Assembly: GCF_001494635.1 (NCBI RefSeq)
Contig: NZ_LOJF01000001.1
Span: 186,001 to 250,000, forward strand
DNA: 64,000 nucleotides
Origin: Tractidigestivibacter scatoligenes
GTDB taxonomy: Bacteria; Actinomycetota; Coriobacteriia; Coriobacteriales; Atopobiaceae
Reading direction: 5' to 3'
Part shown: positions 1 to 64,000 of the stretch, one piece after another
Layout: each line of letters starts with the position of its first letter
Position numbering within the stretch: the first letter of the stretch is position 1
Position numbers and translations under genes: made by a program
The notes under the pieces: generated by a model
Database searches by the model: none
What the model was told of the DNA's origin: nothing
What the model saw: only the letters and a program-made list of their open reading frames with translations

Positions 1-536
1 AGCGTGTCGTCTGCGGTTGCCGGGGCCTTCTCGCCAATGGTCTCTACGGCGATGGAGCTTGCAACCTCGCCTGCCGCGTGACCTCCCATGCCGTCGCACA
101 CCGCAAAGCAGGGCGTGCGAATGAGGAACGAGTCCTCGTTATGGCTTCTCACCAGGCCCACGTCGGAGCGCGCGCCCCAGGAGATGAACGCGTTCTTCCC
201 GCAGGTGGCATCGGCTCCGGCGCGACCCTCCACGGGGATGGTCGCGCGTCCGGGAGCGTTGACGGGCTCCTGCGGCTGGGTTGTGTCCTCTGGTGCCTCC
301 TCCTCGTGGGTGCCTTCGGGAGCGGAGGACGCGGGCTGCTCAACCGGCGCCGCATGTTTGGGCTGTGGCGCGGGCGTGGCCTCTTCGTCGGCTGGCGCGC
401 TCTGGTCCACGGCGGCGTGTACGGTCTGCTCGGCAGCCGCGGCATGCTTTCCCACCGCCCCCGCTGGGGGGACGTCAGGCACGACCTCCTCGAGAGGCGT
501 GTCCTTGAGCGGTGTCTGTTGGTCCTCGGCGGCCAT
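1..536 (-). CDS. PP2C-family Ser/Thr protein phosphatase, N-terminal part (cut by window edge)
   Basis: Partial gene; the first 178 codons lie in the window and the rest runs off its left edge. Residues 1-115 are a Pro/Ala/Glu-rich, probably disordered extension. The PP2C fold begins near residue 120 with GARSDVGLVRSHNEDS, followed by AVCDGMGGHAAGE, which are the metal-binding Asp motifs of this family. The ATG overlaps the stop of the upstream FHA gene (TAATG), so translation is probably coupled. It is the last visible gene of a kinase, FhaA, FhaB, phosphatase operon, so the inferred role is to reverse Ser/Thr phosphorylation by the kinase at 2139-3926, like actinobacterial PstP. The long N-terminal extension is unusual, since PstP usually starts directly with the catalytic domain. 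Confidence 0.9.
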   Translation of the reverse strand, partial: MAAEDQQTPLKDTPLEEVVPDVPPAGAVGKHAAAAEQTVHAAVDQSAPADEEATPAPQPKHAAPVEQPASSAPEGTHEEEAPEDTTQPQEPVNAPGRATIPVEGRAGADATCGKNAFISWGARSDVGLVRSHNEDSFLIRTPCFAVCDGMGGHAAGEVASSIAVETIGEKAPATADDT

Positions 537-949
537 TATTGGCGGCTCACTCGCATGACGGTGTCGCCAACCTGCACCTCGTCACCGTCGCGAAGGGTGA
601 CGGGCTGGTCGATGACATGGCCGTTGACCATGGTTCCGTTGGTGGAGCCAAGGTCCTCTAGAACCAGGGCGGGGCCCTGAATGGTAAAGCGCGCGTGCGT
701 TGCCGATACGTATGGCTCGTCAATCACGATGTCAGAGGAGGGCGAGCGGCCCACAACCACGGGGCCGAGCACGTCCACATGCAGGCCACGCATGGCACGC
801 GAGCCCTTCTCGACGTCCACGCACCAGATGGCGGTGTCCCTGCGCTGTCCACGCACTAGGCCCACGCCCGCGCGCATGGCGGCAAAGAGGAACACGTAAA
901 GAAGCACTACCAGGATGATTCGCCCGGCAAAGAGGATTAGGTCGATCAT
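536..949 (-). CDS. FhaB-like membrane-anchored FHA-domain protein
   Basis: 137 residues. A single hydrophobic helix at about residues 3-27 is followed by a linker and a C-terminal FHA domain at about 55-135, with the phosphothreonine-pocket signatures GRSPSSDIVI, VSATHARF and DLGSTNGT. FHA domains bind pThr peptides, and in actinobacteria FhaB (FipA) is a substrate and adaptor of PknA/PknB in cell-envelope growth and division. The order and size match FhaB. It lies 3 nt downstream of the FhaA gene and overlaps the phosphatase start by 1 nt, so all are probably one transcript. The start is ATG at 949. Confidence 0.9.
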   Translation of the reverse strand: MIDLILFAGRIILVVLLYVFLFAAMRAGVGLVRGQRRDTAIWCVDVEKGSRAMRGLHVDVLGPVVVGRSPSSDIVIDEPYVSATHARFTIQGPALVLEDLGSTNGTMVNGHVIDQPVTLRDGDEVQVGDTVMRVSRQ

Positions 950-952
950 GGC

Positions 953-2155
953 CTAGCTCTCCCTGAACTCGAGGTTCACGAGGCCAACGGTAATGAGGTC
1001 ACCGTCGCGCAGGACGCACTCGTCCACGTCGATATCGTTGACGAGCGTGCCGTTGGTGGAGTTGAGGTCAACGATGTGCCAGTTGCTGCCGTCGTACGAG
1101 AGTTCTGCGTGGCGACGGGAGACGTTGGGATCGCGCAGGTAGATGCCGCACTGCGAGCGCTCGCGCCCAATGAGGCACGAGGGGGCCTGCGCGGCATAGG
1201 TGCGGCCGCTCTGGCGGTCGATGAGCATGCAGGTTGCGGCATGGGGCGCTGCGGCCTGGGCAGGAGCTGCGGGCACAGAGACGCTGCGGCGTCGGGTGTC
1301 TGGCACAGGGGTGGGTGCCTGGTTAGCAGCCTGCGGCTGCGGAGTGGGCGCGGGGATGCTGCCGGGCTGCGGAGTTGCGGCCATAACGGCCTGGGCCTGC
1401 TCCTGGACTGCCTGTGCCACGGGTTGCACAACCGGCTGGCCGCCAGGAACGGCTGGAGTCACAACGGGCACGGCAACGGGAGGCACAACCTGTGATGGGC
1501 TTGCGTCAACGTAGGGCACCGGCATGGGGGTAGACGAAGAAGGCGAGGCCATCGCGGGAATCACGGTGCCTGCGGGCTCGACATAGTCAATGGGCATTAC
1601 GTCCAGGCCGGCATCGGTGCCGCTGGGGATGGGCTGTGGAGAAGGCATGGGCGCTACGGGCTGCGGAATGGGGTTGAGATGACCCACGCCTCGCCGTCCA
1701 CGCGGCTTGCCAATTGCCGCTGCGCCTCCAACGCTGGAGTTGCCGCCTAGGAATGCGCGCTCCTCCTCGCGAAGTCGCGCAAGCGTCTGCTCGTTGACGT
1801 TCTCGGCGTCAACGTAGAACTTGCCGGACTTTAAGGACTCGTCAACCATAAAGCGCACGAGTGGCCTGCCTACCAACGCATAGCCCTTCTTGTTGGCGGA
1901 CTCGGTGATGAACTCGCCAAGTTCGTAGTCAATGCGCTCGTACAGCGGGCGCATAAGGGAGTCGTCCTCGGCCGAGACCAGCACCGTGTAGAGAGCGGGT
2001 GCGGTGTCCACGCCATCTATGCGGTACGTCTCGCTCTCCATCTTGCGGGCGGCGTGCTTGGCAAGCTTCTTGAATGAGAATGGCTCCGCATAGCCCTGTG
2101 GGGCAGACTCGAAGACCGAGCTTATTCGGTCCTCAAAATCACTGAGAAAGCTCAT
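953..2155 (-). CDS. FhaA-like protein: DUF3662 domain plus C-terminal FHA domain
   Basis: 400 residues. The N-terminal part (about 1-130) has the DUF3662 pattern known from FhaA proteins, starting MSFLSDFEDRISSVFE with the GYALVGRPLVRFMVDE strand later. A Pro/Ala/Gln-rich linker spans about 150-305. The FHA domain (about 305-400) shows LIGRERSQCGIYLRDPNVSR, RRHAEL and DLNSTNGT. In mycobacteria FhaA is recruited by a phosphorylated pseudokinase and regulates late peptidoglycan synthesis; a similar signalling role is inferred here. Its start overlaps the end of the kinase gene by 17 nt, indicating translational coupling. No catalytic domain is seen. Confidence 0.9.
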   Translation of the reverse strand: MSFLSDFEDRISSVFESAPQGYAEPFSFKKLAKHAARKMESETYRIDGVDTAPALYTVLVSAEDDSLMRPLYERIDYELGEFITESANKKGYALVGRPLVRFMVDESLKSGKFYVDAENVNEQTLARLREEERAFLGGNSSVGGAAAIGKPRGRRGVGHLNPIPQPVAPMPSPQPIPSGTDAGLDVMPIDYVEPAGTVIPAMASPSSSTPMPVPYVDASPSQVVPPVAVPVVTPAVPGGQPVVQPVAQAVQEQAQAVMAATPQPGSIPAPTPQPQAANQAPTPVPDTRRRSVSVPAAPAQAAAPHAATCMLIDRQSGRTYAAQAPSCLIGRERSQCGIYLRDPNVSRRHAELSYDGSNWHIVDLNSTNGTLVNDIDVDECVLRDGDLITVGLVNLEFRES

Positions 2156-3926
2156 CTGAGTCCTCGCCTTCCTGGTCCTCGTCCAGAGGACCCCTCAGGA
2201 CGGTTTCCACACACAAAAACACACTCAAGAATACAGCAAGCCCACAGCCCTCCAATATCTGGCCAAACCAATACCCGCTAGATTCCACTCTGCAGGCGAG
2301 AAGCCAAAACAAGGTGATGGAGACGGCACCCACAACCTGTCCCACAATGCCCGAGGCAACGCTTCCTCTCATGGCTATTGCAGATGCCAGAAGGGCCGAG
2401 GCTGCGCACCCCGCCACGATGGCCCATGTTGCAGGGCTTGAGAGGATGGGGACAAGTGCTGCTACGGTTGTTTGGGCCGAGAAGCCCCCTGCTGCGGCAG
2501 CCCCTGCGAGAAGCGAGAGAAGTGCTCCTGCGGCACCTGTGGCAGCCGCGGGAAGAGGGTCCATGCCGTAGCCGGCTAGAGCAACGCCCGCGGCGGGCGA
2601 GTTGAGGCAGACGGGGGCAAGCAGGGCTGCGGTGGAAACGTGGTCCGTGTGGCCGCAGGTGACCCACCACACCGCAAGGCTTGCTGCGGTCACAAGCGCC
2701 AGCGGGAATGACGACGCCGTAACGTGTGCCGTGGCAAGCGCCACCACGAGGGCAACGCCTGCGATAGCAGAGCCTATGGGCGGCCACGCGGCGCACGCCG
2801 CAGCAGAGACCAGGGCCCCTATCAGCGAAAAGGCGTCTGTCGTGCTGGGGATGGCAGGCAGGATGGTGTGCATGGCAAAAAACGTGCATACTGCGGAGGC
2901 CGCACGCTCGAGGGCAGGGGCCAACCAGGGCAGGCGCACGTGCGCGGGCAGCTTGGATGGCGTGGCGGCAAGGGACGGGTCGTCGTTCTCGGACTGGTCA
3001 ACCAGCTCGCGAAGGGACTCTGCCCCCTCGGCACCGTCGCCAAGCTCGGGCAGCATGGCCCGCGCAAACTCCTTTACGGAGGAGGTCCGCTCGGCGGCAG
3101 TGGGGGACAGGGCGCGGAGCAGGGCGGTCTCGGCCTCGGGGGCAAGGCTTGGATCAAGCTTGGAGATTGGCGGCTTGGGGCCGCGAACTATTGCGTCGAG
3201 CGAGCCCTTGGGCGTAGCGGAGGCAAACGGGCTTCTCCCCGTAAGCGCCTGCCAGGTCACGACGGCAAGGGAGAACACGTCCGTGCGTTCGTCTACAAGA
3301 AGGCCCTGAATCTGCTCGGGCGGCATGTAGCCAACCGTGCCGCCGCGCGCCCCGCCGTAGCCGGCAGCCGAGGCGAGCGTTGCCATGCCAAAGTCCGCCA
3401 GCTTCACGGTGCCCTGACGGTCGATCATGATGTTCGTGGGCTTGATGTCCAGGTGGAGCACGCCGTTCTCGTGGGCATAGGTGAGTGCGGCAGCAACCGA
3501 ACGCAGCACGTGGGCACACTCCTCGTGCGTAAGGACGCCGTTCTCAACGCGGGCAAGAAGCTCGGCAAGGTTGAGGCCGTCCACGTACTCCATGACCAGG
3601 TACGCGTAGGTACCGTCTGTCTCAAAGTCGTAGACCGTCACGATGTTTGGGTGGGCGAGAAGGCAGGCGGTACGCGCCTCGGCCAGCGCCTCGTCCGCCG
3701 TTGAGGCGGAGATGCCAGTGGAGTCCCCTGCGGCAAGTAGCGGAATGCGCTTGATGGCAACCCTGCGCTGCAGGCGCGTGTCCCAGCAGGTGCATACGGT
3801 GCCAAAGCCACCGGCGCCCCGCCGGGCGAGCACACGGTAGCGCCCGAGGAGCGTCTCCTCGGGGATAGCGTGCGAGCCGGGCTTGACCGGCCGCACGGCG
3901 CTCTGTGTGGGGTTGGTGCTGCCCAC
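2139..3926 (-). CDS. Membrane Ser/Thr protein kinase without PASTA domains
   Basis: 595 residues from GTG 3926, chosen because GAGGAG lies 5 nt upstream; an in-frame ATG at 3983 has no good ribosome site. The kinase domain (about 28-300) has the Gly-loop GAGGFGTV, VAIKR with Lys59, the catalytic loop HLDIKPTN and DFGMA. The catalytic loop reads HLD instead of HRD, so it is a non-RD kinase and may not need activation-loop phosphorylation. After a polar linker the C-terminal 200 residues are a block of Ala/Val/Leu-rich membrane segments (about 330-580). Typical PknB kinases have one membrane helix and extracellular PASTA repeats, which are absent. It heads the FhaA-FhaB-PP2C operon, whose products are its likely partners. 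Confidence 0.88.
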   Translation of the reverse strand: MGSTNPTQSAVRPVKPGSHAIPEETLLGRYRVLARRGAGGFGTVCTCWDTRLQRRVAIKRIPLLAAGDSTGISASTADEALAEARTACLLAHPNIVTVYDFETDGTYAYLVMEYVDGLNLAELLARVENGVLTHEECAHVLRSVAAALTYAHENGVLHLDIKPTNIMIDRQGTVKLADFGMATLASAAGYGGARGGTVGYMPPEQIQGLLVDERTDVFSLAVVTWQALTGRSPFASATPKGSLDAIVRGPKPPISKLDPSLAPEAETALLRALSPTAAERTSSVKEFARAMLPELGDGAEGAESLRELVDQSENDDPSLAATPSKLPAHVRLPWLAPALERAASAVCTFFAMHTILPAIPSTTDAFSLIGALVSAAACAAWPPIGSAIAGVALVVALATAHVTASSFPLALVTAASLAVWWVTCGHTDHVSTAALLAPVCLNSPAAGVALAGYGMDPLPAAATGAAGALLSLLAGAAAAGGFSAQTTVAALVPILSSPATWAIVAGCAASALLASAIAMRGSVASGIVGQVVGAVSITLFWLLACRVESSGYWFGQILEGCGLAVFLSVFLCVETVLRGPLDEDQEGEDSDELSQ

Positions 3927-4105
3927 GGCAACTCCTCGTTGTGCGTTTGTGACTTCGTTTTTTTCTGGCCGTGATGAGGACATTCTACCTAAACGGGTTG
4001 GTGGGAGTTTCTGGCACGAGAGGAATGTGACGCTTGACTGTTGGCAGATGTCCTTTCGGGGTTGAACCCGACGCCCTTTCAGCTGTGACTTTTGCCAAAC
4101 TTCGG

Positions 4106-4134
4106 TTGGCATTTTTCGCTGGATGCTGTAATAT
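4106..4134 (+). promoter_or_regulatory. Promoter of tRNA-Leu
   Basis: TTGGCA (4106-4111) and TAATAT (4129-4134) are separated by 17 bp and end 10 bp before the mature tRNA. This is a good sigma-70-type match at the expected place. Confidence 0.75.
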
Positions 4135-4144
4135 ATCCCAGCAC

Positions 4145-4231
4145 GCGGGCGTGGCGGAATTGGCAGACGCGTACGGTTCAGGTCCGTATGAGAGCAATCT
4201 CATGAAGGTTCAAGTCCTTTCGCCCGCACCA
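4145..4231 (+). tRNA. tRNA-Leu (anticodon CAG)
   Basis: Class II tRNA of 87 nt. Acceptor arms GCGGGCG and CGCCCGC pair, the 3' ACCA is encoded, the anticodon loop TTCAGGT gives CAG, and there is a long variable arm and a T-loop GGTTCAAGTCC. It reads CUG leucine codons. Confidence 0.97.
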
Positions 4232-4240
4232 TGAATTGCC

Positions 4241-4282
4241 AGAGCGCCTTCGCTGGGTTCCAGCGGAGGCGCTCTTCTTTAC
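4241..4282 (+). terminator. Rho-independent terminator of tRNA-Leu
   Basis: Arms of 16 bp (4241-4256 and 4260-4275) with one G-T wobble and a 3 nt loop, followed by a T-rich TTCTTT tract 10 nt after the tRNA. Confidence 0.85.
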
Positions 4283-4320
4283 GCTTGCCTGGCTGCTCTC
4301 GCGCGGCGCAACACGGAAAT

Positions 4321-4499
4321 GCGCACTCAGGCGAATTAATGCCGCCGGAACAAGGATTTTGTACGCACCTGCTGCCAAAACGCGCCTTCCGGAGACAAAT
4401 TGCCGCCGGAGAGCCCCTTTTGTACAAACTTGCTGCTAAAACCTGCACTCGGGCGGCAAAATGGCGCCGGAGCGGGGGTTTCGTACACACAACAAGCGG
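4321..4499. repeat. R1 repeat cluster: three tandem 60-62 bp hairpin units
   Basis: This fills most of the gene-free stretch 4283-4549. Three units start near 4321, 4382 and 4444. Each has a CGCCGGA(G)-type imperfect hairpin, then TTTTGTAC or TTTCGTAC, then a TGCTGC-AAAA box. The same unit occurs at 26620-26755 and 30350-30525 in the opposite orientation. No open reading frame here looks real. Confidence 0.75.
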
Positions 4500-4549
4500 C
4501 ACCGTCGCTTGCTGCACCGGTGCCGTCACGTTCTTCTCAGCCTTGAGGG

Positions 4550-4744
4550 CTACTTATCGGCGTCCTCATCGTCGTCATCGCCAAACAGGTCCCAATCGTC
4601 GTCGGACTTCTCGTGGTTGTAGTACTGCTTGCGCGTGCGACGCTCAAGGACGAATGAGATGAGCAGGCATACCAGCATGCCGCCAATCACGAGGCACACT
4701 ACGCCGGTCTTGTCGCTGAAAAGCCAGGTGAAGAAGTCCTGCAT
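4550..4744 (-). CDS. Small single-span membrane protein with acidic tail
   Basis: 64 residues from ATG 4744, chosen because GGGAGG lies 7 nt upstream; a longer frame to 4879 would run into the serS promoter region. Residues 12-35 form one hydrophobic helix (VCLVIGGMLVCLLISFVL). A basic RRTRKQYY segment follows, which suggests the C-terminus stays in the cytoplasm, and the tail is very acidic (DDDWDLFGDDDDEDADK). I do not recognise a family. It is divergent from serS, with about 150 bp between the two starts, and stands alone. Expression is plausible given the ribosome site; the function is unknown. Confidence 0.6.
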   Translation of the reverse strand: MQDFFTWLFSDKTGVVCLVIGGMLVCLLISFVLERRTRKQYYNHEKSDDDWDLFGDDDDEDADK

Positions 4745-4891
4745 ACGTAAGCCTCCCGGGCTTTGGGCCCGCAAGGGGCCAACGGATACCGCACAAGTAT
4801 ATACTTGGAGCGCCGTCGGGCCGCAGCTGCGGCTTTGGCGCGCCGGACATCGCTGCGGCATATCGTCGCACATACGCAAGGGAGTTCACAC

Positions 4892-6178
4892 ATGCTCGAC
4901 ATTAAGTTCGTGCGAGAGAATCCAGACCTCGTTGACAAGTCTTGCGCCTCTCGCCAGAACGCGCATTGGGATCGCGAGCGCTTCTTCGAGCTTGACGAGG
5001 AGCGTCGCTCGGTCATTGCTGAGGTAGAGCAGCTGCAGGCGGACCGCAATTCCATCTCCAAGCAGGTGGGCCAGCTCATGCGCGAGGGCAAGAAGGACGA
5101 GGCCGAGGCTGCAAAGGCCAAGGTTGCGGCTAGCAAGGACCGCATTGCCGAGCTTAACGATAAGCGTACCAAGGTCGAGAAGGACCTGTTTGACCTGGTT
5201 GCCGCCATCCCCAATATCCCGCATGAGTCCGTGCCGTATGGCGTCGATGACTCCGACAACCCCGAGGTCCGTCGCTGGGGCGAGCCCACGCAGTTCGACT
5301 TCGAGCCCAAGGCGCACTGGGACCTTGGCCCCTCCACCGGCATGATCGACTTCGAGCGTGGCATCAAGCTTGCCGGCACGCGCTTCTACCTGCTTGGCGG
5401 CGCGGGCGCCCTCATGGAGCGCGCGCTTATCAACTTCTTCATTGACACGCACGTGAAGGCGGGTTTCACCGAGTGGTGGCCGCCCGTCATTACCAACTAT
5501 GACTCCCTCTTTGGCACGGGCCAGCTGCCCAAGTTCGACGAGGACCTCTACCACGTGAGCGGCGGCATGTACCTCATCCCCACGGCCGAGGTTATGCTCA
5601 CCAACATCCACAGGGACGAGATTCTCGACGGTGACAAGCTGCCACTTTGGTACACCGCCTTCACGCCCTGCTTCCGCGAGGAGGCAGGCTCTGCCGGCCG
5701 AGACACGCGCGGCATCATTCGCGTGCACGAGTTCGACAAGGTCGAGATGGTCAAGTTCGCCAAGCCCGAGGACTCGATGAACCAGCTCGAGAGCATGGTC
5801 GCCGAGGCCGAGAGGTGCCTGCAGCTCCTTGGCCTTCCCTACCACGTGGTCACGCTCTGCACCGGTGACATTGGCTTCTCGGCCACCAAGTGCTACGACC
5901 TCGAGGTCTGGCTGCCCAGCTACAACAACTACAAGGAGATCTCCTCCTGCTCAAACTGCTGGGACTTCCAGGCACGCCGTGCGAACATCCGCTACAAGGA
6001 CCCCGCGGAGTTCAAGGGTACGCGCCTGGTCCACACCCTCAACGGCTCTGGCCTTGCCGTTGGACGCACCATGGCCGCAATCATGGAGAACTACCAGAAC
6101 GCCGACGGCTCCATTACGGTGCCCGAGGTTCTGCGTCCCTACATGCGCGACATGGAGGTCATCAAGCCTCTTGCATGA
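4892..6178 (+). CDS. serS: Serine--tRNA ligase
   Basis: 428 residues, the usual length for bacterial SerRS. It charges tRNA-Ser (and tRNA-Sec where present) with serine in the cytoplasm. The N-terminal 110 residues form the antiparallel coiled-coil tRNA-binding arm ([19 protein letters not shown] onward). The class II catalytic core has motif 2 [20 protein letters not shown] and motif 3 [19 protein letters not shown] near the C-terminus. The start at ATG 4892 has AAGGGAG 7 nt upstream; a longer frame from 4763 adds an unconserved stretch and was rejected. It is monocistronic with its own terminator. I saw no T-box leader. Confidence 0.97.
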
Positions 6179-6196
6179 GACAGAGGGAGTTTCTCT

Positions 6197-6225
6197 TGAG
6201 ACAAAGGGACTGTCCCTTTGTCTCA
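6197..6225. repeat. Perfect 29 nt palindrome just after serS
   Basis: Arms of 14 bp (TGAGACAAAGGGAC) around one central T, 18 nt after the serS stop. A degenerate half copy (GAGACAGAGGGAG) lies directly upstream, overlapping the serS stop. It looks like a dispersed palindromic element rather than a terminator, because a separate terminator follows. Confidence 0.8.
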
Positions 6226-6227
6226 TT

Positions 6228-6262
6228 AGGGGGTGTCGCCTGGTGGCGGCACCCCCTCTTTT
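6228..6262 (+). terminator. Terminator of serS
   Basis: Stem AGGGGGTGTCGCC with GGCGGCACCCCCT (13 bp, 4 nt loop) followed by CTTTTGT. Confidence 0.85.
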
Positions 6263-6284
6263 GTGCGCGGATGAGTTGAGCGCG

Positions 6285-7238
6285 CTAGGAGTTCTGCTGG
6301 GAGCTCTGCCAGCCACGGACCATGCTGGCAATGGCGTCCACGGCGGCGCGGCGCATGGCCGAGAAGGCGCTGGGCCGTGCGGGGCTCCAGTCAACCGGAT
6401 TGGCGCGAAGCATCTCTCGCGCCTCGTCAATGACCTGCTTGCCGGTTCCCGCCTGGAAGGCGTCTGCGCCGGAAACGGGCAGGTTGACGTAGATGTCGGC
6501 AGCTTGTGCGTGCAGGCGGTCGAGCTGGTTTGCGCCGCACGACATGGTCCTCTGGGCAATGGCAAGCGGCTTGAGGTCATTGAGGGGCTCGAGCTGGCGA
6601 ATCATTCCCACGCCCACTACCGCATCCACCGAGCTGCGGTCGAAGAGTGGAGTGGGGAGGTTCATGCGGCAGCCTCCGTCCATGTAGACGTGGCCCCTAT
6701 AGGTGGTTGGCGCAATGACCAGGGGATACGAGGCCGAGGCGCAGGCGCAGCTTGCCACGTCAAGGTCATCGCCCGAGATGCAGGTCCAGCCAGCGCCCGT
6801 GCTCTTGAAGAGCTCCGGGTCGTTTGTGAACACGGTGAGCTCGCCCGAGACAATGTCTACGGCCGGCATGGCAACCGGCATGATAAAGTCTGCAAAGGTA
6901 TGGATGCCCGCCTCGCCAAGGACGCCGCGAGCAAGCTCCTGCATCTTCTCGGATTCGACGATGCCGTTTGAGGTCACCATGTTAATCACGCGCAGACGCA
7001 GGTTCTTGAGGGTGCCCGTCTCGACAACCCGGCGGTCCAACTCAACCAGCAGCTCTGCAACGCGCTCGGGCGAGAGGCCCGCCCCCACGAGGGCGGCGAC
7101 AAGGGAGCCCATCGATGTGCCCGCAACAGCGCCAATGTTGATTCCCTCCCGTGCCAGATCCTCGACAACAGCGACCTCAGCATACGAGCGGAAGCCGCCA
7201 CCGCAGAACGCAACGCCTACTCCGTCGACCTTGCTCAT
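6285..7238 (-). CDS. Patatin-like phospholipase / acyl hydrolase (RssA-like)
   Basis: 317 residues. The oxyanion-hole motif CGGGFRS (12-18), the nucleophile elbow GTSMG with Ser42, and the dyad Asp187 in MDGG are all present, so the Ser-Asp dyad is intact. No signal peptide or membrane helix is seen, so it is probably cytoplasmic, acting on phospholipids or other acyl esters. The RssA/YchK group fits by size, but the substrate is unknown. It is convergent with serS, and the next gene upstream starts divergently at 7426. ATG 7238 has GGGACGGAGGATGGG just before it, which gives a good ribosome site. Confidence 0.88.
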   Translation of the reverse strand: MSKVDGVGVAFCGGGFRSYAEVAVVEDLAREGINIGAVAGTSMGSLVAALVGAGLSPERVAELLVELDRRVVETGTLKNLRLRVINMVTSNGIVESEKMQELARGVLGEAGIHTFADFIMPVAMPAVDIVSGELTVFTNDPELFKSTGAGWTCISGDDLDVASCACASASYPLVIAPTTYRGHVYMDGGCRMNLPTPLFDRSSVDAVVGVGMIRQLEPLNDLKPLAIAQRTMSCGANQLDRLHAQAADIYVNLPVSGADAFQAGTGKQVIDEAREMLRANPVDWSPARPSAFSAMRRAAVDAIASMVRGWQSSQQNS

Positions 7239-7425
7239 CCCATCCTCCGTCCCTCGGACAACTAAGTTCTAAAGTACCCGGAGATATTCCTCTCCGCCAC
7301 ATCCCTCGTATGCCGCTCGCCGAAGAGAATTACCGGTGAGTGAATTATGAGAACATATGTTCTGTAATTTTGAGTCAATAGAGTAGACTAGCTTCAACAC
7401 GCAATCAAATGGGGAGGGGTCAAAG

Positions 7426-7818
7426 ATGGCTAAGAACATGCAGAGCGGAGAAATGCAGGTCATCTCTCGGAAGAAGCAGTTTGATGACGTCACGGTGGTC
7501 AAGTATGGTTATGCCGAAGATGGGTCGCTCATGGTAAGCGAGGAGGTGAGCGGTCCTTCCACCAGCGTTGCATATGGTGAGTCCGCTCACAAGCTGAGGG
7601 CCATTTTCTCTCCGGGCGTCATAGGTGATCTTATGGAGCTACTCGGGGATGGGGCTGCAGGCGACAAGGCGGGCATCGTCTTGCGCGCGTACTTCAAAGA
7701 CGGGGAACATGCCCTAATCGACCTAATGGATCTTTGCGATTTGCGGAGAGTCCCATATGCGTATCAGTCGCTGGGCTCTACGGGCGCAACGTATCGGCCT
7801 AGCTTTGAAAGGCCGTAA
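7426..7818 (+). CDS. Hypothetical protein, 130 residues
   Basis: I do not recognise a family. The protein is soluble and mixed in composition, without signal peptide, membrane helix or cysteine motif, and has short strand-like stretches (VTVVKYGYAEDGSLMVSEEV; AGIVLRAYFKDGEHALIDLMDL). The start is supported by GGGGAGGGG 8 nt upstream of ATG 7426. The 187 bp upstream is AT-rich compared with its surroundings. It stands alone between the lipase gene and the tRNA pair. The sequence CGTAAGCGGTA at its stop codon resembles boxes at 11028 and 17879. Confidence 0.65.
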   Translation: MAKNMQSGEMQVISRKKQFDDVTVVKYGYAEDGSLMVSEEVSGPSTSVAYGESAHKLRAIFSPGVIGDLMELLGDGAAGDKAGIVLRAYFKDGEHALIDLMDLCDLRRVPYAYQSLGSTGATYRPSFERP

Positions 7819-7863
7819 GCGGTACGTGGTGTAGAGGCGCGGCAAGCACAATTGCCATGGATA

Positions 7864-7897
7864 AGAAAACAGCCAGGCGAGAAATTCTCGCCTGGCT
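7864..7897 (-). terminator. Terminator of tRNA-Arg
   Basis: Read on the minus strand, 13 bp arms (7885-7897 with 7871-7883) are followed by TGTTTTCTTAT, directly downstream of the tRNA. Confidence 0.85.
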
Positions 7898-7907
7898 CTC
7901 AAGTTCG

Positions 7908-7984
7908 TGGTGCGCCGTATAGGATTCGAACCTATGACGCCCTGATTCGTAGTCAGGTCCTCTATCCAGCTGAGGTAACGGCGC
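7908..7984 (-). tRNA. tRNA-Arg (anticodon ACG)
   Basis: 77 nt, minus strand. Acceptor arms GCGCCGT and ACGGCGC pair, the 3' CCA is encoded, the anticodon stem-loop CTGACTACGAATCAG gives ACG (wobble A probably converted to inosine), and the T arm is AGGTTCGAATCCT. Confidence 0.97.
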
Positions 7985-7994
7985 GTGCGGTTAG

Positions 7995-8025
7995 ATAATA
8001 TGGCACGAATGCTTAGGGACGTCAA
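7995..8025 (-). promoter_or_regulatory. Promoter of tRNA-Arg
   Basis: On the minus strand TTGACG (8025-8020) and TATTAT (8000-7995) are 19 bp apart, ending 10 bp before the tRNA. The spacing is slightly long, but both boxes are strong. Confidence 0.6.
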
Positions 8026-8186
8026 GAACTTTTTCTCGCACACATTATTGTCGCAATGCGGACTGCTCTGTACTGCTGTGCGAGTCGGCAAAACGAAGGG
8101 GCCGAGAACATCGCTGCCCCCGGCCCCATATGCTCACGTCGTAACTAAGCACCCTTGCTAGCGGGCAAGTTCGTACGTTAATGCTC

Positions 8187-8277
8187 TGGCGGAGAGCTGG
8201 GGATTCGAACCCCAGATTCCCTTGGAGGGAATACTCGCTTAGCAGGCGAGCACCTTCGGCCTCTCGGTCAGCTCTCC
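8187..8277 (-). tRNA. tRNA-Ser (anticodon GCT)
   Basis: Class II tRNA of 91 nt. Acceptor arms GGAGAGC and GCTCTCC pair, with discriminator G and encoded CCA. The anticodon loop is CTGCTAA (GCT), and the long variable arm ATTCCCTCCAAGGGAAT is typical of tRNA-Ser. Confidence 0.97.
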
Positions 8278-8294
8278 GAACGTTGTGCCCAAGC

Positions 8295-8324
8295 ATGATA
8301 CCCCACAAAGCGGGCTTGTCACAA
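8295..8324 (-). promoter_or_regulatory. Promoter of tRNA-Ser
   Basis: On the minus strand TTGTGA (8324-8319) and TATCAT (8300-8295) with an 18 bp spacer, ending 17 bp before the tRNA. Confidence 0.6.
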
Positions 8325-8374
8325 CCCAGTTTTCGAGATGTGGGCGTTCCCAACTTTCTTTATCGGTCCCGCGG

Positions 8375-9424
8375 CTACGGGCGAGAGGCATCTGCAAAAG
8401 GAGGAAGCGTCTCATGTTCCATCACGATATCGGCCCTATGCTTGCGAAGGGCATCCCAGGAGAATCGAGGTACAAGCTCGTCCGCCGAGACTTCCTCGCC
8501 CTTCTCTGCAAGCCCCACAAGGGAGGCAAGATACCCAATCACCTTGCGGGGAGAATAGCCATTCTCGCGAATAACGCCAAGGTCAAGGTCGTGGTCCCGC
8601 TTGGAGAGGCGCCGCCCGTCCGGGCCTACGAGGAGCGGAACATGGGCGTAGGAGGGGGAGGAAAACCCAAGCTTTCGCTGGAGGTACATCTGGCGCGGGA
8701 CCGACCCAAGCAGGTCGTGTCCGCGCACCACCTGCGTCACCCCTATAAGGGCGTCATCGACCACAACCGCAAGCTGGTAGGCAACAACCCCGTCACTTCT
8801 GCGCACCAAGAAGTCACCACATTCCCGCGCGAGAACCTCCGAGCAGGGGCCATAGACAATGTCGCAGAACGAGACAGTGCCGGTGGGGTCGTCCTCGTTG
8901 GGTACGCGCAGCCGAGTTGCGGGAGCCCGGAGCCTGGACTTCTCAGCTATCTCTTTGGGGGAGAGGTTCCTGCATGTGCCCTGGTAGACGTAGGTACCAT
9001 CGGAAGCGTGAGGCGCTGTTGCCGCGTGCAACTCGGATCGCGTGCAAAAGCAAGGATAGGTGAGGCCCTGCTCGCAAAGCTGCGCGATCGCCTTGGCATA
9101 CAAATCCCCGCGCTCGCTTTGGAAGTAGGGACCCTCGTCCCAGTCAAGGCCAAGCCAAGCGAGGTCGTCCATAAGAAGGCCGGCTACTGCGCGGTCCTGA
9201 GCCCGAGGGTCAAGGTCCTCTACTCGCATTATCATGCGACCGCCTGCGCTCCTCGCCGAGAGCCATGCCATGAGGGCCGAGAAGACGTTCCCCAGGTGCA
9301 TGCGTCCAGAGGGAGTTGGCGCAAAGCGACCAACTACCGGCTGGTTTGTCTGCGTGGCGCCAGACACTCCAGAAAACTCTGCGGCGTTCTGGGGGAGAGC
9401 TCCCGTGTTGACGCTATCGCACAT
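8375..9424 (-). CDS. gluQ: Glutamyl-Q tRNA(Asp) synthetase
   Basis: 349 residues. This is a truncated glutamyl-tRNA synthetase paralogue without the anticodon-binding domain; the family attaches glutamate to queuosine in tRNA-Asp. Seen here: FAPTPSGRMHLGN (HIGH-type signature, His43), the zinc-site residues CFC with Y and C further on (CFCTR...YVYQGTC), and RLSKRDHD as the KMSKS-type loop. The start is ATG 9424, preceded by GGAG at 8 nt; an in-frame TTG at 9439 is less likely. It overlaps the stop of the acetyltransferase gene by 11 nt, so the two are coupled. A leader of about 28 residues before the Rossmann fold is longer than usual. A tRNA-Asp gene lies at 62114. Confidence 0.88.
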   Translation of the reverse strand: MCDSVNTGALPQNAAEFSGVSGATQTNQPVVGRFAPTPSGRMHLGNVFSALMAWLSARSAGGRMIMRVEDLDPRAQDRAVAGLLMDDLAWLGLDWDEGPYFQSERGDLYAKAIAQLCEQGLTYPCFCTRSELHAATAPHASDGTYVYQGTCRNLSPKEIAEKSRLRAPATRLRVPNEDDPTGTVSFCDIVYGPCSEVLARECGDFLVRRSDGVVAYQLAVVVDDALIGVTQVVRGHDLLGSVPRQMYLQRKLGFSSPSYAHVPLLVGPDGRRLSKRDHDLDLGVIRENGYSPRKVIGYLASLVGLAEKGEEVSADELVPRFSWDALRKHRADIVMEHETLPPFADASRP

Positions 9425-10130
9425 CGCAAGGATCTCCAAGCAGTGCGCCGTAGAGGTAGACGTGGAATGGTTGGTCTCCCAGGCCCTCCGCTGCGATTGG
9501 CGTCTCTCTGGCAGCTATGCGCTCGAGGCCAAGGTGGTCGTAGAAGCCAAAGTCACAGCCGTCGTCGGTTGCAAGGAAGAAGCCCGCCGCCTCCTGGCTT
9601 TGCAGGTAGGCAACCACATCCGTGAGAAGGGCTTTCCCAATGCCATGGCCTTGGCACGCGGGATCAATTGCCAGAAGCGTGATTTCCCAGGCAGAACGGG
9701 CATCACGCTTCTTGAGAAACTCCTGCGTGAGGATCATTTCGGCAGTAACCGGAGCTAGGGACGCTCCAATGGCTGCTTCGTCGCTGGTCCCAATTGCCCA
9801 CGGAGTAACCTTTCGAAGGTGATCTCGATACCAGAGGGCACTCACGTCTGCGGCTGCTTTGACTTCGTGCGCCTCGGTGGGGGCGGCGGCAATGATTCCC
9901 GCAAAGCTCCCGTTGAGCATTGCGGCGCGTACGTACGTTGCGTGCTCGAGATGATGTGCAAGCTCAACCTTCTCGCAGGCACCCCGCCATGCGGCTGGTT
10001 CGTCTGGATACCAGGTCTTACCAACCAGCCTGGCTGCCGCCTCCAGTGCCGCCTCCGTTGGCTCTTCGAGCGTTAGCTCCTCTGACAGCTCGATTTTCTC
10101 GTCACACGTGCGTTCGTCACGCCGCGCCAT
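9414..10130 (-). CDS. GNAT-family N-acetyltransferase
   Basis: 238 residues from ATG 10130, chosen because GAGAGG stands 7 nt upstream; a longer frame to 10280 lacks such a site. The acetyl-CoA site is visible as ITLLAIDPACQGHGIGKALL (motif A, Q-x-x-G-x-G), followed by the C-terminal FGFYDHLGLERI pattern common in GNAT enzymes. The substrate is unknown. It is translationally coupled to gluQ; no functional link between them is known to me. It is divergent from the gene at 10333. Confidence 0.85.
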   Translation of the reverse strand: MARRDERTCDEKIELSEELTLEEPTEAALEAAARLVGKTWYPDEPAAWRGACEKVELAHHLEHATYVRAAMLNGSFAGIIAAAPTEAHEVKAAADVSALWYRDHLRKVTPWAIGTSDEAAIGASLAPVTAEMILTQEFLKKRDARSAWEITLLAIDPACQGHGIGKALLTDVVAYLQSQEAAGFFLATDDGCDFGFYDHLGLERIAARETPIAAEGLGDQPFHVYLYGALLGDPCDVR

Positions 10131-10332
10131 GATTCTTGCACCTCTCATATATCTCGCAGCTTGCATGCATATAGCGTCACATCTTCTCACAGTACCGCCA
10201 GCGGTGCATTGGGTACCATGCTCGGTGCAAGCCTTGGGCGCTCGCCGCGGGTGCACCGGGCGAGAAGCCCTTGGAACCACACGTCAAAGAGCTGTTTCGG
10301 CAATGCCAGCGCATGCCGGGAGGGTGGCAACA

Positions 10333-10992
10333 ATGAGCGACAATAAGGCAGAGCAGGACTTCACTTTGGGGCGCCCAGTTCTTGTGTGCCGGTGGCGTCT
10401 GGCCTCTGGCGGACTTCCCATGGAGAACCGCCACCTCCGCGCGCTCTCGAAGCGCGTGGTCAACGGACAGGCGGTCTCCACCCAGTTGGTTGCCTGGGCA
10501 AAGCAGCACATCGAGTGGACGCTGCGCGATGGCTCCGCACTCAATCCTGATGGCGTCCTCATGATTGTTCTGGACGAAAAGGGCCAGGCGGCCATGACCG
10601 TTGGTCCCTACGAGCCAATCGATTCGCCAACTGCGACAACCCTTGCAGACCGGGCGATAGAGTCTGCTCGAGAGGCCGAAGAGACCGGCGTGGCTCCCGA
10701 GACCCTTTGGGTTGCCCGCGGGGATACCCTCGTTTGTGGCATGGGTGCCGCAGAAGACGCGTCAGGCTCGGTCACGCTTGTGTGTGACCTCGCTAATACG
10801 GTTGGGATTACCGTAACACGCGAGCAGGGAATCGCCCAGGGACTTCTCGACAACACCCTTGTCTACGACGAGATCTTCCTTGTTTCTGATGAGCACGGCA
10901 TTGTGTGCGCCAGCGATGCGGCCGGCCCTCGGGGGGCCAAGCTTGCCGAGGGATATGAGCGTCTATTGGCAGCCCAAAAGAAAAAACGGTAA
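10333..10992 (+). CDS. Hypothetical protein, 219 residues
   Basis: I do not recognise a family. The start is ATG 10333 with GGGAGG 9 nt upstream; the open frame reaches back to 10108 but would overlap the divergent acetyltransferase. The protein appears soluble and alpha/beta. It contains PDGVLMIVLDEKGQAAMTVG, a long helix DRAIESAREAEETG, and a C-terminal stretch ending in a basic tail (AAQKKKR). Hydrophobic strands alternate with helices over its whole length, as in a single compact domain. It stands alone before the PFOR gene and has no visible cofactor motif. Confidence 0.65.
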   Translation: MSDNKAEQDFTLGRPVLVCRWRLASGGLPMENRHLRALSKRVVNGQAVSTQLVAWAKQHIEWTLRDGSALNPDGVLMIVLDEKGQAAMTVGPYEPIDSPTATTLADRAIESAREAEETGVAPETLWVARGDTLVCGMGAAEDASGSVTLVCDLANTVGITVTREQGIAQGLLDNTLVYDEIFLVSDEHGIVCASDAAGPRGAKLAEGYERLLAAQKKKR

Positions 10993-11352
10993 AAGCGTGC
11001 GATAGAGCGGTGGGCGGTCTTGTTTTGACGGTAAGCGGTAAGAAATTGCAGCTAATTCCTTATGCTCTCCAAGGGCCTTCTTGCATTCGCTTCGCCGTCA
11101 TTCGAAGCGTTGCCGCAGTTCAAGGAATCCCTAGTTAGAACAGGGTATTTAGCTGCTAAACAGTCGCGCTCCCTTGTCGCTCTCGCCAAACCCGTTGCCG
11201 TATTAAGGCGAGGGCGTTGCGGTATCATGAAGTCTGTCTGGGTAACTGCTTTGCGCGGTATTCAAGGCACAAGCCTCGGGGCCAGCTAGTCCCCGGGCCG
11301 CTAAGTTTGGCAACTACCGTCACGGCGGCGGCATTGCTGAGAAGGAGAGGAT
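10993..11352 (+). other. 360 bp leader/intergenic region before nifJ
   Basis: No gene. It holds the ribosome site AAGGAGAGG directly before nifJ and a box ACGGTAAGCGGTA at 11028-11040 that recurs nearly unchanged at 17879-17891. No riboswitch or convincing promoter was recognised; a long 5' leader is possible. Confidence 0.5.
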
Positions 11353-14907
<3,555 letters not shown>

Positions 14908-14949
14908 TGTCTGCCGAGTAATACCTGCTGTCGGCTAGTCCGTGCAGCG

Positions 14950-14986
14950 AAAGGGCCCCTGCCCAGCGGCAGGGGCCCTTTCTTGT
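14950..14986 (+). terminator. Terminator of nifJ
   Basis: Stem AAAGGGCCCCTGCC with GGCAGGGGCCCTTT (14 bp perfect, 4 nt loop), then TCTTGT. Confidence 0.92.
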
Positions 14987-15029
14987 GGGTATGTCACCGT
15001 GCCCGCTCCTTCTCGCCCTCCCTTTTTAT

Positions 15030-15116
15030 CCCTTTCTTTAGCGGTATTTGAGAATTGCGCCACTCATCAACTGGGCAAACATGGAGCCGGATTCTCAAAT
15101 ACCGCTAAAGAAAGGG
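15030..15116. repeat. Perfect 26 bp inverted repeat with 35 nt spacer
   Basis: Arms 15030-15055 and 15091-15116 are exact reverse complements (core CTTTAGCGGTATTTGAGAAT). The spacer holds no gene. Possible explanations are a cruciform or hairpin element, or the remains of a small non-autonomous mobile element. It abuts the polypurine tract that follows. Confidence 0.85.
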
Positions 15117-15126
15117 AAGAGGCAGC

Positions 15127-15205
15127 AGAAAGGGGGGAGAGGAGAGGGGAGAGGAGAGAGGAGAGGGGAGAGGAGGGGGGAGAGGAGGGGGGAGAGGAGA
15201 GGGGG
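15127..15205. repeat. 79 nt uninterrupted polypurine tract with mirror symmetry
   Basis: Only A and G occur on the plus strand for 79 nt, built from GAGAGGAG and GAGGGG units. Positions 15146-15168 form a perfect 23 nt mirror repeat, a pattern that can adopt intramolecular triplex DNA. It is in the untranslated region 110 bp before the glycosyltransferase. The rest of 14987-15314 shows no gene. Confidence 0.85.
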
Positions 15206-15314
15206 CAGAGAGGGGCATTGGTTGTCCGGGCGGACAGGGGGCCGCCCACGTGCGGTACCATGGAACCACCGCTGCGCAAAGCTGCGATCATCGTTCGTTC
15301 AACCGGAGGCTGCC

Positions 15315-16538
15315 GTGAATCCCGTCATCGTGATCCCCTCGTACTGGGCCGAGAGCCAGTCTCACGGCCGGCTGGGAGAACGCGGCTCCTACGACTACTC
15401 CACGCCCATCACCAAGCCGCTGCCAGAACTTGAAATGTGTCTCTCGTCACTTGAGCAGGTGCGAGGCGTGGACCGCGTGATTGTGCTTCTCGTCGCGGCA
15501 CCATCGTGTGCCAAAGCAGCCCGCGCTCGCGTGAACTCCGTCTGCCGCAACCACATGGACCTGAACCCCGTTGTCATTGGCGACGAGGAAGCTGCCGCAG
15601 TCCAGGAGCAGTGCGCCGGCATGTACGCCAAGCTGCAGGGAGACCCCATAGCGCTTCGCGGCTGTGGCGCCATACGCAACATGGGGCTGGCTGTGGCCTC
15701 GGCATTTGGCCACGATGCCGTGGTCTTTATGGACGATGATGAGGTGGCTCTCAACGAGGACTACCTCATCGACGCTGTCTACGGTCTGGACTCCCTCACC
15801 CGCCAGAACCTCCCCATCCTTGCCAAGAGCGGCTGCTACGTGGACGTGCGCAGCTCCCCCTACGCGCCGGTCCAGAAGGAGTGGTGCGAGCAGCTGTGGT
15901 CCAAGCACGCGGGCTTCAATGAGATGATGAAGCGCTACCTCACCTCGCCCACCCGCATACTCCGCTCGAGCTACCTCTGCGGCGGTTGCTGCTCCATCCA
16001 CGCCTCTGCCTTCACGCGGGTTCCCTTCGATCCCTACATCACGCGCGGAGAAGACCTCGACTATCTCCTCGACCTGCGCGCCAATGGCATCGACGTGTGG
16101 TTTGACAACACATGGCACGTGCGCATGCAGCCGCCCGAGGAGATGGCGCCCACGCCCTCCATCTTCATGCAGGACGTCTACCGCTGGTTTTACGAATACC
16201 GCAAGCTCGAGGCCATGAACGCCCGCCGCGACCTGCGTACCGTTACACCCGAATCGCTCATGCCGTACCCCGGCCCGTGGCTTACCCCACAGGTGCGTTC
16301 ACGCGTGAGGGCAACGGCCGCCCGCCGCGCCCTTGTGGGGCGCGACCGTGCCGACAACCTGCGCATCCTTCGCACCGGTTGCCGCGAGGCGGATAGGTAC
16401 GCGCAGGAGGCCTCTACACGCTACCTCTCGTTTGCAACCATCTGGCCAAGTATCGCCTCGTCTATCTGGAACAGTCGCTATCTCCAGCGTGAGCTCCTGA
16501 GCACAGGCACGCCCGCGAAAGGAAGCTCGCATGAGTGA
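15315..16538 (+). CDS. GT-A fold glycosyltransferase (family 2-like)
   Basis: 407 residues from GTG 15315, selected because GGAGG lies 5 nt upstream. A longer frame to 15048 would translate the polypurine tract into Gly-Glu-Arg repeats and was rejected. The N-terminal strand VNPVIVIPSYW is followed by an acceptor/sugar-nucleotide domain with GCGAIRNMGLAVAS and VVFMDDDEVALNEDYL, the metal-binding DxD of GT-A enzymes. GEDLDYLLDLRANG fits the catalytic-base region. No membrane segment is evident. The substrate is unknown. It overlaps the sensor-kinase gene by 8 nt, so a cell-surface glycan role under the same control is plausible but inferred. Confidence 0.8.
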   Translation: MNPVIVIPSYWAESQSHGRLGERGSYDYSTPITKPLPELEMCLSSLEQVRGVDRVIVLLVAAPSCAKAARARVNSVCRNHMDLNPVVIGDEEAAAVQEQCAGMYAKLQGDPIALRGCGAIRNMGLAVASAFGHDAVVFMDDDEVALNEDYLIDAVYGLDSLTRQNLPILAKSGCYVDVRSSPYAPVQKEWCEQLWSKHAGFNEMMKRYLTSPTRILRSSYLCGGCCSIHASAFTRVPFDPYITRGEDLDYLLDLRANGIDVWFDNTWHVRMQPPEEMAPTPSIFMQDVYRWFYEYRKLEAMNARRDLRTVTPESLMPYPGPWLTPQVRSRVRATAARRALVGRDRADNLRILRTGCREADRYAQEASTRYLSFATIWPSIASSIWNSRYLQRELLSTGTPAKGSSHE

Positions 16539-17871
16539 TCGCTCGACCTCGCTCTCTCCAAACTCGGTGAACGTTATTCTCAGCGCCGTGACCGCCGCGC
16601 TGCTCCTCCTTGTTGCCTGGGGCGTTGCAGAGGGCAACGTGATTGCGTCCATGCTCTCGGGCGCGGGACTTGCCGTGGTGATTGTTTCCTTTGGCACCAT
16701 CAACTTGGTGCCAGACACCATGCGTGCCGAGGCGACCGAGAGAACCCTTGCCATTGCCTCCGAGACGCTTCGCAGCTGCAACCATGGCCTCACGCCGGAT
16801 AACGCAGCACACATCTGCAGACTGCTCCTTCCCGAGACGGCAGCCGTTGGCATAGCCGTCACCAACACAAAGAAGGTCCTTGCCTACGAGGGCGAGCATG
16901 GCGTGGGGACGGCCCCGGGCAGCGAGAACACGGTACCCACGCTTGAGGTCCTCGAGAGCAAGCGCATGGAGACCTTCGTCTCGATGGACGATGGCGACCA
17001 GACCACGCGTCACTTCAACCTGGTGCAGAACCGCTCTGGGCGCACGTTTGGCATCATCGTGCCGCTCCTCGTGCAGGATGAGCCCATGGGTACCATCAAG
17101 CTCTACTACCGCAGCGGCACAGACATCGACCGTACGCAGCTGGCCATTGCGAAGGGCTTCGGAGAGCTTCTCTCGACGCAGCTCTCGTCTTACGAGCTGG
17201 ACCGGCAGGCCGAGCTTCTCGCCCGTGCGGAGGTAAAGGCACTCCAGGCGCAGATCAACCCGCACTTCCTCTTCAACACCCTCAACACCATCGCATCGCT
17301 CACGCGCACCAATCCAACCAAGGCACGTGACCTTCTCCGCGAGTTCTCGGTTTTCTACCGCCGCACGCTTGAGGGGTCTGACCAGCTTATCCCACTCTCG
17401 CGCGAGCTGGAGCAGACGCGCCGCTACCTCAAGATTGAGAAGGCGCGCTTTGGCGAGGACCGCATTGTGGAGGAGGAGTTTGTGGAGCCTGGCTGCGAGA
17501 GCCTCCCCGTGCCCTCGTTTCTGGTGCAGCCCATCGTGGAGAACTCCGTGCGTCACGCCATGCGCGAGGAAGGTGCCCTTCACATAGACATCCACGTTGC
17601 CGTGGACGGCAATGACGTGCTGGTAGCGGTGGCAGACGATGGCCTGGGAATGGACCAGCAGACGGCAGACAAGCTACTTGCCGCGGCCTCTAAGCCCAGT
17701 GGCGAGGAGAAGGGGACGGGCATCGCCCTCAAGAACGTTGCCGAGCGCGTGGAGCGCTTCTACGGCACCGGCTCGGGCGTGGAGATTATCTCCAAGCCTG
17801 GAGAGGGGACCTGCGTGACCCTGCGACTGGGCGAGGCGGCCCTGACGTTGCATAACGGGTCCAAGGGGTAG
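16531..17871 (+). CDS. LytS-type sensor histidine kinase with GAF-like domain
   Basis: 446 residues. Two hydrophobic helices at about 13-34 and 36-58 anchor it to the membrane with almost no extracellular loop. A GAF-like sensor region (about 75-220) follows. The His_kinase domain has the LytS/YehU hallmark QAQINPHFLFNTLNTI with the phospho-accepting His, and the C-terminal ATPase has VENSVRHAM, DDGLGM and GTGIALKNVAERV. It should phosphorylate the LytTR regulator 85 bp downstream. The start ATG lies within the end of the glycosyltransferase gene, whose reading frame stops at 16538. The lack of a large external domain suggests it senses a cytoplasmic or membrane signal. Confidence 0.9.
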   Translation: MSDRSTSLSPNSVNVILSAVTAALLLLVAWGVAEGNVIASMLSGAGLAVVIVSFGTINLVPDTMRAEATERTLAIASETLRSCNHGLTPDNAAHICRLLLPETAAVGIAVTNTKKVLAYEGEHGVGTAPGSENTVPTLEVLESKRMETFVSMDDGDQTTRHFNLVQNRSGRTFGIIVPLLVQDEPMGTIKLYYRSGTDIDRTQLAIAKGFGELLSTQLSSYELDRQAELLARAEVKALQAQINPHFLFNTLNTIASLTRTNPTKARDLLREFSVFYRRTLEGSDQLIPLSRELEQTRRYLKIEKARFGEDRIVEEEFVEPGCESLPVPSFLVQPIVENSVRHAMREEGALHIDIHVAVDGNDVLVAVADDGLGMDQQTADKLLAAASKPSGEEKGTGIALKNVAERVERFYGTGSGVEIISKPGEGTCVTLRLGEAALTLHNGSKG

Positions 17872-17956
17872 CATACTAACGGTAAACGGTAGGCAAAGAT
17901 GCTTCTTTGCGTGTCTGCGGCGGGATGTGTGCCGCAGCGGAAGGTAGGTTGTTGCA

Positions 17957-18676
17957 ATGCTGCGTGCGATGATTGTCGATGACGAGGCTCCCGCCCGTTC
18001 CGAGCTGCGTTACCTCCTCGAGGAGACCGGGCGCGTGGATGCCATCACCGAGGCGTCAAGCGCACGCGAAGCGGTAGAGCGGCTCATGGAGGCACGCGCA
18101 GACGTCATCTTCCTGGACGTCTCTATGCCCAAGACCAACGGCATGCAGCTTGCGGAGGCACTCCACAAGCTCAAGAACCCGCCCGCCGTTGTCTTTGTGA
18201 CTGCCTACAGCGAGTATGCGCTTGAGGCCTTTGACGTGGACGCCATCGACTACCTCATGAAGCCGGTGGAGACGGACCGTCTTAACCAGGCCCTGGACAA
18301 GGTCCAGTCGCGCGTCAAGCCACAGCCGCAGTCCCACTCCTCGGTTGAGCGCATCCCCGTGGTGAAGAGTGGCCGCAAGGTCCTTGTGCCCATCGACCAG
18401 ATTCGCTACATCGAGGCCAAGGACGACTACTCCTGCATCTACACGGATGACGACCGCTACCTCTCCACCATCTCGCTTGCCAAGCTCGAGCAGAAGCTCG
18501 CGCCGCATGGCTTCTTCCGCGTGCACCGCGGCTACATCGTGAACCTCGAGTACGTCGAGGACGTAGAGGTCGTGTCCAGCGGCATACTCCAGCTTGGCAT
18601 CAACGGCATTGAGGGCAAGAAGATCTCGGTCTCGCGCCGTCGCGTGGTTGCCCTCAAGCGCGCACTTGGACTGTAG
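17957..18676 (+). CDS. LytTR-family response regulator
   Basis: 239 residues. The receiver domain (1-120) has DDEAPARSEL, the phospho-acceptor Asp in VIFLDVSMP, and the switch residues VTAYSEYAL and KPVE. The LytTR DNA-binding domain (about 135-239) has IRYIEAKDDYSCIYT and FFRVHRGYIVNL. It is the probable partner of the LytS-type kinase just upstream. ACGGTAAACGGTA at 17879-17891, between the two genes, is a candidate regulatory box. LytTR regulators with this architecture often control cell-wall or surface genes; the targets here are unknown. Confidence 0.92.
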   Translation: MLRAMIVDDEAPARSELRYLLEETGRVDAITEASSAREAVERLMEARADVIFLDVSMPKTNGMQLAEALHKLKNPPAVVFVTAYSEYALEAFDVDAIDYLMKPVETDRLNQALDKVQSRVKPQPQSHSSVERIPVVKSGRKVLVPIDQIRYIEAKDDYSCIYTDDDRYLSTISLAKLEQKLAPHGFFRVHRGYIVNLEYVEDVEVVSSGILQLGINGIEGKKISVSRRRVVALKRALGL

Positions 18677-18704
18677 AGGCCTAGTGGGTAGCGAGGCAGC
18701 ACGG

Positions 18705-19166
18705 ATGCGCTACGACATCATCTCGGACACGCACGGATACCTCTCCAAGAGGCTGCTCGACCAGCTCCAAGGTGCGGACACCATAGTTCATGCGGGCGAC
18801 ATCTGCTCTGCCTCGGACTACCGTACGCTTAGCCAGATAGCCCCGGTCCAGCTGTGCCTAGGCAACAACGACTGGTCCTACGACTTTGGCCCCGAGGTCA
18901 AGCGCGTCAAGATCTTCTTCTCGAGCGGGTTGCGCTGGGAGGTCTGCCATTACCGCGAGCGGCTAGACCTCAAGCTCTGCGACATTGCCATCTGCGGCCA
19001 CACGCATCGCCCGTTCGTCGAGAAGGACCGTGCAACTGGCGTGCTGATGATGAATCCCGGAAGCCCCACCTACCCGCGCTCCGGCGGCCCCAGCATGGGA
19101 CGCATCATCTGCGAGGAAGGCAAGGTCGTCTCGGCTCGCATCATTCCTTTGGAAGAGGCCGAGTAA
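18705..19166 (+). CDS. YfcE/MJ0936-type metallophosphoesterase
   Basis: 153 residues. The metal-ligand motifs of calcineurin-like phosphoesterases are complete: SDTHG (residues 7-11), HAGDIC, GNND and GHTHRP. Members of this small cytoplasmic family hydrolyse phosphodiesters such as 2',3'-cNMPs in vitro; the true substrate is unclear. ATG 18705 has GCGAGG 8 nt upstream; an open frame reaching further back overlaps the regulator gene and was rejected. It follows the LytTR gene by 28 nt, so it may be the last gene of the glycosyltransferase-kinase-regulator transcript. Confidence 0.88.
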   Translation: MRYDIISDTHGYLSKRLLDQLQGADTIVHAGDICSASDYRTLSQIAPVQLCLGNNDWSYDFGPEVKRVKIFFSSGLRWEVCHYRERLDLKLCDIAICGHTHRPFVEKDRATGVLMMNPGSPTYPRSGGPSMGRIICEEGKVVSARIIPLEEAE

Positions 19167-19202
19167 GGCGCGCGTTCCGAAAAGGTCGGAGGCCGTGGGT
19201 GG

Positions 19203-20057
19203 CTACAGCTGGTTTGCTGAGGACGTGGCTTCGCTGGTCGTGGGTTCCCCCGTCGCCTGGGCATGAGCTGCCGGCGCGTCGTTGTAAGGGTTGACCTCCA
19301 TTGCCTCGCGAAGCTGGTGCCTCACGGCTGTACGGCGCTTAACCGGAACGTAGATTTGCTCTCCGTTTGACATGGTGATCTTGCTGCTCGACATGGACGT
19401 GACGAGCTTGGCGTTGATCGCAAAGCTGCGGTGCACGCGCACAAACGTGGCTGGAAGCCTGTCCAGCATTGCAGAAAGCGAACTTCTGGTGCGAAACGTT
19501 TCTCTCAGCAGGTGAACATCCACGTACTGGTGGGCTGCCTCGAGGTACACAACGGCGTCGGGATGCACTGCGTGAGAAACTCCCCCGATGTCACGGATGT
19601 AGATGAGCGAAGCATACTCGGGAACTCTGGTGTCAGCAGAGTCGAGCAGCGAGTTGATTGGAATAAACGAATTGCTGCGCTTCTCGATCGGTGGAATCGA
19701 GAAGTGCATGTGAACGAGCTGGGGTTTCTCGGGAGTGCTGGTGCTCCAAACGAGCGTTGCGCGTGGGGACACCGTAAGATGCCTTTCGCCCGAGGCGCTC
19801 CCAATGAACACCACGGAGGTCTCGCCGTTTTGAAAGACCAGAACGGGGCAGCCAAACGAGAGGTCCAGCTTGGTGATGAGCGGTGCCATCCTAGAGAAGT
19901 AGTCCATGAATGCGTGCATGCCGGCCGTGCTCCCCTTGCCAAAGGGCTCCACAAAGGTGAAGCCATCTGCGAGGTAAGGGGCGCACTGCTCGGGGATTCC
20001 CGACGTACACGAGACAAGTACCAGGGTACTCAGGTCAAGCACGCTATGGACTGTCAT
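19203..20057 (-). CDS. LytTR transcription regulator with N-terminal NTF2/SnoaL-like domain
   Basis: 284 residues from ATG 20057 (or GTG 20060); GAGAGGGG lies 7 nt before the GTG. The N-terminal 125 residues look like a SnoaL/NTF2-type fold: helix, then YLADGFTFVEPFGKG, and strands TSVVFIGSASGERHLTVSPRAT and PQLVHMHFSIPP. They replace the usual receiver domain, so it is a one-component regulator that may bind a small ligand. The LytTR DNA-binding domain (about 155-255) has VVYLEAAHQYVDVHLL and FVRVHRSFAINAKLV. The tail is Ala/Thr-rich. It is divergent from the pilus operon across an AT-rich 640 bp spacer with repeated CATAAAT boxes, so it is the prime candidate for pilus control. Confidence 0.8.
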   Translation of the reverse strand: MTVHSVLDLSTLVLVSCTSGIPEQCAPYLADGFTFVEPFGKGSTAGMHAFMDYFSRMAPLITKLDLSFGCPVLVFQNGETSVVFIGSASGERHLTVSPRATLVWSTSTPEKPQLVHMHFSIPPIEKRSNSFIPINSLLDSADTRVPEYASLIYIRDIGGVSHAVHPDAVVYLEAAHQYVDVHLLRETFRTRSSLSAMLDRLPATFVRVHRSFAINAKLVTSMSSSKITMSNGEQIYVPVKRRTAVRHQLREAMEVNPYNDAPAAHAQATGEPTTSEATSSANQL

Positions 20058-20086
20058 CACGAGCTCACCCCTCTCCAAGTGCAAGA

Positions 20087-20240
20087 CATAAATATGCATT
20101 GCATAAATGTTTATCAGCGCTACCGGAAGTTGCGTTGACCCAGTGTATGACATGAAGCGTCACAGTAGGTGAGAATGGGAAAATAAGACCTAACTACTAC
20201 CCCTTAAGACCATAAATAACCCATTTGCCCACATAAATAC
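20087..20240. promoter_or_regulatory. Four CATAAAT boxes: candidate LytTR operator
   Basis: CATAAAT occurs at 20087, 20102, 20211 and 20232. The last two, within similar 10 bp contexts (CCATAAATAA and ACATAAATAC), are 21 bp apart, which is the two-turn spacing typical of LytTR direct-repeat sites. They lie between the LytTR gene and the pilus operon. Confidence 0.45.
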
Positions 20241-20695
20241 ATAATGCATTAATTGGTCATATCGTCAACTATATATACATAGAATTACATACGGATGGCG
20301 AATCTTCACTGCTAGACCAGCGGCTAAACACAAGGCAGTGGCCCACGGGGCCTACAATGGCGCCTGTGATGATGCCCATTGGGTGACATCGACTAGGTGC
20401 TCCATGGTCGTCTCCATATACCACGACGGGGCATGCGCGGGGCTGACGACTTTGGAATTCTCTACAAAACGGTGTTTCATACTCAAATTATGCTTTTTGG
20501 GACCAAAGTCGAAGTACCCTGCAACCCATCTGATAGAAACGTGAAAGGGGAACGACTCGGTCGCACTTTGGCTGGCCGGTCCTTAGGCCTGCATTACAGG
20601 GGCTTTGGCTCTGATTTGTCCCTTCGTGCGGCCTATTGCCGGCTCGACCCTCACAAAACGAACGCTACACACACTACAAGTAAGGGGCTGGTCAC
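20241..20695 (+). other. Long leader region of the pilus operon
   Basis: No gene. It starts AT-rich (ACTATATATACATAGAATTA around 20268-20288), a likely promoter area, and then returns to average composition for about 400 bp before the tip-pilin ATG, so a long structured 5' leader is possible. No known riboswitch consensus was recognised. Confidence 0.4.
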
Positions 20696-23209
20696 ATGAG
20701 GAGAAAGCTCGCGAGGCAATCGCTTGTTGCCCTGGCGGTGCTTGTCGTTTCGCTTATGGTGGCTGGCTTAGGGCTTGCCGGCAGGCAGGCATATGCCGCT
20801 GAGGACGCGGATGCGTCATCTACCACAATCACCTTCAAGGCGGGCGAAGGCGGTGCCGTTGGCCCCGAAGAGGATCTTGTTCAGACTTTCTCGGCACATG
20901 ATAAAGGCGAAGTGGCTGCCGTTACAGCAACCCCAGCTGATGGCTACGTCTTCGTCGACTGGACGCGCGATGGCGAAGAGGTGAGCACAGAGGCTACTTT
21001 TGCCCCTGTCAAAGAGACGGCCACATACGTCGCCAACTTCAAGGCGGTAGATACCAGCAGTTCTGGATCCGCAAGCACGGACGATACGGATCTTGGTCTG
21101 AACCCCGATCACCTCACCGGCCCCGAAGAGGGGGACGGCACCATAGACGAGAGCGTCTATCCCGAGGTGGACTTTGGCTCTTCTCCGTCACCGAGCCGCC
21201 TTCTTAGCATGAGGCTCATGGCGCTGCCTACGGCGGATTCAGGCCACCCCACCCAGCCCGGCGAGGTAAAGCTTTCGAAGACCGCAACTGCCGTTGACGG
21301 GATGGTCAACACCTGGGATGTCACGGTGCGTGTTGAGGGCAAGGACACCACCAAGACGAGCGACATCGTGCTTGTGATAGACCGTTCGGGCAGCATGGAC
21401 GATAACGGCCGCATGAAAGCTGCCAAAGAAGCGGCAAAACAATTCGTGAGCACGCTTCTGCCTGACGAGCACACGCGTATCGCAATCGTCTCGTTCGCAC
21501 GCGGCGTGACGATTGACCAAGGGCTTACCAACGATTCGTCCGCCCTCAACAGGGCCATCAATCGTATTTACGCTGACGGTGGAACCTTCACTCAAGCCGG
21601 CATCAAGCAGGCTGAGACGCTTCTCGCAAACTCTAACGCAGACGTTAAGAACATCGTGCTTCTGTCCGATGGCGAGCCTACGTATAGCTATGACATCAAA
21701 AACCCTACGAACTATCTAACCAATCTTGTGTATGGCTACGTCGACAACGGTTATGTTGGTGGGTGGACCGGCTGGCATTACGACACGAACACCAGCGTTC
21801 CTTCCACAGAATTCAACTACCCGAAAGCAGTGGGAGAGGGCAATTCTCTGCAGACCTTTGGGGAATGGTACAGACGGAATCGGTGGTACTACAACCACGG
21901 CAACAGCACCATCGCCGAGGCGACCATCGCGAAGAACGCTGGCTACACCATGTGGACCGTTGCAGTGAATGCTGGCGACACGGGTAAGAGCGTCCTTTCT
22001 CAATGCGCAACAGATCACAACCACGCAAAGTCGACGGAAAAGCCAGAGGAACTCAAGAAGATCTTTACAGAGATAGCCGGCAACATCAAGGCGGCGGTAC
22101 AGGACGCCAGTGTTACCGATCCCATGGGTACGGGCTTCACGATTCCTGCTGGCAGCGTGGACAGCATAACGACAAGCCAGGGAACCGCAACGTACGATGC
22201 GGATAAGAAGACCATCAACTGGGAAGTCGGAACGCTCTCTAACACCATCGATGACGACCCCACGGTCAAGTACGCTAAGCTTACCTATCGCGTCACGATT
22301 GACGACAGCATTCTCACGGCAACACCGGAGGCAGATGGCAAGTCGTACAAGACCAATGGCACGACAACCATCAATTACAAGGACGCTACTGGTGCTGACA
22401 AAACGGGGGAGTTTGTTTCGCCTACCGTCGACCCCGTCCTGCTCGTGGTGCAGAAGAAGCTCTACGACAAGAACGGTAACGAAGTCACGAACAGCGACCA
22501 GGAGTTCTCTGTCAACGTAAAGGGAGATGCCAAGAGCGGAGAGGCCTATGATCAGACCTATACCCTCAAGCCTGGCGACAGGAAGGTCCTAACCAACCTG
22601 CGTTGGGAGGATACCTATACCGCCACAGAGACCGGTTACCCCGATGGCAAGAGCAAGGATGACTACACCACCGAGGTGAAGGTGGGCGATGACGTCACCA
22701 ACAGCTTTACCGTCCACCAGGGAGCTGACGACAAGGACATTGTTGTCACCAACCGCGAGCATCCTACGCTCACGCTCTCGAAGACTGTAACGGGCGACCT
22801 TGCCGACAAGACCAAGGAGTTCACGTTCAACGTCACCGTGAAGCGCGGCGATCAGACCGTCATCGATAACAAGACATACACGCTCAAGGATGGCGACAGC
22901 AAGACCATTGCGCCAGATAGCGGTGCCCTGCTCCCCGGTGACCAGGTCACTATCACCGAGGCTAACGGTGATGGCTACACCGCCACGTATAAGGTTGGGG
23001 ACGCATCCGAGCAGACCGGCTCTGAGGCAAGGTTCAGCCTCTCCGGTGACACCAAGGTGAGCTTCACGAACTCCAAGCCACTGGTTCCTATCACTGGCCT
23101 CGACGGCAATGAGGGGATTCCCATCCTGCCCGCAGTGTTGGGCGTGGGTGCCATCACCGCCGTCCTGTGCGTTGCCATAACCCGGCGTCACGGCGTGCGA
23201 GGGGAGTGA
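20696..23209 (+). CDS. Pilus tip adhesin: VWA domain, sortase-anchored
   Basis: 837 residues with an N-terminal signal peptide (about 1-34, ending YAAED). A Gly/Val-rich repeat resembling InlB B-type modules spans about 40-115. A von Willebrand A domain (about 200-460) has the MIDAS motif DRSGS at 229-233. Two or more CnaB/DUF7601-like Ig domains follow (VVQKKLYDKNGNEVTNSDQEF; LSKTVTGDLADKTKEFTFNV). The C-terminus has VPITG at 797-801, a hydrophobic stretch and RRHG, which is a cell-wall sorting signal departing from LPXTG. This is the usual architecture of Gram-positive pilus tip proteins that bind host or surface ligands. It is the first gene of the operon and overlaps the next by 3 nt. The ribosome site AAGGGG lies 9 nt before ATG. 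Confidence 0.88.
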   Translation: MRRKLARQSLVALAVLVVSLMVAGLGLAGRQAYAAEDADASSTTITFKAGEGGAVGPEEDLVQTFSAHDKGEVAAVTATPADGYVFVDWTRDGEEVSTEATFAPVKETATYVANFKAVDTSSSGSASTDDTDLGLNPDHLTGPEEGDGTIDESVYPEVDFGSSPSPSRLLSMRLMALPTADSGHPTQPGEVKLSKTATAVDGMVNTWDVTVRVEGKDTTKTSDIVLVIDRSGSMDDNGRMKAAKEAAKQFVSTLLPDEHTRIAIVSFARGVTIDQGLTNDSSALNRAINRIYADGGTFTQAGIKQAETLLANSNADVKNIVLLSDGEPTYSYDIKNPTNYLTNLVYGYVDNGYVGGWTGWHYDTNTSVPSTEFNYPKAVGEGNSLQTFGEWYRRNRWYYNHGNSTIAEATIAKNAGYTMWTVAVNAGDTGKSVLSQCATDHNHAKSTEKPEELKKIFTEIAGNIKAAVQDASVTDPMGTGFTIPAGSVDSITTSQGTATYDADKKTINWEVGTLSNTIDDDPTVKYAKLTYRVTIDDSILTATPEADGKSYKTNGTTTINYKDATGADKTGEFVSPTVDPVLLVVQKKLYDKNGNEVTNSDQEFSVNVKGDAKSGEAYDQTYTLKPGDRKVLTNLRWEDTYTATETGYPDGKSKDDYTTEVKVGDDVTNSFTVHQGADDKDIVVTNREHPTLTLSKTVTGDLADKTKEFTFNVTVKRGDQTVIDNKTYTLKDGDSKTIAPDSGALLPGDQVTITEANGDGYTATYKVGDASEQTGSEARFSLSGDTKVSFTNSKPLVPITGLDGNEGIPILPAVLGVGAITAVLCVAITRRHGVRGE

Positions 23210-23763
23210 TGCCCAGCCACTTTGCCCCTACGTCGGGGAGCGCAGAGCCCACGGACGAAGGTTCGGAGCCGTCGCTTGCGGCGGAGCTTCTTCTTCTCGT
23301 CCTCAAGATCGCGTTTGTTCTGGGCTTTGTCGCAATGGTGTTCCTCTTCGTCTTTGGTCTGTTCCAAGCGCCTGACGAGAGCATGTCGCCAGCGCTCAGA
23401 GAGGGGGATCTGGTCGTGTACTACCGCTTGGAGAAGACCTATGCCGCCGGTGACGTGATTGTGGTCGACGACGGCGACTCCAAGGAGCTCCGCAGGGTTG
23501 TTGCGGTTGCGGGCGACACGGTGGAGTTCTCCTCAGACGGGCTGGTAATCAACGGCTACCTGCAGAGCGAAGACAAGATATACACCGAGACGCTGCCGTT
23601 TACGGAAGGCATCACGTATCCAGTGACGGTAGGCGAAGGTCAGGTGTTCGTGATGGGCGACAACCGCCCAGAGTCGAAGGACAGCAGGCTCTACGGCCCG
23701 GTGGACATCGACACGAGCACGGAAGGAAAGGTCATGACGGTGATCAGGAGAAGGAACTTCTGA
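23209..23763 (+). CDS. Pilus-associated signal peptidase I-like protein, Lys replaced by Arg
   Basis: 184 residues. The start ATG overlaps the tip-pilin stop (TGATG). One N-terminal membrane helix (about 26-52) precedes the S26-type domain: APDESMSPAL with Ser58 in the nucleophile position, GDVIVVDDGD, ELRRVVAVAGDTV and VFVMGDNRPESKDSR. Canonical SPase I has Lys-Arg at the position where this protein has Arg95-Arg96, so the general base seems to be missing. The SipA proteins of streptococcal FCT pili are likewise degenerate and act as assembly chaperones. By analogy, this one may assist pilin maturation or polymerisation instead of, or in addition to, cleaving leader peptides. Confidence 0.82.
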   Translation: MPSHFAPTSGSAEPTDEGSEPSLAAELLLLVLKIAFVLGFVAMVFLFVFGLFQAPDESMSPALREGDLVVYYRLEKTYAAGDVIVVDDGDSKELRRVVAVAGDTVEFSSDGLVINGYLQSEDKIYTETLPFTEGITYPVTVGEGQVFVMGDNRPESKDSRLYGPVDIDTSTEGKVMTVIRRRNF

Positions 23764-23824
23764 GAGCCGTGTGATAGACAAGGCAAGTCGCGTCCCCTGG
23801 GGCGCACGTCGAAAGGAAGATGAG

Positions 23825-24925
23825 ATGAGAAAGAACAGAGGGTTTGTCGCACTTGCATCCGCAATTGCGCTTGTTGCGGCTCTGTTTGGCGGCGTAAGCA
23901 CCGCGCTGGCAGCGACTGCGACTGTACCGCAGGTCCAGAAGCAGCTCGACCTCAACCCGGGCTCCACGGTGTCGGCGACCTTCACGTATACCATTACGCC
24001 TAAGGCGCTTACCACTGGCGTTGGCAACGAGATGACCTACACCGACGGCCCCACCGCCGCGATTGCTGACATCACGCTGACTGATGCGTCCAACACCGCA
24101 AAGAACACTGGCACTGGTGCCATCACCTTTGGCGGCAAGTCTGATGCCAGCGCCTTTGCGCACGCTGGCGTCTACGCCTGGACCATCAAGGAAAACACCA
24201 CGCAGAACACCGGCGTTGGCACCTTCCAGGATGACCCGCAGGTCTACACCCTCATTGCTACCGTTGTTAACGGCGACAATGGTCTTGAGTTCAGCTCTTT
24301 TGTAATCGCCAAGGGTGACGTGAACTCCACCGCCAACACCGACACCGACAAGGCAAGCGCTATCGAGTTCGATAACAAGTACACCGAGAACACTACTGAG
24401 AACAACACTGACCTCACGATCACCAAGGCAGTTGAGGGCAAGCAGGGTGACAAGAGCAAGCAGTTCGAGTTCACGGTGACCTTCACCGCTCCCTCTGTGC
24501 TTCCCAACGGGCAGACTGCTGCGCAGGCTCTGAACGCTATCACTGCGACCGCTAATGGTGCTACCGACATTCAGTTCGCAGATGCTGCTGACGGCGCTAC
24601 TACCCGTACCGTCACCTTCAAGGCTGCCGACGCCAAGGGCGTTACCTTCTCCAACGTTCTCGTTGGTACCACCTATTCTGTCCAGGAGACTAAGGTTGAT
24701 GGCTACACCCAGTCCTGGAAGGCTACTGCCAACGGCGCCGAGAGCACCTCTCAGGACAACCTGCTCATTGGTGAGAAGACCAACAACGGCACCATGACCA
24801 ACACCCACTCGGACGTGACCCCCACGGGCCTCATCATCAACAACCTGCCCTTCATCATGCTGGGCTGCGTTGCCGTCGCCGGCGTTGTTGCCTACGGTGC
24901 TGCTAAGAGGAAGCTCGAGAAGTAA
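23825..24925 (+). CDS. Major pilin candidate, FctA/Spy0128-like
   Basis: 366 residues from ATG 23825, with GGA about 8 nt upstream; the open frame begins earlier, but the signal peptide starts here (MRKNRGFVALASAIALVAAL, cleavage near ALA-AT). Two FctA-type Ig domains are visible: about 30-190 with ATFTYTITPKA, FAHAGVYAWTIKE and YTLIATVVNG, and about 195-325 with LTITKAVEGKQGDKSKQFEFTV. Such domains carry Lys-Asn isopeptide bonds. The sorting signal is VTPTG at 331-335 followed by a hydrophobic helix and AAKRKLEK. The stop codon directly abuts the sortase ATG. It is Thr/Ala/Asn-rich and is probably polymerised by that sortase. Confidence 0.88.
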   Translation: MRKNRGFVALASAIALVAALFGGVSTALAATATVPQVQKQLDLNPGSTVSATFTYTITPKALTTGVGNEMTYTDGPTAAIADITLTDASNTAKNTGTGAITFGGKSDASAFAHAGVYAWTIKENTTQNTGVGTFQDDPQVYTLIATVVNGDNGLEFSSFVIAKGDVNSTANTDTDKASAIEFDNKYTENTTENNTDLTITKAVEGKQGDKSKQFEFTVTFTAPSVLPNGQTAAQALNAITATANGATDIQFADAADGATTRTVTFKAADAKGVTFSNVLVGTTYSVQETKVDGYTQSWKATANGAESTSQDNLLIGEKTNNGTMTNTHSDVTPTGLIINNLPFIMLGCVAVAGVVAYGAAKRKLEK

Positions 24926-25867
24926 ATGCCCCATTCGCTATCCCGTCGGCTGGCCCGTGGGGCCCTACGACTCGCTAATTGGCTGGTCGACGGGATAGTT
25001 CTCTCTGTGTTGCTGCTCGTTGTTCTCTTTACCGCCTACTCTGTGTTCGACAACAACCGGGTGGAGGGCCAGGCAAGCGAGGAGAACTTTGCCTCGTATC
25101 GTCCGGCAGAGAATAACGACCCAAGCTTCGAAGAGCTTGCGGCATCCAACTCAGACGTGGTTGGTTGGCTCACGCTCTACGGAACAGGCGTTGACTACCC
25201 GCTGGTTCAGGGGCCAGACAACGAGAAGTACCTCAACACCAACGCAAAGGGCGAGTTTGCCCTTTCTGGCTCGCTTTTCCTGGATTACCGCAATGCGCGG
25301 GACTTCACAGACCCAAGCACGGTGATCTTTGGCCACCACATGGAGAACTCCCTCATGTTTGGCGACCTGGACAAGTTTGGTGACGAGGAATTCTTCTGGC
25401 AGCACAGGTACGGCAACATCTACTACGGCGGCAAAAACCACGGCGTTGAGATATGCGCCTACCTTCTTGCCGATGCGTACGACGAAGTTGTCTATAGCAC
25501 GACGGTTGGGAGCTCTCCATCTATGGCTGAGTTCCTAGCCTATCTAAAGGCCCACGCCAAGTTCTGGCGAGATGGTGCGATCGGCGAGAACGATCACGTG
25601 CTGGTGCTCTCGACGTGCGGGTCCGGGACCAATGACCGCCACATTGTGGTGGCTCGCATCACGGACGAGACGTACGAGAACACCTTCACCGACGAGAGTG
25701 TCTCCAGGACGCTTTCCGGCACCGCCGACAAGGGTTTGGCGCTATGGGCAAAGATTGGTATTGGGTTGCTCGTGTTCCTGCTCATTGCGTGGGTGGTTGG
25801 CGCACCATCGCGGAAACGCAGCGGGAACAACAGGAGGAGAAGGATAGATGGGCGCGATAGAGGATAG
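24926..25867 (+). CDS. Class B sortase (pilin polymerase candidate)
   Basis: 313 residues. An N-terminal membrane helix (about 21-40) is followed by the extracytoplasmic sortase domain and a second hydrophobic segment at about 273-291 with a very basic tail. The catalytic His is in FGHHME (137/138), Cys231 in LSTCGSG, and Arg238 in NDRH. The class B call rests on the NSDVVGWLTLYGTGVDYPLVQG start and the overall layout. It starts immediately after the pilin stop and overlaps the next pilin gene by 20 nt. In streptococcal FCT-3 loci a class B sortase polymerises a comparable FctA-type pilin whose sorting motif is not LPXTG; the same job is inferred here. Confidence 0.9.
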   Translation: MPHSLSRRLARGALRLANWLVDGIVLSVLLLVVLFTAYSVFDNNRVEGQASEENFASYRPAENNDPSFEELAASNSDVVGWLTLYGTGVDYPLVQGPDNEKYLNTNAKGEFALSGSLFLDYRNARDFTDPSTVIFGHHMENSLMFGDLDKFGDEEFFWQHRYGNIYYGGKNHGVEICAYLLADAYDEVVYSTTVGSSPSMAEFLAYLKAHAKFWRDGAIGENDHVLVLSTCGSGTNDRHIVVARITDETYENTFTDESVSRTLSGTADKGLALWAKIGIGLLVFLLIAWVVGAPSRKRSGNNRRRRIDGRDRG

Positions 25868-26588
25868 GCTGTACGCACGGGCGCGGGCGCATGCCCTCGC
25901 TGCCGTCTGCATGCTTGCGATGGCCATTGCGGTTGCCCTGCTCGCCGCGCCTTCGCGTGCGCTTGCAGCCGTTGTCGACCACTTCACCGTGGGGCAGGAG
26001 TTCTCGAAGACCGGCATGGTCCCCGAGGAGCTGAGCAGCACCTTCACCTACCAGCTCACGCGCGTTGCAGGGAGGGACGGCGTGGCGCCGCTGCCAGCTA
26101 ATGCGGAGGGCGATACCTACACGTTTACCCTGGATGGGGATACGAGCAAGGACATTTCGCTGACGCTGGGGAACGCTGCTGCAGCTGATGCACTGACCTT
26201 CTCGCACGCGGGCGTCTTCTCCTATCAGCTGCGTTGCGTCACGGATCCCTCGGGGACTGAAGGGCTCACCGTGGACGATACTGTCTACGACGTTGAGATT
26301 GAGGTTAACAACACCGATGACGGCCTTGCGGTATCGCACGTGGTGATTAGGCGCGAGTCTGATGGCTATAAGCCGGACACTGCGTCGTTCTCGCACAGCT
26401 TTGAGGGCCAGCCCGAGCCTGTGCCAGGGCCCGAGAAGCCCGTCGAGATTCTGGGCGTCAAGCTTCCTGTGGCTGGTGACGCTACATGGGGGCTCATCCA
26501 GCTGAGCACTGCAATCTGCATTGGTGGCGCTGTGCTTATCGTCATGGCCATTCGTCGCAAGAAGAAGGAGCGCGAGGCGAGGTCGTAA
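25848..26588 (+). CDS. Minor/anchor pilin with FctA-type domain
   Basis: 246 residues. A signal peptide (about 17-41, ALLAAPSRALA) is followed by one FctA-like Ig domain (about 45-185: SSTFTYQLTRVAG, FSHAGVFSYQLRCV, YDVEIEVNNTDDGLAV). A short Pro-rich linker (PEPVPGPEKPVE) leads to LPVAGD, a membrane helix and RRKKKEREARS. LPVAG is close to LPXTG, unlike the sorting motifs of the other two pilins, so this may be the basal subunit attached to the cell wall by a housekeeping sortase elsewhere in the genome. It overlaps the sortase gene by 20 nt, so it is part of the same operon. No terminator is clear before the R1 repeat. Confidence 0.82.
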   Translation: MGAIEDRLYARARAHALAAVCMLAMAIAVALLAAPSRALAAVVDHFTVGQEFSKTGMVPEELSSTFTYQLTRVAGRDGVAPLPANAEGDTYTFTLDGDTSKDISLTLGNAAAADALTFSHAGVFSYQLRCVTDPSGTEGLTVDDTVYDVEIEVNNTDDGLAVSHVVIRRESDGYKPDTASFSHSFEGQPEPVPGPEKPVEILGVKLPVAGDATWGLIQLSTAICIGGAVLIVMAIRRKKKEREARS

Positions 26589-26619
26589 GCGCGGCGTTGG
26601 GCGTTTGGCGCTTGCGCGA

Positions 26620-26755
26620 CGCCCGAAGTCTTCTTTTCGACAAAAGAATCGCTCCGCTGTGCCCTCCGGCGTCAATTCGGCGCCGGAGGGCACGCTTTTG
26701 CAGCAATCCCGTACAAAGTCGCTGCTCGGGCGTCACTCCTGCGCCGTGACGTTCC
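26620..26755. repeat. R1 repeat copy after the pilus operon
   Basis: A hairpin of 11 bp (CCTCCGGCG...CGCCGGAGG, 26662-26690) is followed by TTTTGCAGCA and GTACAAA and then a second, partial unit. It supplies the last codons of the PAP2 gene (stop at 26733). Opposite orientation to the cluster at 4321. Confidence 0.7.
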
Positions 26756-27413
26756 CTTCATCCAGCATGAGTGGCACCACGAGCTTGGTATAGAGCGCCA
26801 ACCAGATGAGCGACACGCAGAAGCCGGCAATAACGTCTGACGCATAGTGGACGCCTAGGTAGATGCGGCTAATGCCGATAAGGACAATCACCAGGCCAAA
26901 GCCAATCACGCAGAACCAGCGCACAAACCGGTCGCGTTCGTAGTGCCAGACCATCCAGGCGAGAAGTCCGTAGAACGCCATGGCTACCATGGAGTGTCCG
27001 GAGGGAAAGCTGTAGCCAGTCTCGGCAATAAGGCGGAATCCGTCAGGTCTGGGCCTTTGGACCAACTGCTTGAGCAGGAGGTTGAGCGCCACGGCGCACA
27101 CCAGGTTCACTGCCGCGCATGCGCCAGGCCTGCGCCCCGGGGCAAATGCCTCTACGGCCAGCAGCATGACGAGAAGTACCACCGGCTGTGCCAGCTCGGA
27201 AATCGACTCCATGTACGGGGTGAGCCACGGCTGGCGTAGGTCCTGAACAAAGAGCTGGTAGGCACCGGCATCCAGCTTGGTGAGCTCGCCTTCGCCAACC
27301 TCCTCCAGAAGCCAGATAAAGACGCAGGCCGCCACTGCCGCAAGAATGAGGCGAAGGTTCTCTCGCACAAGCCTTCTAAAGGCGTGGCCCTTCTCTGCTA
27401 GATGGTCGGCCAT
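26733..27413 (-). CDS. PAP2-superfamily membrane phosphatase
   Basis: 226 residues with about six membrane helices. The three PAP2 signatures are present: KQLVQRPRP (KX6RP), YSFPSGHSMVAM (PSGH) and SRIYLGVHYASDVIAG (SRX5HX3D). Such enzymes dephosphorylate lipid phosphates such as undecaprenyl pyrophosphate or phosphatidylglycerol phosphate on the outer membrane face; which one applies here cannot be told. The C-terminal residues are encoded inside an R1 repeat, so the true ancestral end may have been altered by repeat insertion. It lies downstream of trxA but is separated from it by a terminator. Confidence 0.9.
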   Translation of the reverse strand: MADHLAEKGHAFRRLVRENLRLILAAVAACVFIWLLEEVGEGELTKLDAGAYQLFVQDLRQPWLTPYMESISELAQPVVLLVMLLAVEAFAPGRRPGACAAVNLVCAVALNLLLKQLVQRPRPDGFRLIAETGYSFPSGHSMVAMAFYGLLAWMVWHYERDRFVRWFCVIGFGLVIVLIGISRIYLGVHYASDVIAGFCVSLIWLALYTKLVVPLMLDEGNVTAQE

Positions 27414-27442
27414 GTGCGAGTCCTTTCCACGATGACCAGATA

Positions 27443-27475
27443 CAAAAAGGGGCGGACGCCGAAAGGCATCCGCCC
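27443..27475 (-). terminator. Terminator of trxA
   Basis: On the minus strand GGGCGGATGCC and GGCGTCCGCCC form the stem around TTTC, followed by CCTTTTTGTA. Confidence 0.88.
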
Positions 27476-27528
27476 TGCGCTACGTACAAGTCTAGGGCAT
27501 GCTGCGATTGCGTGACCCTAAACCGCCC

Positions 27529-27849
27529 TTACAGGTAGGCCTCAAGCTCCTTCTTGAGCTCGGCCTTAGGCATGTTGCCCACCATGGTGTGAACGGGTTT
27601 GCCGTTCTTGAACAGGATGAGCGTGGGGATGGAGACAATGCGGAACCTGGTGGCAAGGTCCGCCTCCTCGTCCACGTTGCACTTGTAGACGTCGAGCTTG
27701 TCGCTCAGCTCGCCAGAGATCTCCTCGACAACGGGGCCAAGCGCGCGGCAGGGGCCGCACCAAGAGGCCCAGAAGTCAACGAGAACAGGCTTCGCAGAGC
27801 CAGAAACTACGGAATCGAACTTGTCGGTGGTGATAGGGGTTGTAGCCAT
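27529..27849 (-). CDS. trxA: Thioredoxin
   Basis: 106 residues, standard thioredoxin size. The active site is WASWCGPCRA with Cys31 and Cys34; the cis-Pro motif is VSIPTLILF and a conserved Asp lies in VDFWA. It keeps cytoplasmic protein thiols reduced, together with a thioredoxin reductase not in this window. It is a single gene with its own terminator, divergent from the gene at 28010. On the minus strand, TATAAG near 27908 is a possible -10 box. Confidence 0.96.
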   Translation of the reverse strand: MATTPITTDKFDSVVSGSAKPVLVDFWASWCGPCRALGPVVEEISGELSDKLDVYKCNVDEEADLATRFRIVSIPTLILFKNGKPVHTMVGNMPKAELKKELEAYL

Positions 27850-28009
27850 GTCTGCCTCCCAGCGGATGCGGACGCCTTCGCCCGCGGTTTCGTGTCGAGA
27901 GGGCTTATACCCGATTTACACTGGGTGTGACATGGGGTGCAAAATGCTATCTCCATTATCACATGTGAACGGTCGCTTGCCTTGGCAAGCGGCATCCGGG
28001 GAGGGTGCA

Positions 28010-28567
28010 ATGGCAACGGAGCGAGACAGGCGTCGCGAGGCGTACGTGGAGAAGGCGCGGGCGGAGCTATCTGGCCTGGCGGCGCGAGGCGTGCGCATGG
28101 GTGGCAATGCCTTCTCGGCTGTTGTTCTTGCCAAGGGCGAGCTCTCGCCCGAGGAGCAGGCTGGTGCAGAGCTTCTCTCTGGCCCAGATGGCGTGGCGCT
28201 GAGAAAGTCGCTCGACAAGCTTGGCTACGAGCCAGAGGACTGGTGCACGCTCTGCCTTCCGGCGCCCGGCACCCCCGGCGCGCTGCCTGCATCCCTCGTA
28301 CGGGAGGCGCTTGCGGCGCTTGACCCCGCAACCGTTGTGTGCTGCGACAATGCCGCTGCGCAGGCTGTGCGTGACGCCTATGCAGATGATCTTGCTGCCC
28401 TCCAGAGCTTTTCGGAAGCAATGCTTGAGCCCGGTTATGTTGTCTACGTGCGAGGCGTGCGCGTGCTGGCGCTGGGCGGCTTTGCGAACGCCCTTGGCGA
28501 CCAGCGAAAAAAGCAGCTTATGTGGGCGCGGCTCAAGCAGATACCTCCCCTGGGAGAGCCCTTCTAG
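28010..28567 (+). CDS. Uracil-DNA-glycosylase-superfamily-like protein (tentative)
   Basis: 185 residues from ATG 28010, with GGGGAGG upstream. The overall layout resembles the UDG fold. [19 protein letters not shown] lies where the active-site Gly-Glu-rich motif sits, [18 protein letters not shown] matches the helix that follows it, [20 protein letters not shown] resembles the 'P..vv.lG..A' strand, and a C-terminal [15 protein letters not shown] segment follows. The canonical GEAPG and HPS motifs are not conserved, so catalysis is doubtful. No Fe-S cysteine set is visible. A perfect palindrome CGCTTGCC-TT-GGCAAGCG at 27974-27991 just upstream may be an operator. It is followed by pgi after 68 bp. 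Confidence 0.6.
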
Positions 28568-28635
28568 CGCTCCGGTCTCCGGCATACGCGGTATCCTTAA
28601 TACGTATGTTGTCCAGTGTGACAAGGAGCAACGCC

Positions 28636-30330
28636 ATGCCAAATATTCCCGCACCCGTCGACGCCACCAAGACCGCTGCTTGGAAGGCGCTTCAGGACCA
28701 CCACGACAAGCTGGTTGCAAATGGCATTAGTCTCAAGGAGTGGTTTGCCGAGGATGCAAACCGTGTGGACAAGTTCTCCTTTGACCTCAACGACCTGCAC
28801 TTTGACCTCTCCAAGAACCTGGTGACCGAGGAGACGATCAAGCTCCTGTGCGACCTTGCGCGCGAGACGGGCGTGGAGGATCGCCGCACGGCCATGTTCG
28901 AGGGCGTCCACATCAACACCACCGAGGATCGCGCCGTGCTGCATACCGCGCTGCGTCGCCCTGCCGCGGACGCCGGCAAGCTTGTGGTGGACGGACAGGA
29001 CTGCGTGGCCGACGTCCACGGGGTTCTCGACCGCATGTACGCCTTTGCCGACCGCGTGCGCTCTGGCGAGTGGAAGGGCGTCACGGGCAAGGCTATCAAG
29101 AACGTGGTCTCTATTGGCATTGGCGGCTCCGACCTTGGTCCGGTCATGGTCTACGAGGCCCTGAAGCCCTACGCGGACGCCGGCATCAGCGTGCGCTACG
29201 TCTCCAATATCGACCCCAACGACATCTCTGAGAAGGTCAAGGGCCTCGACCCCGAGACCACGCTGGTGATTGTCGTCTCCAAGACCTTCACTACGCTTGA
29301 GACCATGACCAACGCGCGCGAGGCAAAGGCGTGGCTGCTCAACGGCCTTAAGGCTTCCGGTGCCATCGACGGCTCCGATGCCTCTGTGGCAGAGGCAGTG
29401 AAGCACCACTTTGTGGCCGTCTCCACCAACCTCAAGCTGGTCGAGGACTTTGGCATTGACCCGCAGAACGCCTTTGGCTTCTGGAACTGGGTTGGCGGGC
29501 GCTACTCCGTGGACTCCGCGGTGGGCCTCTCGCTCATCATTGCCTTTGGTCCCAAGGTATTCGAGGAGTTTCTCGCCGGCTTCCATGACATTGACCGCTA
29601 CTTCTGCGAGACGCCGCTCGAGAAGAACGTCGTGGCACTCATGGGCCTGATCAACGTGTGGTACAACAACTTCTTCGGCGCCGAGAGCCACGCGGTGCTT
29701 CCGTACAACCAGTATCTGCATCGCTTCCCGGCCTACCTCCAGCAGCTCACGATGGAGTCCAACGGCAAGTCCACGCGCTGGGATGGCACCCCGGTTACCA
29801 CCACTACCGGCGAGATCTTCTGGGGCGAGGCAGGCACCAATGGCCAGCACTCGTTCTACCAGCTCATTCACCAGGGCACGCACCTTATCCCCGCGGACTT
29901 CATCGCCTTTGCGAATACGGCCAACCCCGCCAAGGATGGCGAGCAGGACGTGCACGAGCTGTTCCTCTCCAACTTCCTTGCGCAGACCAAGGCCCTCGCC
30001 TTTGGCAAGACTGCCGACGAGGTCCGCGCCGAGGGGACGCCCGAGTGGATGGTGCCTGCACGCTGCTTCTCTGGCAACCGCCCCACTACGTCAATCTTTG
30101 GCGTCAAGCTTGATGCTCACGCGCTGGGCGAGCTCATTGCGCTTTACGAGCACATCGTGTTTGTCGAGGGTACGGTGTGGGGGATTGACTCCTTCGACCA
30201 GTGGGGCGTTGAGCTGGGCAAGCAGCTTGCCAAGCAGATTACGCCCGCGTTCCACGACGACGAGGCGCTGGCGCAGCAGGACGCGTCGACCCAGGCGCTC
30301 ATCGCGTTCTATCGCGCTCACAGGGAGTAG
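28636..30330 (+). CDS. pgi: Glucose-6-phosphate isomerase
   Basis: 564 residues, a long-type bacterial PGI. It interconverts glucose 6-phosphate and fructose 6-phosphate in glycolysis and gluconeogenesis. Seen: [19 protein letters not shown], the SIS sugar-phosphate motif [15 protein letters not shown], the PGI signature [32 protein letters not shown] with active-site residues, and the C-terminal [17 protein letters not shown] 28636 has AAGGAG 7 nt upstream; a frame from 28522 overlaps the upstream gene and was rejected. It is followed by an R1 repeat cluster and has no other obvious terminator. Confidence 0.97.
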
Positions 30331-30349
30331 GCACGGCGATCAGGCGTTC

Positions 30350-30525
30350 TCTCCGTCGCTATATTGGCGCCGGAGAGCGCGTTACCGCAGCGATTACGTA
30401 TGAAGCGGGCCTTCGGGCGTCATTTCGACGCCGGAAGGCCCGTTTTCTAAGCAAGTGCGTACAAATGGGGCTCTCGGGCGCCGTTTTCTCGCCGGAGCGT
30501 GCGTTTCTGCAGCGGCGGCACGCCG
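30350..30525. repeat. R1 repeat cluster: three tandem 60-61 bp units
   Basis: Units start near 30350, 30410 and 30471. Each has a hairpin ending in CGCCGGAG or CGCCGGAAGG, then a T-rich GCAG/GCAA box and TACGTA or GTACAAA. They lie 20 bp after pgi and may act as its terminator region. Same orientation as the copy at 26620. Confidence 0.75.
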
Positions 30526-30561
30526 CGGTTCCGATCCACGACCCCTCAGGCGATGAGAGTG

Positions 30562-30651
30562 TCATTTCGTGTACGTCTTGTACACGAAATGAATTAAAAA
30601 CGTGTACAGCCTGTACACGAAATGACAGAAAAACGTGTACATCCTGTTAGA
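30562..30651 (+). promoter_or_regulatory. Three palindromes at exact 33 bp period upstream of the ATPase
   Basis: CGTGTAC begins at 30568, 30601 and 30634. The first unit is a perfect palindrome with 13 bp arms (TCATTTCGTGTAC, 5 nt spacer). The second has 7 bp perfect arms (CGTGTAC/GTACACG) and shares the downstream AAATGA. In the third the right arm has decayed into TGTTAGAATAAA, which contains a -10-like TAGAAT at about 30648. It looks like an operator array overlapping the promoter of the gene at 30689. Confidence 0.65.
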
Positions 30652-30688
30652 ATAAACCTACATTTATAGTTGATGAGCTTGGGCGGGG

Positions 30689-32062
30689 ATGGAGGAGACT
30701 TTGTCACAGGACTCGTTTTACATGGGGAGAAAGATCGAGAATGCCATTCGCGCTTGGTTCAAGCGCGGCGACACGCATCCGCTGCTTATTCGCGGCGCCC
30801 GCCGCACGGGAAAGACCAGCGCTATAGAGCACGTGGGGAAAGCGCTCGCGGGTGAGGGATTCGTCAAGCTCGACTTCCAGACGGACCTAGAGAACATCGA
30901 GCGCATCTTCGACGGTCCCACTGATGACCTCAATCGCATTGCGTCGAGAATCGCTGAGTACAAGCGCCTCTCGCTTGATCCTGAGCGCACCCTGCTCTTC
31001 TTTGACGAGGTTCAGCTGTCTGAGAAGGCTCTCAATTCCCTGAGGTTCTTCTCCGGCTCGCCATGGCGTGTCATCGCGAGCGGAAGCCTCTTGGGCGTGA
31101 CCACAAAAAGCCGCCGTCTCCCGTTCCCCTCGGGCGTTCGTCAGCTTGAGATGCACCCCATGGACTTTGAAGAGTTCCTTTGGGCATCTGGCGAGAAGGC
31201 CATGGCAAACGCCATACGCGAACATGCACAAAGCTGCGAGCCGTACGTGCTTCACGAGCATGCGCTCGATCTCTATCACCGCTTCCTGGTGGTAGGAGGC
31301 ATGCCTATGCCTCTTCGCGAGTGGCTTGAGACCGGCTCGCTTGACATGGCCATGGAAGAACTTGCGGAGATTGACGCCACCTATACGGCGGACATGACAG
31401 ATCCCGAGAATGGCATCAGTGGGATTTCTGCTAAGCGTATTTGGGATAGCCTGCCCAAGCAGCTCCTTCGCTCCTCCACCAAGAAGTTCAAGTACGCCGA
31501 CGTTGTGCGCGGTGGTCGGCGCGCTCGTCTGTTGGAGCCATTAGAATGGCTCGAGGCCGCTGGCGTTGTGACTCGCAACGAACTCACCAAGGATACGCAT
31601 GTCCCGCTCAGCCCATATAACGACGAGGAAGGCAGTTACTTCAAGGTATACGTTGCGGACACGGGGATTATGTTCAAGAAATTTGGCATTGCCCCGTCAC
31701 TCTTCTTGGACGCCACGATTGCCTCACAGCTCTCTTCCGACTTCCGTGGTGCTCTTGCCGAGAACTTCGTGATGCAGTCCCTGCAGGCAAATGACATCAA
31801 GACGTTCTACTGGATGCCAGAGGAGGACTCGTCACGTGGTGAGGTTGACTTCGTCTTTCAGAACGACCACGCCGAGGTAGTGCCTGTTGAGGTCAAGTCG
31901 GCGCGCAACGTGCGTGCGAAGAGCCTGCAGCGCCTTATGGCAGAGGGAGGATCACCGTATGCCATAAGGCTCTCAGAGCAAAACTTCTCGCGGAGTACCA
32001 ACGAGACGGGCACTGAGCTTAGGTCACTGCCTCTGTACGCAGCCTTCACGATAGGATGCTAG
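30689..32062 (+). CDS. AAA ATPase of the DUF4143 family
   Basis: 457 residues. The N-terminal ATPase has Walker A GARRTGKTS, Walker B TLLFFDEVQ, and GSLLGV after the sensor strand. The C-terminal DUF4143 region includes FRGALAENFVMQSL, a PD-(D/E)XK-like strand set RGEVDFVFQNDHAEVVPVEVKSA, and KSLQRLMAEG. Members are widespread ATPases of unknown role, often mobile and sometimes suspected in conflict or toxin-antitoxin systems. The start is ATG 30689 with GGGCGGGG directly upstream; ATG 30722 is an alternative without a ribosome site. It is a single gene behind the triple palindrome array, and its codon use is less C/G-biased than that of pgi, hinting at recent acquisition. Confidence 0.88.
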   Translation: MEETLSQDSFYMGRKIENAIRAWFKRGDTHPLLIRGARRTGKTSAIEHVGKALAGEGFVKLDFQTDLENIERIFDGPTDDLNRIASRIAEYKRLSLDPERTLLFFDEVQLSEKALNSLRFFSGSPWRVIASGSLLGVTTKSRRLPFPSGVRQLEMHPMDFEEFLWASGEKAMANAIREHAQSCEPYVLHEHALDLYHRFLVVGGMPMPLREWLETGSLDMAMEELAEIDATYTADMTDPENGISGISAKRIWDSLPKQLLRSSTKKFKYADVVRGGRRARLLEPLEWLEAAGVVTRNELTKDTHVPLSPYNDEEGSYFKVYVADTGIMFKKFGIAPSLFLDATIASQLSSDFRGALAENFVMQSLQANDIKTFYWMPEEDSSRGEVDFVFQNDHAEVVPVEVKSARNVRAKSLQRLMAEGGSPYAIRLSEQNFSRSTNETGTELRSLPLYAAFTIGC

Positions 32063-32070
32063 CCCCGACC

Positions 32071-32916
32071 CTAGCAGTTGCCCACGTGGACGTGCGGCAG
32101 GTACTCTCGCGCCACGTCTGCCAGGCGCATCACGGTTGCTACCGGCGTAGGCTGGGCGTTTGCCATGTGCCAGCGCGGGAAGAAGCGTGTGACGTGCAGC
32201 ACGATTTCCTTGCTCACGTTGGTGAGCCACGCCGCCTCCTGGCGCATGGCGGCCTGAGAGTCGCTGACCCCGGGCACCACAAGCGTGGTCACCTCAAGAT
32301 GGCACGTGCTACTCGTCCCCAGCGCCTCGATGGTGTGTCTCACGTCCTCAAAGCTGCCACCCAGCTCGCGGTAGCCCTCGGCCGAGAAACACTTGAGATC
32401 GATGTTCGCGGCGTCCACAAGCGGGGCCAGCGTGTCAATCACATGGGTGCTGGCACAGCCGTTGGACACCAGCACGTTGGCAAGGCCCGCCTTGTGGGCC
32501 AGCACCGAGCAGTCGTGTACGTACTCCCAGCCAACCAGGGGCTCGTTGTAGGTATGCGCAATGCCTATGATGCCCGGGTCGCGCTCGGCGCACTCTAGCG
32601 CCAAATCAACCAGCTCCTGCGGCAAGACCTCACGCCAGGGGACGCCGTCGGCGCCCTCCTGCGATATCTCGAAGTTCTGGCAGAAGGGGCATCGCATGTT
32701 GCACCCATAGCTCCCAACCGAGAGCACGCGTGCGCCAGGATGCCACTCTGCCAGCGGTTTCTTCTCAACGGGGTCGATTGCCACCGAGGTGAGCCGGCCG
32801 TAGTTCCCCGCTACCACGTCTCCGCCCTGGCAGGTGCGCGCACGGCAGAAGCCCACCCCGCCTTCTGGAATCACACAGTGGCGCCGGCAGACGTCGCATG
32901 TTGCGCTGCGGCTCAC
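32071..32916 (-). CDS. amrS: AmmeMemoRadiSam system radical SAM enzyme
   Basis: 281 residues. The radical SAM cluster motif CNMRCPFCQN (CX3CX2C) is present, preceded by an N-terminal Cys-rich zinc-type segment (CDVCRRHCVIPEGGVGFCRAR) typical of this pyruvate-formate-lyase-activase-like group. IAHTYNEPLVGWEY and NIDLKCFS are further family signatures. The reaction is unknown. It overlaps the MEMO1-AMMECR1 fusion gene by 4 nt (ATGA), so the two are translated together, as in other genomes with this set. The protein ends at HVHVGNC, shorter at the C-terminus than many relatives, which often have an additional Cys-containing tail. Confidence 0.9.
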   Translation of the reverse strand: MSRSATCDVCRRHCVIPEGGVGFCRARTCQGGDVVAGNYGRLTSVAIDPVEKKPLAEWHPGARVLSVGSYGCNMRCPFCQNFEISQEGADGVPWREVLPQELVDLALECAERDPGIIGIAHTYNEPLVGWEYVHDCSVLAHKAGLANVLVSNGCASTHVIDTLAPLVDAANIDLKCFSAEGYRELGGSFEDVRHTIEALGTSSTCHLEVTTLVVPGVSDSQAAMRQEAAWLTNVSKEIVLHVTRFFPRWHMANAQPTPVATVMRLADVAREYLPHVHVGNC

Positions 32917-34316
32917 GTGTGCCTCACAACCTCAAAGCGCTCAAGCGTGCAATCGTCGCGCCTAAGGTCTATGTGCCCCTTGCCGGCAGCAATGCGCAGC
33001 TGCTCAGATACCGTGTCCACACCGTCGAGGTCTGGCAGGAGAAGCCCGCGCCTGCCGTCCGCACAGCTTACGATGACGCCATAGCGCTTGGGGTCCAGCT
33101 GATCTGCGGACTCCACGGGCTCCGGCGCGCCCAGCACGTCCACGTCGTAGACAAGCTCACCCAACTCGTCGGCGGTGACCGGCGGAAAGCGCGGGTCGTG
33201 CCGCCCGGCCGAGATGGCATTGGCGCAAATCTCCTCGGCAAGGTTGTCCTGCACCGGTGCGATGGTGCCAATGCAGCCGCGCAGTTCACCGTTTTTCTTG
33301 AGCGAGACAAACGCACCGGCACGGGAAGAGAGCAGCTCTGCCGGCAGGTTGGGCTTCTCATCCGGCGAGATGCGGCGCCGTTCGTGAACGTACGTCTCGA
33401 GCGAGAGGCGCGCCAGCGAGACGTACGGATCCTCTGCCGCCTTGCGGTGGGCCAGGTCTGCCTTGTGGAAGGCCTCGTATTGCTCGAGAAGCGCGCGACT
33501 CTCGTCTGCACCCTCTTCGCCCACGGGGGTGAATGCCGCCACGCCATACCCCACGCCAAAGGGACCCTCGTAGGAGAGAAGCTCAGGCTTGATGGCTGTG
33601 CGGTCAAGTGCGCCCGCCATTATCTGGAAGCTGCGCAAACCGCACTCGGCTGCGCGCTCGGCAAAGCCGCGGTCCATAGTGAGCAGGGGCAGGAGGTCGC
33701 CGGTCGAGAAGGCCTGCGTGACTTTCTCATCAAACTGCGGACCTTCCGGCGCAAAGCCGTACGGGCCGCTTTCGAGCAGCTTGTGCGAGAGATCGCCGGA
33801 GGCTACGTAGACCACGCGCCTGCCAAGCTCGCGTGCGGTGCGCTGTACCAGCATGCCCATGCGGTAGTGGTCTGCTGGCGAGAGGCCCGAGATGCCCATG
33901 CGCACCACCTGGAAGTCCTTGGTGTGGCGCTGGATGAAGTGGAGCGGAATCATGGTGCCGTGGTCGAGGGTTGGGTCCCTCTCGCCCTCGCAGCCAGCCG
34001 AGAGACCCTCCAGCTTGCAGGCGTGCGCTAGGGCGCGAACAAACTCCTGGTCATAGACCGCCTCGTAGCGGGCCTGCGGCGCGCCAAACATCGAGAAGCC
34101 ACCCTGCGCCCCACGTCCGGGGGAGATGTGGATGTAGTCCGCATACATGATGGCGTGCGGGCTCGAGATGACCACCGTGTCCGGTGCAAGCTCGGCAATG
34201 CGACGCCCCACCTCGTCATACGCGGTGATGGTGGCAGAAATCTTCTCCTTGCCAGAACCTACCCCCGGAATAATGAGCGGCGGGTGCGGAACGGCGAATG
34301 CGGCAACAATGCTCAT
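32913..34316 (-). CDS. AmmeMemoRadiSam system protein: MEMO1-AMMECR1 fusion
   Basis: 467 residues in two domains. Residues 1-270 are MEMO1-like, related to class III extradiol dioxygenases (AFAVPHPPLIIPGVG, VVISSPHAIMYADY, LDHGTMIPLHF, VYVASGDLSHK), with conserved His residues at the possible metal site. Residues 290-467 are AMMECR1 (DPYVSLARLSLETYV, AGAFVSLKKNGELRGCIGTI, DPRFPPVTADEL, LLLPDLDGVDT). Together with the downstream radical SAM enzyme, all three parts of the conserved AmmeMemoRadiSam system are present in two genes. The biochemical product is not established; a role in radical-based modification is inferred from the name-giving domains. The start ATG 34316 has AAGGAGG 7 nt upstream. 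Confidence 0.92.
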   Translation of the reverse strand: MSIVAAFAVPHPPLIIPGVGSGKEKISATITAYDEVGRRIAELAPDTVVISSPHAIMYADYIHISPGRGAQGGFSMFGAPQARYEAVYDQEFVRALAHACKLEGLSAGCEGERDPTLDHGTMIPLHFIQRHTKDFQVVRMGISGLSPADHYRMGMLVQRTARELGRRVVYVASGDLSHKLLESGPYGFAPEGPQFDEKVTQAFSTGDLLPLLTMDRGFAERAAECGLRSFQIMAGALDRTAIKPELLSYEGPFGVGYGVAAFTPVGEEGADESRALLEQYEAFHKADLAHRKAAEDPYVSLARLSLETYVHERRRISPDEKPNLPAELLSSRAGAFVSLKKNGELRGCIGTIAPVQDNLAEEICANAISAGRHDPRFPPVTADELGELVYDVDVLGAPEPVESADQLDPKRYGVIVSCADGRRGLLLPDLDGVDTVSEQLRIAAGKGHIDLRRDDCTLERFEVVRHT

Positions 34317-34438
34317 GGCAGGACCTCCTTGGTCGCTACCAGAGTCAATACCCGTTGCGAGGGCCCATGCATACCAATTTCGGCGTTCGGACGATGGACG
34401 GCGCCGCGCGTTAGCGGCGACGAGGCGTGCTTTTCGGC

Positions 34439-35032
34439 CTAGCGCTTGCCCTTCTTGGGCTCGTGATCGATGAAGAAGCGAACAAGCGCCTGGTAACGGC
34501 CCTCGCTCATGGGTGCGCGCGGAATGTAGACGCAGCGCTTGTTGCCAAAGTCGACAACGGTTGCCTCGTTGCTCGAGCGGGAGTGCTTAAGCTCGGAGAG
34601 AGGGTACTCAACCACGCGGTCGTCGGGCCCTTCCTCTACCACCTTTTCCTCGGTCACCACAATGTGGCGACGGTTGTCCTCACCAACAAGCCCCAGCGTG
34701 CTCTTGCGTGCAAGGAAGGTTGCAAAGCGGCTCCAGCTTGTGGTGATGGAGGACGTGATAACGGCAATGACCAGCAGGGCTATGGTAAGCACGATGTTCT
34801 CGCTCATGGTAACCAGAACCAGGATGAGCAGGGCAAGCGAGAGAATCGCGGCACCGTTGAAGATGTCCTTCATGCGGTCGGGGCCATAGAGGTTGGCTGC
34901 GCGAGCCAGCTCGTACTCGTTCATGTCATAGGTGAGAGAGAAGAGCGGCTTGCCGTACTTCTCGTCTAGCTTTGACTGGCGAACGGCTTCCTCGTTTGCC
35001 TTGCGAGCCTTTGCGCTGGGCTTCTTAGCCAT
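34439..35032 (-). CDS. Hypothetical membrane protein, two helices
   Basis: 197 residues from ATG 35032, selected for AAGGAGG just upstream. A basic N-terminus (MAKKPSAKARKANEEAVRQ) and a cytoplasmic segment with DMNEYELARAANLYGP are followed by two adjacent membrane helices (about 61-100). The C-terminal part is soluble and beta-rich (RHIVVTEEKVVEEG, ATVVDFGNKRCVYIPR), resembling YcxB-type or PH-like folds, but this is not certain. It ends with a basic DHEPKKGKR. No partner gene is evident; the AmmeMemoRadiSam pair lies downstream on the same strand after 122 bp. Confidence 0.65.
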   Translation of the reverse strand: MAKKPSAKARKANEEAVRQSKLDEKYGKPLFSLTYDMNEYELARAANLYGPDRMKDIFNGAAILSLALLILVLVTMSENIVLTIALLVIAVITSSITTSWSRFATFLARKSTLGLVGEDNRRHIVVTEEKVVEEGPDDRVVEYPLSELKHSRSSNEATVVDFGNKRCVYIPRAPMSEGRYQALVRFFIDHEPKKGKR

Positions 35033-35313
35033 GGGTCCTCCTTGCTGCCTTCGCATACGTGCAGCATGGTAGCGCATCGGGGCACGCAAGGCGGTCGCCG
35101 CCGTATGTGGTTTGCCGGACTGGGTCTGGGGTTGTGGGCGAATTGTCTGCTGCGTGTGCTTCTCCGATGAAAAGGACCGCTCGCGCCCGCGGCATGGTTG
35201 AGAAAGCCACGATGGGGAATCATATACATCGAGCAGAGGAGCGCGGCGTGACTGGCAAAGGCCTTGCGCTGCGACCTGCGTGAGCTTTAAACAGCTTGGC
35301 AGCTGCCAAAAGT

Positions 35314-35355
35314 GGGGGCCTTCGGATCTGATCAATCCGTGGGCCCTCGTCCATT
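35314..35355 (-). terminator. Probable terminator of the GntR gene
   Basis: On the minus strand an imperfect hairpin (GGGCC-CGGAT...ATCCG-GGCCCCC) is followed by ACTTTTGG, 21 bp after the GntR stop. Confidence 0.65.
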
Positions 35356-35375
35356 ATCGCCGAGAACCCCGCGCC

Positions 35376-36095
35376 CTACTTCGTTGAGATCGAGTGGAAC
35401 TCGTAGTCGCTGACGTGCCTCGAGACGGAGTACTCAAACGGCCGTCCGTCATCGAGGTACCCCACCTGCTCAACCTCCAGCAGGGGCTCCCCCTCGGGGA
35501 CGTTGAGCCGCTTGCGCTCCTCAGCCGAGGGCATCACGGCGCGAATGATGCGGTGTGCGCTGGCAATCTTGAGTCCCAGGTCCTTCTCGATAAACGCGTA
35601 GATTGAATTCTGCACGTTCTTGAGCTTGAGGTCCGTTACCACGTCGATGGGCATGTAGATGTACTCGATCACGCGGGGCTTCTCGTTTGCGCACCTCACG
35701 CGACATACGTGGTAGGTGAAGGAGTCGTCGTCCACGTCAAGTTCCTCGGCCACGTGGTGCGGCGGACGAACAACGGAGAAGTCGTAGACCACGGTTTGTA
35801 CGGATTCGCCGCGTGCCTGGTGCTCGGCGAGAAAGCCCGTCATCTGGCCGGAGGTGTCGTTTGCGTCTGCAGCGGTAGTTGAAGTTTCTACCTTCTTCAC
35901 AAACGAGCCAGACCCGCGTCGGCGCGAGATGAGCCCCTGCGCCTCAAGCTCGCCCAGCGCCTTGTTGATGGTGATCTTGCTCACGTTGTACTGCTCGCAC
36001 AGCTTGTTTACCGAGGGAAGCTGGGAGTATGCCGGATATGTCCCGTTCTTTATCGCCAGGCGCAGGTCATCAATGACAATTTGATACTTGAGCAC
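35376..36095 (-). CDS. GntR-family regulator, HutC subfamily (UTRA domain)
   Basis: 239 residues from GTG 36095. GAGAGGGG lies 7 nt upstream, and the winged helix begins immediately (VLKYQIVIDDLRLAI), as in family members; in-frame ATGs at 36122 and 36191 lack ribosome sites. HTH: LPSVNKLCEQYNVSKITINKAL with the wing RRRGSGSFV (about residues 1-75). The UTRA ligand-binding domain (about 95-235) has CRVRCANEKPRVIEYIYMP and EGEPLLEVEQVGYLDDGRPFEYSVSRHV. It is a repressor or activator that responds to a small effector, often a sugar phosphate; the targets are not evident from the neighbours. Confidence 0.9.
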   Translation of the reverse strand: MLKYQIVIDDLRLAIKNGTYPAYSQLPSVNKLCEQYNVSKITINKALGELEAQGLISRRRGSGSFVKKVETSTTAADANDTSGQMTGFLAEHQARGESVQTVVYDFSVVRPPHHVAEELDVDDDSFTYHVCRVRCANEKPRVIEYIYMPIDVVTDLKLKNVQNSIYAFIEKDLGLKIASAHRIIRAVMPSAEERKRLNVPEGEPLLEVEQVGYLDDGRPFEYSVSRHVSDYEFHSISTK

Positions 36096-36334
36096 GTTCT
36101 CGCCCCTCTCAGTAATAGACATATCAACTGTAAACCGAGTGCCTGCCTCTCGCAGCTGTGATAAACGCCCACTTCTTGAATTAACGCCCAAAGCAAAGCT
36201 ATTTCTCGGTCAATAGAAGCGTGGCGATGGCTGGCGGCGATGGGTGATTCGGGGGCATTCTCGCTCCCTCGCTCTTTGTCGCGTTTTCGTGGCGCGAGAG
36301 TGACGCGGCCCCTTCTTTGGTACAGTGTTCTCCA

Positions 36335-36440
36335 GCGCGTTGGATGGGTGCGGGTGACGCAACACCTCGAACCTGGTCAGGGCCGGGAGGCAGCAGCCAT
36401 AAGGGGCCTCTGGCGGGCACCCGTTCCCATCGAGCGCGCT
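36335..36440 (+). ncRNA. ffs: Bacterial signal recognition particle RNA (4.5S type)
   Basis: The conserved apical domain is readable: CCTGGTCAGGGCCGGGAGG followed by CAGCAGCC, which matches the Ffh-binding region (GGUCAGG, CCGGAAGG, AGCAGCC). The ends pair as GCGCGTTGGATGGG with CCCATCGAGCGCGC. The RNA binds Ffh and targets nascent membrane proteins. A TACAGT -10-like box lies at 36321-36326 and a terminator follows. End coordinates are good to a few bases. Confidence 0.88.
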
Positions 36441-36445
36441 GTCAT

Positions 36446-36486
36446 GCCCCATGGGTCGCGCGCACCACGGCCGTTGGGGCTTTTTT
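36446..36486 (+). terminator. Terminator after SRP RNA
   Basis: GCCCCA pairs with TGGGGC around a 23 nt structured loop, followed by TTTTTT. Confidence 0.75.
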
Positions 36487-36537
36487 GTAGACCGATTGTC
36501 GTGCCTGGCCTACTTTGCCTGAACAGGGAGTTTGTCT

Positions 36538-37197
36538 ATGGGATTCGTTGACTTCATTGCCAACCTGCTTCGCGACCCGCGTGCCGCCATTGCGAGCTGG
36601 ATCGCCGCCGGCCCTCTCACCGCGTACGGCTTCGTGTTTCTCATCATCTTTGTCGAGACGGGCGTCGTGTTCTTCCCGTTCCTACCGGGTGACTCGCTGC
36701 TGTTTGCGTCCGGGTTCTTTGCGCAGGGCGGCGGGTTCAATATCTTTGCGCTTCTCGGCGTGGCTTGGGTCGCTGCCATCCTGGGCGACCAGTGCAACTT
36801 CATGATTGGGCACTTCTTTGGGACGCGGATTGTGGCTTCGGGCAAGGTCAAGGCCATGACCCCAGAGCGCATGGAGAAGAGCGAGAAGTTCCTGGACAAG
36901 TGGGGGCACCTAGCCATCTTCCTGGGGCGCTTCTTCCCGTTCATCCGCACGTTCGTGCCCTTCATCGCGGGCATGGGCGGCATGCATTGGCGCAACTTCG
37001 TGATCTTCAACGTGCTGGGTGGCATCACGTGGTCCACGCTCTTCACGCTGCTGGGGTACTTCTTTGGCGGCATTCCTGCCGTGCAGGAGCACTTCGAGCT
37101 GGTCGTTGTGGGCATCATCCTGGTGTCCGTGATTCCTGCGGTTGCCGGGGCAATTCGTGCGCGCATGGGAGCCAAGAAGGCTGCCGACGCGGAGTAG
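36538..37197 (+). CDS. DedA-family membrane protein
   Basis: 219 residues, usual DedA/SNARE-associated size. The family pattern is clear: an N-terminal amphipathic region, FVETGVVFFPFLPGDSLLF (the re-entrant loop E and GD motif), LGDQCNFMIGHFFG, and GRFFPFIRTFVPFIAGMGGM with the conserved Arg residues, then two helices. DedA proteins are proton-motive-force-dependent lipid transporters or scramblases, some acting on undecaprenyl phosphate; the substrate here is unknown. ATG 36538 has AGGGAG 7 nt before it. It stands alone after the SRP RNA. Confidence 0.93.
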   Translation: MGFVDFIANLLRDPRAAIASWIAAGPLTAYGFVFLIIFVETGVVFFPFLPGDSLLFASGFFAQGGGFNIFALLGVAWVAAILGDQCNFMIGHFFGTRIVASGKVKAMTPERMEKSEKFLDKWGHLAIFLGRFFPFIRTFVPFIAGMGGMHWRNFVIFNVLGGITWSTLFTLLGYFFGGIPAVQEHFELVVVGIILVSVIPAVAGAIRARMGAKKAADAE

Positions 37198-37242
37198 GGC
37201 GCGGTCGGGGTGCTGGCCCCGGCGGCTGTTGGCGCTTTTTTC

Positions 37243-37333
37243 GAACGTTTAAGGAGGCTTAAACGTTCCAATTCTGCGGTTTTGTTTCTGTTCCGCCGTT
37301 TCCGAACGTTTAGGGTGGTCTAAACGTTCGGAA
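37243..37333. repeat. R2 repeat pair: AACGTTTA palindromes
   Basis: The first palindrome has 11 bp arms (GAACGTTTAAG, 4 nt spacer, 37243-37268); the second has perfect 14 bp arms (TTCCGAACGTTTAG, 6 nt spacer, 37300-37333). A further half-site CCTAAACGG follows at 37338. Related units occur at 61797-61977. They lie after dedA in a 626 bp gene-free region. Confidence 0.75.
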
Positions 37334-37564
37334 TTTTCCTAAACGGTGAAATACGGCGCCGGAATGGCTTGCCGCGGCACCAAAACCACTGGCTGAGCTC
37401 TAACCCACGGACCCACAAATGGCTTCCTTGCCGGTCGGGGAAGCCAACGTGCAGTTTGTGCCTTTTGGAGTGCATCTTGTGACGAGGGAACAGCCAACGG
37501 CCTGGCAGGTTCTATTCTCAGGCTGTAGCGGCACCTCTCCCACATCCCAATAGGCGCCGCCGCG

Positions 37565-37640
37565 GCATCCGGCTCTCTCCTCCCATTCCCTCCGGATGCA
37601 TCCCGCGAGGGGCCTAGCGCTGAGGCTGGGCCCCGTTTTT
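37565..37640 (+). ncRNA. Candidate small RNA A: C-rich loop hairpin plus terminator
   Basis: A perfect 8 bp hairpin (GCATCCGG, 37565-37572, with 37592-37599) presents a 19 nt pyrimidine loop containing CTCTCTCCTCCC. It is followed by a terminator-like stem (GGGGCC...GGCCCC) ending in GTTTTT. A very similar arrangement is at 43073-43152. CCTCC in the loop could pair with Shine-Dalgarno sequences. The 5' end is unknown. Nothing else is recognised in 37345-37564. Confidence 0.4.
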
Positions 37641-37689
37641 GTGGTGCGAAGGAGTTTGGCGGGTAGTGCAGGCCCTGTCGAGAAACACC

Positions 37690-37769
37690 CTGGGAGCTAA
37701 CGAGAAGAAATTCGCCATTTTGGCCGCTGAGAACACCGTTATCTGTCGATTATCTTCTCCACAGCACCA
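37690..37769. repeat. R3 repeat, copy 1
   Basis: An 80 bp element that matches 42762-42841 at roughly four of five positions, including the exact 11-mer CCACAGCACCA at its end. Its inner arms GAGAAGAAATTCG and CGATTATCTTCTC can pair. Gene-free. Confidence 0.7.
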
Positions 37770-37823
37770 CTCGTTCATGCAATGCCAATGCCGAGGAGTG
37801 CAAGGCCCGCTGTAGGCGCCTGC

Positions 37824-39152
37824 CTATTCTGGCTGCGGAATCACGGCGTTCACGTAGAACACGCGGCCGTTGGTGCCGCAGGTGATCGCTCCGCCGTGGG
37901 ACTCCACAATCGTGCGCATGGAGCGGAACCCGTACCCGTGGTTGAGCTGATCTCCCTTGGTCGAGACGGGCGCGCCATCCTTCATATGCACGCTTCCGTC
38001 AAAGTAGTTCTCCTCGTGTATCGTTGCCATGCCCGCTGCGGACCTCACGTTGAGAGAAACAATCCGCTCAGTGGGGTCATCCAGCCGCTCCACCGCCTCT
38101 ATCGCGTTGTCCAGCAGGTTTCCAAAGAGCGAGTAGAGCTCTGCGTTCGAGAGAAACCTCAAGGCGGAGCCATCGGCAACACAGTCAAACTCGATGCCCT
38201 TACCTTCACAGTGCAGGCGCTTCTCGGAAAGAATGGTGTCTATGCCCTCGTTTCCCGTCTGCACCTTGGAGTCGTAGACATCGACCTCGCGCGCAATGTC
38301 TGCGAGAACCGCGGGGTCTACGCTGGCGCCGCTACCCGGGAAGTGGCGAATCTGGTGCCGGATGTCGTGGCACTTCATGTTGATGGCCTCGATAGTCTCG
38401 CGACTCATCTGGTACTGCCGTTCGCGGTCGCTCATAAGCCGCGCGGTAGCCGCTGCCTCCACCTGAAGTCGCCTGTTGAAGAGGAGCTCGTACTCGAGGT
38501 AGAGCACAAGAAGGCATACGGAGAGGTGAGCAAAGGAGATGATGAGGACATATGTGATGGAGACGCCGTATCTCAGGAGGTTCTTGCTGGCAATGTCAAA
38601 TGCGATGTTGAAGAAGATGACAACCGCCAATAGTAGAAGAGCTGCCCGGTCTTCCACAAGCGTAAGGCCCTGCTTGCGTATGGGTCGCACGAACAGCAGG
38701 TAGAAGCCAAGGACCACAGCGGCGGAGATCAGAACGTTAAATGCGGCCGGTTCGCTTCCAGGTGCCTGCACGCCCGTGCCAAGGCAAATTCCAATGAAGT
38801 CCCGCGTCCCCGCTGCAAGGTTCTGCGCGGAGTACGCAGCAGAAGCACAGAAGAGCGCGGTCCATGCTGTACCCTCAAAGCAAATGGCAACCATGCCCAC
38901 CATGAGCAGGACAAATGTCGAGAAGAACGCTACCTGCGTAAGTAGTGAGGCAAGTTTATCTCCACCGGAAAGCACAAGGCCACGTCCTGCGAACCACGTG
39001 AACAGGAAGTAGAAGGCGAAGCCAACAACCGCAATTGCCACACGCCATGCAAAGCCGGTCCTTCTTGGCAACGCAGTGGCGAGAAGCCCCAATGGCACGA
39101 GAAAGTCCAGGATTGAGAGAAGTGCGTGAATCGTGTCCATAAGGGGTGTCAT
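37824..39152 (-). CDS. GHKL sensor histidine kinase (AgrC-like), module 1
   Basis: 442 residues. About seven hydrophobic segments in residues 1-230 form the membrane sensor. A linker helix leads to the H-box NMKCHDIRHQIRHF and the GHKL ATPase with GNLLDNAIEAVERL and HGYGFRSMRTIVESHGG. It resembles AgrC-type kinases that pair with LytTR regulators, though no peptide-signal gene is near. It overlaps the regulator gene by 4 nt (ATGA). The kinase at 50277 is a clear paralogue, sharing for example ERQYQ, the CHD(I/L)RHQIR box and DVYDSKV. The signal is unknown; the divergent GH3 gene suggests a carbohydrate-related cue. Confidence 0.9.
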   Translation of the reverse strand: MTPLMDTIHALLSILDFLVPLGLLATALPRRTGFAWRVAIAVVGFAFYFLFTWFAGRGLVLSGGDKLASLLTQVAFFSTFVLLMVGMVAICFEGTAWTALFCASAAYSAQNLAAGTRDFIGICLGTGVQAPGSEPAAFNVLISAAVVLGFYLLFVRPIRKQGLTLVEDRAALLLLAVVIFFNIAFDIASKNLLRYGVSITYVLIISFAHLSVCLLVLYLEYELLFNRRLQVEAAATARLMSDRERQYQMSRETIEAINMKCHDIRHQIRHFPGSGASVDPAVLADIAREVDVYDSKVQTGNEGIDTILSEKRLHCEGKGIEFDCVADGSALRFLSNAELYSLFGNLLDNAIEAVERLDDPTERIVSLNVRSAAGMATIHEENYFDGSVHMKDGAPVSTKGDQLNHGYGFRSMRTIVESHGGAITCGTNGRVFYVNAVIPQPE

Positions 39153-39952
39153 GAGTTTCTCCCACCGTAGTAGGCGGCGATGGCTTCAAAGGCTGCCTTG
39201 CGTTTGGGCCGGCTAATTACATAGACCCCGCCGTCGGAGGTGTGGACGTCAGAGCCACGTATTGTGCGCACGTGGTCCATGTTCACAAGGGCGCTGCTCG
39301 ATATCTGGACAAATGAGGTACCAGCAAGTTCTTTGGCAAGCGCGCTCAACGTTCCTCGCGCCAGCGTCTCGCGATTGTCGGTGAGGTGGTAGGCAAGGTT
39401 GTGACCCTGCACATCGATGGCAGTGATGTCGCTCACCGGAATGACGGAGATGCCGCCTTTCTCCTTAATAATCACGCTTCTCCCGATGGTGCGTCTAAGC
39501 ACGCGGACCGCTCGGTCCATGCGCAGGGAGAAGCTGTGGTAGCTCACGGGCTTCACGATGAAGTCCAGGGCGTCCACCTCGTAGCTGCGTGCGCCATATT
39601 GTGCAAGGCTCGTCACAAAGATGATTTGCGTACGCTGGTCGTGGTCGCGGAGAATCTCAGCCGCCTCCATGCCGCTGACTCCCGGTAGCCCAATGTCCAT
39701 GAACACAAGATCAACCTCTGGCCGATTGGAGAGAAACTCTGCCGCGGAGGTCATGGCAGAGACCTCAAAGCGCTCGCCGCGTTCGGCAGCATAGCGCGAG
39801 AGAAGCGCACGCAAGCGTTCCGCCTCTTGAGGCTCGTCCTCAACAACAAGCACGCGAATTGCGGCTGCCCTTCCAGCATCGCCTGGGATGCGCGTCTCGT
39901 CGGGCATGCCGTCTGCCTTGCCATTTGGACCGCCCACCACTGCCCTTGCCAT
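39149..39952 (-). CDS. LytTR response regulator, module 1
   Basis: 267 residues from ATG 39952; ATG 39907 (AAGG 8 nt upstream) is an equally possible start, because residues 1-30 are unstructured. The receiver domain has VLVVEDEPQEAERL, the phospho-Asp in LVFMDIGLPG, and FVTSLAQYGARSYEVDALDFIVKPV. The LytTR domain has DITAIDVQGHNLAYHLTD and FVQISSSALVNMDHV. It is the upstream gene of the two-gene kinase-regulator operon. The GH3 gene at 40119 diverges 166 bp away and is the obvious candidate target. It is paralogous to the regulator at 51671. Confidence 0.9.
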   Translation of the reverse strand: MARAVVGGPNGKADGMPDETRIPGDAGRAAAIRVLVVEDEPQEAERLRALLSRYAAERGERFEVSAMTSAAEFLSNRPEVDLVFMDIGLPGVSGMEAAEILRDHDQRTQIIFVTSLAQYGARSYEVDALDFIVKPVSYHSFSLRMDRAVRVLRRTIGRSVIIKEKGGISVIPVSDITAIDVQGHNLAYHLTDNRETLARGTLSALAKELAGTSFVQISSSALVNMDHVRTIRGSDVHTSDGGVYVISRPKRKAAFEAIAAYYGGRNS

Positions 39953-40118
39953 CGTCCTCGCCGTTTCCTCAACAGATTTCGCCAACAAATCTAAACCCCA
40001 GGGCACCAATCGTACCTTGAGGCACAGCGGCAGGCACTCTTCTCCGGGGCCCGGCCAGGCAAGGAGCTTGCGTGTCTGCCGCAATGATAGCAAGCGGGTG
40101 AGAGGGAAGGAAAAGAAC

Positions 40119-42653
40119 ATGAGTGGGATGACGAGGAGAGACTTTATCGGAAGCGTTGCCGTTGGCGCAGGCGCTGCTGCTCTGGCGGGCTGTGGCTCCA
40201 CGAGCACGCAGGATGCTGCCAGCGATGCGGGCTCAAGCGTTCCCAGCGCCGACAAGTACCCCATCGACCCGGACGGATCGGACGTCCAGGCCAAGTGGAC
40301 GAGCGAGGAGACCCGCGACGGCTGGACCCGCTACACCAACCCTGACGGTGGTCCCGAGATTGGCGTTATGGACACTGCGCGCATGATTCAGGTGGACGGC
40401 CTTGCCTTCCGCGATATGGACGGCGATGGCAAGCTCTCGCTCTTTGAGGACTGGCGCCAGAGCGCAGATGATCGCGCTGCGGACCTGGCAAGCCAGCTTA
40501 CCGCCGAGGAGTGCGTGCAGCTCATGTGGCATGGCGGCGTTCAGGGAACTCCGGACCAGCCTGGCGTGAAAACGGACCCCAACGACACGAGCCTTATCGA
40601 CAAGGGCTCCTGTGCAGGCGTTTCTCGTCTTACCCCCAATGACGAGTCGTACGCGTCTGCCATCTCCTGGATCAATGGGATCCAGGAGAAGTGCGAGAAG
40701 CGCCCCCACGGCATCCCGTACATTTGCTCCACCGACCCCTACTCGACCCTTGGCATCCCCTCGACCGTTGGGCTCGCTCCGGCCATGGATAAAGATCTGT
40801 GGCGCAAGGCTGGCATGTGGATTGGCCGTGCCTGGAGCGCAATGGGCATCCGCTGCGAGCTTGGCCCGCAGGTAGACCTCTACACCAACCCCATCACGTC
40901 GAGACTCCCCGGAGCCGAGACCGAGGACCCCGCTCTTGACCGCGACTTCACCGCTGCCTTTGCTGGCGGTATGCAGTCGACCTGGGGCGACGATGAGGCT
41001 ACTGATGACAAGGGCTGGGGCAAGGATTCCGTTGCCACCATGCTCAAGCACTTTGTGGGCGCCGGCTCCATCGAGGGCGGCCGCAACGACCATGGTGACA
41101 CTGGCAAGTACGATGTCTTCCCTGGTGGCAACTACAAGGCGCACCTCATCCCGTTCCTGGACGGCGGAATGAAGCTCGATTCCAAGACAGAGCAGATGGC
41201 GGCCGTGATGCCCAACTACGGCATCCCCTTCTCCACGGATGCTGAGTATGGCCTGCGTGTTGGTGGTGGCCTCAACAAGCAGCAGCTCTCCATTCTCCGC
41301 AATGCAGGCTGGGAGGGTATGGTCTGCACGGACTGGGGAATTATCACGAGCGGCCGTGGTACCGAGAACATGGACGAACAGGGGCGTTATCGCCTGATGA
41401 TTGATGCCTCCGTTGACCAGTACGGTGGCGGCTTTAAGCCTGAGGAAGTCGGTGACCCCGTCTACGAGCAGATGGAGAAGGACCTCGGAGAGGACGAGGC
41501 GCTCGCCCGCGTGCGTGAGTCCGCCAAGCGCATTCTGCGCCTCATGGTGAACGTCCAGCTCTTCGACCAGCCCTACTCCGATCGCAGCAAGGCCAAGGAG
41601 GTCCTTGAGAGCACGGCGGCGGCAGACTTTGCCGAGGAGTGCAACGAGAAGTGCATCATCATGCTCAAGAACAAGGGTGGGCTCATCTCGAAGAACGGTC
41701 TGGGCGACAAGCCCAAGGTCTACATTCCGCAGCTCTTCACGCCCTCCTCTTCGAGCTTCTTTGGCACCACGCCTGCGAGCATTACGCCGTGCTTTGACAT
41801 TGACGTGGCGAGCAAGTACTTCGACGTGGTCACTGATGAGGTTGGTGACCCCACCGGCGCACCCCTCGATGGCGAGACGGACCCGCAGTATCAGGAGTCC
41901 GACATCACGCGCCTCTCTGACTTCTCGGGCGTTGACTACGCCCTTATCAAGATTAAGAACCCGCAGGATGCGTATGATGGCGTCATGGGTGCAACGTCGA
42001 TGTTTGGTGCCAGCTCAAACGATGACATCACTTACGTGCCCATCTCGCTGCAGTACCGTCCGTACACCGCCGATGGCAGCAGCGTGCGTCAGACGTCACT
42101 TGCCGGCGACCCTGTTGACGGCAAGACGTGGTACGAGCATGGGACCGAGAGCGGCGTGGAGATGACAAACCGCAGCTACTACGGTCAGTCGACCTATGCC
42201 ACCAATGAAAGTGAGCTTGACCTTGTGCTGGACACCAAGGCCAAGCTGCCCGAGTCCGCTAAGCTCATCCTTGTGATTGAGGCGGACCACCCCATGGTCT
42301 TCTCCGAGATCGAGCCCTCTGCCGACGCCATTCTCATGACATGGGCGGGCGACGCCGGCCCCAGCGGCACCGGGTTCAACATTCCGGATGCCTCTATTGC
42401 CAAGATCATCACTGGCGAGGTTGAGCCCAGCGCCCTTCTCCAGTTCCAGATGCCCAAGGACATGGACACAGTGGAGACCCAGCTTGAGGACGTACCTCGC
42501 GATATGGACTGCTACACCGACTCCGAGGGCAATACCTATGACTTCTGCTTTGGCCTCAACTGGTCCGGTGTGATTGACGACGACCGCACCAAGACCTACA
42601 AGGTCGCGCCGCTCACCGAGCCTGAGACCGAGGTCAAACCCGATAAGGCATAG
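40119..42653 (+). CDS. Glycoside hydrolase family 3, twin-arginine lipoprotein
   Basis: 844 residues with a Tat-type lipoprotein signal: TRRDFIGS, a hydrophobic stretch, and the lipobox LAGC. Standard GH3 domain order: catalytic barrel first, with KHF (Lys310-His311) and the nucleophile Asp405 in GMVCTDWG, then the alpha/beta sandwich (CIIMLKNKGGLISK, ADHPMVF) and a C-terminal beta region. It should cleave beta-linked glucosides, xylosides or similar at the cell surface; the substrate is not predictable. A preceding dockerin-like acidic loop (DMDGDGKLSLFEDW) may bind calcium. AAGGA lies 7-8 nt before ATG 40119. It is divergent from the LytTR regulator of module 1, which probably controls it. 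Confidence 0.88.
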   Translation: MSGMTRRDFIGSVAVGAGAAALAGCGSTSTQDAASDAGSSVPSADKYPIDPDGSDVQAKWTSEETRDGWTRYTNPDGGPEIGVMDTARMIQVDGLAFRDMDGDGKLSLFEDWRQSADDRAADLASQLTAEECVQLMWHGGVQGTPDQPGVKTDPNDTSLIDKGSCAGVSRLTPNDESYASAISWINGIQEKCEKRPHGIPYICSTDPYSTLGIPSTVGLAPAMDKDLWRKAGMWIGRAWSAMGIRCELGPQVDLYTNPITSRLPGAETEDPALDRDFTAAFAGGMQSTWGDDEATDDKGWGKDSVATMLKHFVGAGSIEGGRNDHGDTGKYDVFPGGNYKAHLIPFLDGGMKLDSKTEQMAAVMPNYGIPFSTDAEYGLRVGGGLNKQQLSILRNAGWEGMVCTDWGIITSGRGTENMDEQGRYRLMIDASVDQYGGGFKPEEVGDPVYEQMEKDLGEDEALARVRESAKRILRLMVNVQLFDQPYSDRSKAKEVLESTAAADFAEECNEKCIIMLKNKGGLISKNGLGDKPKVYIPQLFTPSSSSFFGTTPASITPCFDIDVASKYFDVVTDEVGDPTGAPLDGETDPQYQESDITRLSDFSGVDYALIKIKNPQDAYDGVMGATSMFGASSNDDITYVPISLQYRPYTADGSSVRQTSLAGDPVDGKTWYEHGTESGVEMTNRSYYGQSTYATNESELDLVLDTKAKLPESAKLILVIEADHPMVFSEIEPSADAILMTWAGDAGPSGTGFNIPDASIAKIITGEVEPSALLQFQMPKDMDTVETQLEDVPRDMDCYTDSEGNTYDFCFGLNWSGVIDDDRTKTYKVAPLTEPETEVKPDKA

Positions 42654-42679
42654 CCTCCGGCGGTAACGATGCTTGTGGC

Positions 42680-42714
42680 GAGGGGCTCGCAGCCGTTGTG
42701 GCTGCGGGCCCCTC
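42680..42714 (+). terminator. Strong hairpin after the GH3 gene
   Basis: GAGGGGCTCGCAGCC pairs with GGCTGCGGGCCCCTC around GTTGT, 27 bp after the stop. There is no clear T-tract, so it may stabilise the 3' end rather than terminate alone. Confidence 0.55.
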
Positions 42715-42761
42715 GGCTGAAGTCCCCAGGTGCCGAGAGGGGCCCCCGGCGCCAACGAGCC

Positions 42762-42841
42762 CCAGGCGCCAACGAGAAGAAAATCGACATTTTTGCCACT
42801 GAGAACGACGTTATCTATCGAATTTCCTCTCCACAGCACCA
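42762..42841. repeat. R3 repeat, copy 2
   Basis: 80 bp similar to 37690-37769. The arms GAGAAGAAAATCGA and TCGAATTTCCTCTC pair with two mismatches. It lies in the 585 bp gene-free region between the GH3 and CapA genes; 42842-43072 shows nothing else that I recognise. Confidence 0.7.
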
Positions 42842-43072
42842 GCCGGTATGGGTGGCCGGTGCGGGTGGCGGGCGGCAGGGCGAGTCTGCTGCCGGCTGGG
42901 AGCGACTGGCGTCGGCTGGGTGCAGTGGACGCCCGCTAGTACTGGCAGGGAACCCCTGCAACCCACCAATGGTGACAAGCAGACGACCACTTGCGCCAAA
43001 TACAAGAACCGCCGCCCGCAGGACCGTATGGTATGGCTCGACGACAACCTCCCTATGCCGTCTTGCACCAAC

Positions 43073-43152
43073 GTCCGGGACTCTCCCTCCCGTATACGGC
43101 CCGGACGCGCAAACTTTGCGGGGCCTCGGCATGTGCCGGGGCCCCGCTTGCG
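43073..43152 (+). ncRNA. Candidate small RNA B: C-rich loop hairpin plus terminator
   Basis: GTCCGGG (43073-43079) pairs with CCCGGAC (43100-43106) and presents a 20 nt loop with CTCTCCCTCCC. A second stem GCGGGGCC...GGCCCCGC follows (43118-43147). It has the same two-hairpin plan and the same loop motif as 37565-37640, with little similarity in the stems, which suggests conserved structure. The T-tract is weak here. Confidence 0.35.
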
Positions 43153-43238
43153 AATTGAGAGCAGAACCACGGCGGTTCCCCCAATGGAAGCGCTACATTA
43201 CAGGTCTACAAGCAAAGGCGCAGACGTTGGGGGAGTCC

Positions 43239-44453
43239 ATGAGTCGCCGTAACAAGCCGCAGCCCCAAGCCCTACTCGCGCTCGTCCTTTCGGCCGTCGT
43301 GGTGGCTGCTCTCGTCTTGGTTGCGCGGGGCTGCGCTGCGTCCAACGCATCGGACCAGGACGCCTCTAACGCTCAGCAAGCGACGGACGACCAAACGGTA
43401 ACGCAAGCCCCGGATAGCGTGAGCTTCTGTGCCGTTGGCGACAACCTTGCCAACGAGAACACCCTTGAGTACGCGGACTCGTGGTCGGGCACCACAGGAG
43501 ACCTCAGCTATGACTTTGGCCCGCTCTACGATCACGTGCGCGACGTCATCTCCAGCTACGATATCGCCTTCGTGAACCAGGAGACGACCCTCGGTGTCTA
43601 CCAAGGACACGGCTACGCTGGCTACCCCAGCTTCAACACGCCGGACTCCATGGCGCAGGCGGTGTCGGACGCGGGCTTTGACGTGGTGAACACCAACTCC
43701 AACCACACGTATGACACCTGGACGGACTCCATCCTCAATGCGCAGAAGGTTTGGGCTAGCTACCCCAATATCACGGTCATTGGCTCCTACGCAAGCGAGC
43801 GCGACCGCCAGAACGTGCGAACGGTCGAGAAGAACGGCATAACGCTGGCGTTTCTCTCGTATAGCTACGGCCAGAACGGCTACACGCAGAACCAGCTGCC
43901 AAACGACTACTACGCCGTTCCCTGGGACGAAGAAGCCATGAGGGAAGATATGGCCCGCGCCAAGCAGAAGGCGGACTTTGTGGTCGTCTACCTCCACATG
44001 GGAACCGAGTACACCAACACGCCAAACGAACAGCAGGTAGAGGCTGCGCAGGCATGCGCGGACGCGGGTGCGGGGCTGGTCTCGTGCAGCCACGCGCACG
44101 TGATTCAGCCCATGGCGTGGCTCCAGCGCTCGGACGGCTCTGGCTCCACGCTCGTAGCATATGGGCTGGGGGACTTTGTCTCGGGCTACCACAAGCCTGA
44201 CTGCGTTCTCTCGGGCATGCTGAGCTGCGACTTTGTTCGTGGTGAAGACGGCGCGGTGGGTATCCAGAACGTGGCGTGGCACACGCTCATCGAGCACGCA
44301 GAAGGCGATGCTGACACGGTCTACCTGGCGCGCGACTACACCGACGACATGGCTTCCGTAAATGAGCTGCTTGCGGACCTCGACAACCCAGGCGAGTGGA
44401 TTCGCTCAAAGACCAGCGAGGTCATAGGCTCGGAGTTCCAGATAGACCAGTGA
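43239..44453 (+). CDS. CapA-family (PGA_cap) metallophosphatase-like protein
   Basis: 404 residues. An N-terminal membrane/signal helix (about 11-29, ending VARGCAAS; the Cys may be lipidated) puts the domain outside the cell. The CapA/PgsA fold is shown by FCAVGDNLANENT, FVNQETTLG, DVVNTNSNHTYD, VVVYLHMGTEYTNTPNEQQ and VSCSHAHVIQPM, with the metal-binding Asp, Asn and His pattern of calcineurin-like enzymes. CapA/PgsA proteins take part in poly-gamma-glutamate or capsule synthesis, but many relatives act alone and have no known substrate. No capsule genes are adjacent. It sits between GH3 genes; GGGGGAG lies just before ATG 43239. Confidence 0.85.
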   Translation: MSRRNKPQPQALLALVLSAVVVAALVLVARGCAASNASDQDASNAQQATDDQTVTQAPDSVSFCAVGDNLANENTLEYADSWSGTTGDLSYDFGPLYDHVRDVISSYDIAFVNQETTLGVYQGHGYAGYPSFNTPDSMAQAVSDAGFDVVNTNSNHTYDTWTDSILNAQKVWASYPNITVIGSYASERDRQNVRTVEKNGITLAFLSYSYGQNGYTQNQLPNDYYAVPWDEEAMREDMARAKQKADFVVVYLHMGTEYTNTPNEQQVEAAQACADAGAGLVSCSHAHVIQPMAWLQRSDGSGSTLVAYGLGDFVSGYHKPDCVLSGMLSCDFVRGEDGAVGIQNVAWHTLIEHAEGDADTVYLARDYTDDMASVNELLADLDNPGEWIRSKTSEVIGSEFQIDQ

Positions 44454-44611
44454 CGCCGCTGCCAGTGGGCGCCGCTGCTGGGCAGCAACTGCAATTTGCG
44501 ACGGATAAATGACCGGATGCGACCCTCTTTGGTGCCGCGCACGCCTGCTGCCTACCCTTATCGTCGAACAAGCGGCCCTCGGGGCCGGAGGGAACGTAAG
44601 GGGAGTGGGGA

Positions 44612-47563
44612 ATGGCTAAGAACACTACGAGAAGGAAGTTCATCGGTTCTACCATCGCGTCGGTGGGCCTTCTGGGCGTCACCGCTGCGGCCAACGTAGC
44701 GGCGAACAAGTTCAGCTCGCTTCTCGACCACTACGTGGGCGGTCGCCCCGCAACGGTCGAGAAGGTCGAGGGCTCCGAGGGCTGGGACGCGGAGTACTAC
44801 ACAGCGGACTACCGTGGCCGCAAGCAGGCGACCGAGGCTGCAAACGAGCTGGTCACCGAGATCGAGGGCGAGGGCATCGTCCTCTTGAAGAACGACAACG
44901 CTGCGCTGCCGCTCTCCACGTCCGAGACCGTGAGTATGCTCGGCCGCTACGCGGCCGACCCGGTCTATGGCGGGGCTGGCTCCGGTACCGTTGACGCCAA
45001 CTCCTGCATCAACTTCTACCAGGGCATCAGCCAGGCGGGTTTCACCATCAACGACACCGCCTACGACTGGATCAACAACAACTATTCCAACTACGCCAAG
45101 GCCGCCATCACCATGGACAACCCGTCCACGGCGTCCTACTACATCGGCGAGATTCCCTGGTCCGACTATAGCTCTGACGCTCAGGCATCCATTAACGGCA
45201 CCGTTGGCCTGGTCTTCATTGGCCGTGGCGGCGGCGAGGGCGGCGACCTCTCCCGTGACCTCAAGGCAGACGTGGAGTCTGGCGTCTCCGAGAACTTCAC
45301 CGCCAACAGCGAGACGGCCAACTACGAGGACGGCCAGCACGAGCTTGAGCTTACGGCGGAGGAGAAGAGCGTCATCGCAGCCGCGAAGGCGGCTTGCACC
45401 AAGGTTGTCGCGGTGCTCAACCTCTCCACGTCGATGGAGCTTGGCCCCCTGGTCTCTGGTGACTACGAGGTCGACGCGATTCTCGAGGTTGGATCTATTG
45501 GCGCCACCGGTGCGGCTGCCCTCGGTCAGGTACTCGCCGGTACCGTGAACCCCTCTGGCAGGACCACGGACATCTGGGCCGCAGACTTCACGGCTGACCC
45601 CACGTTCAAGAACTTTGGCGGCAAGCGCTACACCGACATCGAGGGCTACTATCCTGAGAAGTCCACGGGCAACGCCTACTTTGTGGAGTACGCCGAGGGC
45701 CTCTACTACGGCTACCGCTACTACGAGACCGCTGCAGTCGAGGCTGAGGCGGGCAACTACGACGGCTTCGACTACGACAAGGCTGTGGTGTTCCCGTTTG
45801 GCTATGGCCTCTCGTACACCACGTTCTCGCAGACGCTCGACTCTGTGAATGCGGACGACGAGAAGGTCAAGGTTGAGGTCACGGTTTCCAACACGGGCTC
45901 CGTTGCCGGCAAGGACGTCGTAGAGGTGTACTACTCGGCCCCCTATACCGCAGGCGGGCTCGAGAAGGCAGCCGTCGTGCTGGGCGGCTTTGCCAAGACC
46001 GATGCGCTTGACCCCGGTGCGAGCCAGCAGGTCACCATCGAGTTCCCCGTGCGCGACATGGCCTCCTACAGCTCCGACGAGCAGGCGTACGTGCTCGACG
46101 CGGGCGACTACGTCATCAGCCTCCGCACCGACTCGCACACCGTCGTGGACCAGAAGACCGTGTCCCTCTCGGCCAAGAAGTACACGACCGACTCCGCCAC
46201 CGAGGCGCAGATTACCAACAAGTTCGACGACATGACGGAGTACATGGAGAAGAACGTCAAGACCATGTCCCGCAAGGACTTTAAGGGGACCTTCCCCGAG
46301 GAGGCCGCCGACAAGAGCGCGGCGGACTGCGGCGTGGAGCTTGTGGAGTGGAAGCACGAGGACCACGAGGACCCCAACGCCACGATGCCAACCACCGGGG
46401 CGGACAACGGCCTGCAGCTCATTGACATGCGCGGCCAGGACTTCGACTCCGAGGCCTGGAACGACATCCTCGACCAGCTCTCGGTTGAGGAGATGGCCAC
46501 CTGCCTGAACGACGACGCCTACAACACCCCCGAGGTCGAGTCCGTGGGCAAGCCCGCAACGGTAGAGCCCGACGGCCCTGCCGGCTTCACCTCGCTCACC
46601 GGTCCCACCGGCAACTGCTCCTACTGCTCCGAGGTCGTTATGGCGCAGACCTGGAACGTGGAGCTCATGCACCGCATGGGCCAGATGGTTGGCCAGGAGG
46701 CCCTGGCCTCTGCGTACAACGGTTGGTACGCGCCGGCCATGAACACGCACCGCTCGCCCTTCGCCGGCCGCAACTTCGAGTACTACTCCGAGGACCCGCT
46801 GCTTGCCGGCAAGATTGGCGCGGCAGTGGTGAGTGGTGCCGCCGAGAACGGCTGCTATGCCATGATCAAGCACTTCGCGATGAACGACCAGGAGTCCTAC
46901 CGCGTGCAGCACGTCTGCACCTGGGCCACCGAGCAGGTTGCGCGCGAGATCTACCTGCGTCCGTTCGAGACCACCGTCAAGGAGGCCACGTACGAGATGA
47001 AGTACATCTCGGACGACAAGGGCACTGTCTCAACCAAGACCATGCCCGGCTGCACCGGTGTGATGAGCTCGTTCAACTACGTTGGCGCCGAGTGGGCCGG
47101 CGGCCGCAAGAGCCTGTGCACCGGCGTCCTGCGCGACGAGTGGGGCTTCAAGGGCATGGTCATCACGGACTTCGAGCTCTATGACTACATGAACAAGAAC
47201 CAGGCCATCTATGCCGGCACCGACCTTCAGCTCACCTACTCGGCAATGACCGGCGAGTACCAGGGCACCAACACGGCGACCGTTGTCTCCGAGATGCGCG
47301 AGTCCATGCACCGCGTGCTCTACACCGTTGCCAACTCCAACGCCATGAACGGCATGGTGCCGGGCTCCAAGATTACCTACGGCGTTGCCCCGTGGCAGTA
47401 TGGCGTGTGGGGCGGCTCTGCGGTGCTCGTCGCCCTGGCGGCGTTCTTCGGCTACAAGGCCGTGAAGAACCACAAGCTCATGGGCGCCGAGGGCAAGGAC
47501 GGAGAGGCTGCCGATGTCCCCGAGGTCAAGAAGGGCGACAAGAAGGCGTCTGACGAGAAGTAG
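44612..47563 (+). CDS. GH3-family protein with reversed domain order, membrane-anchored at both ends
   Basis: 983 residues. An N-terminal Tat-like signal or anchor (TTRRKFIGS, then a hydrophobic stretch) has no lipobox. The alpha/beta sandwich comes first (EGIVLLKNDNAALPLS, VVAVLNLSTSMELG, PFGYGLSYTTF), then a fibronectin-III-like domain (VEVTVSNTGSVAGKDVVEVY), then the catalytic barrel (GWYAPAMNTHRSPFAGRNFE, Lys753-His754, nucleophile Asp853 in GMVITDFE). A C-terminal helix at about 932-952 and a basic/acidic tail follow. The order is reversed compared with canonical GH3, as in some permuted members. It is paralogous to the protein at 52535 and probably acts on beta-glycosides outside the cell. 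Confidence 0.88.
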   Translation: MAKNTTRRKFIGSTIASVGLLGVTAAANVAANKFSSLLDHYVGGRPATVEKVEGSEGWDAEYYTADYRGRKQATEAANELVTEIEGEGIVLLKNDNAALPLSTSETVSMLGRYAADPVYGGAGSGTVDANSCINFYQGISQAGFTINDTAYDWINNNYSNYAKAAITMDNPSTASYYIGEIPWSDYSSDAQASINGTVGLVFIGRGGGEGGDLSRDLKADVESGVSENFTANSETANYEDGQHELELTAEEKSVIAAAKAACTKVVAVLNLSTSMELGPLVSGDYEVDAILEVGSIGATGAAALGQVLAGTVNPSGRTTDIWAADFTADPTFKNFGGKRYTDIEGYYPEKSTGNAYFVEYAEGLYYGYRYYETAAVEAEAGNYDGFDYDKAVVFPFGYGLSYTTFSQTLDSVNADDEKVKVEVTVSNTGSVAGKDVVEVYYSAPYTAGGLEKAAVVLGGFAKTDALDPGASQQVTIEFPVRDMASYSSDEQAYVLDAGDYVISLRTDSHTVVDQKTVSLSAKKYTTDSATEAQITNKFDDMTEYMEKNVKTMSRKDFKGTFPEEAADKSAADCGVELVEWKHEDHEDPNATMPTTGADNGLQLIDMRGQDFDSEAWNDILDQLSVEEMATCLNDDAYNTPEVESVGKPATVEPDGPAGFTSLTGPTGNCSYCSEVVMAQTWNVELMHRMGQMVGQEALASAYNGWYAPAMNTHRSPFAGRNFEYYSEDPLLAGKIGAAVVSGAAENGCYAMIKHFAMNDQESYRVQHVCTWATEQVAREIYLRPFETTVKEATYEMKYISDDKGTVSTKTMPGCTGVMSSFNYVGAEWAGGRKSLCTGVLRDEWGFKGMVITDFELYDYMNKNQAIYAGTDLQLTYSAMTGEYQGTNTATVVSEMRESMHRVLYTVANSNAMNGMVPGSKITYGVAPWQYGVWGGSAVLVALAAFFGYKAVKNHKLMGAEGKDGEAADVPEVKKGDKKASDEK

Positions 47564-47590
47564 CAAGGCAGTTCTACTCGCATAAAGCAA

Positions 47591-47624
47591 GCGGCCCGTC
47601 CCCGGGTGGGGGCGGGCCGCCTTT
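47591..47624. terminator. Terminator between convergent GH3 and metQ genes
   Basis: GCGGCCCGTCCCC pairs with GGGGGCGGGCCGC around GGGT, followed by CTTTG on the plus strand and GCTTGCTTTAT on the minus strand; it could serve both genes. Confidence 0.8.
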
Positions 47625-47644
47625 GTGTGAGGTGCCTTCTCGCC

Positions 47645-48502
47645 TTAGAACGCGGGAAGGACGTCCTGACCGTACGTGTCGGAGAGGTACTGCTTGAAGT
47701 CGTCGCTCGTGAGAACGCTGACCAGCGCGGCAATGCGGTCGTCGTCCTTCTTCTCGGGCGTGGTCACGATGTAGTTGGCGTACTGCTCGACGGCCTTGCC
47801 CTCCTTGGACTCCACGGCAACGGCGTCCTTCACGTGGAAGCCGGCCTCGATTGCGTAGTTGCCGTTGATGACGGCAAAGTCAACATCCTGGAGCTGGCGC
47901 GGCACCGCCGCTGCCTCGACCTCAACAAACTGCAGGTTGTGGGGGTTCTCGGCAATGTCGACCGGGGTGGCCTCGAGGTTGTCGGGGTCCTTGAGCGTGA
48001 TGAGGTTCTCCTGCTGGAGGAGAAGGAGCGCGCGGCCCTCGTTGGTGGGGTCGTTGGGAACGGCAATCTGCGCGCCGTCTGCGATGTCGGCCAGGTCAGA
48101 GGACTTTCCGGCGTAGATGCCAAAGGGCTCGTAGTGGATGGCGGCCACGCCCACCAGGTCTGTGCCGTTCTCGTCGTTGTAGTTGTTGAGATAGTTGATG
48201 TGCTGGAAGTAGTTGGCGTCGACCTCGCCCGAGCTTGTCACCTGGTTAGGGATGATGTAGTCGGTGTACTCCTTGGTCTGAAGGTCGATACCCTGCTCCT
48301 TGAGCTTGGGCGCGGCAAAGTTGTTGAGGATCTCTGCGTGGGGCGAGGGGGACGCGGCAACTGTGAGCGTCTGGCTCTGCGCCGAGTCGCTGGCGGAAGA
48401 GCTGCTGGAAGACGAGCTGGAACCGGAGTTCCCGCAAGCAGCGAGGGTGGTTGCGGCAAGTGCGGCGAGGCCGGTGCCAATGAAGTTCCTTCTGGTGAGC
48501 AT
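47645..48502 (-). CDS. metQ: Methionine ABC transporter substrate-binding lipoprotein
   Basis: 285 residues of the NlpA/MetQ family. The signal has both a twin-arginine-like TRRNFIG and a lipobox LAACG, then a Ser-rich linker of ten or more serines. The binding domain shows LTVAASPSPHAEIL, VDANYFQHINYLNNYN, IYAGKSSDLADIADG and the hallmark VPNDPTNEGRALLLLQ. It captures methionine (possibly D-Met or other forms) outside the membrane for MetNI. It is the last gene of metN-metI-metQ and ends at a terminator shared with the convergent GH3 gene. Confidence 0.95.
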   Translation of the reverse strand: MLTRRNFIGTGLAALAATTLAACGNSGSSSSSSSSSASDSAQSQTLTVAASPSPHAEILNNFAAPKLKEQGIDLQTKEYTDYIIPNQVTSSGEVDANYFQHINYLNNYNDENGTDLVGVAAIHYEPFGIYAGKSSDLADIADGAQIAVPNDPTNEGRALLLLQQENLITLKDPDNLEATPVDIAENPHNLQFVEVEAAAVPRQLQDVDFAVINGNYAIEAGFHVKDAVAVESKEGKAVEQYANYIVTTPEKKDDDRIAALVSVLTSDDFKQYLSDTYGQDVLPAF

Positions 48503-48576
48503 GACGGGTTCCTTTCTGTTGGAAAAATGATGAGAGTGGTGGTAGGAGCGCTGCCGAGAAGCGCAACGCGTTCCTG

Positions 48577-49248
48577 CTAGCGGTGGTCAATCTTCTTTGC
48601 GATGGCGTCGCAGGTGCTCTGGATTACCTGCACCAGGATGATGATGAGCACGAGAGTGGCGATCATGACCTCGTCCTGGTAGCGGTAGTAGCCGTAACGA
48701 ATGGCGATGTCGCCCAGCCCGCCCGCGCCAACTGCGCCTGCAATGGCCGTGTAGCCCAGAACCGCGATAAGCGTGATCGAGATGCCGCGGACAATGGAGG
48801 GCAGGGCCTCGGGGAGCAGGGCAGAGACCACGATGCGCGGGATGGACGCTCCGCACGCCTCTGCTGCCTCGATTGCGTCGCGCGGGACCTCGGCCAGGGA
48901 CTGCTCGACCATGCGCGCCACAAACGGCGTGGTGGAGAGCACCAGGGGCGGAATCACGCCCTGCACGCCGGTGGTGGTGCCAACCAGGGCGCGCGTGACC
49001 GGGAACATCGAGACCAGAAGGATGATGAACGGGATGGAGCGCCCAATGTTCACCACCCAACCGAGTACGGCATTCAGGGTGCGCATGGGGTGAAGCCCGC
49101 GCGGTGCGGTGACGCAGAGAACAACGCCTAGGAAGATGCCTATGACGTACGAGAAGGCCGTGGACACAAAGAGCATGACCAGCGTATCGGCCAGTCCCTC
49201 GCCAAGAAGCGAGCCGTACTGGGCGAAGAAGGATGCAAGGCTACTCAT
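48577..49248 (-). CDS. metI: Methionine ABC transporter permease
   Basis: 223 residues with five predicted membrane helices, as in MetI. The EAA loop is VPRDAIEAAEACGASIPRIV, which docks onto the ATPase. Other family marks are NIGRSIPFIILLV and TIAGAVGAGGLGDIAIRYGY. It forms the transmembrane pathway of MetNIQ as a dimer. It overlaps metN by 8 nt, and metQ follows after 74 bp. Confidence 0.96.
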   Translation of the reverse strand: MSSLASFFAQYGSLLGEGLADTLVMLFVSTAFSYVIGIFLGVVLCVTAPRGLHPMRTLNAVLGWVVNIGRSIPFIILLVSMFPVTRALVGTTTGVQGVIPPLVLSTTPFVARMVEQSLAEVPRDAIEAAEACGASIPRIVVSALLPEALPSIVRGISITLIAVLGYTAIAGAVGAGGLGDIAIRYGYYRYQDEVMIATLVLIIILVQVIQSTCDAIAKKIDHR

Positions 49249-49987
49249 CCCAGCTCTCCTTTCCCAGAAGCTGACGGGTCACTTCGTGCTGCGGGTTGGC
49301 AAAGACCTCGGCAACGCTGCCCTGCTCAACGACCTTGCCCGAGACAAGCACTGCCACGTCCTTGCAGATGTCCTCGACAACCTGCATGGAGTGGGTAATC
49401 ACGATGATTGTGACGCCCGTCTCGGCGTTGATCGTGTGCAAAAGGCGCAGGACCGAGGCCGTGCTTGCGGGGTCGAGGGCCGAGGTGGCCTCGTCGCAGA
49501 GGATGTAGTCCGGGTGGCAGGCAAGCGCACGGGCAATGGCCACGCGCTGCTTCTGGCCGCCCGAGAGCTGCGCCGGATAGGAGCTGGCACGGTCTGCAAG
49601 GCCAACGCGGTCCAGGTAGCCCAGGGCCTCCTCGCGGTTCTCTGCCGTGACCTTGCCCGTGCTCGCAAGGTAGGGGAAGCAGACGTTCTCAAGGGCTGTC
49701 TTCTGCGCGAGAAGGCCAAAGCCCTGGAAGATCATCGCCACATGGCGGCGGTACTCGCGAAGTGCGGCGCCCTTGAGGTTGGTCACGTCGGTACCATCAA
49801 CCACCACGCGTCCGGAGGTGGGACGCTCGAGGAGGTTGAGGCAGCGGACCAGCGTTGACTTGCCGGCACCGGAGATGCCAATGATGCCAAACACGTCGCC
49901 GGTGGGGATGGTGAGGGACACGTCGTTTAGGGCGTGGACCTCGCTGCCCCCCTCAAAGGTCTTGCAAAGATGTTCCAGAGAAATCAA
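49241..49987 (-). CDS. metN: Methionine ABC transporter ATPase lacking the NIL domain
   Basis: 248 residues. Walker A GISGAGKST, Q-loop IFQGFGLL, signature LSGGQKQRVAIA, Walker B YILCDEATSAL and the switch His (VITHSM) are complete. Typical MetN is about 340 residues because a C-terminal NIL domain binds methionine and shuts the transporter off. Here the protein ends soon after the ATPase core (KESWDE), so that feedback domain is absent. The next gene overlaps the stop by 8 nt, so this is not a sequencing frameshift at the very end, although a divergent short form cannot be excluded. It is first in the operon, preceded by a short leader ORF. Confidence 0.93.
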   Translation of the reverse strand: MISLEHLCKTFEGGSEVHALNDVSLTIPTGDVFGIIGISGAGKSTLVRCLNLLERPTSGRVVVDGTDVTNLKGAALREYRRHVAMIFQGFGLLAQKTALENVCFPYLASTGKVTAENREEALGYLDRVGLADRASSYPAQLSGGQKQRVAIARALACHPDYILCDEATSALDPASTASVLRLLHTINAETGVTIIVITHSMQVVEDICKDVAVLVSGKVVEQGSVAEVFANPQHEVTRQLLGKESWDE

Positions 49988-50107
49988 AACGTGCGCTCCG
50001 CTCGATGCCGCCTGCTGGTAAAGTGCACGACCCTGTGCAAAAGCCGTGCTGGTAAGACGCCCGGTCCCTTCGCGCTGGCGGCCCGTGCCGGGTGATGCGG
50101 CAGGCTG

Positions 50108-50185
50108 CTAGCGACGAGGGTGCCCGGGCTTGGGCATCTGCTGGCGCATGAGCGCAAAGGTGTATGTGCTGCTCGTCGTGTTCAT
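50108..50185 (-). CDS. Candidate leader peptide upstream of metN, 25 residues
   Basis: ATG 50185 to TAG 50108, reading MNTTSSTYTFALMRQQMPKP and five more residues. The ATG lies 8-9 nt after a strong -10 box, so the transcript probably starts at or within a base or two of the ATG and is leaderless, as is common in actinobacteria. Three of 25 codons are Met. The 120 nt between its stop and metN is GC-rich and could fold into alternative hairpins. An attenuation role for methionine supply is a hypothesis; no SAM riboswitch consensus was found. Confidence 0.4.
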   Translation of the reverse strand: MNTTSSTYTFALMRQQMPKPGHPRR

Positions 50186-50193
50186 GCTCCAAC

Positions 50194-50222
50194 ACTGTAG
50201 CTAGCGTCTGGCTGAATCTCAA
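50194..50222 (-). promoter_or_regulatory. Promoter of the metNIQ operon
   Basis: On the minus strand TTGAGA (50222-50217) and TACAGT (50199-50194) are separated by exactly 17 bp. It is directed at metN and ends 8 bp before the leader ORF. Confidence 0.7.
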
Positions 50223-50276
50223 ATCGTTATTCGCGTTGACTGGCTATCGCGTCAGGTGATAGCAGTGGACGAGCGC

Positions 50277-51674
50277 CTATGCGCGCTCTGGAATCACGGC
50301 ATCCACGCAGAAGGTCGTCCCGTTTGCCGAGAAGGCAAGCGTGCCACCGTAGCGCTCGACGATCGCCTTCATCGAGCGTGTGCCAAAGCCGTGGTTGAGA
50401 GGGTCGCCCTTAGTGCTTGCCGGCACGTCGCCTTTGAAGCTCTTTGCACTGGCAGTGGGGTCGTAGTAGTTCTCCACGTGGATGGTCACGGTTCCGGCGC
50501 GCCTGCGCACGATGAGCGAGATGGACCTCCTTGCCGCATCGTCCAGGTGCTCTACGGCCTCGATAGCATTGTCGAGCGCGTTGCCAAAGAGCGCGTAGAG
50601 GTCGGCGGGCGCCATGAAGTCCAGCGCGGCGCCGTCCGCCACGCAGGTGAGCGTGATCTTGCGGCTCTCGCAAAGCAGACTCTTCTCGGAAAGGATGGTG
50701 TCAAGGGCGTCGTTGCCGGTGCGGACCTTGGAGTCGTACACGTCGATCTCTTGCGCGACGTTCTCGAGCACCGCCTTGTCGACGGCCTTGTCTCCCGCTG
50801 CGAGCGAGCGAATCTGGTGGCGTAGGTCGTGGCACTTGATGTTGATGGCTTCGATGTTCTCGCGCGAGAGCTGGTACTGGCGCTCCTGCTCGGCGAGGAG
50901 ACGCTCGGTGGCGGCCTTCTCGGAGGAGAGCTGGCGCACCACAACAAGCTCCACCTCGGCGATGATCACAAAGACGCAGATAAGCACGTGGAACAAGCGC
51001 AGGCATAGGACGATGGGCAGCGGCAGGCTCACGGTGACAACGTACTTGAGGATAAGGTCAAAGCCGATGATGCCAAACATCACCACGACGATCATGGCGA
51101 GCATGGCCGGGTTTCTCTGACCCTCCAGGCCCTTGGAGTCGATGCGCCCAATGAAGAGCAGGTAGGCCACTACATAGGTTGCGGCACAGCTTATCGCGGT
51201 GAGCCACGCGTTCTCGCCCGGCACAATGCCCGGAACGCCTGCGGCGGTGAGGAGAAGCCCAACAGTCTCTCCGAGTCCGCTGGCAAGGTTCTGAAGAGAG
51301 TAGCCGGCCGTCGCGCAGAAGATTGCGGCCCACGGGCTTATCTCGAAGCAGGCGAGAAGCGATGGGATGGTGACGAGGAGGAACAGAGAGCATGTGATAA
51401 GCATGGGGACGAGGGCGTAGCCAAGCCCATACTCGAGTGCCCCCGGATGATAGTTCGATAGATCGGGAATCTGCAGGAATACGTTGATACATGGAGTAAG
51501 CATGCCTGCCGCAAAGACCGCTGCGGTTATCGCCGCGGCGCGACGCCAGGGGTGCGGCCTTGTTGGCTGTCCATGAGCAAACAGGCATGCCGCAATCATG
51601 ACCTCGACAAACAGCAGGGTTGCCCGCGTGGCGTACACCATTCCTAGAGCAGGCCATTGGCTCCAATCGCTCAT
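50277..51674 (-). CDS. GHKL sensor histidine kinase (AgrC-like), module 2
   Basis: 465 residues from ATG 51674. The N-terminal 250 residues carry about seven membrane helices. A linker helix leads to NIKCHDLRHQIRSL, the phospho-acceptor box, and the GHKL ATPase has GNALDNAIEAVEHL and HGFGTRSMKAIVERYGG. It is strongly similar to the module 1 kinase over the cytoplasmic half, less so in the membrane half, suggesting that the paralogues sense different signals through similar output domains. It overlaps the regulator stop by 4 nt (ATGA). The leader and promoter of metN lie just beyond its stop codon. Confidence 0.9.
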   Translation of the reverse strand: MSDWSQWPALGMVYATRATLLFVEVMIAACLFAHGQPTRPHPWRRAAAITAAVFAAGMLTPCINVFLQIPDLSNYHPGALEYGLGYALVPMLITCSLFLLVTIPSLLACFEISPWAAIFCATAGYSLQNLASGLGETVGLLLTAAGVPGIVPGENAWLTAISCAATYVVAYLLFIGRIDSKGLEGQRNPAMLAMIVVVMFGIIGFDLILKYVVTVSLPLPIVLCLRLFHVLICVFVIIAEVELVVVRQLSSEKAATERLLAEQERQYQLSRENIEAINIKCHDLRHQIRSLAAGDKAVDKAVLENVAQEIDVYDSKVRTGNDALDTILSEKSLLCESRKITLTCVADGAALDFMAPADLYALFGNALDNAIEAVEHLDDAARRSISLIVRRRAGTVTIHVENYYDPTASAKSFKGDVPASTKGDPLNHGFGTRSMKAIVERYGGTLAFSANGTTFCVDAVIPERA

Positions 51675-52387
51675 ACGGTGCCCCCGAAGTAGCGCGCGAG
51701 CGTCTCGAGACAGGGCTTCTTGCACGAGCGGCTAAAGAAGAGCGAGGTTCCGTCATCCAGCTGAATGGAGTCGCCAAGCACCGCACTCACGTGGGACATG
51801 TTGGCGAGACACCCTTGGCTCACGGTGATGAAGAGGCCTTGCGGGAGTTCTTCTCGCGCGCCGCTTATGCTCCCGCGCCGGCGGAGCGGATGGTCGATGC
51901 CGGTCACGTGATAGAGAAGGTCGTGCTTTGCGCGCTCGACATAGGCGATGTCCCGTACGTCGACCACACGCGTGCCGCCTGCGGTGGGAAGGACAATGGT
52001 GCGCGTAGCGTTCTTCTCCATTGCGCGGAGGGCTCGCCCCATGCGCATGGCAAAGTCGCCGTAGCCAACCGGCTTGACCATGAAGTCGAGCGCGTCCACC
52101 TGATAGCCCTTTACAGCGTACTGGGCGAGGTTCGTTACGAAAATGAGCGGGGTGGTGGCGTTCTCCTCGCGCAGCATCTGCGCCGTCTCCATGCCGTTGA
52201 TGCCCGGCAGGTCGATGTCCATGAAGATGAGGTCGACTGCGTCGGCGGACGAGAGGTCAAAGGCGGTTGCAAGGCGGGTCACCAGGAAGCGGATTCCGTG
52301 CTCCGCGGCAAAGCGCTCGAGGTGCGCGGAGAGCGTGCTTGCCGCCTGGTCGTCATCCTCGACAATCAGCACCTTGTAGGTGTCCAC
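51671..52387 (-). CDS. LytTR response regulator, module 2
   Basis: 238 residues from GTG 52387, which has GAGG 8 nt upstream and starts directly with VDTYKVLIVEDDDQAA. A very long open frame continues upstream to 54097, but it is antisense to the GH3 gene and was rejected. Receiver: Asp in LIFMDIDLPG, FVTNLAQYAVKGYQVDALDF and KPVG. LytTR: DIAYVERAKHDLLYHVTG and FITVSQGCLANMSHV. It is first of a two-gene operon with its kinase. The GH3 gene at 52535 diverges 148 bp away. Domain by domain it matches the module 1 regulator. Confidence 0.9.
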   Translation of the reverse strand: MDTYKVLIVEDDDQAASTLSAHLERFAAEHGIRFLVTRLATAFDLSSADAVDLIFMDIDLPGINGMETAQMLREENATTPLIFVTNLAQYAVKGYQVDALDFMVKPVGYGDFAMRMGRALRAMEKNATRTIVLPTAGGTRVVDVRDIAYVERAKHDLLYHVTGIDHPLRRRGSISGAREELPQGLFITVSQGCLANMSHVSAVLGDSIQLDDGTSLFFSRSCKKPCLETLARYFGGTV

Positions 52388-52419
52388 ACCGTTCACCTCG
52401 ATTCCGATTCTGTCCCGGC

Positions 52420-52438
52420 GGTGACGGATTTGGTCACC
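52420..52438. promoter_or_regulatory. Inverted repeat between the LytTR regulator and GH3 genes
   Basis: GGTGAC-N7-GTCACC, in the 148 bp divergent spacer. A candidate operator for control of either gene; the module 1 spacer does not contain the same sequence. Confidence 0.4.
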
Positions 52439-52534
52439 CCTTGTCTTTTCCAAGCTTAGCTGAACTACCTTTCCACTCGAATTGAAGTTTGGGCGGGTGT
52501 GCGTCCCGCCTGAGAAAGCAACGGAGGGGAGAAG

Positions 52535-55500
52535 ATGGGAAAGAAGAACCAGAAGGGTTCCGGCGGAGTGCGTACCGTGAGCCGTGCCCGCAAGGTGGGG
52601 AGAGTCATCAAGACCATCCTCAAGTCTGCCCTGGTAGTCGTACTGGCGGTGCTTATGGTCGCCGTCAACGTGATTCTGCCGGGCAACGGAATGATCGTGC
52701 GCATGGTCAACAACATGGCCGGCTATCAGCAGTCGTGGGACAACTCCAAGGCGAACACCGAGGGGCTGGACCTTGACTACTACAAGGCCGACTATGACAA
52801 GGACAGCATTCGCGATGCCGAGGAGAGCCTCGACCGCCAGATTGCAAACGAGGGCTACGTCCTGCTCAAGAACGACGACAACACCATGCCGTTTGAGCAG
52901 GGCACGACGTTTAGCTTCTTCGGGGAGTCGGTGAAGAACCTCACGGCGACCCAGAGCATTATGACGATGTTTACAGGCGCCAGCGGCGACTCCAGCAAGC
53001 TGACGAACTCCTTTGAGAGCCGCGGTCTCCACGTGAACCAGACACTTCTGGACTTCTACACCAAGGGTGCCGGAAGCAAGTACTCCATGGGTCGCGGTTC
53101 GATCAGCTTTGGCGCAGACGAGGACTTCCACATCAACGAGTGCCCGTTCAGCGAGCTTGAGTCGACGGACGGTCTGTTCGACTCTGCCAAGGGCACCGTT
53201 CCCGTCTTTGTGATGCGCCGAGTTGCCGGCGAGGGCCGTGACATGCCTCGCTCCATGTACCGGTACGCATCGAGCAAGGAGGACCAGGTCAAGAGCTACC
53301 TCGAGCCCGACTCGACGGAGCTTGAGATTCTCCAGTACATCAACGACAACTTCGACAACGGCGTGGTTGTTGTCAACACCGCCTCGGCGCTGAACCTTGG
53401 GTGGCTCAAGCAGTTCCCCAACATCAAGAGTGTGCTGTTCGTGCCCTCTACCGGCACCTACGGCACCGACTCGCTGGCGGCCATCTTCTCTGGTGAGGTC
53501 AACCCCTCCGGCAAGACGGTCGATACCTTCGAGGCGAACTCGCTCAACTCTCCGGCCGCCCAGAACTTTGGCGACTACCAGTACGTCGACGCAGACGGCA
53601 ACTACACCGGGCACGCCTACGTCTCGTATGCCGAGGGCATTTACGTTGGCTATCGCTACTACGAGACCCGCTACGAGGACGCCGTGCTTGGGCAGGGCAA
53701 CGCCGGGGACTTCGACTACGACAGCGAGGTTGTCTACCCGTTTGGCTATGGCCTTTCGTACACGAGCTTTGACTGGGCCAACTACAAGACGACCTGGGAC
53801 GGCAACACCTGCACAGTCTCGATTGACGTTACCAACGCGGGTAACGTAGCGGGCAAGGACGTTGTCGAGGTCTACGCGCAGAGCCCCTACACCGATTACG
53901 ACCGTGCCAACGGCGTCGAGAAGAGCGCCGTCCAGTTGGTGAATTACGGCAAGACCAAGCTCCTCGAGCCCGGCGAGACCCAGACGGTCACCGTCACCTT
54001 CGACCAGGACGCGCTCAAGGCGTACGACGCCAACGGAGCGAAGACCTACATCCTGGACGCGGGCACCTACTACATCACCGCCGCCCACGACTCGCACGAC
54101 GCCGTGAACAACGTGCTTGCGGCCAAGGGGTCAAACGTCTCCGGCAACGCCGCGCTTGTGAACAGCTACGTGCCGTCAAACACGGAGGTCGACACCACCA
54201 CCTACGCCACCGACTCCAAGAGTGGTAGCCAGGTGACCAACCTCTTCGACGACGCAAAGGGCGACATCACCTACCTCACACGCGCGGACTGGGAGGGTAC
54301 CTTCCCCAAGCACGACGGAGAGCCTGACGAGAACAACGTCTCTACCTGGGGCGCCGAGATCAACGGCACCGATGCGGACGGCAATCCCGCTGCGTACACG
54401 TGGGTCAAGGTTGCGGACTCCTCGCTTGTCGAGAAGCTCAACTCGCTCGACTCTGGTAATCCCGTGGACGACTCCGCCATTACCGATACCCCGGTGTATG
54501 GCAAGGACAACAGCGTCAAGCTCATCGACCTGCGTGGCAAGGCGTACGACGACCCCATGTGGGACCAGCTCCTCGACGAGCTCACCGCGGATGACTACCG
54601 CGAGCTCATCGGCCACTCGGGCTATGGATCGGAGTTCATCCAGTCGATTGGCAAGCCGTTCAACATCGACGCGGACACCGCGGCAGGCCTCATCTACGGC
54701 GGAACCGGCATGATGTTCTGCTCGCCTGTGGTCATGGCGCAGACTTGGAACCAGGAGCTTGCCACCGCCTACGGCACCATGATCGGCAACGAGGCGAACA
54801 TCGGCGGAACTACCGGCTGGTACGCGCCCTCGATGAACATTCACCGCACGCCCTTCACGGGACGTAACGGCGAGTACTACTCAGAGGATCCCGTCATCAG
54901 CGGCACCGTGGCTTCTCTCGAGATCAAGGCAGCGGCGGAGAAGGGCGTGTACTCTACCATCAAGCACTTTGCCCTCAACGACCAGGAGAACCACCGCGGT
55001 GACGGTGGCACGGAGCGCGGATGCGCCACGTGGGCCAACGAGCAGGCCATCCGCGAGGTCTTCGTCAAGCCCTTCGACATCTGCATGCACTCTACCGGCG
55101 CGGTTGATGAGAACTACGTCGAGAAGGGCGCCGACGGCAGCTACTCCATGGCGATGACCAAGGTCGATGCCTGCCAGGCCATCATGAGCGCCTTCAACCG
55201 CGTTGGCGCAACGTGGGCGGGCGGCAACTATGCCCTGCTCACCGGCCTTGCTCGTGACGAATGGGGCTTCAACGGCTGGATCATCACCGACTCCGCCAAC
55301 TCCGCTGGCCCGTACATGGACTCTAGCCAGATGATTCGTGGTGGCGGCGACTCGCGCCTGCGCTCCAACGAGAACAACTACACGTACGACGCGAACAACT
55401 CTGCCGAGTACCACTATGGTCGCGAGGCAATCCATCACCTGCTGTACGTCACCGCTAACTCGAAGGCGATGGAGGGCGCAATGCCCGGCAGCGTCTACGT

Positions 55501-55675
55501 GCCCGGCATGCAGGTTATCACCAAGGTGACCATTGCCGTGAACGTGGTCTCCATCGGCCTGATTGCGCTGGTGTTCTGGACCGGCTGGCGCAACCACAAG
55601 AAGCGCGCGGCCGAGCGGGCTGCCGCTGCTTCAGCGACGACGAGCGCTGCTGACGGCGACGGTGGCGAGGCGTAG
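52535..55675 (+). CDS. GH3-family protein with reversed domain order, membrane-anchored (module 2)
   Basis: 1046 residues. A basic N-terminus and a membrane helix (about 31-50) act as anchor. Domain order is as in 44612-47563: sandwich domain first (EGYVLLKNDDNTMPF, VVVVNTASALNLGW, PFGYGLSYTSF), a fibronectin-III-like part (VSIDVTNAGNVAGKDVVEVY), then the catalytic barrel (GWYAPSMNIHRTPFTGRNGEYYSEDP, Lys810-His811 in IKHFALNDQENH, nucleophile Asp919 in GWIITDS). A C-terminal helix near residues 1000-1020 and an Ala-rich tail follow. Both ends may therefore be in the membrane, with the enzyme outside. It is divergent from the module 2 regulator, which probably controls it. GGAGGGGAGAAG precedes the ATG. 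Confidence 0.88.
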   Translation: MGKKNQKGSGGVRTVSRARKVGRVIKTILKSALVVVLAVLMVAVNVILPGNGMIVRMVNNMAGYQQSWDNSKANTEGLDLDYYKADYDKDSIRDAEESLDRQIANEGYVLLKNDDNTMPFEQGTTFSFFGESVKNLTATQSIMTMFTGASGDSSKLTNSFESRGLHVNQTLLDFYTKGAGSKYSMGRGSISFGADEDFHINECPFSELESTDGLFDSAKGTVPVFVMRRVAGEGRDMPRSMYRYASSKEDQVKSYLEPDSTELEILQYINDNFDNGVVVVNTASALNLGWLKQFPNIKSVLFVPSTGTYGTDSLAAIFSGEVNPSGKTVDTFEANSLNSPAAQNFGDYQYVDADGNYTGHAYVSYAEGIYVGYRYYETRYEDAVLGQGNAGDFDYDSEVVYPFGYGLSYTSFDWANYKTTWDGNTCTVSIDVTNAGNVAGKDVVEVYAQSPYTDYDRANGVEKSAVQLVNYGKTKLLEPGETQTVTVTFDQDALKAYDANGAKTYILDAGTYYITAAHDSHDAVNNVLAAKGSNVSGNAALVNSYVPSNTEVDTTTYATDSKSGSQVTNLFDDAKGDITYLTRADWEGTFPKHDGEPDENNVSTWGAEINGTDADGNPAAYTWVKVADSSLVEKLNSLDSGNPVDDSAITDTPVYGKDNSVKLIDLRGKAYDDPMWDQLLDELTADDYRELIGHSGYGSEFIQSIGKPFNIDADTAAGLIYGGTGMMFCSPVVMAQTWNQELATAYGTMIGNEANIGGTTGWYAPSMNIHRTPFTGRNGEYYSEDPVISGTVASLEIKAAAEKGVYSTIKHFALNDQENHRGDGGTERGCATWANEQAIREVFVKPFDICMHSTGAVDENYVEKGADGSYSMAMTKVDACQAIMSAFNRVGATWAGGNYALLTGLARDEWGFNGWIITDSANSAGPYMDSSQMIRGGGDSRLRSNENNYTYDANNSAEYHYGREAIHHLLYVTANSKAMEGAMPGSVYVPGMQVITKVTIAVNVVSIGLIALVFWTGWRNHKKRAAERAAAASATTSAADGDGGEA

Positions 55676-55718
55676 CGGTACAGGCGCCAAACGCGTTGTT
55701 GCGCGACAGCGTTGAACG

Positions 55719-55755
55719 AGGCGGGCCTGCCCCTTGTGGGTGGGCCCGCCTTTCT
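55719..55755 (+). terminator. Terminator of the GH3 gene
   Basis: AGGCGGGCCTGCCC with GGGTGGGCCCGCCT (14 bp with small mismatches, 5 nt loop), then TTTC. Confidence 0.82.
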
Positions 55756-55810
55756 CGGCATATGGGTGCTCGTCCTTCTCGGTTCCCTATGTGGCTGTCT
55801 GCGCGTCTTG

Positions 55811-55903
55811 GTGCGAAAACGTACGCGAAAACAATTACTTCGTTGCAGCGGTGACGTTTCCCCAGGAAAGCAACGAGCCGCATTGTTTTCGTGTGCGCTT
55901 TTG
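55811..55903. repeat. R4 repeat, copy 1
   Basis: It ends with ATTGTTTTCGTGTGCGCTTT plus TG, identical over 22 nt to 57407-57428, and carries GTTTCC and ACGC-AAAAC upstream as the other copy does. The left part GCGAAAACAAT is the inverted form of the right part. 55904-56080 shows no other feature except the start region of the next gene. Confidence 0.65.
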
Positions 55904-56080
55904 ACGCCGCCGATGCCGCCGCCGACGCTGCCGACGGACCTGTCCAGGCCCGCCCGGGGTTGCTCGACTGCAGCACCACTGCGCCACCGCTTACCGAGCG
56001 ACGTGCCGCTTGCCTATGGCTTGATGCGTCGTATGTCTCGCCTGAGTATCCTTTCGACACAACTAAAGTTAGGGTGTGCC

Positions 56081-57235
56081 ATGCGAGTCACGTTCAACAA
56101 GCTCACCGCGCTGCTCATCCTGCGTGCCCTGCGCTCTTCTCGGCGCACGCTCACGTCGAGCAGGAAGGGCCTCCTTGCGCCCACGCCGGAGCCGTACGTC
56201 CGCTGGACCGCGCGCCGTCTGGGCAACGCGCTCGCCACTGCCGGAGTGGACCCCGCCGACTTACGCGGCAAGTTCCAGGTCATGGTGCCCGAGCAGAACG
56301 CACGCATCCGATCGAATGCAGCCCAGAATACCATCTACACCCACGGGCTGCCCGCAAATCCCGTGATTGAAGTGGCAGATGGGGTGCAGATATCCTGTCC
56401 TGAGCTGCTATTTATTGAACTTGGCACCATCATGTCCCCTGTGGTTCAGCTGCTTGTTGGGCTGGAGCTGTGCGGCAGGTTCTCGCGCTGTGGTGCGGAC
56501 CCGCGCAACGGTCCGGTGACGTTTGGCATCAAGCCGGTAACTACGGCAAAGAAGATTCGGGCATACCTTGCGAATGCGAACGATGTTGCCGGGCTCGAGC
56601 AAAGCCGCAGGATAGCCGAGTGGCTCATGGATGAAGCGTGGTCGCCGCAGGAGTCTATAGTTGATGCGCTGGCGAGAATGCCGCTCCACGAGCTGGGATA
56701 CGAGCTTGGTGAGCTGCGGCTTAATCCTCGCGTTGTGGCCGGTGGCGATGCGGAATTGCTCGTTGCCAAACGCAGCCGAGTTCCGGACACCATAGTGGTG
56801 GGCACTTCCGTTGGTTTCAACTATGATGGCGGGCCGCATTTTGGCGAAGACTTCGATGCAGATGCGGAGCCTAATTCCCAGCAGAACGGTATCGCTGCGA
56901 TTGGTCCTATACGTGCGGCGATTGTGGCCGACAAGCGCCGGGACCGCGACCTGCTGGTGCAGGGGCTGTCGGTGCTTCCGGTGACCAAGGAAGACCTGCT
57001 TGAGCGCGGTGGCTTGGATCGCGTGATGCTGCAGGCCATGAGCATCATCGAGCGTCTGGGGCAGGGCGATTACACAAGGCAAAAGCAGGCTTTGTGCAGG
57101 AAAAAGCTGGCCGAGGAACGCCAGAAACTAATCTGGTCGCTGCTCCCGGGAACGCGTGGCAGGGTGCTGAGCCGCGAGCTCGCAGAAGACCACATGCCCG
57201 AGATGACAATTCACGACGAGGAGATCTATTTCTAG
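56081..57235 (+). CDS. Unknown protein with possible C-terminal nuclease-like domain
   Basis: 384 residues from ATG 56081 (GGGTGT is only a weak ribosome site). I know similar large hypothetical proteins in Coriobacteriia but no named family. The middle has ISCPELLFIELG and LLVGLELCGRFSR, a pattern common in those proteins. The C-terminal part reads VGFNYDGGPHFG, then VADKRRDRDLLVQGLSVLPVTKEDL, reminiscent of the DUF559/Vsr-like endonuclease layout (Y-D-G/S...D..R...L...G..V). The Glu-rich catalytic strand is not clear, so activity is uncertain. Codon use is less biased than that of its neighbours. It is bracketed by two R4 repeats about 1.5 kb apart, suggesting a transferred cassette. Confidence 0.6.
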   Translation: MRVTFNKLTALLILRALRSSRRTLTSSRKGLLAPTPEPYVRWTARRLGNALATAGVDPADLRGKFQVMVPEQNARIRSNAAQNTIYTHGLPANPVIEVADGVQISCPELLFIELGTIMSPVVQLLVGLELCGRFSRCGADPRNGPVTFGIKPVTTAKKIRAYLANANDVAGLEQSRRIAEWLMDEAWSPQESIVDALARMPLHELGYELGELRLNPRVVAGGDAELLVAKRSRVPDTIVVGTSVGFNYDGGPHFGEDFDADAEPNSQQNGIAAIGPIRAAIVADKRRDRDLLVQGLSVLPVTKEDLLERGGLDRVMLQAMSIIERLGQGDYTRQKQALCRKKLAEERQKLIWSLLPGTRGRVLSRELAEDHMPEMTIHDEEIYF

Positions 57236-57342
57236 GCGGATGTCGCGCGGGCGACGCTGTGCGTGGCGCTTCTCGTTAGCGGTGGCTGGCTGACGGCCGG
57301 TGGGGCTGGCTGGGCTGACCTTGGCTTCTCGGCCCGCAATAA

Positions 57343-57428
57343 ACGCACGCCAAAACGACCGGTTACTACCAGTTTCCTGGGAAAACGCGCCTGGCGAGAA
57401 GGACGAATTGTTTTCGTGTGCGCTTTTG
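57343..57428. repeat. R4 repeat, copy 2
   Basis: It shares the terminal 22 nt core exactly with 55882-55903 and the upstream GTTTCC and ACGC-AAAAC blocks, in the same orientation. It occupies the middle of the 338 bp gene-free stretch before dnaX; nothing else was recognised there. Confidence 0.65.
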
Positions 57429-57573
57429 GCCGAGGCAGACGACGTCGAGCGGGGTCGCGGCCGCGCACCGGTCCGCGTGCGGTCGCCGTCGTTCAAGGTG
57501 ACACGGTGGAGCGCGGTCCATCCCCAATGCCCGCGGGTATACTGGACTCTCAGGCAAGAGGCGCGGAGGTCCC

Positions 57574-59778
57574 ATGGAATCGCTCTACACGAAGTACCGC
57601 CCAAAGACGTTCGAAGAGGTTGTCGGCCAGGAACACGTGGTCGAGACCCTCAAGCGCGCGGTTCTCGAGGGCAAGGTGAGCCATGCGTACCTCTTCTGCG
57701 GACCGCGCGGAACCGGCAAGACCACCATGGCGCGCATCCTGGCGAAGGCGCTCATGTGCCAACGCGGCGCAGGTCACCTGCCCGATGGTACCTGCGAGGA
57801 GTGCCAGCTCATCGCCGCAGGTGAGCACCCGGACGTGCTTGAGCTCGACGCGGCCTCGCGCACGGGCGTCGACAACGTCCGCGAGGAGATCATCAGCCGC
57901 GTCAACTACGCGCCCGTCCGTGGCAGCTACAAGGTCTACATCATCGACGAGGTCCACATGCTCACGCCGGCGGCGTTCAACGCGCTGCTCAAGACGCTTG
58001 AGGAACCCCCGAGCCACGTGGTCTTCATCATGTGCACCACCGACCCGCAGAAGATTTTGGCCACAATTCTCTCGCGAGTCCAGCGCTTTGACTTCCACGC
58101 TATTGGCCCTAACGAGATGCAGGCCCACCTGGCGTACGTGTGCACGCAGGAGGGCTTCACCTACGAAGACGCTGCGCTCGAGCTTATCGTTCGCCATGCG
58201 CGCGGCGGCATGCGAGACGCGCTCACCTCGCTCGAGCAGGTCTCGGTCTTTGGCGACGGCGCCATCACGCTCTCGGCTACCCAGGACCTCTTTGGCGAGG
58301 CCAACGGTGCGGTTCTGGGCAACGTGACAAAGGCAATTGCCGAGAGGGACGTGGCGTCGCTCTTCGAGGAGGTCTCGCGCCTTGCGTCCGAGGGGCGCGA
58401 CCTGCTGCAGTTCACGCGCGAGCTTGCGTCGCGCATGCGCGACGTGTACGTGACCGCGGTGGTGGGCGATCCGGCGAAGGTCATTGCCGCGTCGTCGGAG
58501 GAGCTTGCGAGCCTCTCGTCCGAGGCAACGGCATTTGGCTCTGCGGACCGCATCGCCCGTGTGCTCACCATCTTGGGCGAGGCCTCCAGCGAGATGCGAA
58601 CGGCCACCAATCAGCGCCTTGTTCTTGAGATTGCGCTGACGAGAATTGCCCGGCCAGAATCCGACCTCACGCTGGAGTCGCTTGCCGAGAGGATCGGAAA
58701 CCTCGAGCGACAGGTTGCCGCGCTTTCGGTGCCCGGCCGCGTGGCGGCGCCGGCTCCCGCGCCGGCTGTGCCAGCACCAGCTCCCGCGTCCGCCCCGGTC
58801 GTCGCGCCCGCTCCGGCGCCAGCCCCGGCTCCGCAGCCGGTGGCCCCCACGCCGCGCCCAGCGCCTGCGCCAAGGCCGACCCCTGCTCCGGCGCCGCGGC
58901 CAGCCCCGGCGCCGCAGCCAGCCCCGGCGCCCCAGCCCGCTCCTGTCCCGCGTACTTCGGCTGCGCCGACAGCTGGCGCTCCCATCACCGATGGCGCCAC
59001 GCTGCAGCGCAACTGGAAGCGCGTCACCGAGGGCCTCATGGCCAAATCGGCGTCTAGGGGCTCCCTGCTCCTTAACTCCAGCATCGTCTCGGATGACGGC
59101 GCAAAGCTCACCGTGTCCTTGCCCACGGGCTCGCACTTTGCGGCCCGCATGCTCGAGCGCGCTGACGTACGCGAGCTCTACCTGCCCATTGTCGCGAGCG
59201 TCTTTGGCCCGCGCGAGGTCGTCTTTGTCGAGTCGAGCCTCTCGAGCCAGGCGATAGCACAGTCCGACCGAGCCGCATCTGCCCCGCGCCCGGCGCCTGC
59301 GCCCTCATCTCAACCTGCACCGGCACCCGCGCCCCAGGCCGCACCGCAACAGGCACCAACGTCGTATCCCATGCCGTGGGATCCCGTTGCGCCCGCAGGG
59401 CAGTCCGCACCCGCTCCAGAGCCCCCCGTGGTCGAGCAGGTTCCGTACAGCGATGCGGATGCCTCTGCCTACGAGGAGGACGCGGAATTCGGCGCCCCCA
59501 CGCCGGCTCCAACGCCGCAGCCAGCCCCGACCCCGGCTCCGCAACCAGCCCCCGCGCCCAAGCCCGCGTCGGTGCCGCAGCCGGCCCCCGCTCCGGCACC
59601 TGCTCCGACCCCCAAACCGACTCCGCCCGCCACGCCTCCGGCAGACGACGCCCCGGTCCTCACCGAGGAGTTCGCGAACATCGCGGCGATGCTCGAGGAC
59701 GCCTTTGGCGGCTCCGTAGTCGTGAAGCCAGACTCGCCTGATGCGCCTTCCGCTTCGGATGGAGAGGGCACAGACTAG
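57574..59778 (+). CDS. dnaX: DNA polymerase III subunits gamma/tau
   Basis: 734 residues. The AAA+ clamp-loader module occupies residues 1-370: Walker A GPRGTGKTT (43-51), zinc-binding CEEC region, Walker B YIIDEVHML, sensor 1 FIMCTTDP and the Arg-finger segment. Two Pro/Ala-rich linkers (about 385-465 and 570-715) surround a domain III/IV-like block (LQRNWKRVTEGLMAKSASRG onward). This subunit drives loading of the beta clamp and couples polymerases at the fork. The linkers are unusually long and repetitive (APAP/QPAP runs). No A-rich slippery site for programmed frameshifting was noticed. It is followed by ybaB and recR, the usual dnaX neighbourhood. Confidence 0.96.
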   Translation: MESLYTKYRPKTFEEVVGQEHVVETLKRAVLEGKVSHAYLFCGPRGTGKTTMARILAKALMCQRGAGHLPDGTCEECQLIAAGEHPDVLELDAASRTGVDNVREEIISRVNYAPVRGSYKVYIIDEVHMLTPAAFNALLKTLEEPPSHVVFIMCTTDPQKILATILSRVQRFDFHAIGPNEMQAHLAYVCTQEGFTYEDAALELIVRHARGGMRDALTSLEQVSVFGDGAITLSATQDLFGEANGAVLGNVTKAIAERDVASLFEEVSRLASEGRDLLQFTRELASRMRDVYVTAVVGDPAKVIAASSEELASLSSEATAFGSADRIARVLTILGEASSEMRTATNQRLVLEIALTRIARPESDLTLESLAERIGNLERQVAALSVPGRVAAPAPAPAVPAPAPASAPVVAPAPAPAPAPQPVAPTPRPAPAPRPTPAPAPRPAPAPQPAPAPQPAPVPRTSAAPTAGAPITDGATLQRNWKRVTEGLMAKSASRGSLLLNSSIVSDDGAKLTVSLPTGSHFAARMLERADVRELYLPIVASVFGPREVVFVESSLSSQAIAQSDRAASAPRPAPAPSSQPAPAPAPQAAPQQAPTSYPMPWDPVAPAGQSAPAPEPPVVEQVPYSDADASAYEEDAEFGAPTPAPTPQPAPTPAPQPAPAPKPASVPQPAPAPAPAPTPKPTPPATPPADDAPVLTEEFANIAAMLEDAFGGSVVVKPDSPDAPSASDGEGTD

Positions 59779-59834
59779 CCAACGTTCTTATCAGCCATAT
59801 TTCAGCACGCACATCAAGCAACCAGGAGGAAGAC

Positions 59835-60182
59835 ATGTCCAAGGGACCCAGAGGCGGATACAACATGGGCGGTATGAACCGCAACCAGATGATGGCCCAG
59901 GCCCGCAAGATGCAGGAGCAGCTCGTTGCGGCACAGCAAAAGGCCGCGGCAACCGAGGTCTCGGCCTCGGCTGGCGGCGGCTCGGTAAAGGTCACGGCCA
60001 CGGGCGACCTGCGCATTAGCTCCATCACCATCGACCCGCAGGCAGTTGATCCAGAGGACGTCGACATGCTGCAAGACATGATCCTTGCCGCCGTGAATGA
60101 CGCCCTCGAGCAGGCAGAATCCGCTACCGAGAAGGCTATGAGCGCCGTCACCGGCGGCCTTAACATCCCGGGGCTCTTCTAG
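59835..60182 (+). CDS. YbaB/EbfC nucleoid-associated protein
   Basis: 115 residues, standard size. The family core is visible: MNRNQMMAQARKMQEQLVAAQQK (N-terminal helix), VSASAGGGSVKVTATGDLRISSI and DPQAVDPEDVDMLQDMILAAVNDAL. It binds DNA as a dimer and affects nucleoid structure and perhaps transcription. It has AGGAGGAAG upstream and sits between dnaX and recR, an arrangement conserved in many bacteria. The N-terminal 14 residues are Gly-rich. Confidence 0.95.
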   Translation: MSKGPRGGYNMGGMNRNQMMAQARKMQEQLVAAQQKAAATEVSASAGGGSVKVTATGDLRISSITIDPQAVDPEDVDMLQDMILAAVNDALEQAESATEKAMSAVTGGLNIPGLF

Positions 60183-60184
60183 GG

Positions 60185-60790
60185 ATGGACCGGCTTAACG
60201 ACGGGCACGCGCTGCAGCGCCTCCTCGACGAGTTGGGCAGGCTGCCGGGTATTGGCCCCAAGTCTGCCCAGCGCATTGCGTACTATCTCCTCGAGGCCGA
60301 CGTGGAGGAGGCGCGCAGGCTGGCCACGGCGATTCTCGAGGTGAAGGAGCAGGTCCATTTCTGCCCCATCTGCTTTAGCTATGCCACGCGCGACACCTGC
60401 GACGTGTGCTCGGACGCCTCACGCGACCGGACGACCATCTGCGTGGTCTCAGAGCCACGTGATGTCTCCGCCATCGAGCGCACGGGCAGCTACCACGGTC
60501 TCTACCACGTGCTGGGTGGCGTCATCTCGCCCATGGACAAGATTGGCCCCGAGCAGCTCCACGTGAAGGAGCTGCTCTCGCGTCTTGCCTCGGGCGAGGT
60601 CCAGGAGGTCATTCTCGCCACCAACCCGGACGTTGAGGGCGAGACAACCGCCACATACCTCTCGCGGATCATCCGCCCCCTGGGCGTGCGCGTGTCTCGT
60701 CTTGCCAGCGGCCTTCCCGTTGGCGGAGACCTCGAATATGCCGATGAGGTAACGCTCGGCCGTGCCATAGAGGCGCGCCGCGAGGTATAG
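60185..60790 (+). CDS. recR: Recombination mediator protein RecR
   Basis: 201 residues. An N-terminal helix-hairpin-helix (LGRLPGIGPKSAQRIAYYLL), a C4 zinc finger (CPICFSYATRDTCDVC) and a Toprim domain (TICVVSEPRDVSAIERTG, NPDVEGETTATYL) are in the normal order. RecR acts with RecF and RecO to load RecA at gaps. It begins 2 nt after the ybaB stop, so the two are cotranscribed. Confidence 0.97.
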   Translation: MDRLNDGHALQRLLDELGRLPGIGPKSAQRIAYYLLEADVEEARRLATAILEVKEQVHFCPICFSYATRDTCDVCSDASRDRTTICVVSEPRDVSAIERTGSYHGLYHVLGGVISPMDKIGPEQLHVKELLSRLASGEVQEVILATNPDVEGETTATYLSRIIRPLGVRVSRLASGLPVGGDLEYADEVTLGRAIEARREV

Positions 60791-60842
60791 CCACGCAGAG
60801 GTCTAGGATGGTGTTGACAGGACACATGCAAGGGGAGACGAG

Positions 60843-61679
60843 ATGAGCTACGCATCCAATGACGAGAGGTACAGGCGCCCCGCGCACGCTGCGGGCAGGC
60901 ATGCCGCCGGAGTCTCTAGGGTTGGAGCGCACGCCGTCCCCGAGGACGTCGACGACAGCGCAGCCCCGCGCCAGAGTGCGGCGCCCGTCGACTCCCTCCA
61001 GACACTCTCTGCGGGCCAGGGCGCTCGCGTGACCACGCGTGATAACGCGGCCGAGGCGGCAGACATTGCTCGCGACCGTGCCGAGAGGCGCTCCCGCAAC
61101 CGTCGCCTGAGTGGGCGCAACCGTCCGGCGTATGGCTCGAAGCCCGAGCGAAAGCCCGCAAACCTCAAGTCTGTCCTGCTGGTTATCGCCGGTGTGGTTG
61201 GGCTCTTCGTCATTCTCGCGATTGTTGCTTTTGTCACCTTCCTTGGCGCGCAGGATAACGCGCAGAGCGCTGAGCCCGCTGCCACCACGGCAGAGGAGCC
61301 GCAGCAGGTCCAGACCACCTCGGACGGCTCGGTTACGTACCAGAACGTCACCTACTCGATTGAGGTCACCGGAGACGGAACGTATGCCGTTGTGGCCACT
61401 GACGCCCAGGGCAACAAGACCGAGGAGTTCACCGGCGAGGGCACGCCTGTCTCGCTTATCCTCTACAACTCGGTGATTGTGGTTCCCGAGAACAAGTCCG
61501 ACGGCACGTGGGACGTTATGGCCTACACGCTTGGTGGCGATTCGACGCCCATGCTGGTGACCGATTCTTCTGGCAGCACCATTACGGGTACGGGAACCAT
61601 TTCCTCGGCAACGCTAGACGGCTCCGTGGTCCACGTGGCGGACTCGACCGGTGCCACTACGGATGTGGCTCTCGAGTAA
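60843..61679 (+). CDS. Hypothetical membrane-anchored protein with basic cytoplasmic tail
   Basis: 278 residues. The N-terminal 105 residues are polar and very Arg-rich (RDRAERRSRNRRLSGRNR), followed by one membrane helix (about 109-132) and an extracytoplasmic domain of about 140 residues. That domain is made of short beta strands with Thr/Ser/Gly (SVTYQNVTYSIEVTGDGTYAVVA, DGTWDVMAYTLGGDS, STITGTGTISSATL). I do not recognise a family. GGGGAGACG lies 5 nt upstream of ATG 60843. It comes after recR with a 52 bp gap and may be in the same transcript, but nothing shows a replication role. Confidence 0.65.
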   Translation: MSYASNDERYRRPAHAAGRHAAGVSRVGAHAVPEDVDDSAAPRQSAAPVDSLQTLSAGQGARVTTRDNAAEAADIARDRAERRSRNRRLSGRNRPAYGSKPERKPANLKSVLLVIAGVVGLFVILAIVAFVTFLGAQDNAQSAEPAATTAEEPQQVQTTSDGSVTYQNVTYSIEVTGDGTYAVVATDAQGNKTEEFTGEGTPVSLILYNSVIVVPENKSDGTWDVMAYTLGGDSTPMLVTDSSGSTITGTGTISSATLDGSVVHVADSTGATTDVALE

Positions 61680-61796
61680 ACGGGTCTCCGCTTGCGGTCC
61701 TGGTTTTGCTGGTGATGGGTGTTGCCCTCTCTGGGAGGGTACTGATCGCCTTTTTCTCCCGGCGGCAGGGGGAGTAGCTTCTATCTCGGTCGCGGA

Positions 61797-61977
61797 TTTC
61801 GAACGGATAGGTACCCCTAAACGGCGAAATGCCGCGGCATTGCGGGAACGACGCAGATTCCGAACGGTTAACCACCCCTAAACGGCGAACTGGGGCGCCT
61901 GTCTATGCCCGAGCAGCCGCTGTAAATTGAGACCTGCAAATTCCGATTGATTAGACCGATTTAAACGATCGGAAAAT
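61797..61977. repeat. R2 repeat cluster: three palindromic units
   Basis: Units at 61797-61830, 61857-61891 and 61940-61977 follow the plan ATTCCGAACGG-TTAG-N-CCTAAACGGCGAA, with the third more diverged (CCGATTGATTAGACC, TTTAAACGATCGG). The first two are 60 bp apart. They are in the 434 bp gene-free stretch before tRNA-Asp and are related to 37243-37333. Confidence 0.65.
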
Positions 61978-62063
61978 GCAAGAGAAGCTGCAGTCCTGCC
62001 CCCTCTAACGCTTTGGGCTCCAGCCGGCTCCCTCGACCCCACAAAACTTTCTCAATTTTGGGC

Positions 62064-62093
62064 TAGACAGACCTTGCACCCTCTGCGTATAAT
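62064..62093 (+). promoter_or_regulatory. Promoter of tRNA-Asp
   Basis: TAGACA (62064-62069), an 18 bp spacer and a perfect TATAAT (62088-62093), 20 bp before the mature tRNA. Confidence 0.78.
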
Positions 62094-62113
62094 AGCTCCC
62101 GCACAACGCGCGT

Positions 62114-62190
<77 letters not shown>

Positions 62191-62200
62191 TTGTGAACTC

Positions 62201-62226
62201 AAGGAGCCCCGCAAGGGGCTCCTTTC
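62201..62226 (+). terminator. Terminator of tRNA-Asp
   Basis: AAGGAGCCCC pairs with GGGGCTCCTT around GCAA, then TCATAT. Confidence 0.85.
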
Positions 62227-62424
62227 ATATGTGTACGAGATGTGCGAGAAACGCCTGTCCAACACTGCGTGCCTACCGGTCATGTCATCACGTCGACGCA
62301 TTGCGACAGGTACCCGTCAATCGTCCGAATTGATACGGCAAATAGTACAATTCACCCCGTGCCATTATCGGACTGGTATTATTGGCACGATACGATTCCC
62401 AACAGCACTATGGAGACGCACAGC

Positions 62425-63162
62425 ATGCTCGCTTCTACAAACGACAGCGCGCAACCGCAGAGAAAGGCCAGGCTGGCTGTATTTGACTTCGACGGCACGT
62501 CCATCGACGGTCAGTCCGGTGCGCTCTTCTCAGTGTATCTGTGGCGTCACGGCCTCATGTCTGTGCCTCGGGCCGCTGCACTCGTCTGGTGGGGCCTGCG
62601 ATACAAACTGCACCTTCCACAGAGCCAAGACGAGGCCCGCGAGCTTGTCTTTGGTGCGCTCGAGGACCTCAGCCACCGAGACATCGACAAGATTATGCAC
62701 GAGTTCTACGAGAGTACCCTCAAGGACCGCTATCGTCCGGAGGTTGCCGCAGAGGTTGCCAAGCGGCGCGAGGAAGGTTGCGTCACGCTGCTTGTCTCGG
62801 CGACGTTTGCACCCATCGCCGCCGATGCTGCCAAGGCCCTTGGCGTGGACGACTACATTGCCACTGGCATGGAGCGCGATGCCGAGGGCAACTACACGGG
62901 GCGCGTCGAGGGAACCGTGGTACAGGGGCCCGAAAAGGTCGCGGCAGTTACGCGCTGGGCAGACGCCCACCTGGGCGAGGGTGCGTGGACCCTTGCGTAC
63001 GCTTATGGCGACCACCACACGGATGCAGAGCTTCTCTCAGCGGCCGCCAAGGGATATGCGGTGTGCCCGGGAGAGACGCTTAGAAAATTGGCACGGCAGC
63101 GTGGCTGGGAGATTCTCGAATGGGGAAGCTCGCCCGCAAAGATGAGCCGGAGGAGGGGCTAG
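62425..63162 (+). CDS. HAD-superfamily hydrolase (HAD-IB, SerB-like)
   Basis: 245 residues from ATG 62425 (GGAG 9 nt upstream); ATG 62410 is an alternative, and the frame further upstream is AT-richer and probably untranslated. Motif I is FDFDGTSIDG with both Asp residues; motif II Ser is in VTLLVSATFAP; the Lys of motif III is in GPEKVAAV; motif IV is YAYGDHHTDAELL. The alpha-helical cap after motif I fits HAD subfamily IB (phosphoserine phosphatase-like or CicA-like). The substrate is unknown. Rrf2 follows after 25 nt on the same strand and may be in the same transcript. Confidence 0.88.
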   Translation: MLASTNDSAQPQRKARLAVFDFDGTSIDGQSGALFSVYLWRHGLMSVPRAAALVWWGLRYKLHLPQSQDEARELVFGALEDLSHRDIDKIMHEFYESTLKDRYRPEVAAEVAKRREEGCVTLLVSATFAPIAADAAKALGVDDYIATGMERDAEGNYTGRVEGTVVQGPEKVAAVTRWADAHLGEGAWTLAYAYGDHHTDAELLSAAAKGYAVCPGETLRKLARQRGWEILEWGSSPAKMSRRRG

Positions 63163-63187
63163 CCCGTCGGGCTGCCAGGAGGTAGCT

Positions 63188-63667
63188 ATGGAAATCTCGA
63201 GAAAGACCGATTACGCGCTTCGTATGCTGGCGGCTCTCGTCCAGAATCCCGACGGTGTGGTCTCGGTGCGCACAGCTGCTAAGGACAATGACGTCCCGTA
63301 CTCCTTTGCTCGGTCTATCCAGCACGACCTTGCTCTGGCAGGCATCGTTGAGAGCACGCGCGGTGCCCATGGCGGCATGAGGCTGGCCGTCGACCCGCGT
63401 ACCACGTCGCTCCTCAAGCTCGTGGAGGCAGTGCAGGGCCCCATCCTCATCTCGTCCTGTGACTACGCCGGTGATGACGGAGGTCCCTGCCCGCGCATGG
63501 CCGAGTGCCACTTCAACCCCATCTGGTGCAACGCCGAGCGTATGCTGCGCTCCTACTTTGACTCCGTGACCCTCTACCAGGTTGTGATGGAGGGCAAGAT
63601 GCCGCAGATGACTGGCTCGTTCAGGCTTGTGGGCAACAAGCGCAAGGCCAAGGCTGCGACAGAGTAA
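63188..63667 (+). CDS. Rrf2-family transcription regulator with Cys cluster
   Basis: 159 residues. Rrf2 winged helix: MEISRKTDYALRMLAALVQN, VPYSFARSIQHDLALAGIVEST and GAHGGMRLAVDP. The C-terminal part has four cysteines, C-x9-C-x5-C-x6-C (SSCDYAGDDGGPC, ECHFNPIWC), near the positions where IscR/NsrR-type members bind an Fe-S cluster, so redox or iron sensing is plausible. The exact spacing differs from IscR. AGGAGG lies 7 nt before ATG 63188, and the stop overlaps the mutY ATG by 1 nt (TAATG). Confidence 0.9.
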   Translation: MEISRKTDYALRMLAALVQNPDGVVSVRTAAKDNDVPYSFARSIQHDLALAGIVESTRGAHGGMRLAVDPRTTSLLKLVEAVQGPILISSCDYAGDDGGPCPRMAECHFNPIWCNAERMLRSYFDSVTLYQVVMEGKMPQMTGSFRLVGNKRKAKAATE

Positions 63668-64000
63668 TGCCGTCCGTTGCAGACTCTGGCTCGCTGCCGA
63701 CAGCTGAGGAGCTTGCCTCGTTTCGCGCTGCGGTGCTTGCCCGCGGGCGTGAGCTTTACCGCGACCTCCCTTGGCGCCGCACGAGAGACCCCTATGCCAT
63801 CTGGATTTCTGAGGTCATGCTGCAGCAGACACAGGTCTCGCGCGTGGACGGCCGCTGGCAGCACTGGCTGGGGCTCTTTCCTACGGTTGATGCCCTGGCC
63901 TCCGCGGATTCCGCGGATGTGTTGGACGAGTGGCAGGGCCTGGGCTACAACAGGCGCGCGCTCTCGCTCTGGCGCGCAGCGCAGGAGGTCTCGGCGGCGG
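63667..64000 (+). CDS. mutY: A/G-specific adenine glycosylase, N-terminal part (cut by window edge)
   Basis: 111 codons are visible. MutY/HhH-GPD hallmarks: LPWRRTRDPYAIWISEVMLQQTQVSRV with the catalytic Glu in SEVMLQQT, a Trp-rich stretch and WQGLGYNRRA. MutY removes adenine mispaired with 8-oxoguanine or guanine; the HhH, catalytic Asp, Fe-S and NUDIX-like regions lie beyond the window. Its start overlaps the Rrf2 stop by 1 nt, so translation is coupled. Coupling of an oxidative-damage repair enzyme with a likely redox regulator is functionally sensible but inferred. Confidence 0.93.
   Translation, partial: MPSVADSGSLPTAEELASFRAAVLARGRELYRDLPWRRTRDPYAIWISEVMLQQTQVSRVDGRWQHWLGLFPTVDALASADSADVLDEWQGLGYNRRALSLWRAAQEVSAA

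Follow-up and report, generated by a model that had tools for sequence, protein, structure and literature searches.

A gene between palindromic ends, with solo palindromes elsewhere, is the arrangement of IS200/IS605 and its palindrome-associated derivatives. REPIN/RAYT systems comprise extragenic inverted doublets that are dispersed and fall into several differently worded groups, each clustered by its own gene (PMC3116915). There are three further precedents. The homing endonuclease I-Bth0305I, in which binding and cutting reside in different parts, dimerises on a target near 60 bp (PMC3943268); the site bound by AbiEi is an 11-bp inverted repeat with an N27 spacer (PMC3985639); and Caulobacter VsrA carries DUF559 (PMC12907096).

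The locus compared with these systems lies in a window of 64,000 nucleotides, the whole stretch analysed, from Tractidigestivibacter scatoligenes, an actinobacterium of gut type; coordinates are those of the window unless a contig or locus is named. It consists of a gene for a 384-aa protein between two palindromic elements, R4a and R4b. The reading that we favour, with moderate confidence, is that R4a-gene-R4b is one member of an order-wide system, REPIN/RAYT-like and homing-like, in which an AbiEi-type binder would read the arms of the palindromes and an EDxHD nuclease would act at their core. The features are as follows.

52535-55675, GH3 glycosidase gene, upstream neighbour (Pfam)
55811-55903, no strand, R4a, left palindromic element; arms 55816-55835 and 55882-55901, core CCWGG 55862-55866; orthologous single element in genome G006
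56081-57235, plus strand, gene for the 384-aa protein; AbiEi-like N-terminal part and putative C-terminal EDxHD (Vsr/I-Bth0305I-like) nuclease domain
56081-56629, plus strand, AbiEi-like part, residues 1-183; aligned structurally to the AbiEi antitoxin of S. agalactiae (6y8q, residues 67-195)
56642-57055, plus strand, putative EDxHD nuclease domain, residues 188-325; fold match to I-Bth0305I (3r3p), invariant residues
56651-56653, 56786-56788, 56837-56839 and 56930-56932, plus strand, motif codons E191, D236, H253 and D284
57343-57428, no strand, R4b, palindromic element on the right; 3' arm 57407-57426, same sequence as that of R4a, core TTTCCTGGGAAA at 57373-57384
57574-59778, dnaX, downstream neighbour (Pfam)
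15029-15117, no strand, tripartite element like R4 but with different arms (TTTAGCGGTATTTGAGAAT, 27 bp and perfect) and core CAACTGGGCAAAC; a third, TTTAGCGG type

R4a occupies the gap between the glycosidase gene and the 384-aa gene, and R4b the gap between that gene and dnaX. The first-pass annotation had described R4 as a repeat with an exact 22-nt core standing in the same orientation on both sides of the gene. The exact sharing is real, the 22-mer ATTGTTTTCGTGTGCGCTTTTG being found at 55882-55903 and 57407-57428. Allowing up to three mismatches, a 20-nt core of R4 matched the window three times against 0.00 expected from 100 shuffles, and since the third match (55816-55835) is on the minus strand, R4 is an imperfect palindrome with 20-bp arms. 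Each copy is ~85 bp long and is laid out as arm, spacer, CCWGG-bearing core, spacer and arm, with CCWGG ~6 bp off the midpoint in both. The common orientation holds for the 3' arm only; the cores containing CCWGG (55862-55866 vs 57376-57380) lie in opposite polarity, and the full copies are identical at 66 of 93 positions whether aligned directly or inverted (shuffled mean 46.5, maximum 56). In the whole 2.47-Mb genome the 20-mer had six matches at up to three mismatches and its reversed control none, so R4 does not occur widely at random. An Rfam scan of 55600-57600 returned one chance match below cut-off. The weaker codon bias noted earlier for the gene is also borne out, GC3 being 0.712 as against 0.849 in the upstream glycosidase gene and 0.789 in dnaX. 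That R4 is palindromic, and that most homologues of the gene have palindromes of their own, are the larger facts and go beyond the first-pass annotation.

The 384-aa protein matched no Pfam, NCBIfam or PADLOC model at cut-off, and no Pfam or NCBIfam family was over cut-off in 67 family members. A search of solved-structure sequences gave one meaningless match (E 0.97). A confident AlphaFold2 model (mean pLDDT 91.3, pTM 0.89) was compared by structural alignment (VIA-align 2, 243 chains aligned). The top chain was 3r3p, the catalytic domain of I-Bth0305I, with 96 of its 97 residues aligned to model residues 188-325 (Z 7.6, rmsd 2.6), followed by AbiEi (6y8q; Z 7.0, rmsd 3.3, 114 residues, model residues 1-183) and Vsr (1cw0; Z 6.5). 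These values must be read with the tool's own note that Z under 8 is common; Z of 7-8 can be background. The top two of the 243 chains cover complementary halves of the protein. Because the Foldseek E-values were not significant (best 0.49, Vsr 1.3) and the Z-scores may be background, the fold assignment rests jointly on the model, on the complementary coverage and on the invariant order of E, D, H and D. The alignment of 67 sequences shows no variation at E191, D236, H253 and D284, which, judging from order and spacing, probably correspond to the E, D, H and D of the EDxHD motif. The AbiEi match spans the AbiEi C-terminal domain; the DNA-binding winged helix of published AbiEi was not recognised, and Pfam AbiEi_1 scored below cut-off on the 384-aa protein (E 0.089). 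Pfam DUF559 was over cut-off in none of the 67 members and absent from the 384-aa protein, with weak below-cut-off matches in 3 of 10 distant homologues, and the Pfam transposase models gave the 67 members only one chance-level Nterm_IS4 match (E 0.064). The Vsr/DUF559-like C-terminus proposed from the sequence is thus supported as fold and motif, the structure prediction having yielded a predicted nuclease fold.

Homologues are plentiful within the order. A search with the single protein found them in 29 of 40 relatives, none more distant than the order, with up to 12 matches per genome; the other 11 in-order relatives gave no match, and at least one of these (G021) was matched by a profile. 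The profile search of 296 genomes of the phylum at E 1e-8 gave 22 positives, 21 of the 23 in-order genomes and 1 of the 273 outside, so that the family is largely confined to one order. The window's genome (G000) has eight gene places (ten matches, two being second pieces), and palindromes lie near all eight (R4, L039, L046, L047, L048 and L287-L289); that of L046 is ~0.5 kb upstream of the gene, and those of L287 and L288 may be due to chance. All eight genus genomes examined retain a copy that lies between tilS and a metallo-beta-lactamase gene, both neighbours being confirmed in seven and one side in G003, where the contig is 3.3 kb.

The association was measured at 76 named loci, including Olsenella, Tractidigestivibacter and other Atopobiaceae, of which 64 had a complete gene with 450 bp on each side and 12 were left out. 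With a palindrome defined as an inverted-repeat score of at least 13 and a span of at least 55 within 450 bp, one was found near 50 of the 64 complete genes, upstream of 25, downstream of 39 and on both sides of 14; the other 14 had none at this threshold. As controls, windows lying 1.2 kb or more away had a palindrome in 31 of 1052 cases, shuffled flanks in 1 of 128 and other genes of the same loci in 29 of 182. Confining the comparison to intergenic gaps, palindromes were found in 52 of 89 homologue gaps vs 15 of 109 control gaps (Fisher p 3e-11), some of which may hold solo elements. A caveat that must be applied to these figures is that the genes are related by descent and the palindrome counts are not independent trials. 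Among distant homologues a palindrome was present at 25 of 36 genes vs 1 of 101 control windows. Two simpler readings of the palindromes were dropped: the terminator reading because of the long arms, loops of 30-60 nt and, by eye, the mostly missing T-run, and the promoter-operator-only reading because the elements are oftener downstream than upstream (39 vs 25).

The arms are specific to the gene. Where a gene has palindromes on both sides the arms match across the flanks in 14 of 14 cases (score 13-26), while arms of different genes score at most 9, four orthologues excepted. Sharing of arms fell steeply with protein identity, from 13/13 pairs at 80% or more through 12/15 at 70-80% to 1/19 at 60-70%, 4/77 at 50-60%, 3/214 at 40-50% and 0/988 below 40%. 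Over all pairs the correlation of protein and arm similarity was weak (Spearman 0.146, reached by 3 of 2000 permutations) because arms turn over below ~70% identity.

The centre of the elements is shared. Of 70 elements, 14 contain exact CAACTGGG in their central half (0.055 in shuffled interiors), and 32 have it with up to one mismatch, 25 of these between -1 and -1.5 from the midpoint and 7 between -6 and -6.5. In 41 of the 70 elements the form [AC]CWGG is no more than 10 nt from the midpoint, shuffling giving a mean of 6.6 and a maximum of 14; in the distant set, 12 of 31 elements had it within 20 nt, which is not significant (shuffled mean 6.0, maximum 14). CCWGG is the Dcm/Vsr recognition site. 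The CCWGG-like core of R4 (55862-55866, 57376-57380) together with the Vsr-like fold is a candidate lead on cleavage preference.

Elements of these types are also dispersed. Across the eight genus genomes strict AGTGAACACG (AGT-type) doublets number 2-6 per genome and GTTACCGGC doublets 0-10, with reversed controls of 0 for both. Lengths fall into classes ~10 bp apart (82-83 and 91-93; 69-70 with one of 59), a spacing that would fit two binding units on one face of the duplex better than a free hairpin loop. The TTTAGCGG-type arm has 44 matches in G000 at up to three mismatches (reversed control 1). When doublets were resolved by a search expression allowing 50-120 bp at 26 fetched loci, 5 of them staying unresolved, 22 doublets were obtained at 21 loci, 21 of the 22 being exactly 73 bp long with a core of GCCAACTGGGCAAATGC or CGACCTGCGGAAATG. 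Information per column was 1.6 bits in the arms, 1.25 in the core and 0.54 in the spacers; at 0.67 and 0.79 bits in the 20 bases outside, the arms may extend outward. No cognate nuclease gene for TTTAGCGG arms was found among the fetched loci, and these doublets are apparently an orphan population. Genome G005 likewise keeps GTTACCGGC elements with the GTTACCGGC gene absent from its locus. In G000 the AGT/R4-type elements found (C1:23188-98525, window 55811-57428) are no more than ~115 kb from C1:136445-137953, the best match to DnaA, which scores under the curated cut-off of the model; GTTACCGGC elements, unlike these, are spread over contigs. A separate array at window 30560-30640, with tandem units TGTCATTTCGTGTAC / GTACACGAAATGACA and ACGTGTACA, looks like another palindromic binding array, its CWGG core absent by eye.

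Several of these observations would suit a DNA-binding system that serves the host, the proteins being regulators or chromosome-organising or repair factors, the palindromes their selected sites and the nuclease a repair or conditional activity. Spacers mostly differ among copies of the same genome, so that dispersal of the elements is not recent, and orthologous sites can retain their elements, in some cases better conserved than the flanks; these two points and the retention of elements without their gene make this the strongest rival, one that we nevertheless consider unlikely. It would account for a fixed element length with conserved arms and core and drifting spacers, for the gene kept at the tilS locus in all eight genomes (both neighbours confirmed in seven) and for the distribution of AGT/R4 elements relative to the DnaA match, and AbiEi autoregulates through an inverted repeat (PMC3985639). 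It sits badly, however, with the position of the elements, downstream of 39 of the 64 genes and upstream of only 25, and with the 11 solo elements at 9 loci, which on crude gene calls lie in tandem, convergent and divergent gaps without pattern. The turnover of arms between paralogues and the invariant EDxHD residues count against it as well, as does the fact that a genome has several paralogues, every one of which uses a different word.

A comparison of G000 with seven other genomes of the genus supports the earlier suggestion that a single-gene segment was gained or lost between R4 copies. The 384-aa gene is absent within 1.5 kb of the dnaX match in all seven. The nearest of them by dnaX (G006, 95% over 1.1 kb) has a single complete R4, and lacks the gene, where G000 has R4a-gene-R4b, and is thus the geneless relative with a single R4 that the suggestion predicts. 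Its left flank matches the sequence left of R4a at 135/150 positions vs 82/150 for that left of R4b; its right flank matches the sequence right of R4b at 116 positions (150 against 140 nt) vs 76/150 for that right of R4a. As the left flank follows R4a and the right flank R4b, the change lies within the 3' arm. No R4 was found in the glycosidase-dnaX gap of G002, G003, G004 or G005, and in G001 and G007 (L108, L114) the same gap carries a TTATTGCGCG-type palindrome. One intergenic spot thus holds differing element types, R4 in G000 and G006 and the TTATTGCGCG type in G001 and G007.

A second allele difference involves no gene. At a place where G000 and G002 have a single element, G005 has that element, ~110 bp counted from arm end to arm end, and then another element; the breakpoint again lies in the arm, the stretch gained or lost is non-coding and the additional element is, by eye, a near-copy of one ~360 bp away. 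Differences of a segment plus an element have accordingly been seen between species, in the G006 and G005 cases, and no new clean insertion at a distance was seen in the genomes compared. Two other paralogue loci showed no clean empty site with a single cognate element; G005 has an unrelated palindrome of 82 bp in such a place, and G000, G001 and G005 have a solo element of another type. At L220, L221 and L222 (G000, G001, G005) the locus of the TTATTGCGCG gene is geneless and a 152-bp palindrome stands alone there, with arms similar to the ones next to the distant homologue L048 in G000. A different repeat, TGAGACAAAGGGACAGTCCC, occurs in intergenic places at L217:2772-2853 (G005), L005:734-764 and the G004 dnaX gap, the first being where G005 is without the GTTACCGGC gene.

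These alleles could be taken to mean that an ordinary gene sits between inert old repeats, the G006 allele being a deletion by homologous recombination or slippage between the 22-bp identities. The breakpoints do lie inside the shared arm and such deletions need no enzyme; RecA-type recombination between repeats would be enough to account for the alleles, and no nuclease would be required. We regard this as quite improbable, since it leaves unexplained both the palindromes with gene-specific arms at most homologues and the central core that they share. Least probable, and not supported, is the defence or genome-conflict cassette suggested by the first-pass annotation, in which invading DNA would be the target of the nuclease and the repeats would serve exchange between strains: EDxHD/Vsr nucleases do resemble restriction enzymes, presence varies between species and specificity turns over, but PADLOC gave nothing for the protein and one irrelevant weak match among 67 members (ZorF, E 0.0052), no homologue was found in phage and plasmid (single-protein tblastn) or viral (alignment patterns) collections at the sensitivities used, such elements are located in the host chromosome and the neighbours are GH3 glycosidase and dnaX genes.

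The REPIN/RAYT-like and homing-like reading starts from the observed elements, their association with the genes, the gene-specificity of the arms, the shared core, the fold and motif, and the one-element allele. Each gene would encode an AbiEi-like DNA-binding protein with an EDxHD nuclease, and the adjoining palindromes would be its private targets. As AbiEi binds an inverted repeat and I-Bth0305I dimerises on a long target, it is proposed that a dimer reads the two inverted arms, the gene-specific words, which would place the nuclease domains over the shared central core, [A/C]CWGG followed by an A/T tract. A nick or break at the core may then lead to gain or loss of the segments between elements through recombination of the arms, the segment moved being the nuclease gene at R4 and a non-coding stretch in G005. 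Solo elements would be targets, relics or non-autonomous copies. Binding, cleavage and a nuclease-driven gain, loss and spread, that is mobility, are what we infer on this reading.

Set beside the systems described at the outset, the dispersed inverted doublets resemble those of REPIN/RAYT (2-6 AGT-type and 0-10 GTTACCGGC per genome, 22 TTTAGCGG in G000). No HUH tyrosine transposase was recognised here, however, the protein being AbiEi-like plus EDxHD and, as far as tested, unrelated to that of REPIN/RAYT; the elements come in fixed length classes and have a conserved core as a third, central part, and copies of the same genome share little spacer. Similarly, no tyrosine transposase like that of IS200/IS605 was recognised and no clean transposition was seen. 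With the EDxHD homing endonuclease I-Bth0305I the protein shares the nuclease fold and the probable E, D, H and D residues, at Foldseek values that were not significant, and may share a dimer on a very long target. It differs in that the gene lies between two complete elements and does not interrupt its target, that the binding part is AbiEi-like and N-terminal, and that the family is chromosomal and was not found in the phage collections searched. The likeness to the AbiEi antitoxin of type IV toxin-antitoxin systems is confined to the N-terminal half (Z 7.0, a value that can be background, and Pfam AbiEi_1 below cut-off); this half is fused to a putative nuclease, its winged helix was not recognised, and there is no adjacent AbiEii nucleotidyltransferase toxin gene, the neighbours being the glycosidase gene and dnaX. 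Finally, the C-terminal fold and the core resembling CCWGG recall the DUF559/Vsr proteins (E. coli Vsr, Caulobacter VsrA), but no Pfam DUF559 match is over cut-off here, and the long AbiEi-like part and the private palindromes are differences.

Since the R4 system is without a defining feature of REPIN/RAYT and of homing endonucleases, it is rated as a new kind that works like them, and no prior description of it was found in the openly licensed PubMed Central literature. It may be, and we put this forward tentatively, that these Coriobacteriia AbiEi-EDxHD paralogues are a second, independent invention of the REPIN/RAYT kind, a family radiated into many copies per genome, with mostly private tripartite targets (inverted specificity arms and a shared core at fixed helical spacing), breaks at the core that carry gene or segments and a co-evolution of binder and word as closed selfish or domesticated pairs. 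REPIN/RAYT has so far been treated as one special case; if the present reading is true, a gene plus a private palindrome is a kind of system that can have more than one origin. A large Coriobacteriia protein family that is without a name would then gain a function and a target, and there would be dozens of natural pairs of binder and word in which recognition, cleavage and turnover of specificity could be tested, along with a set of natural nucleases for long sites whose specificity can be read.
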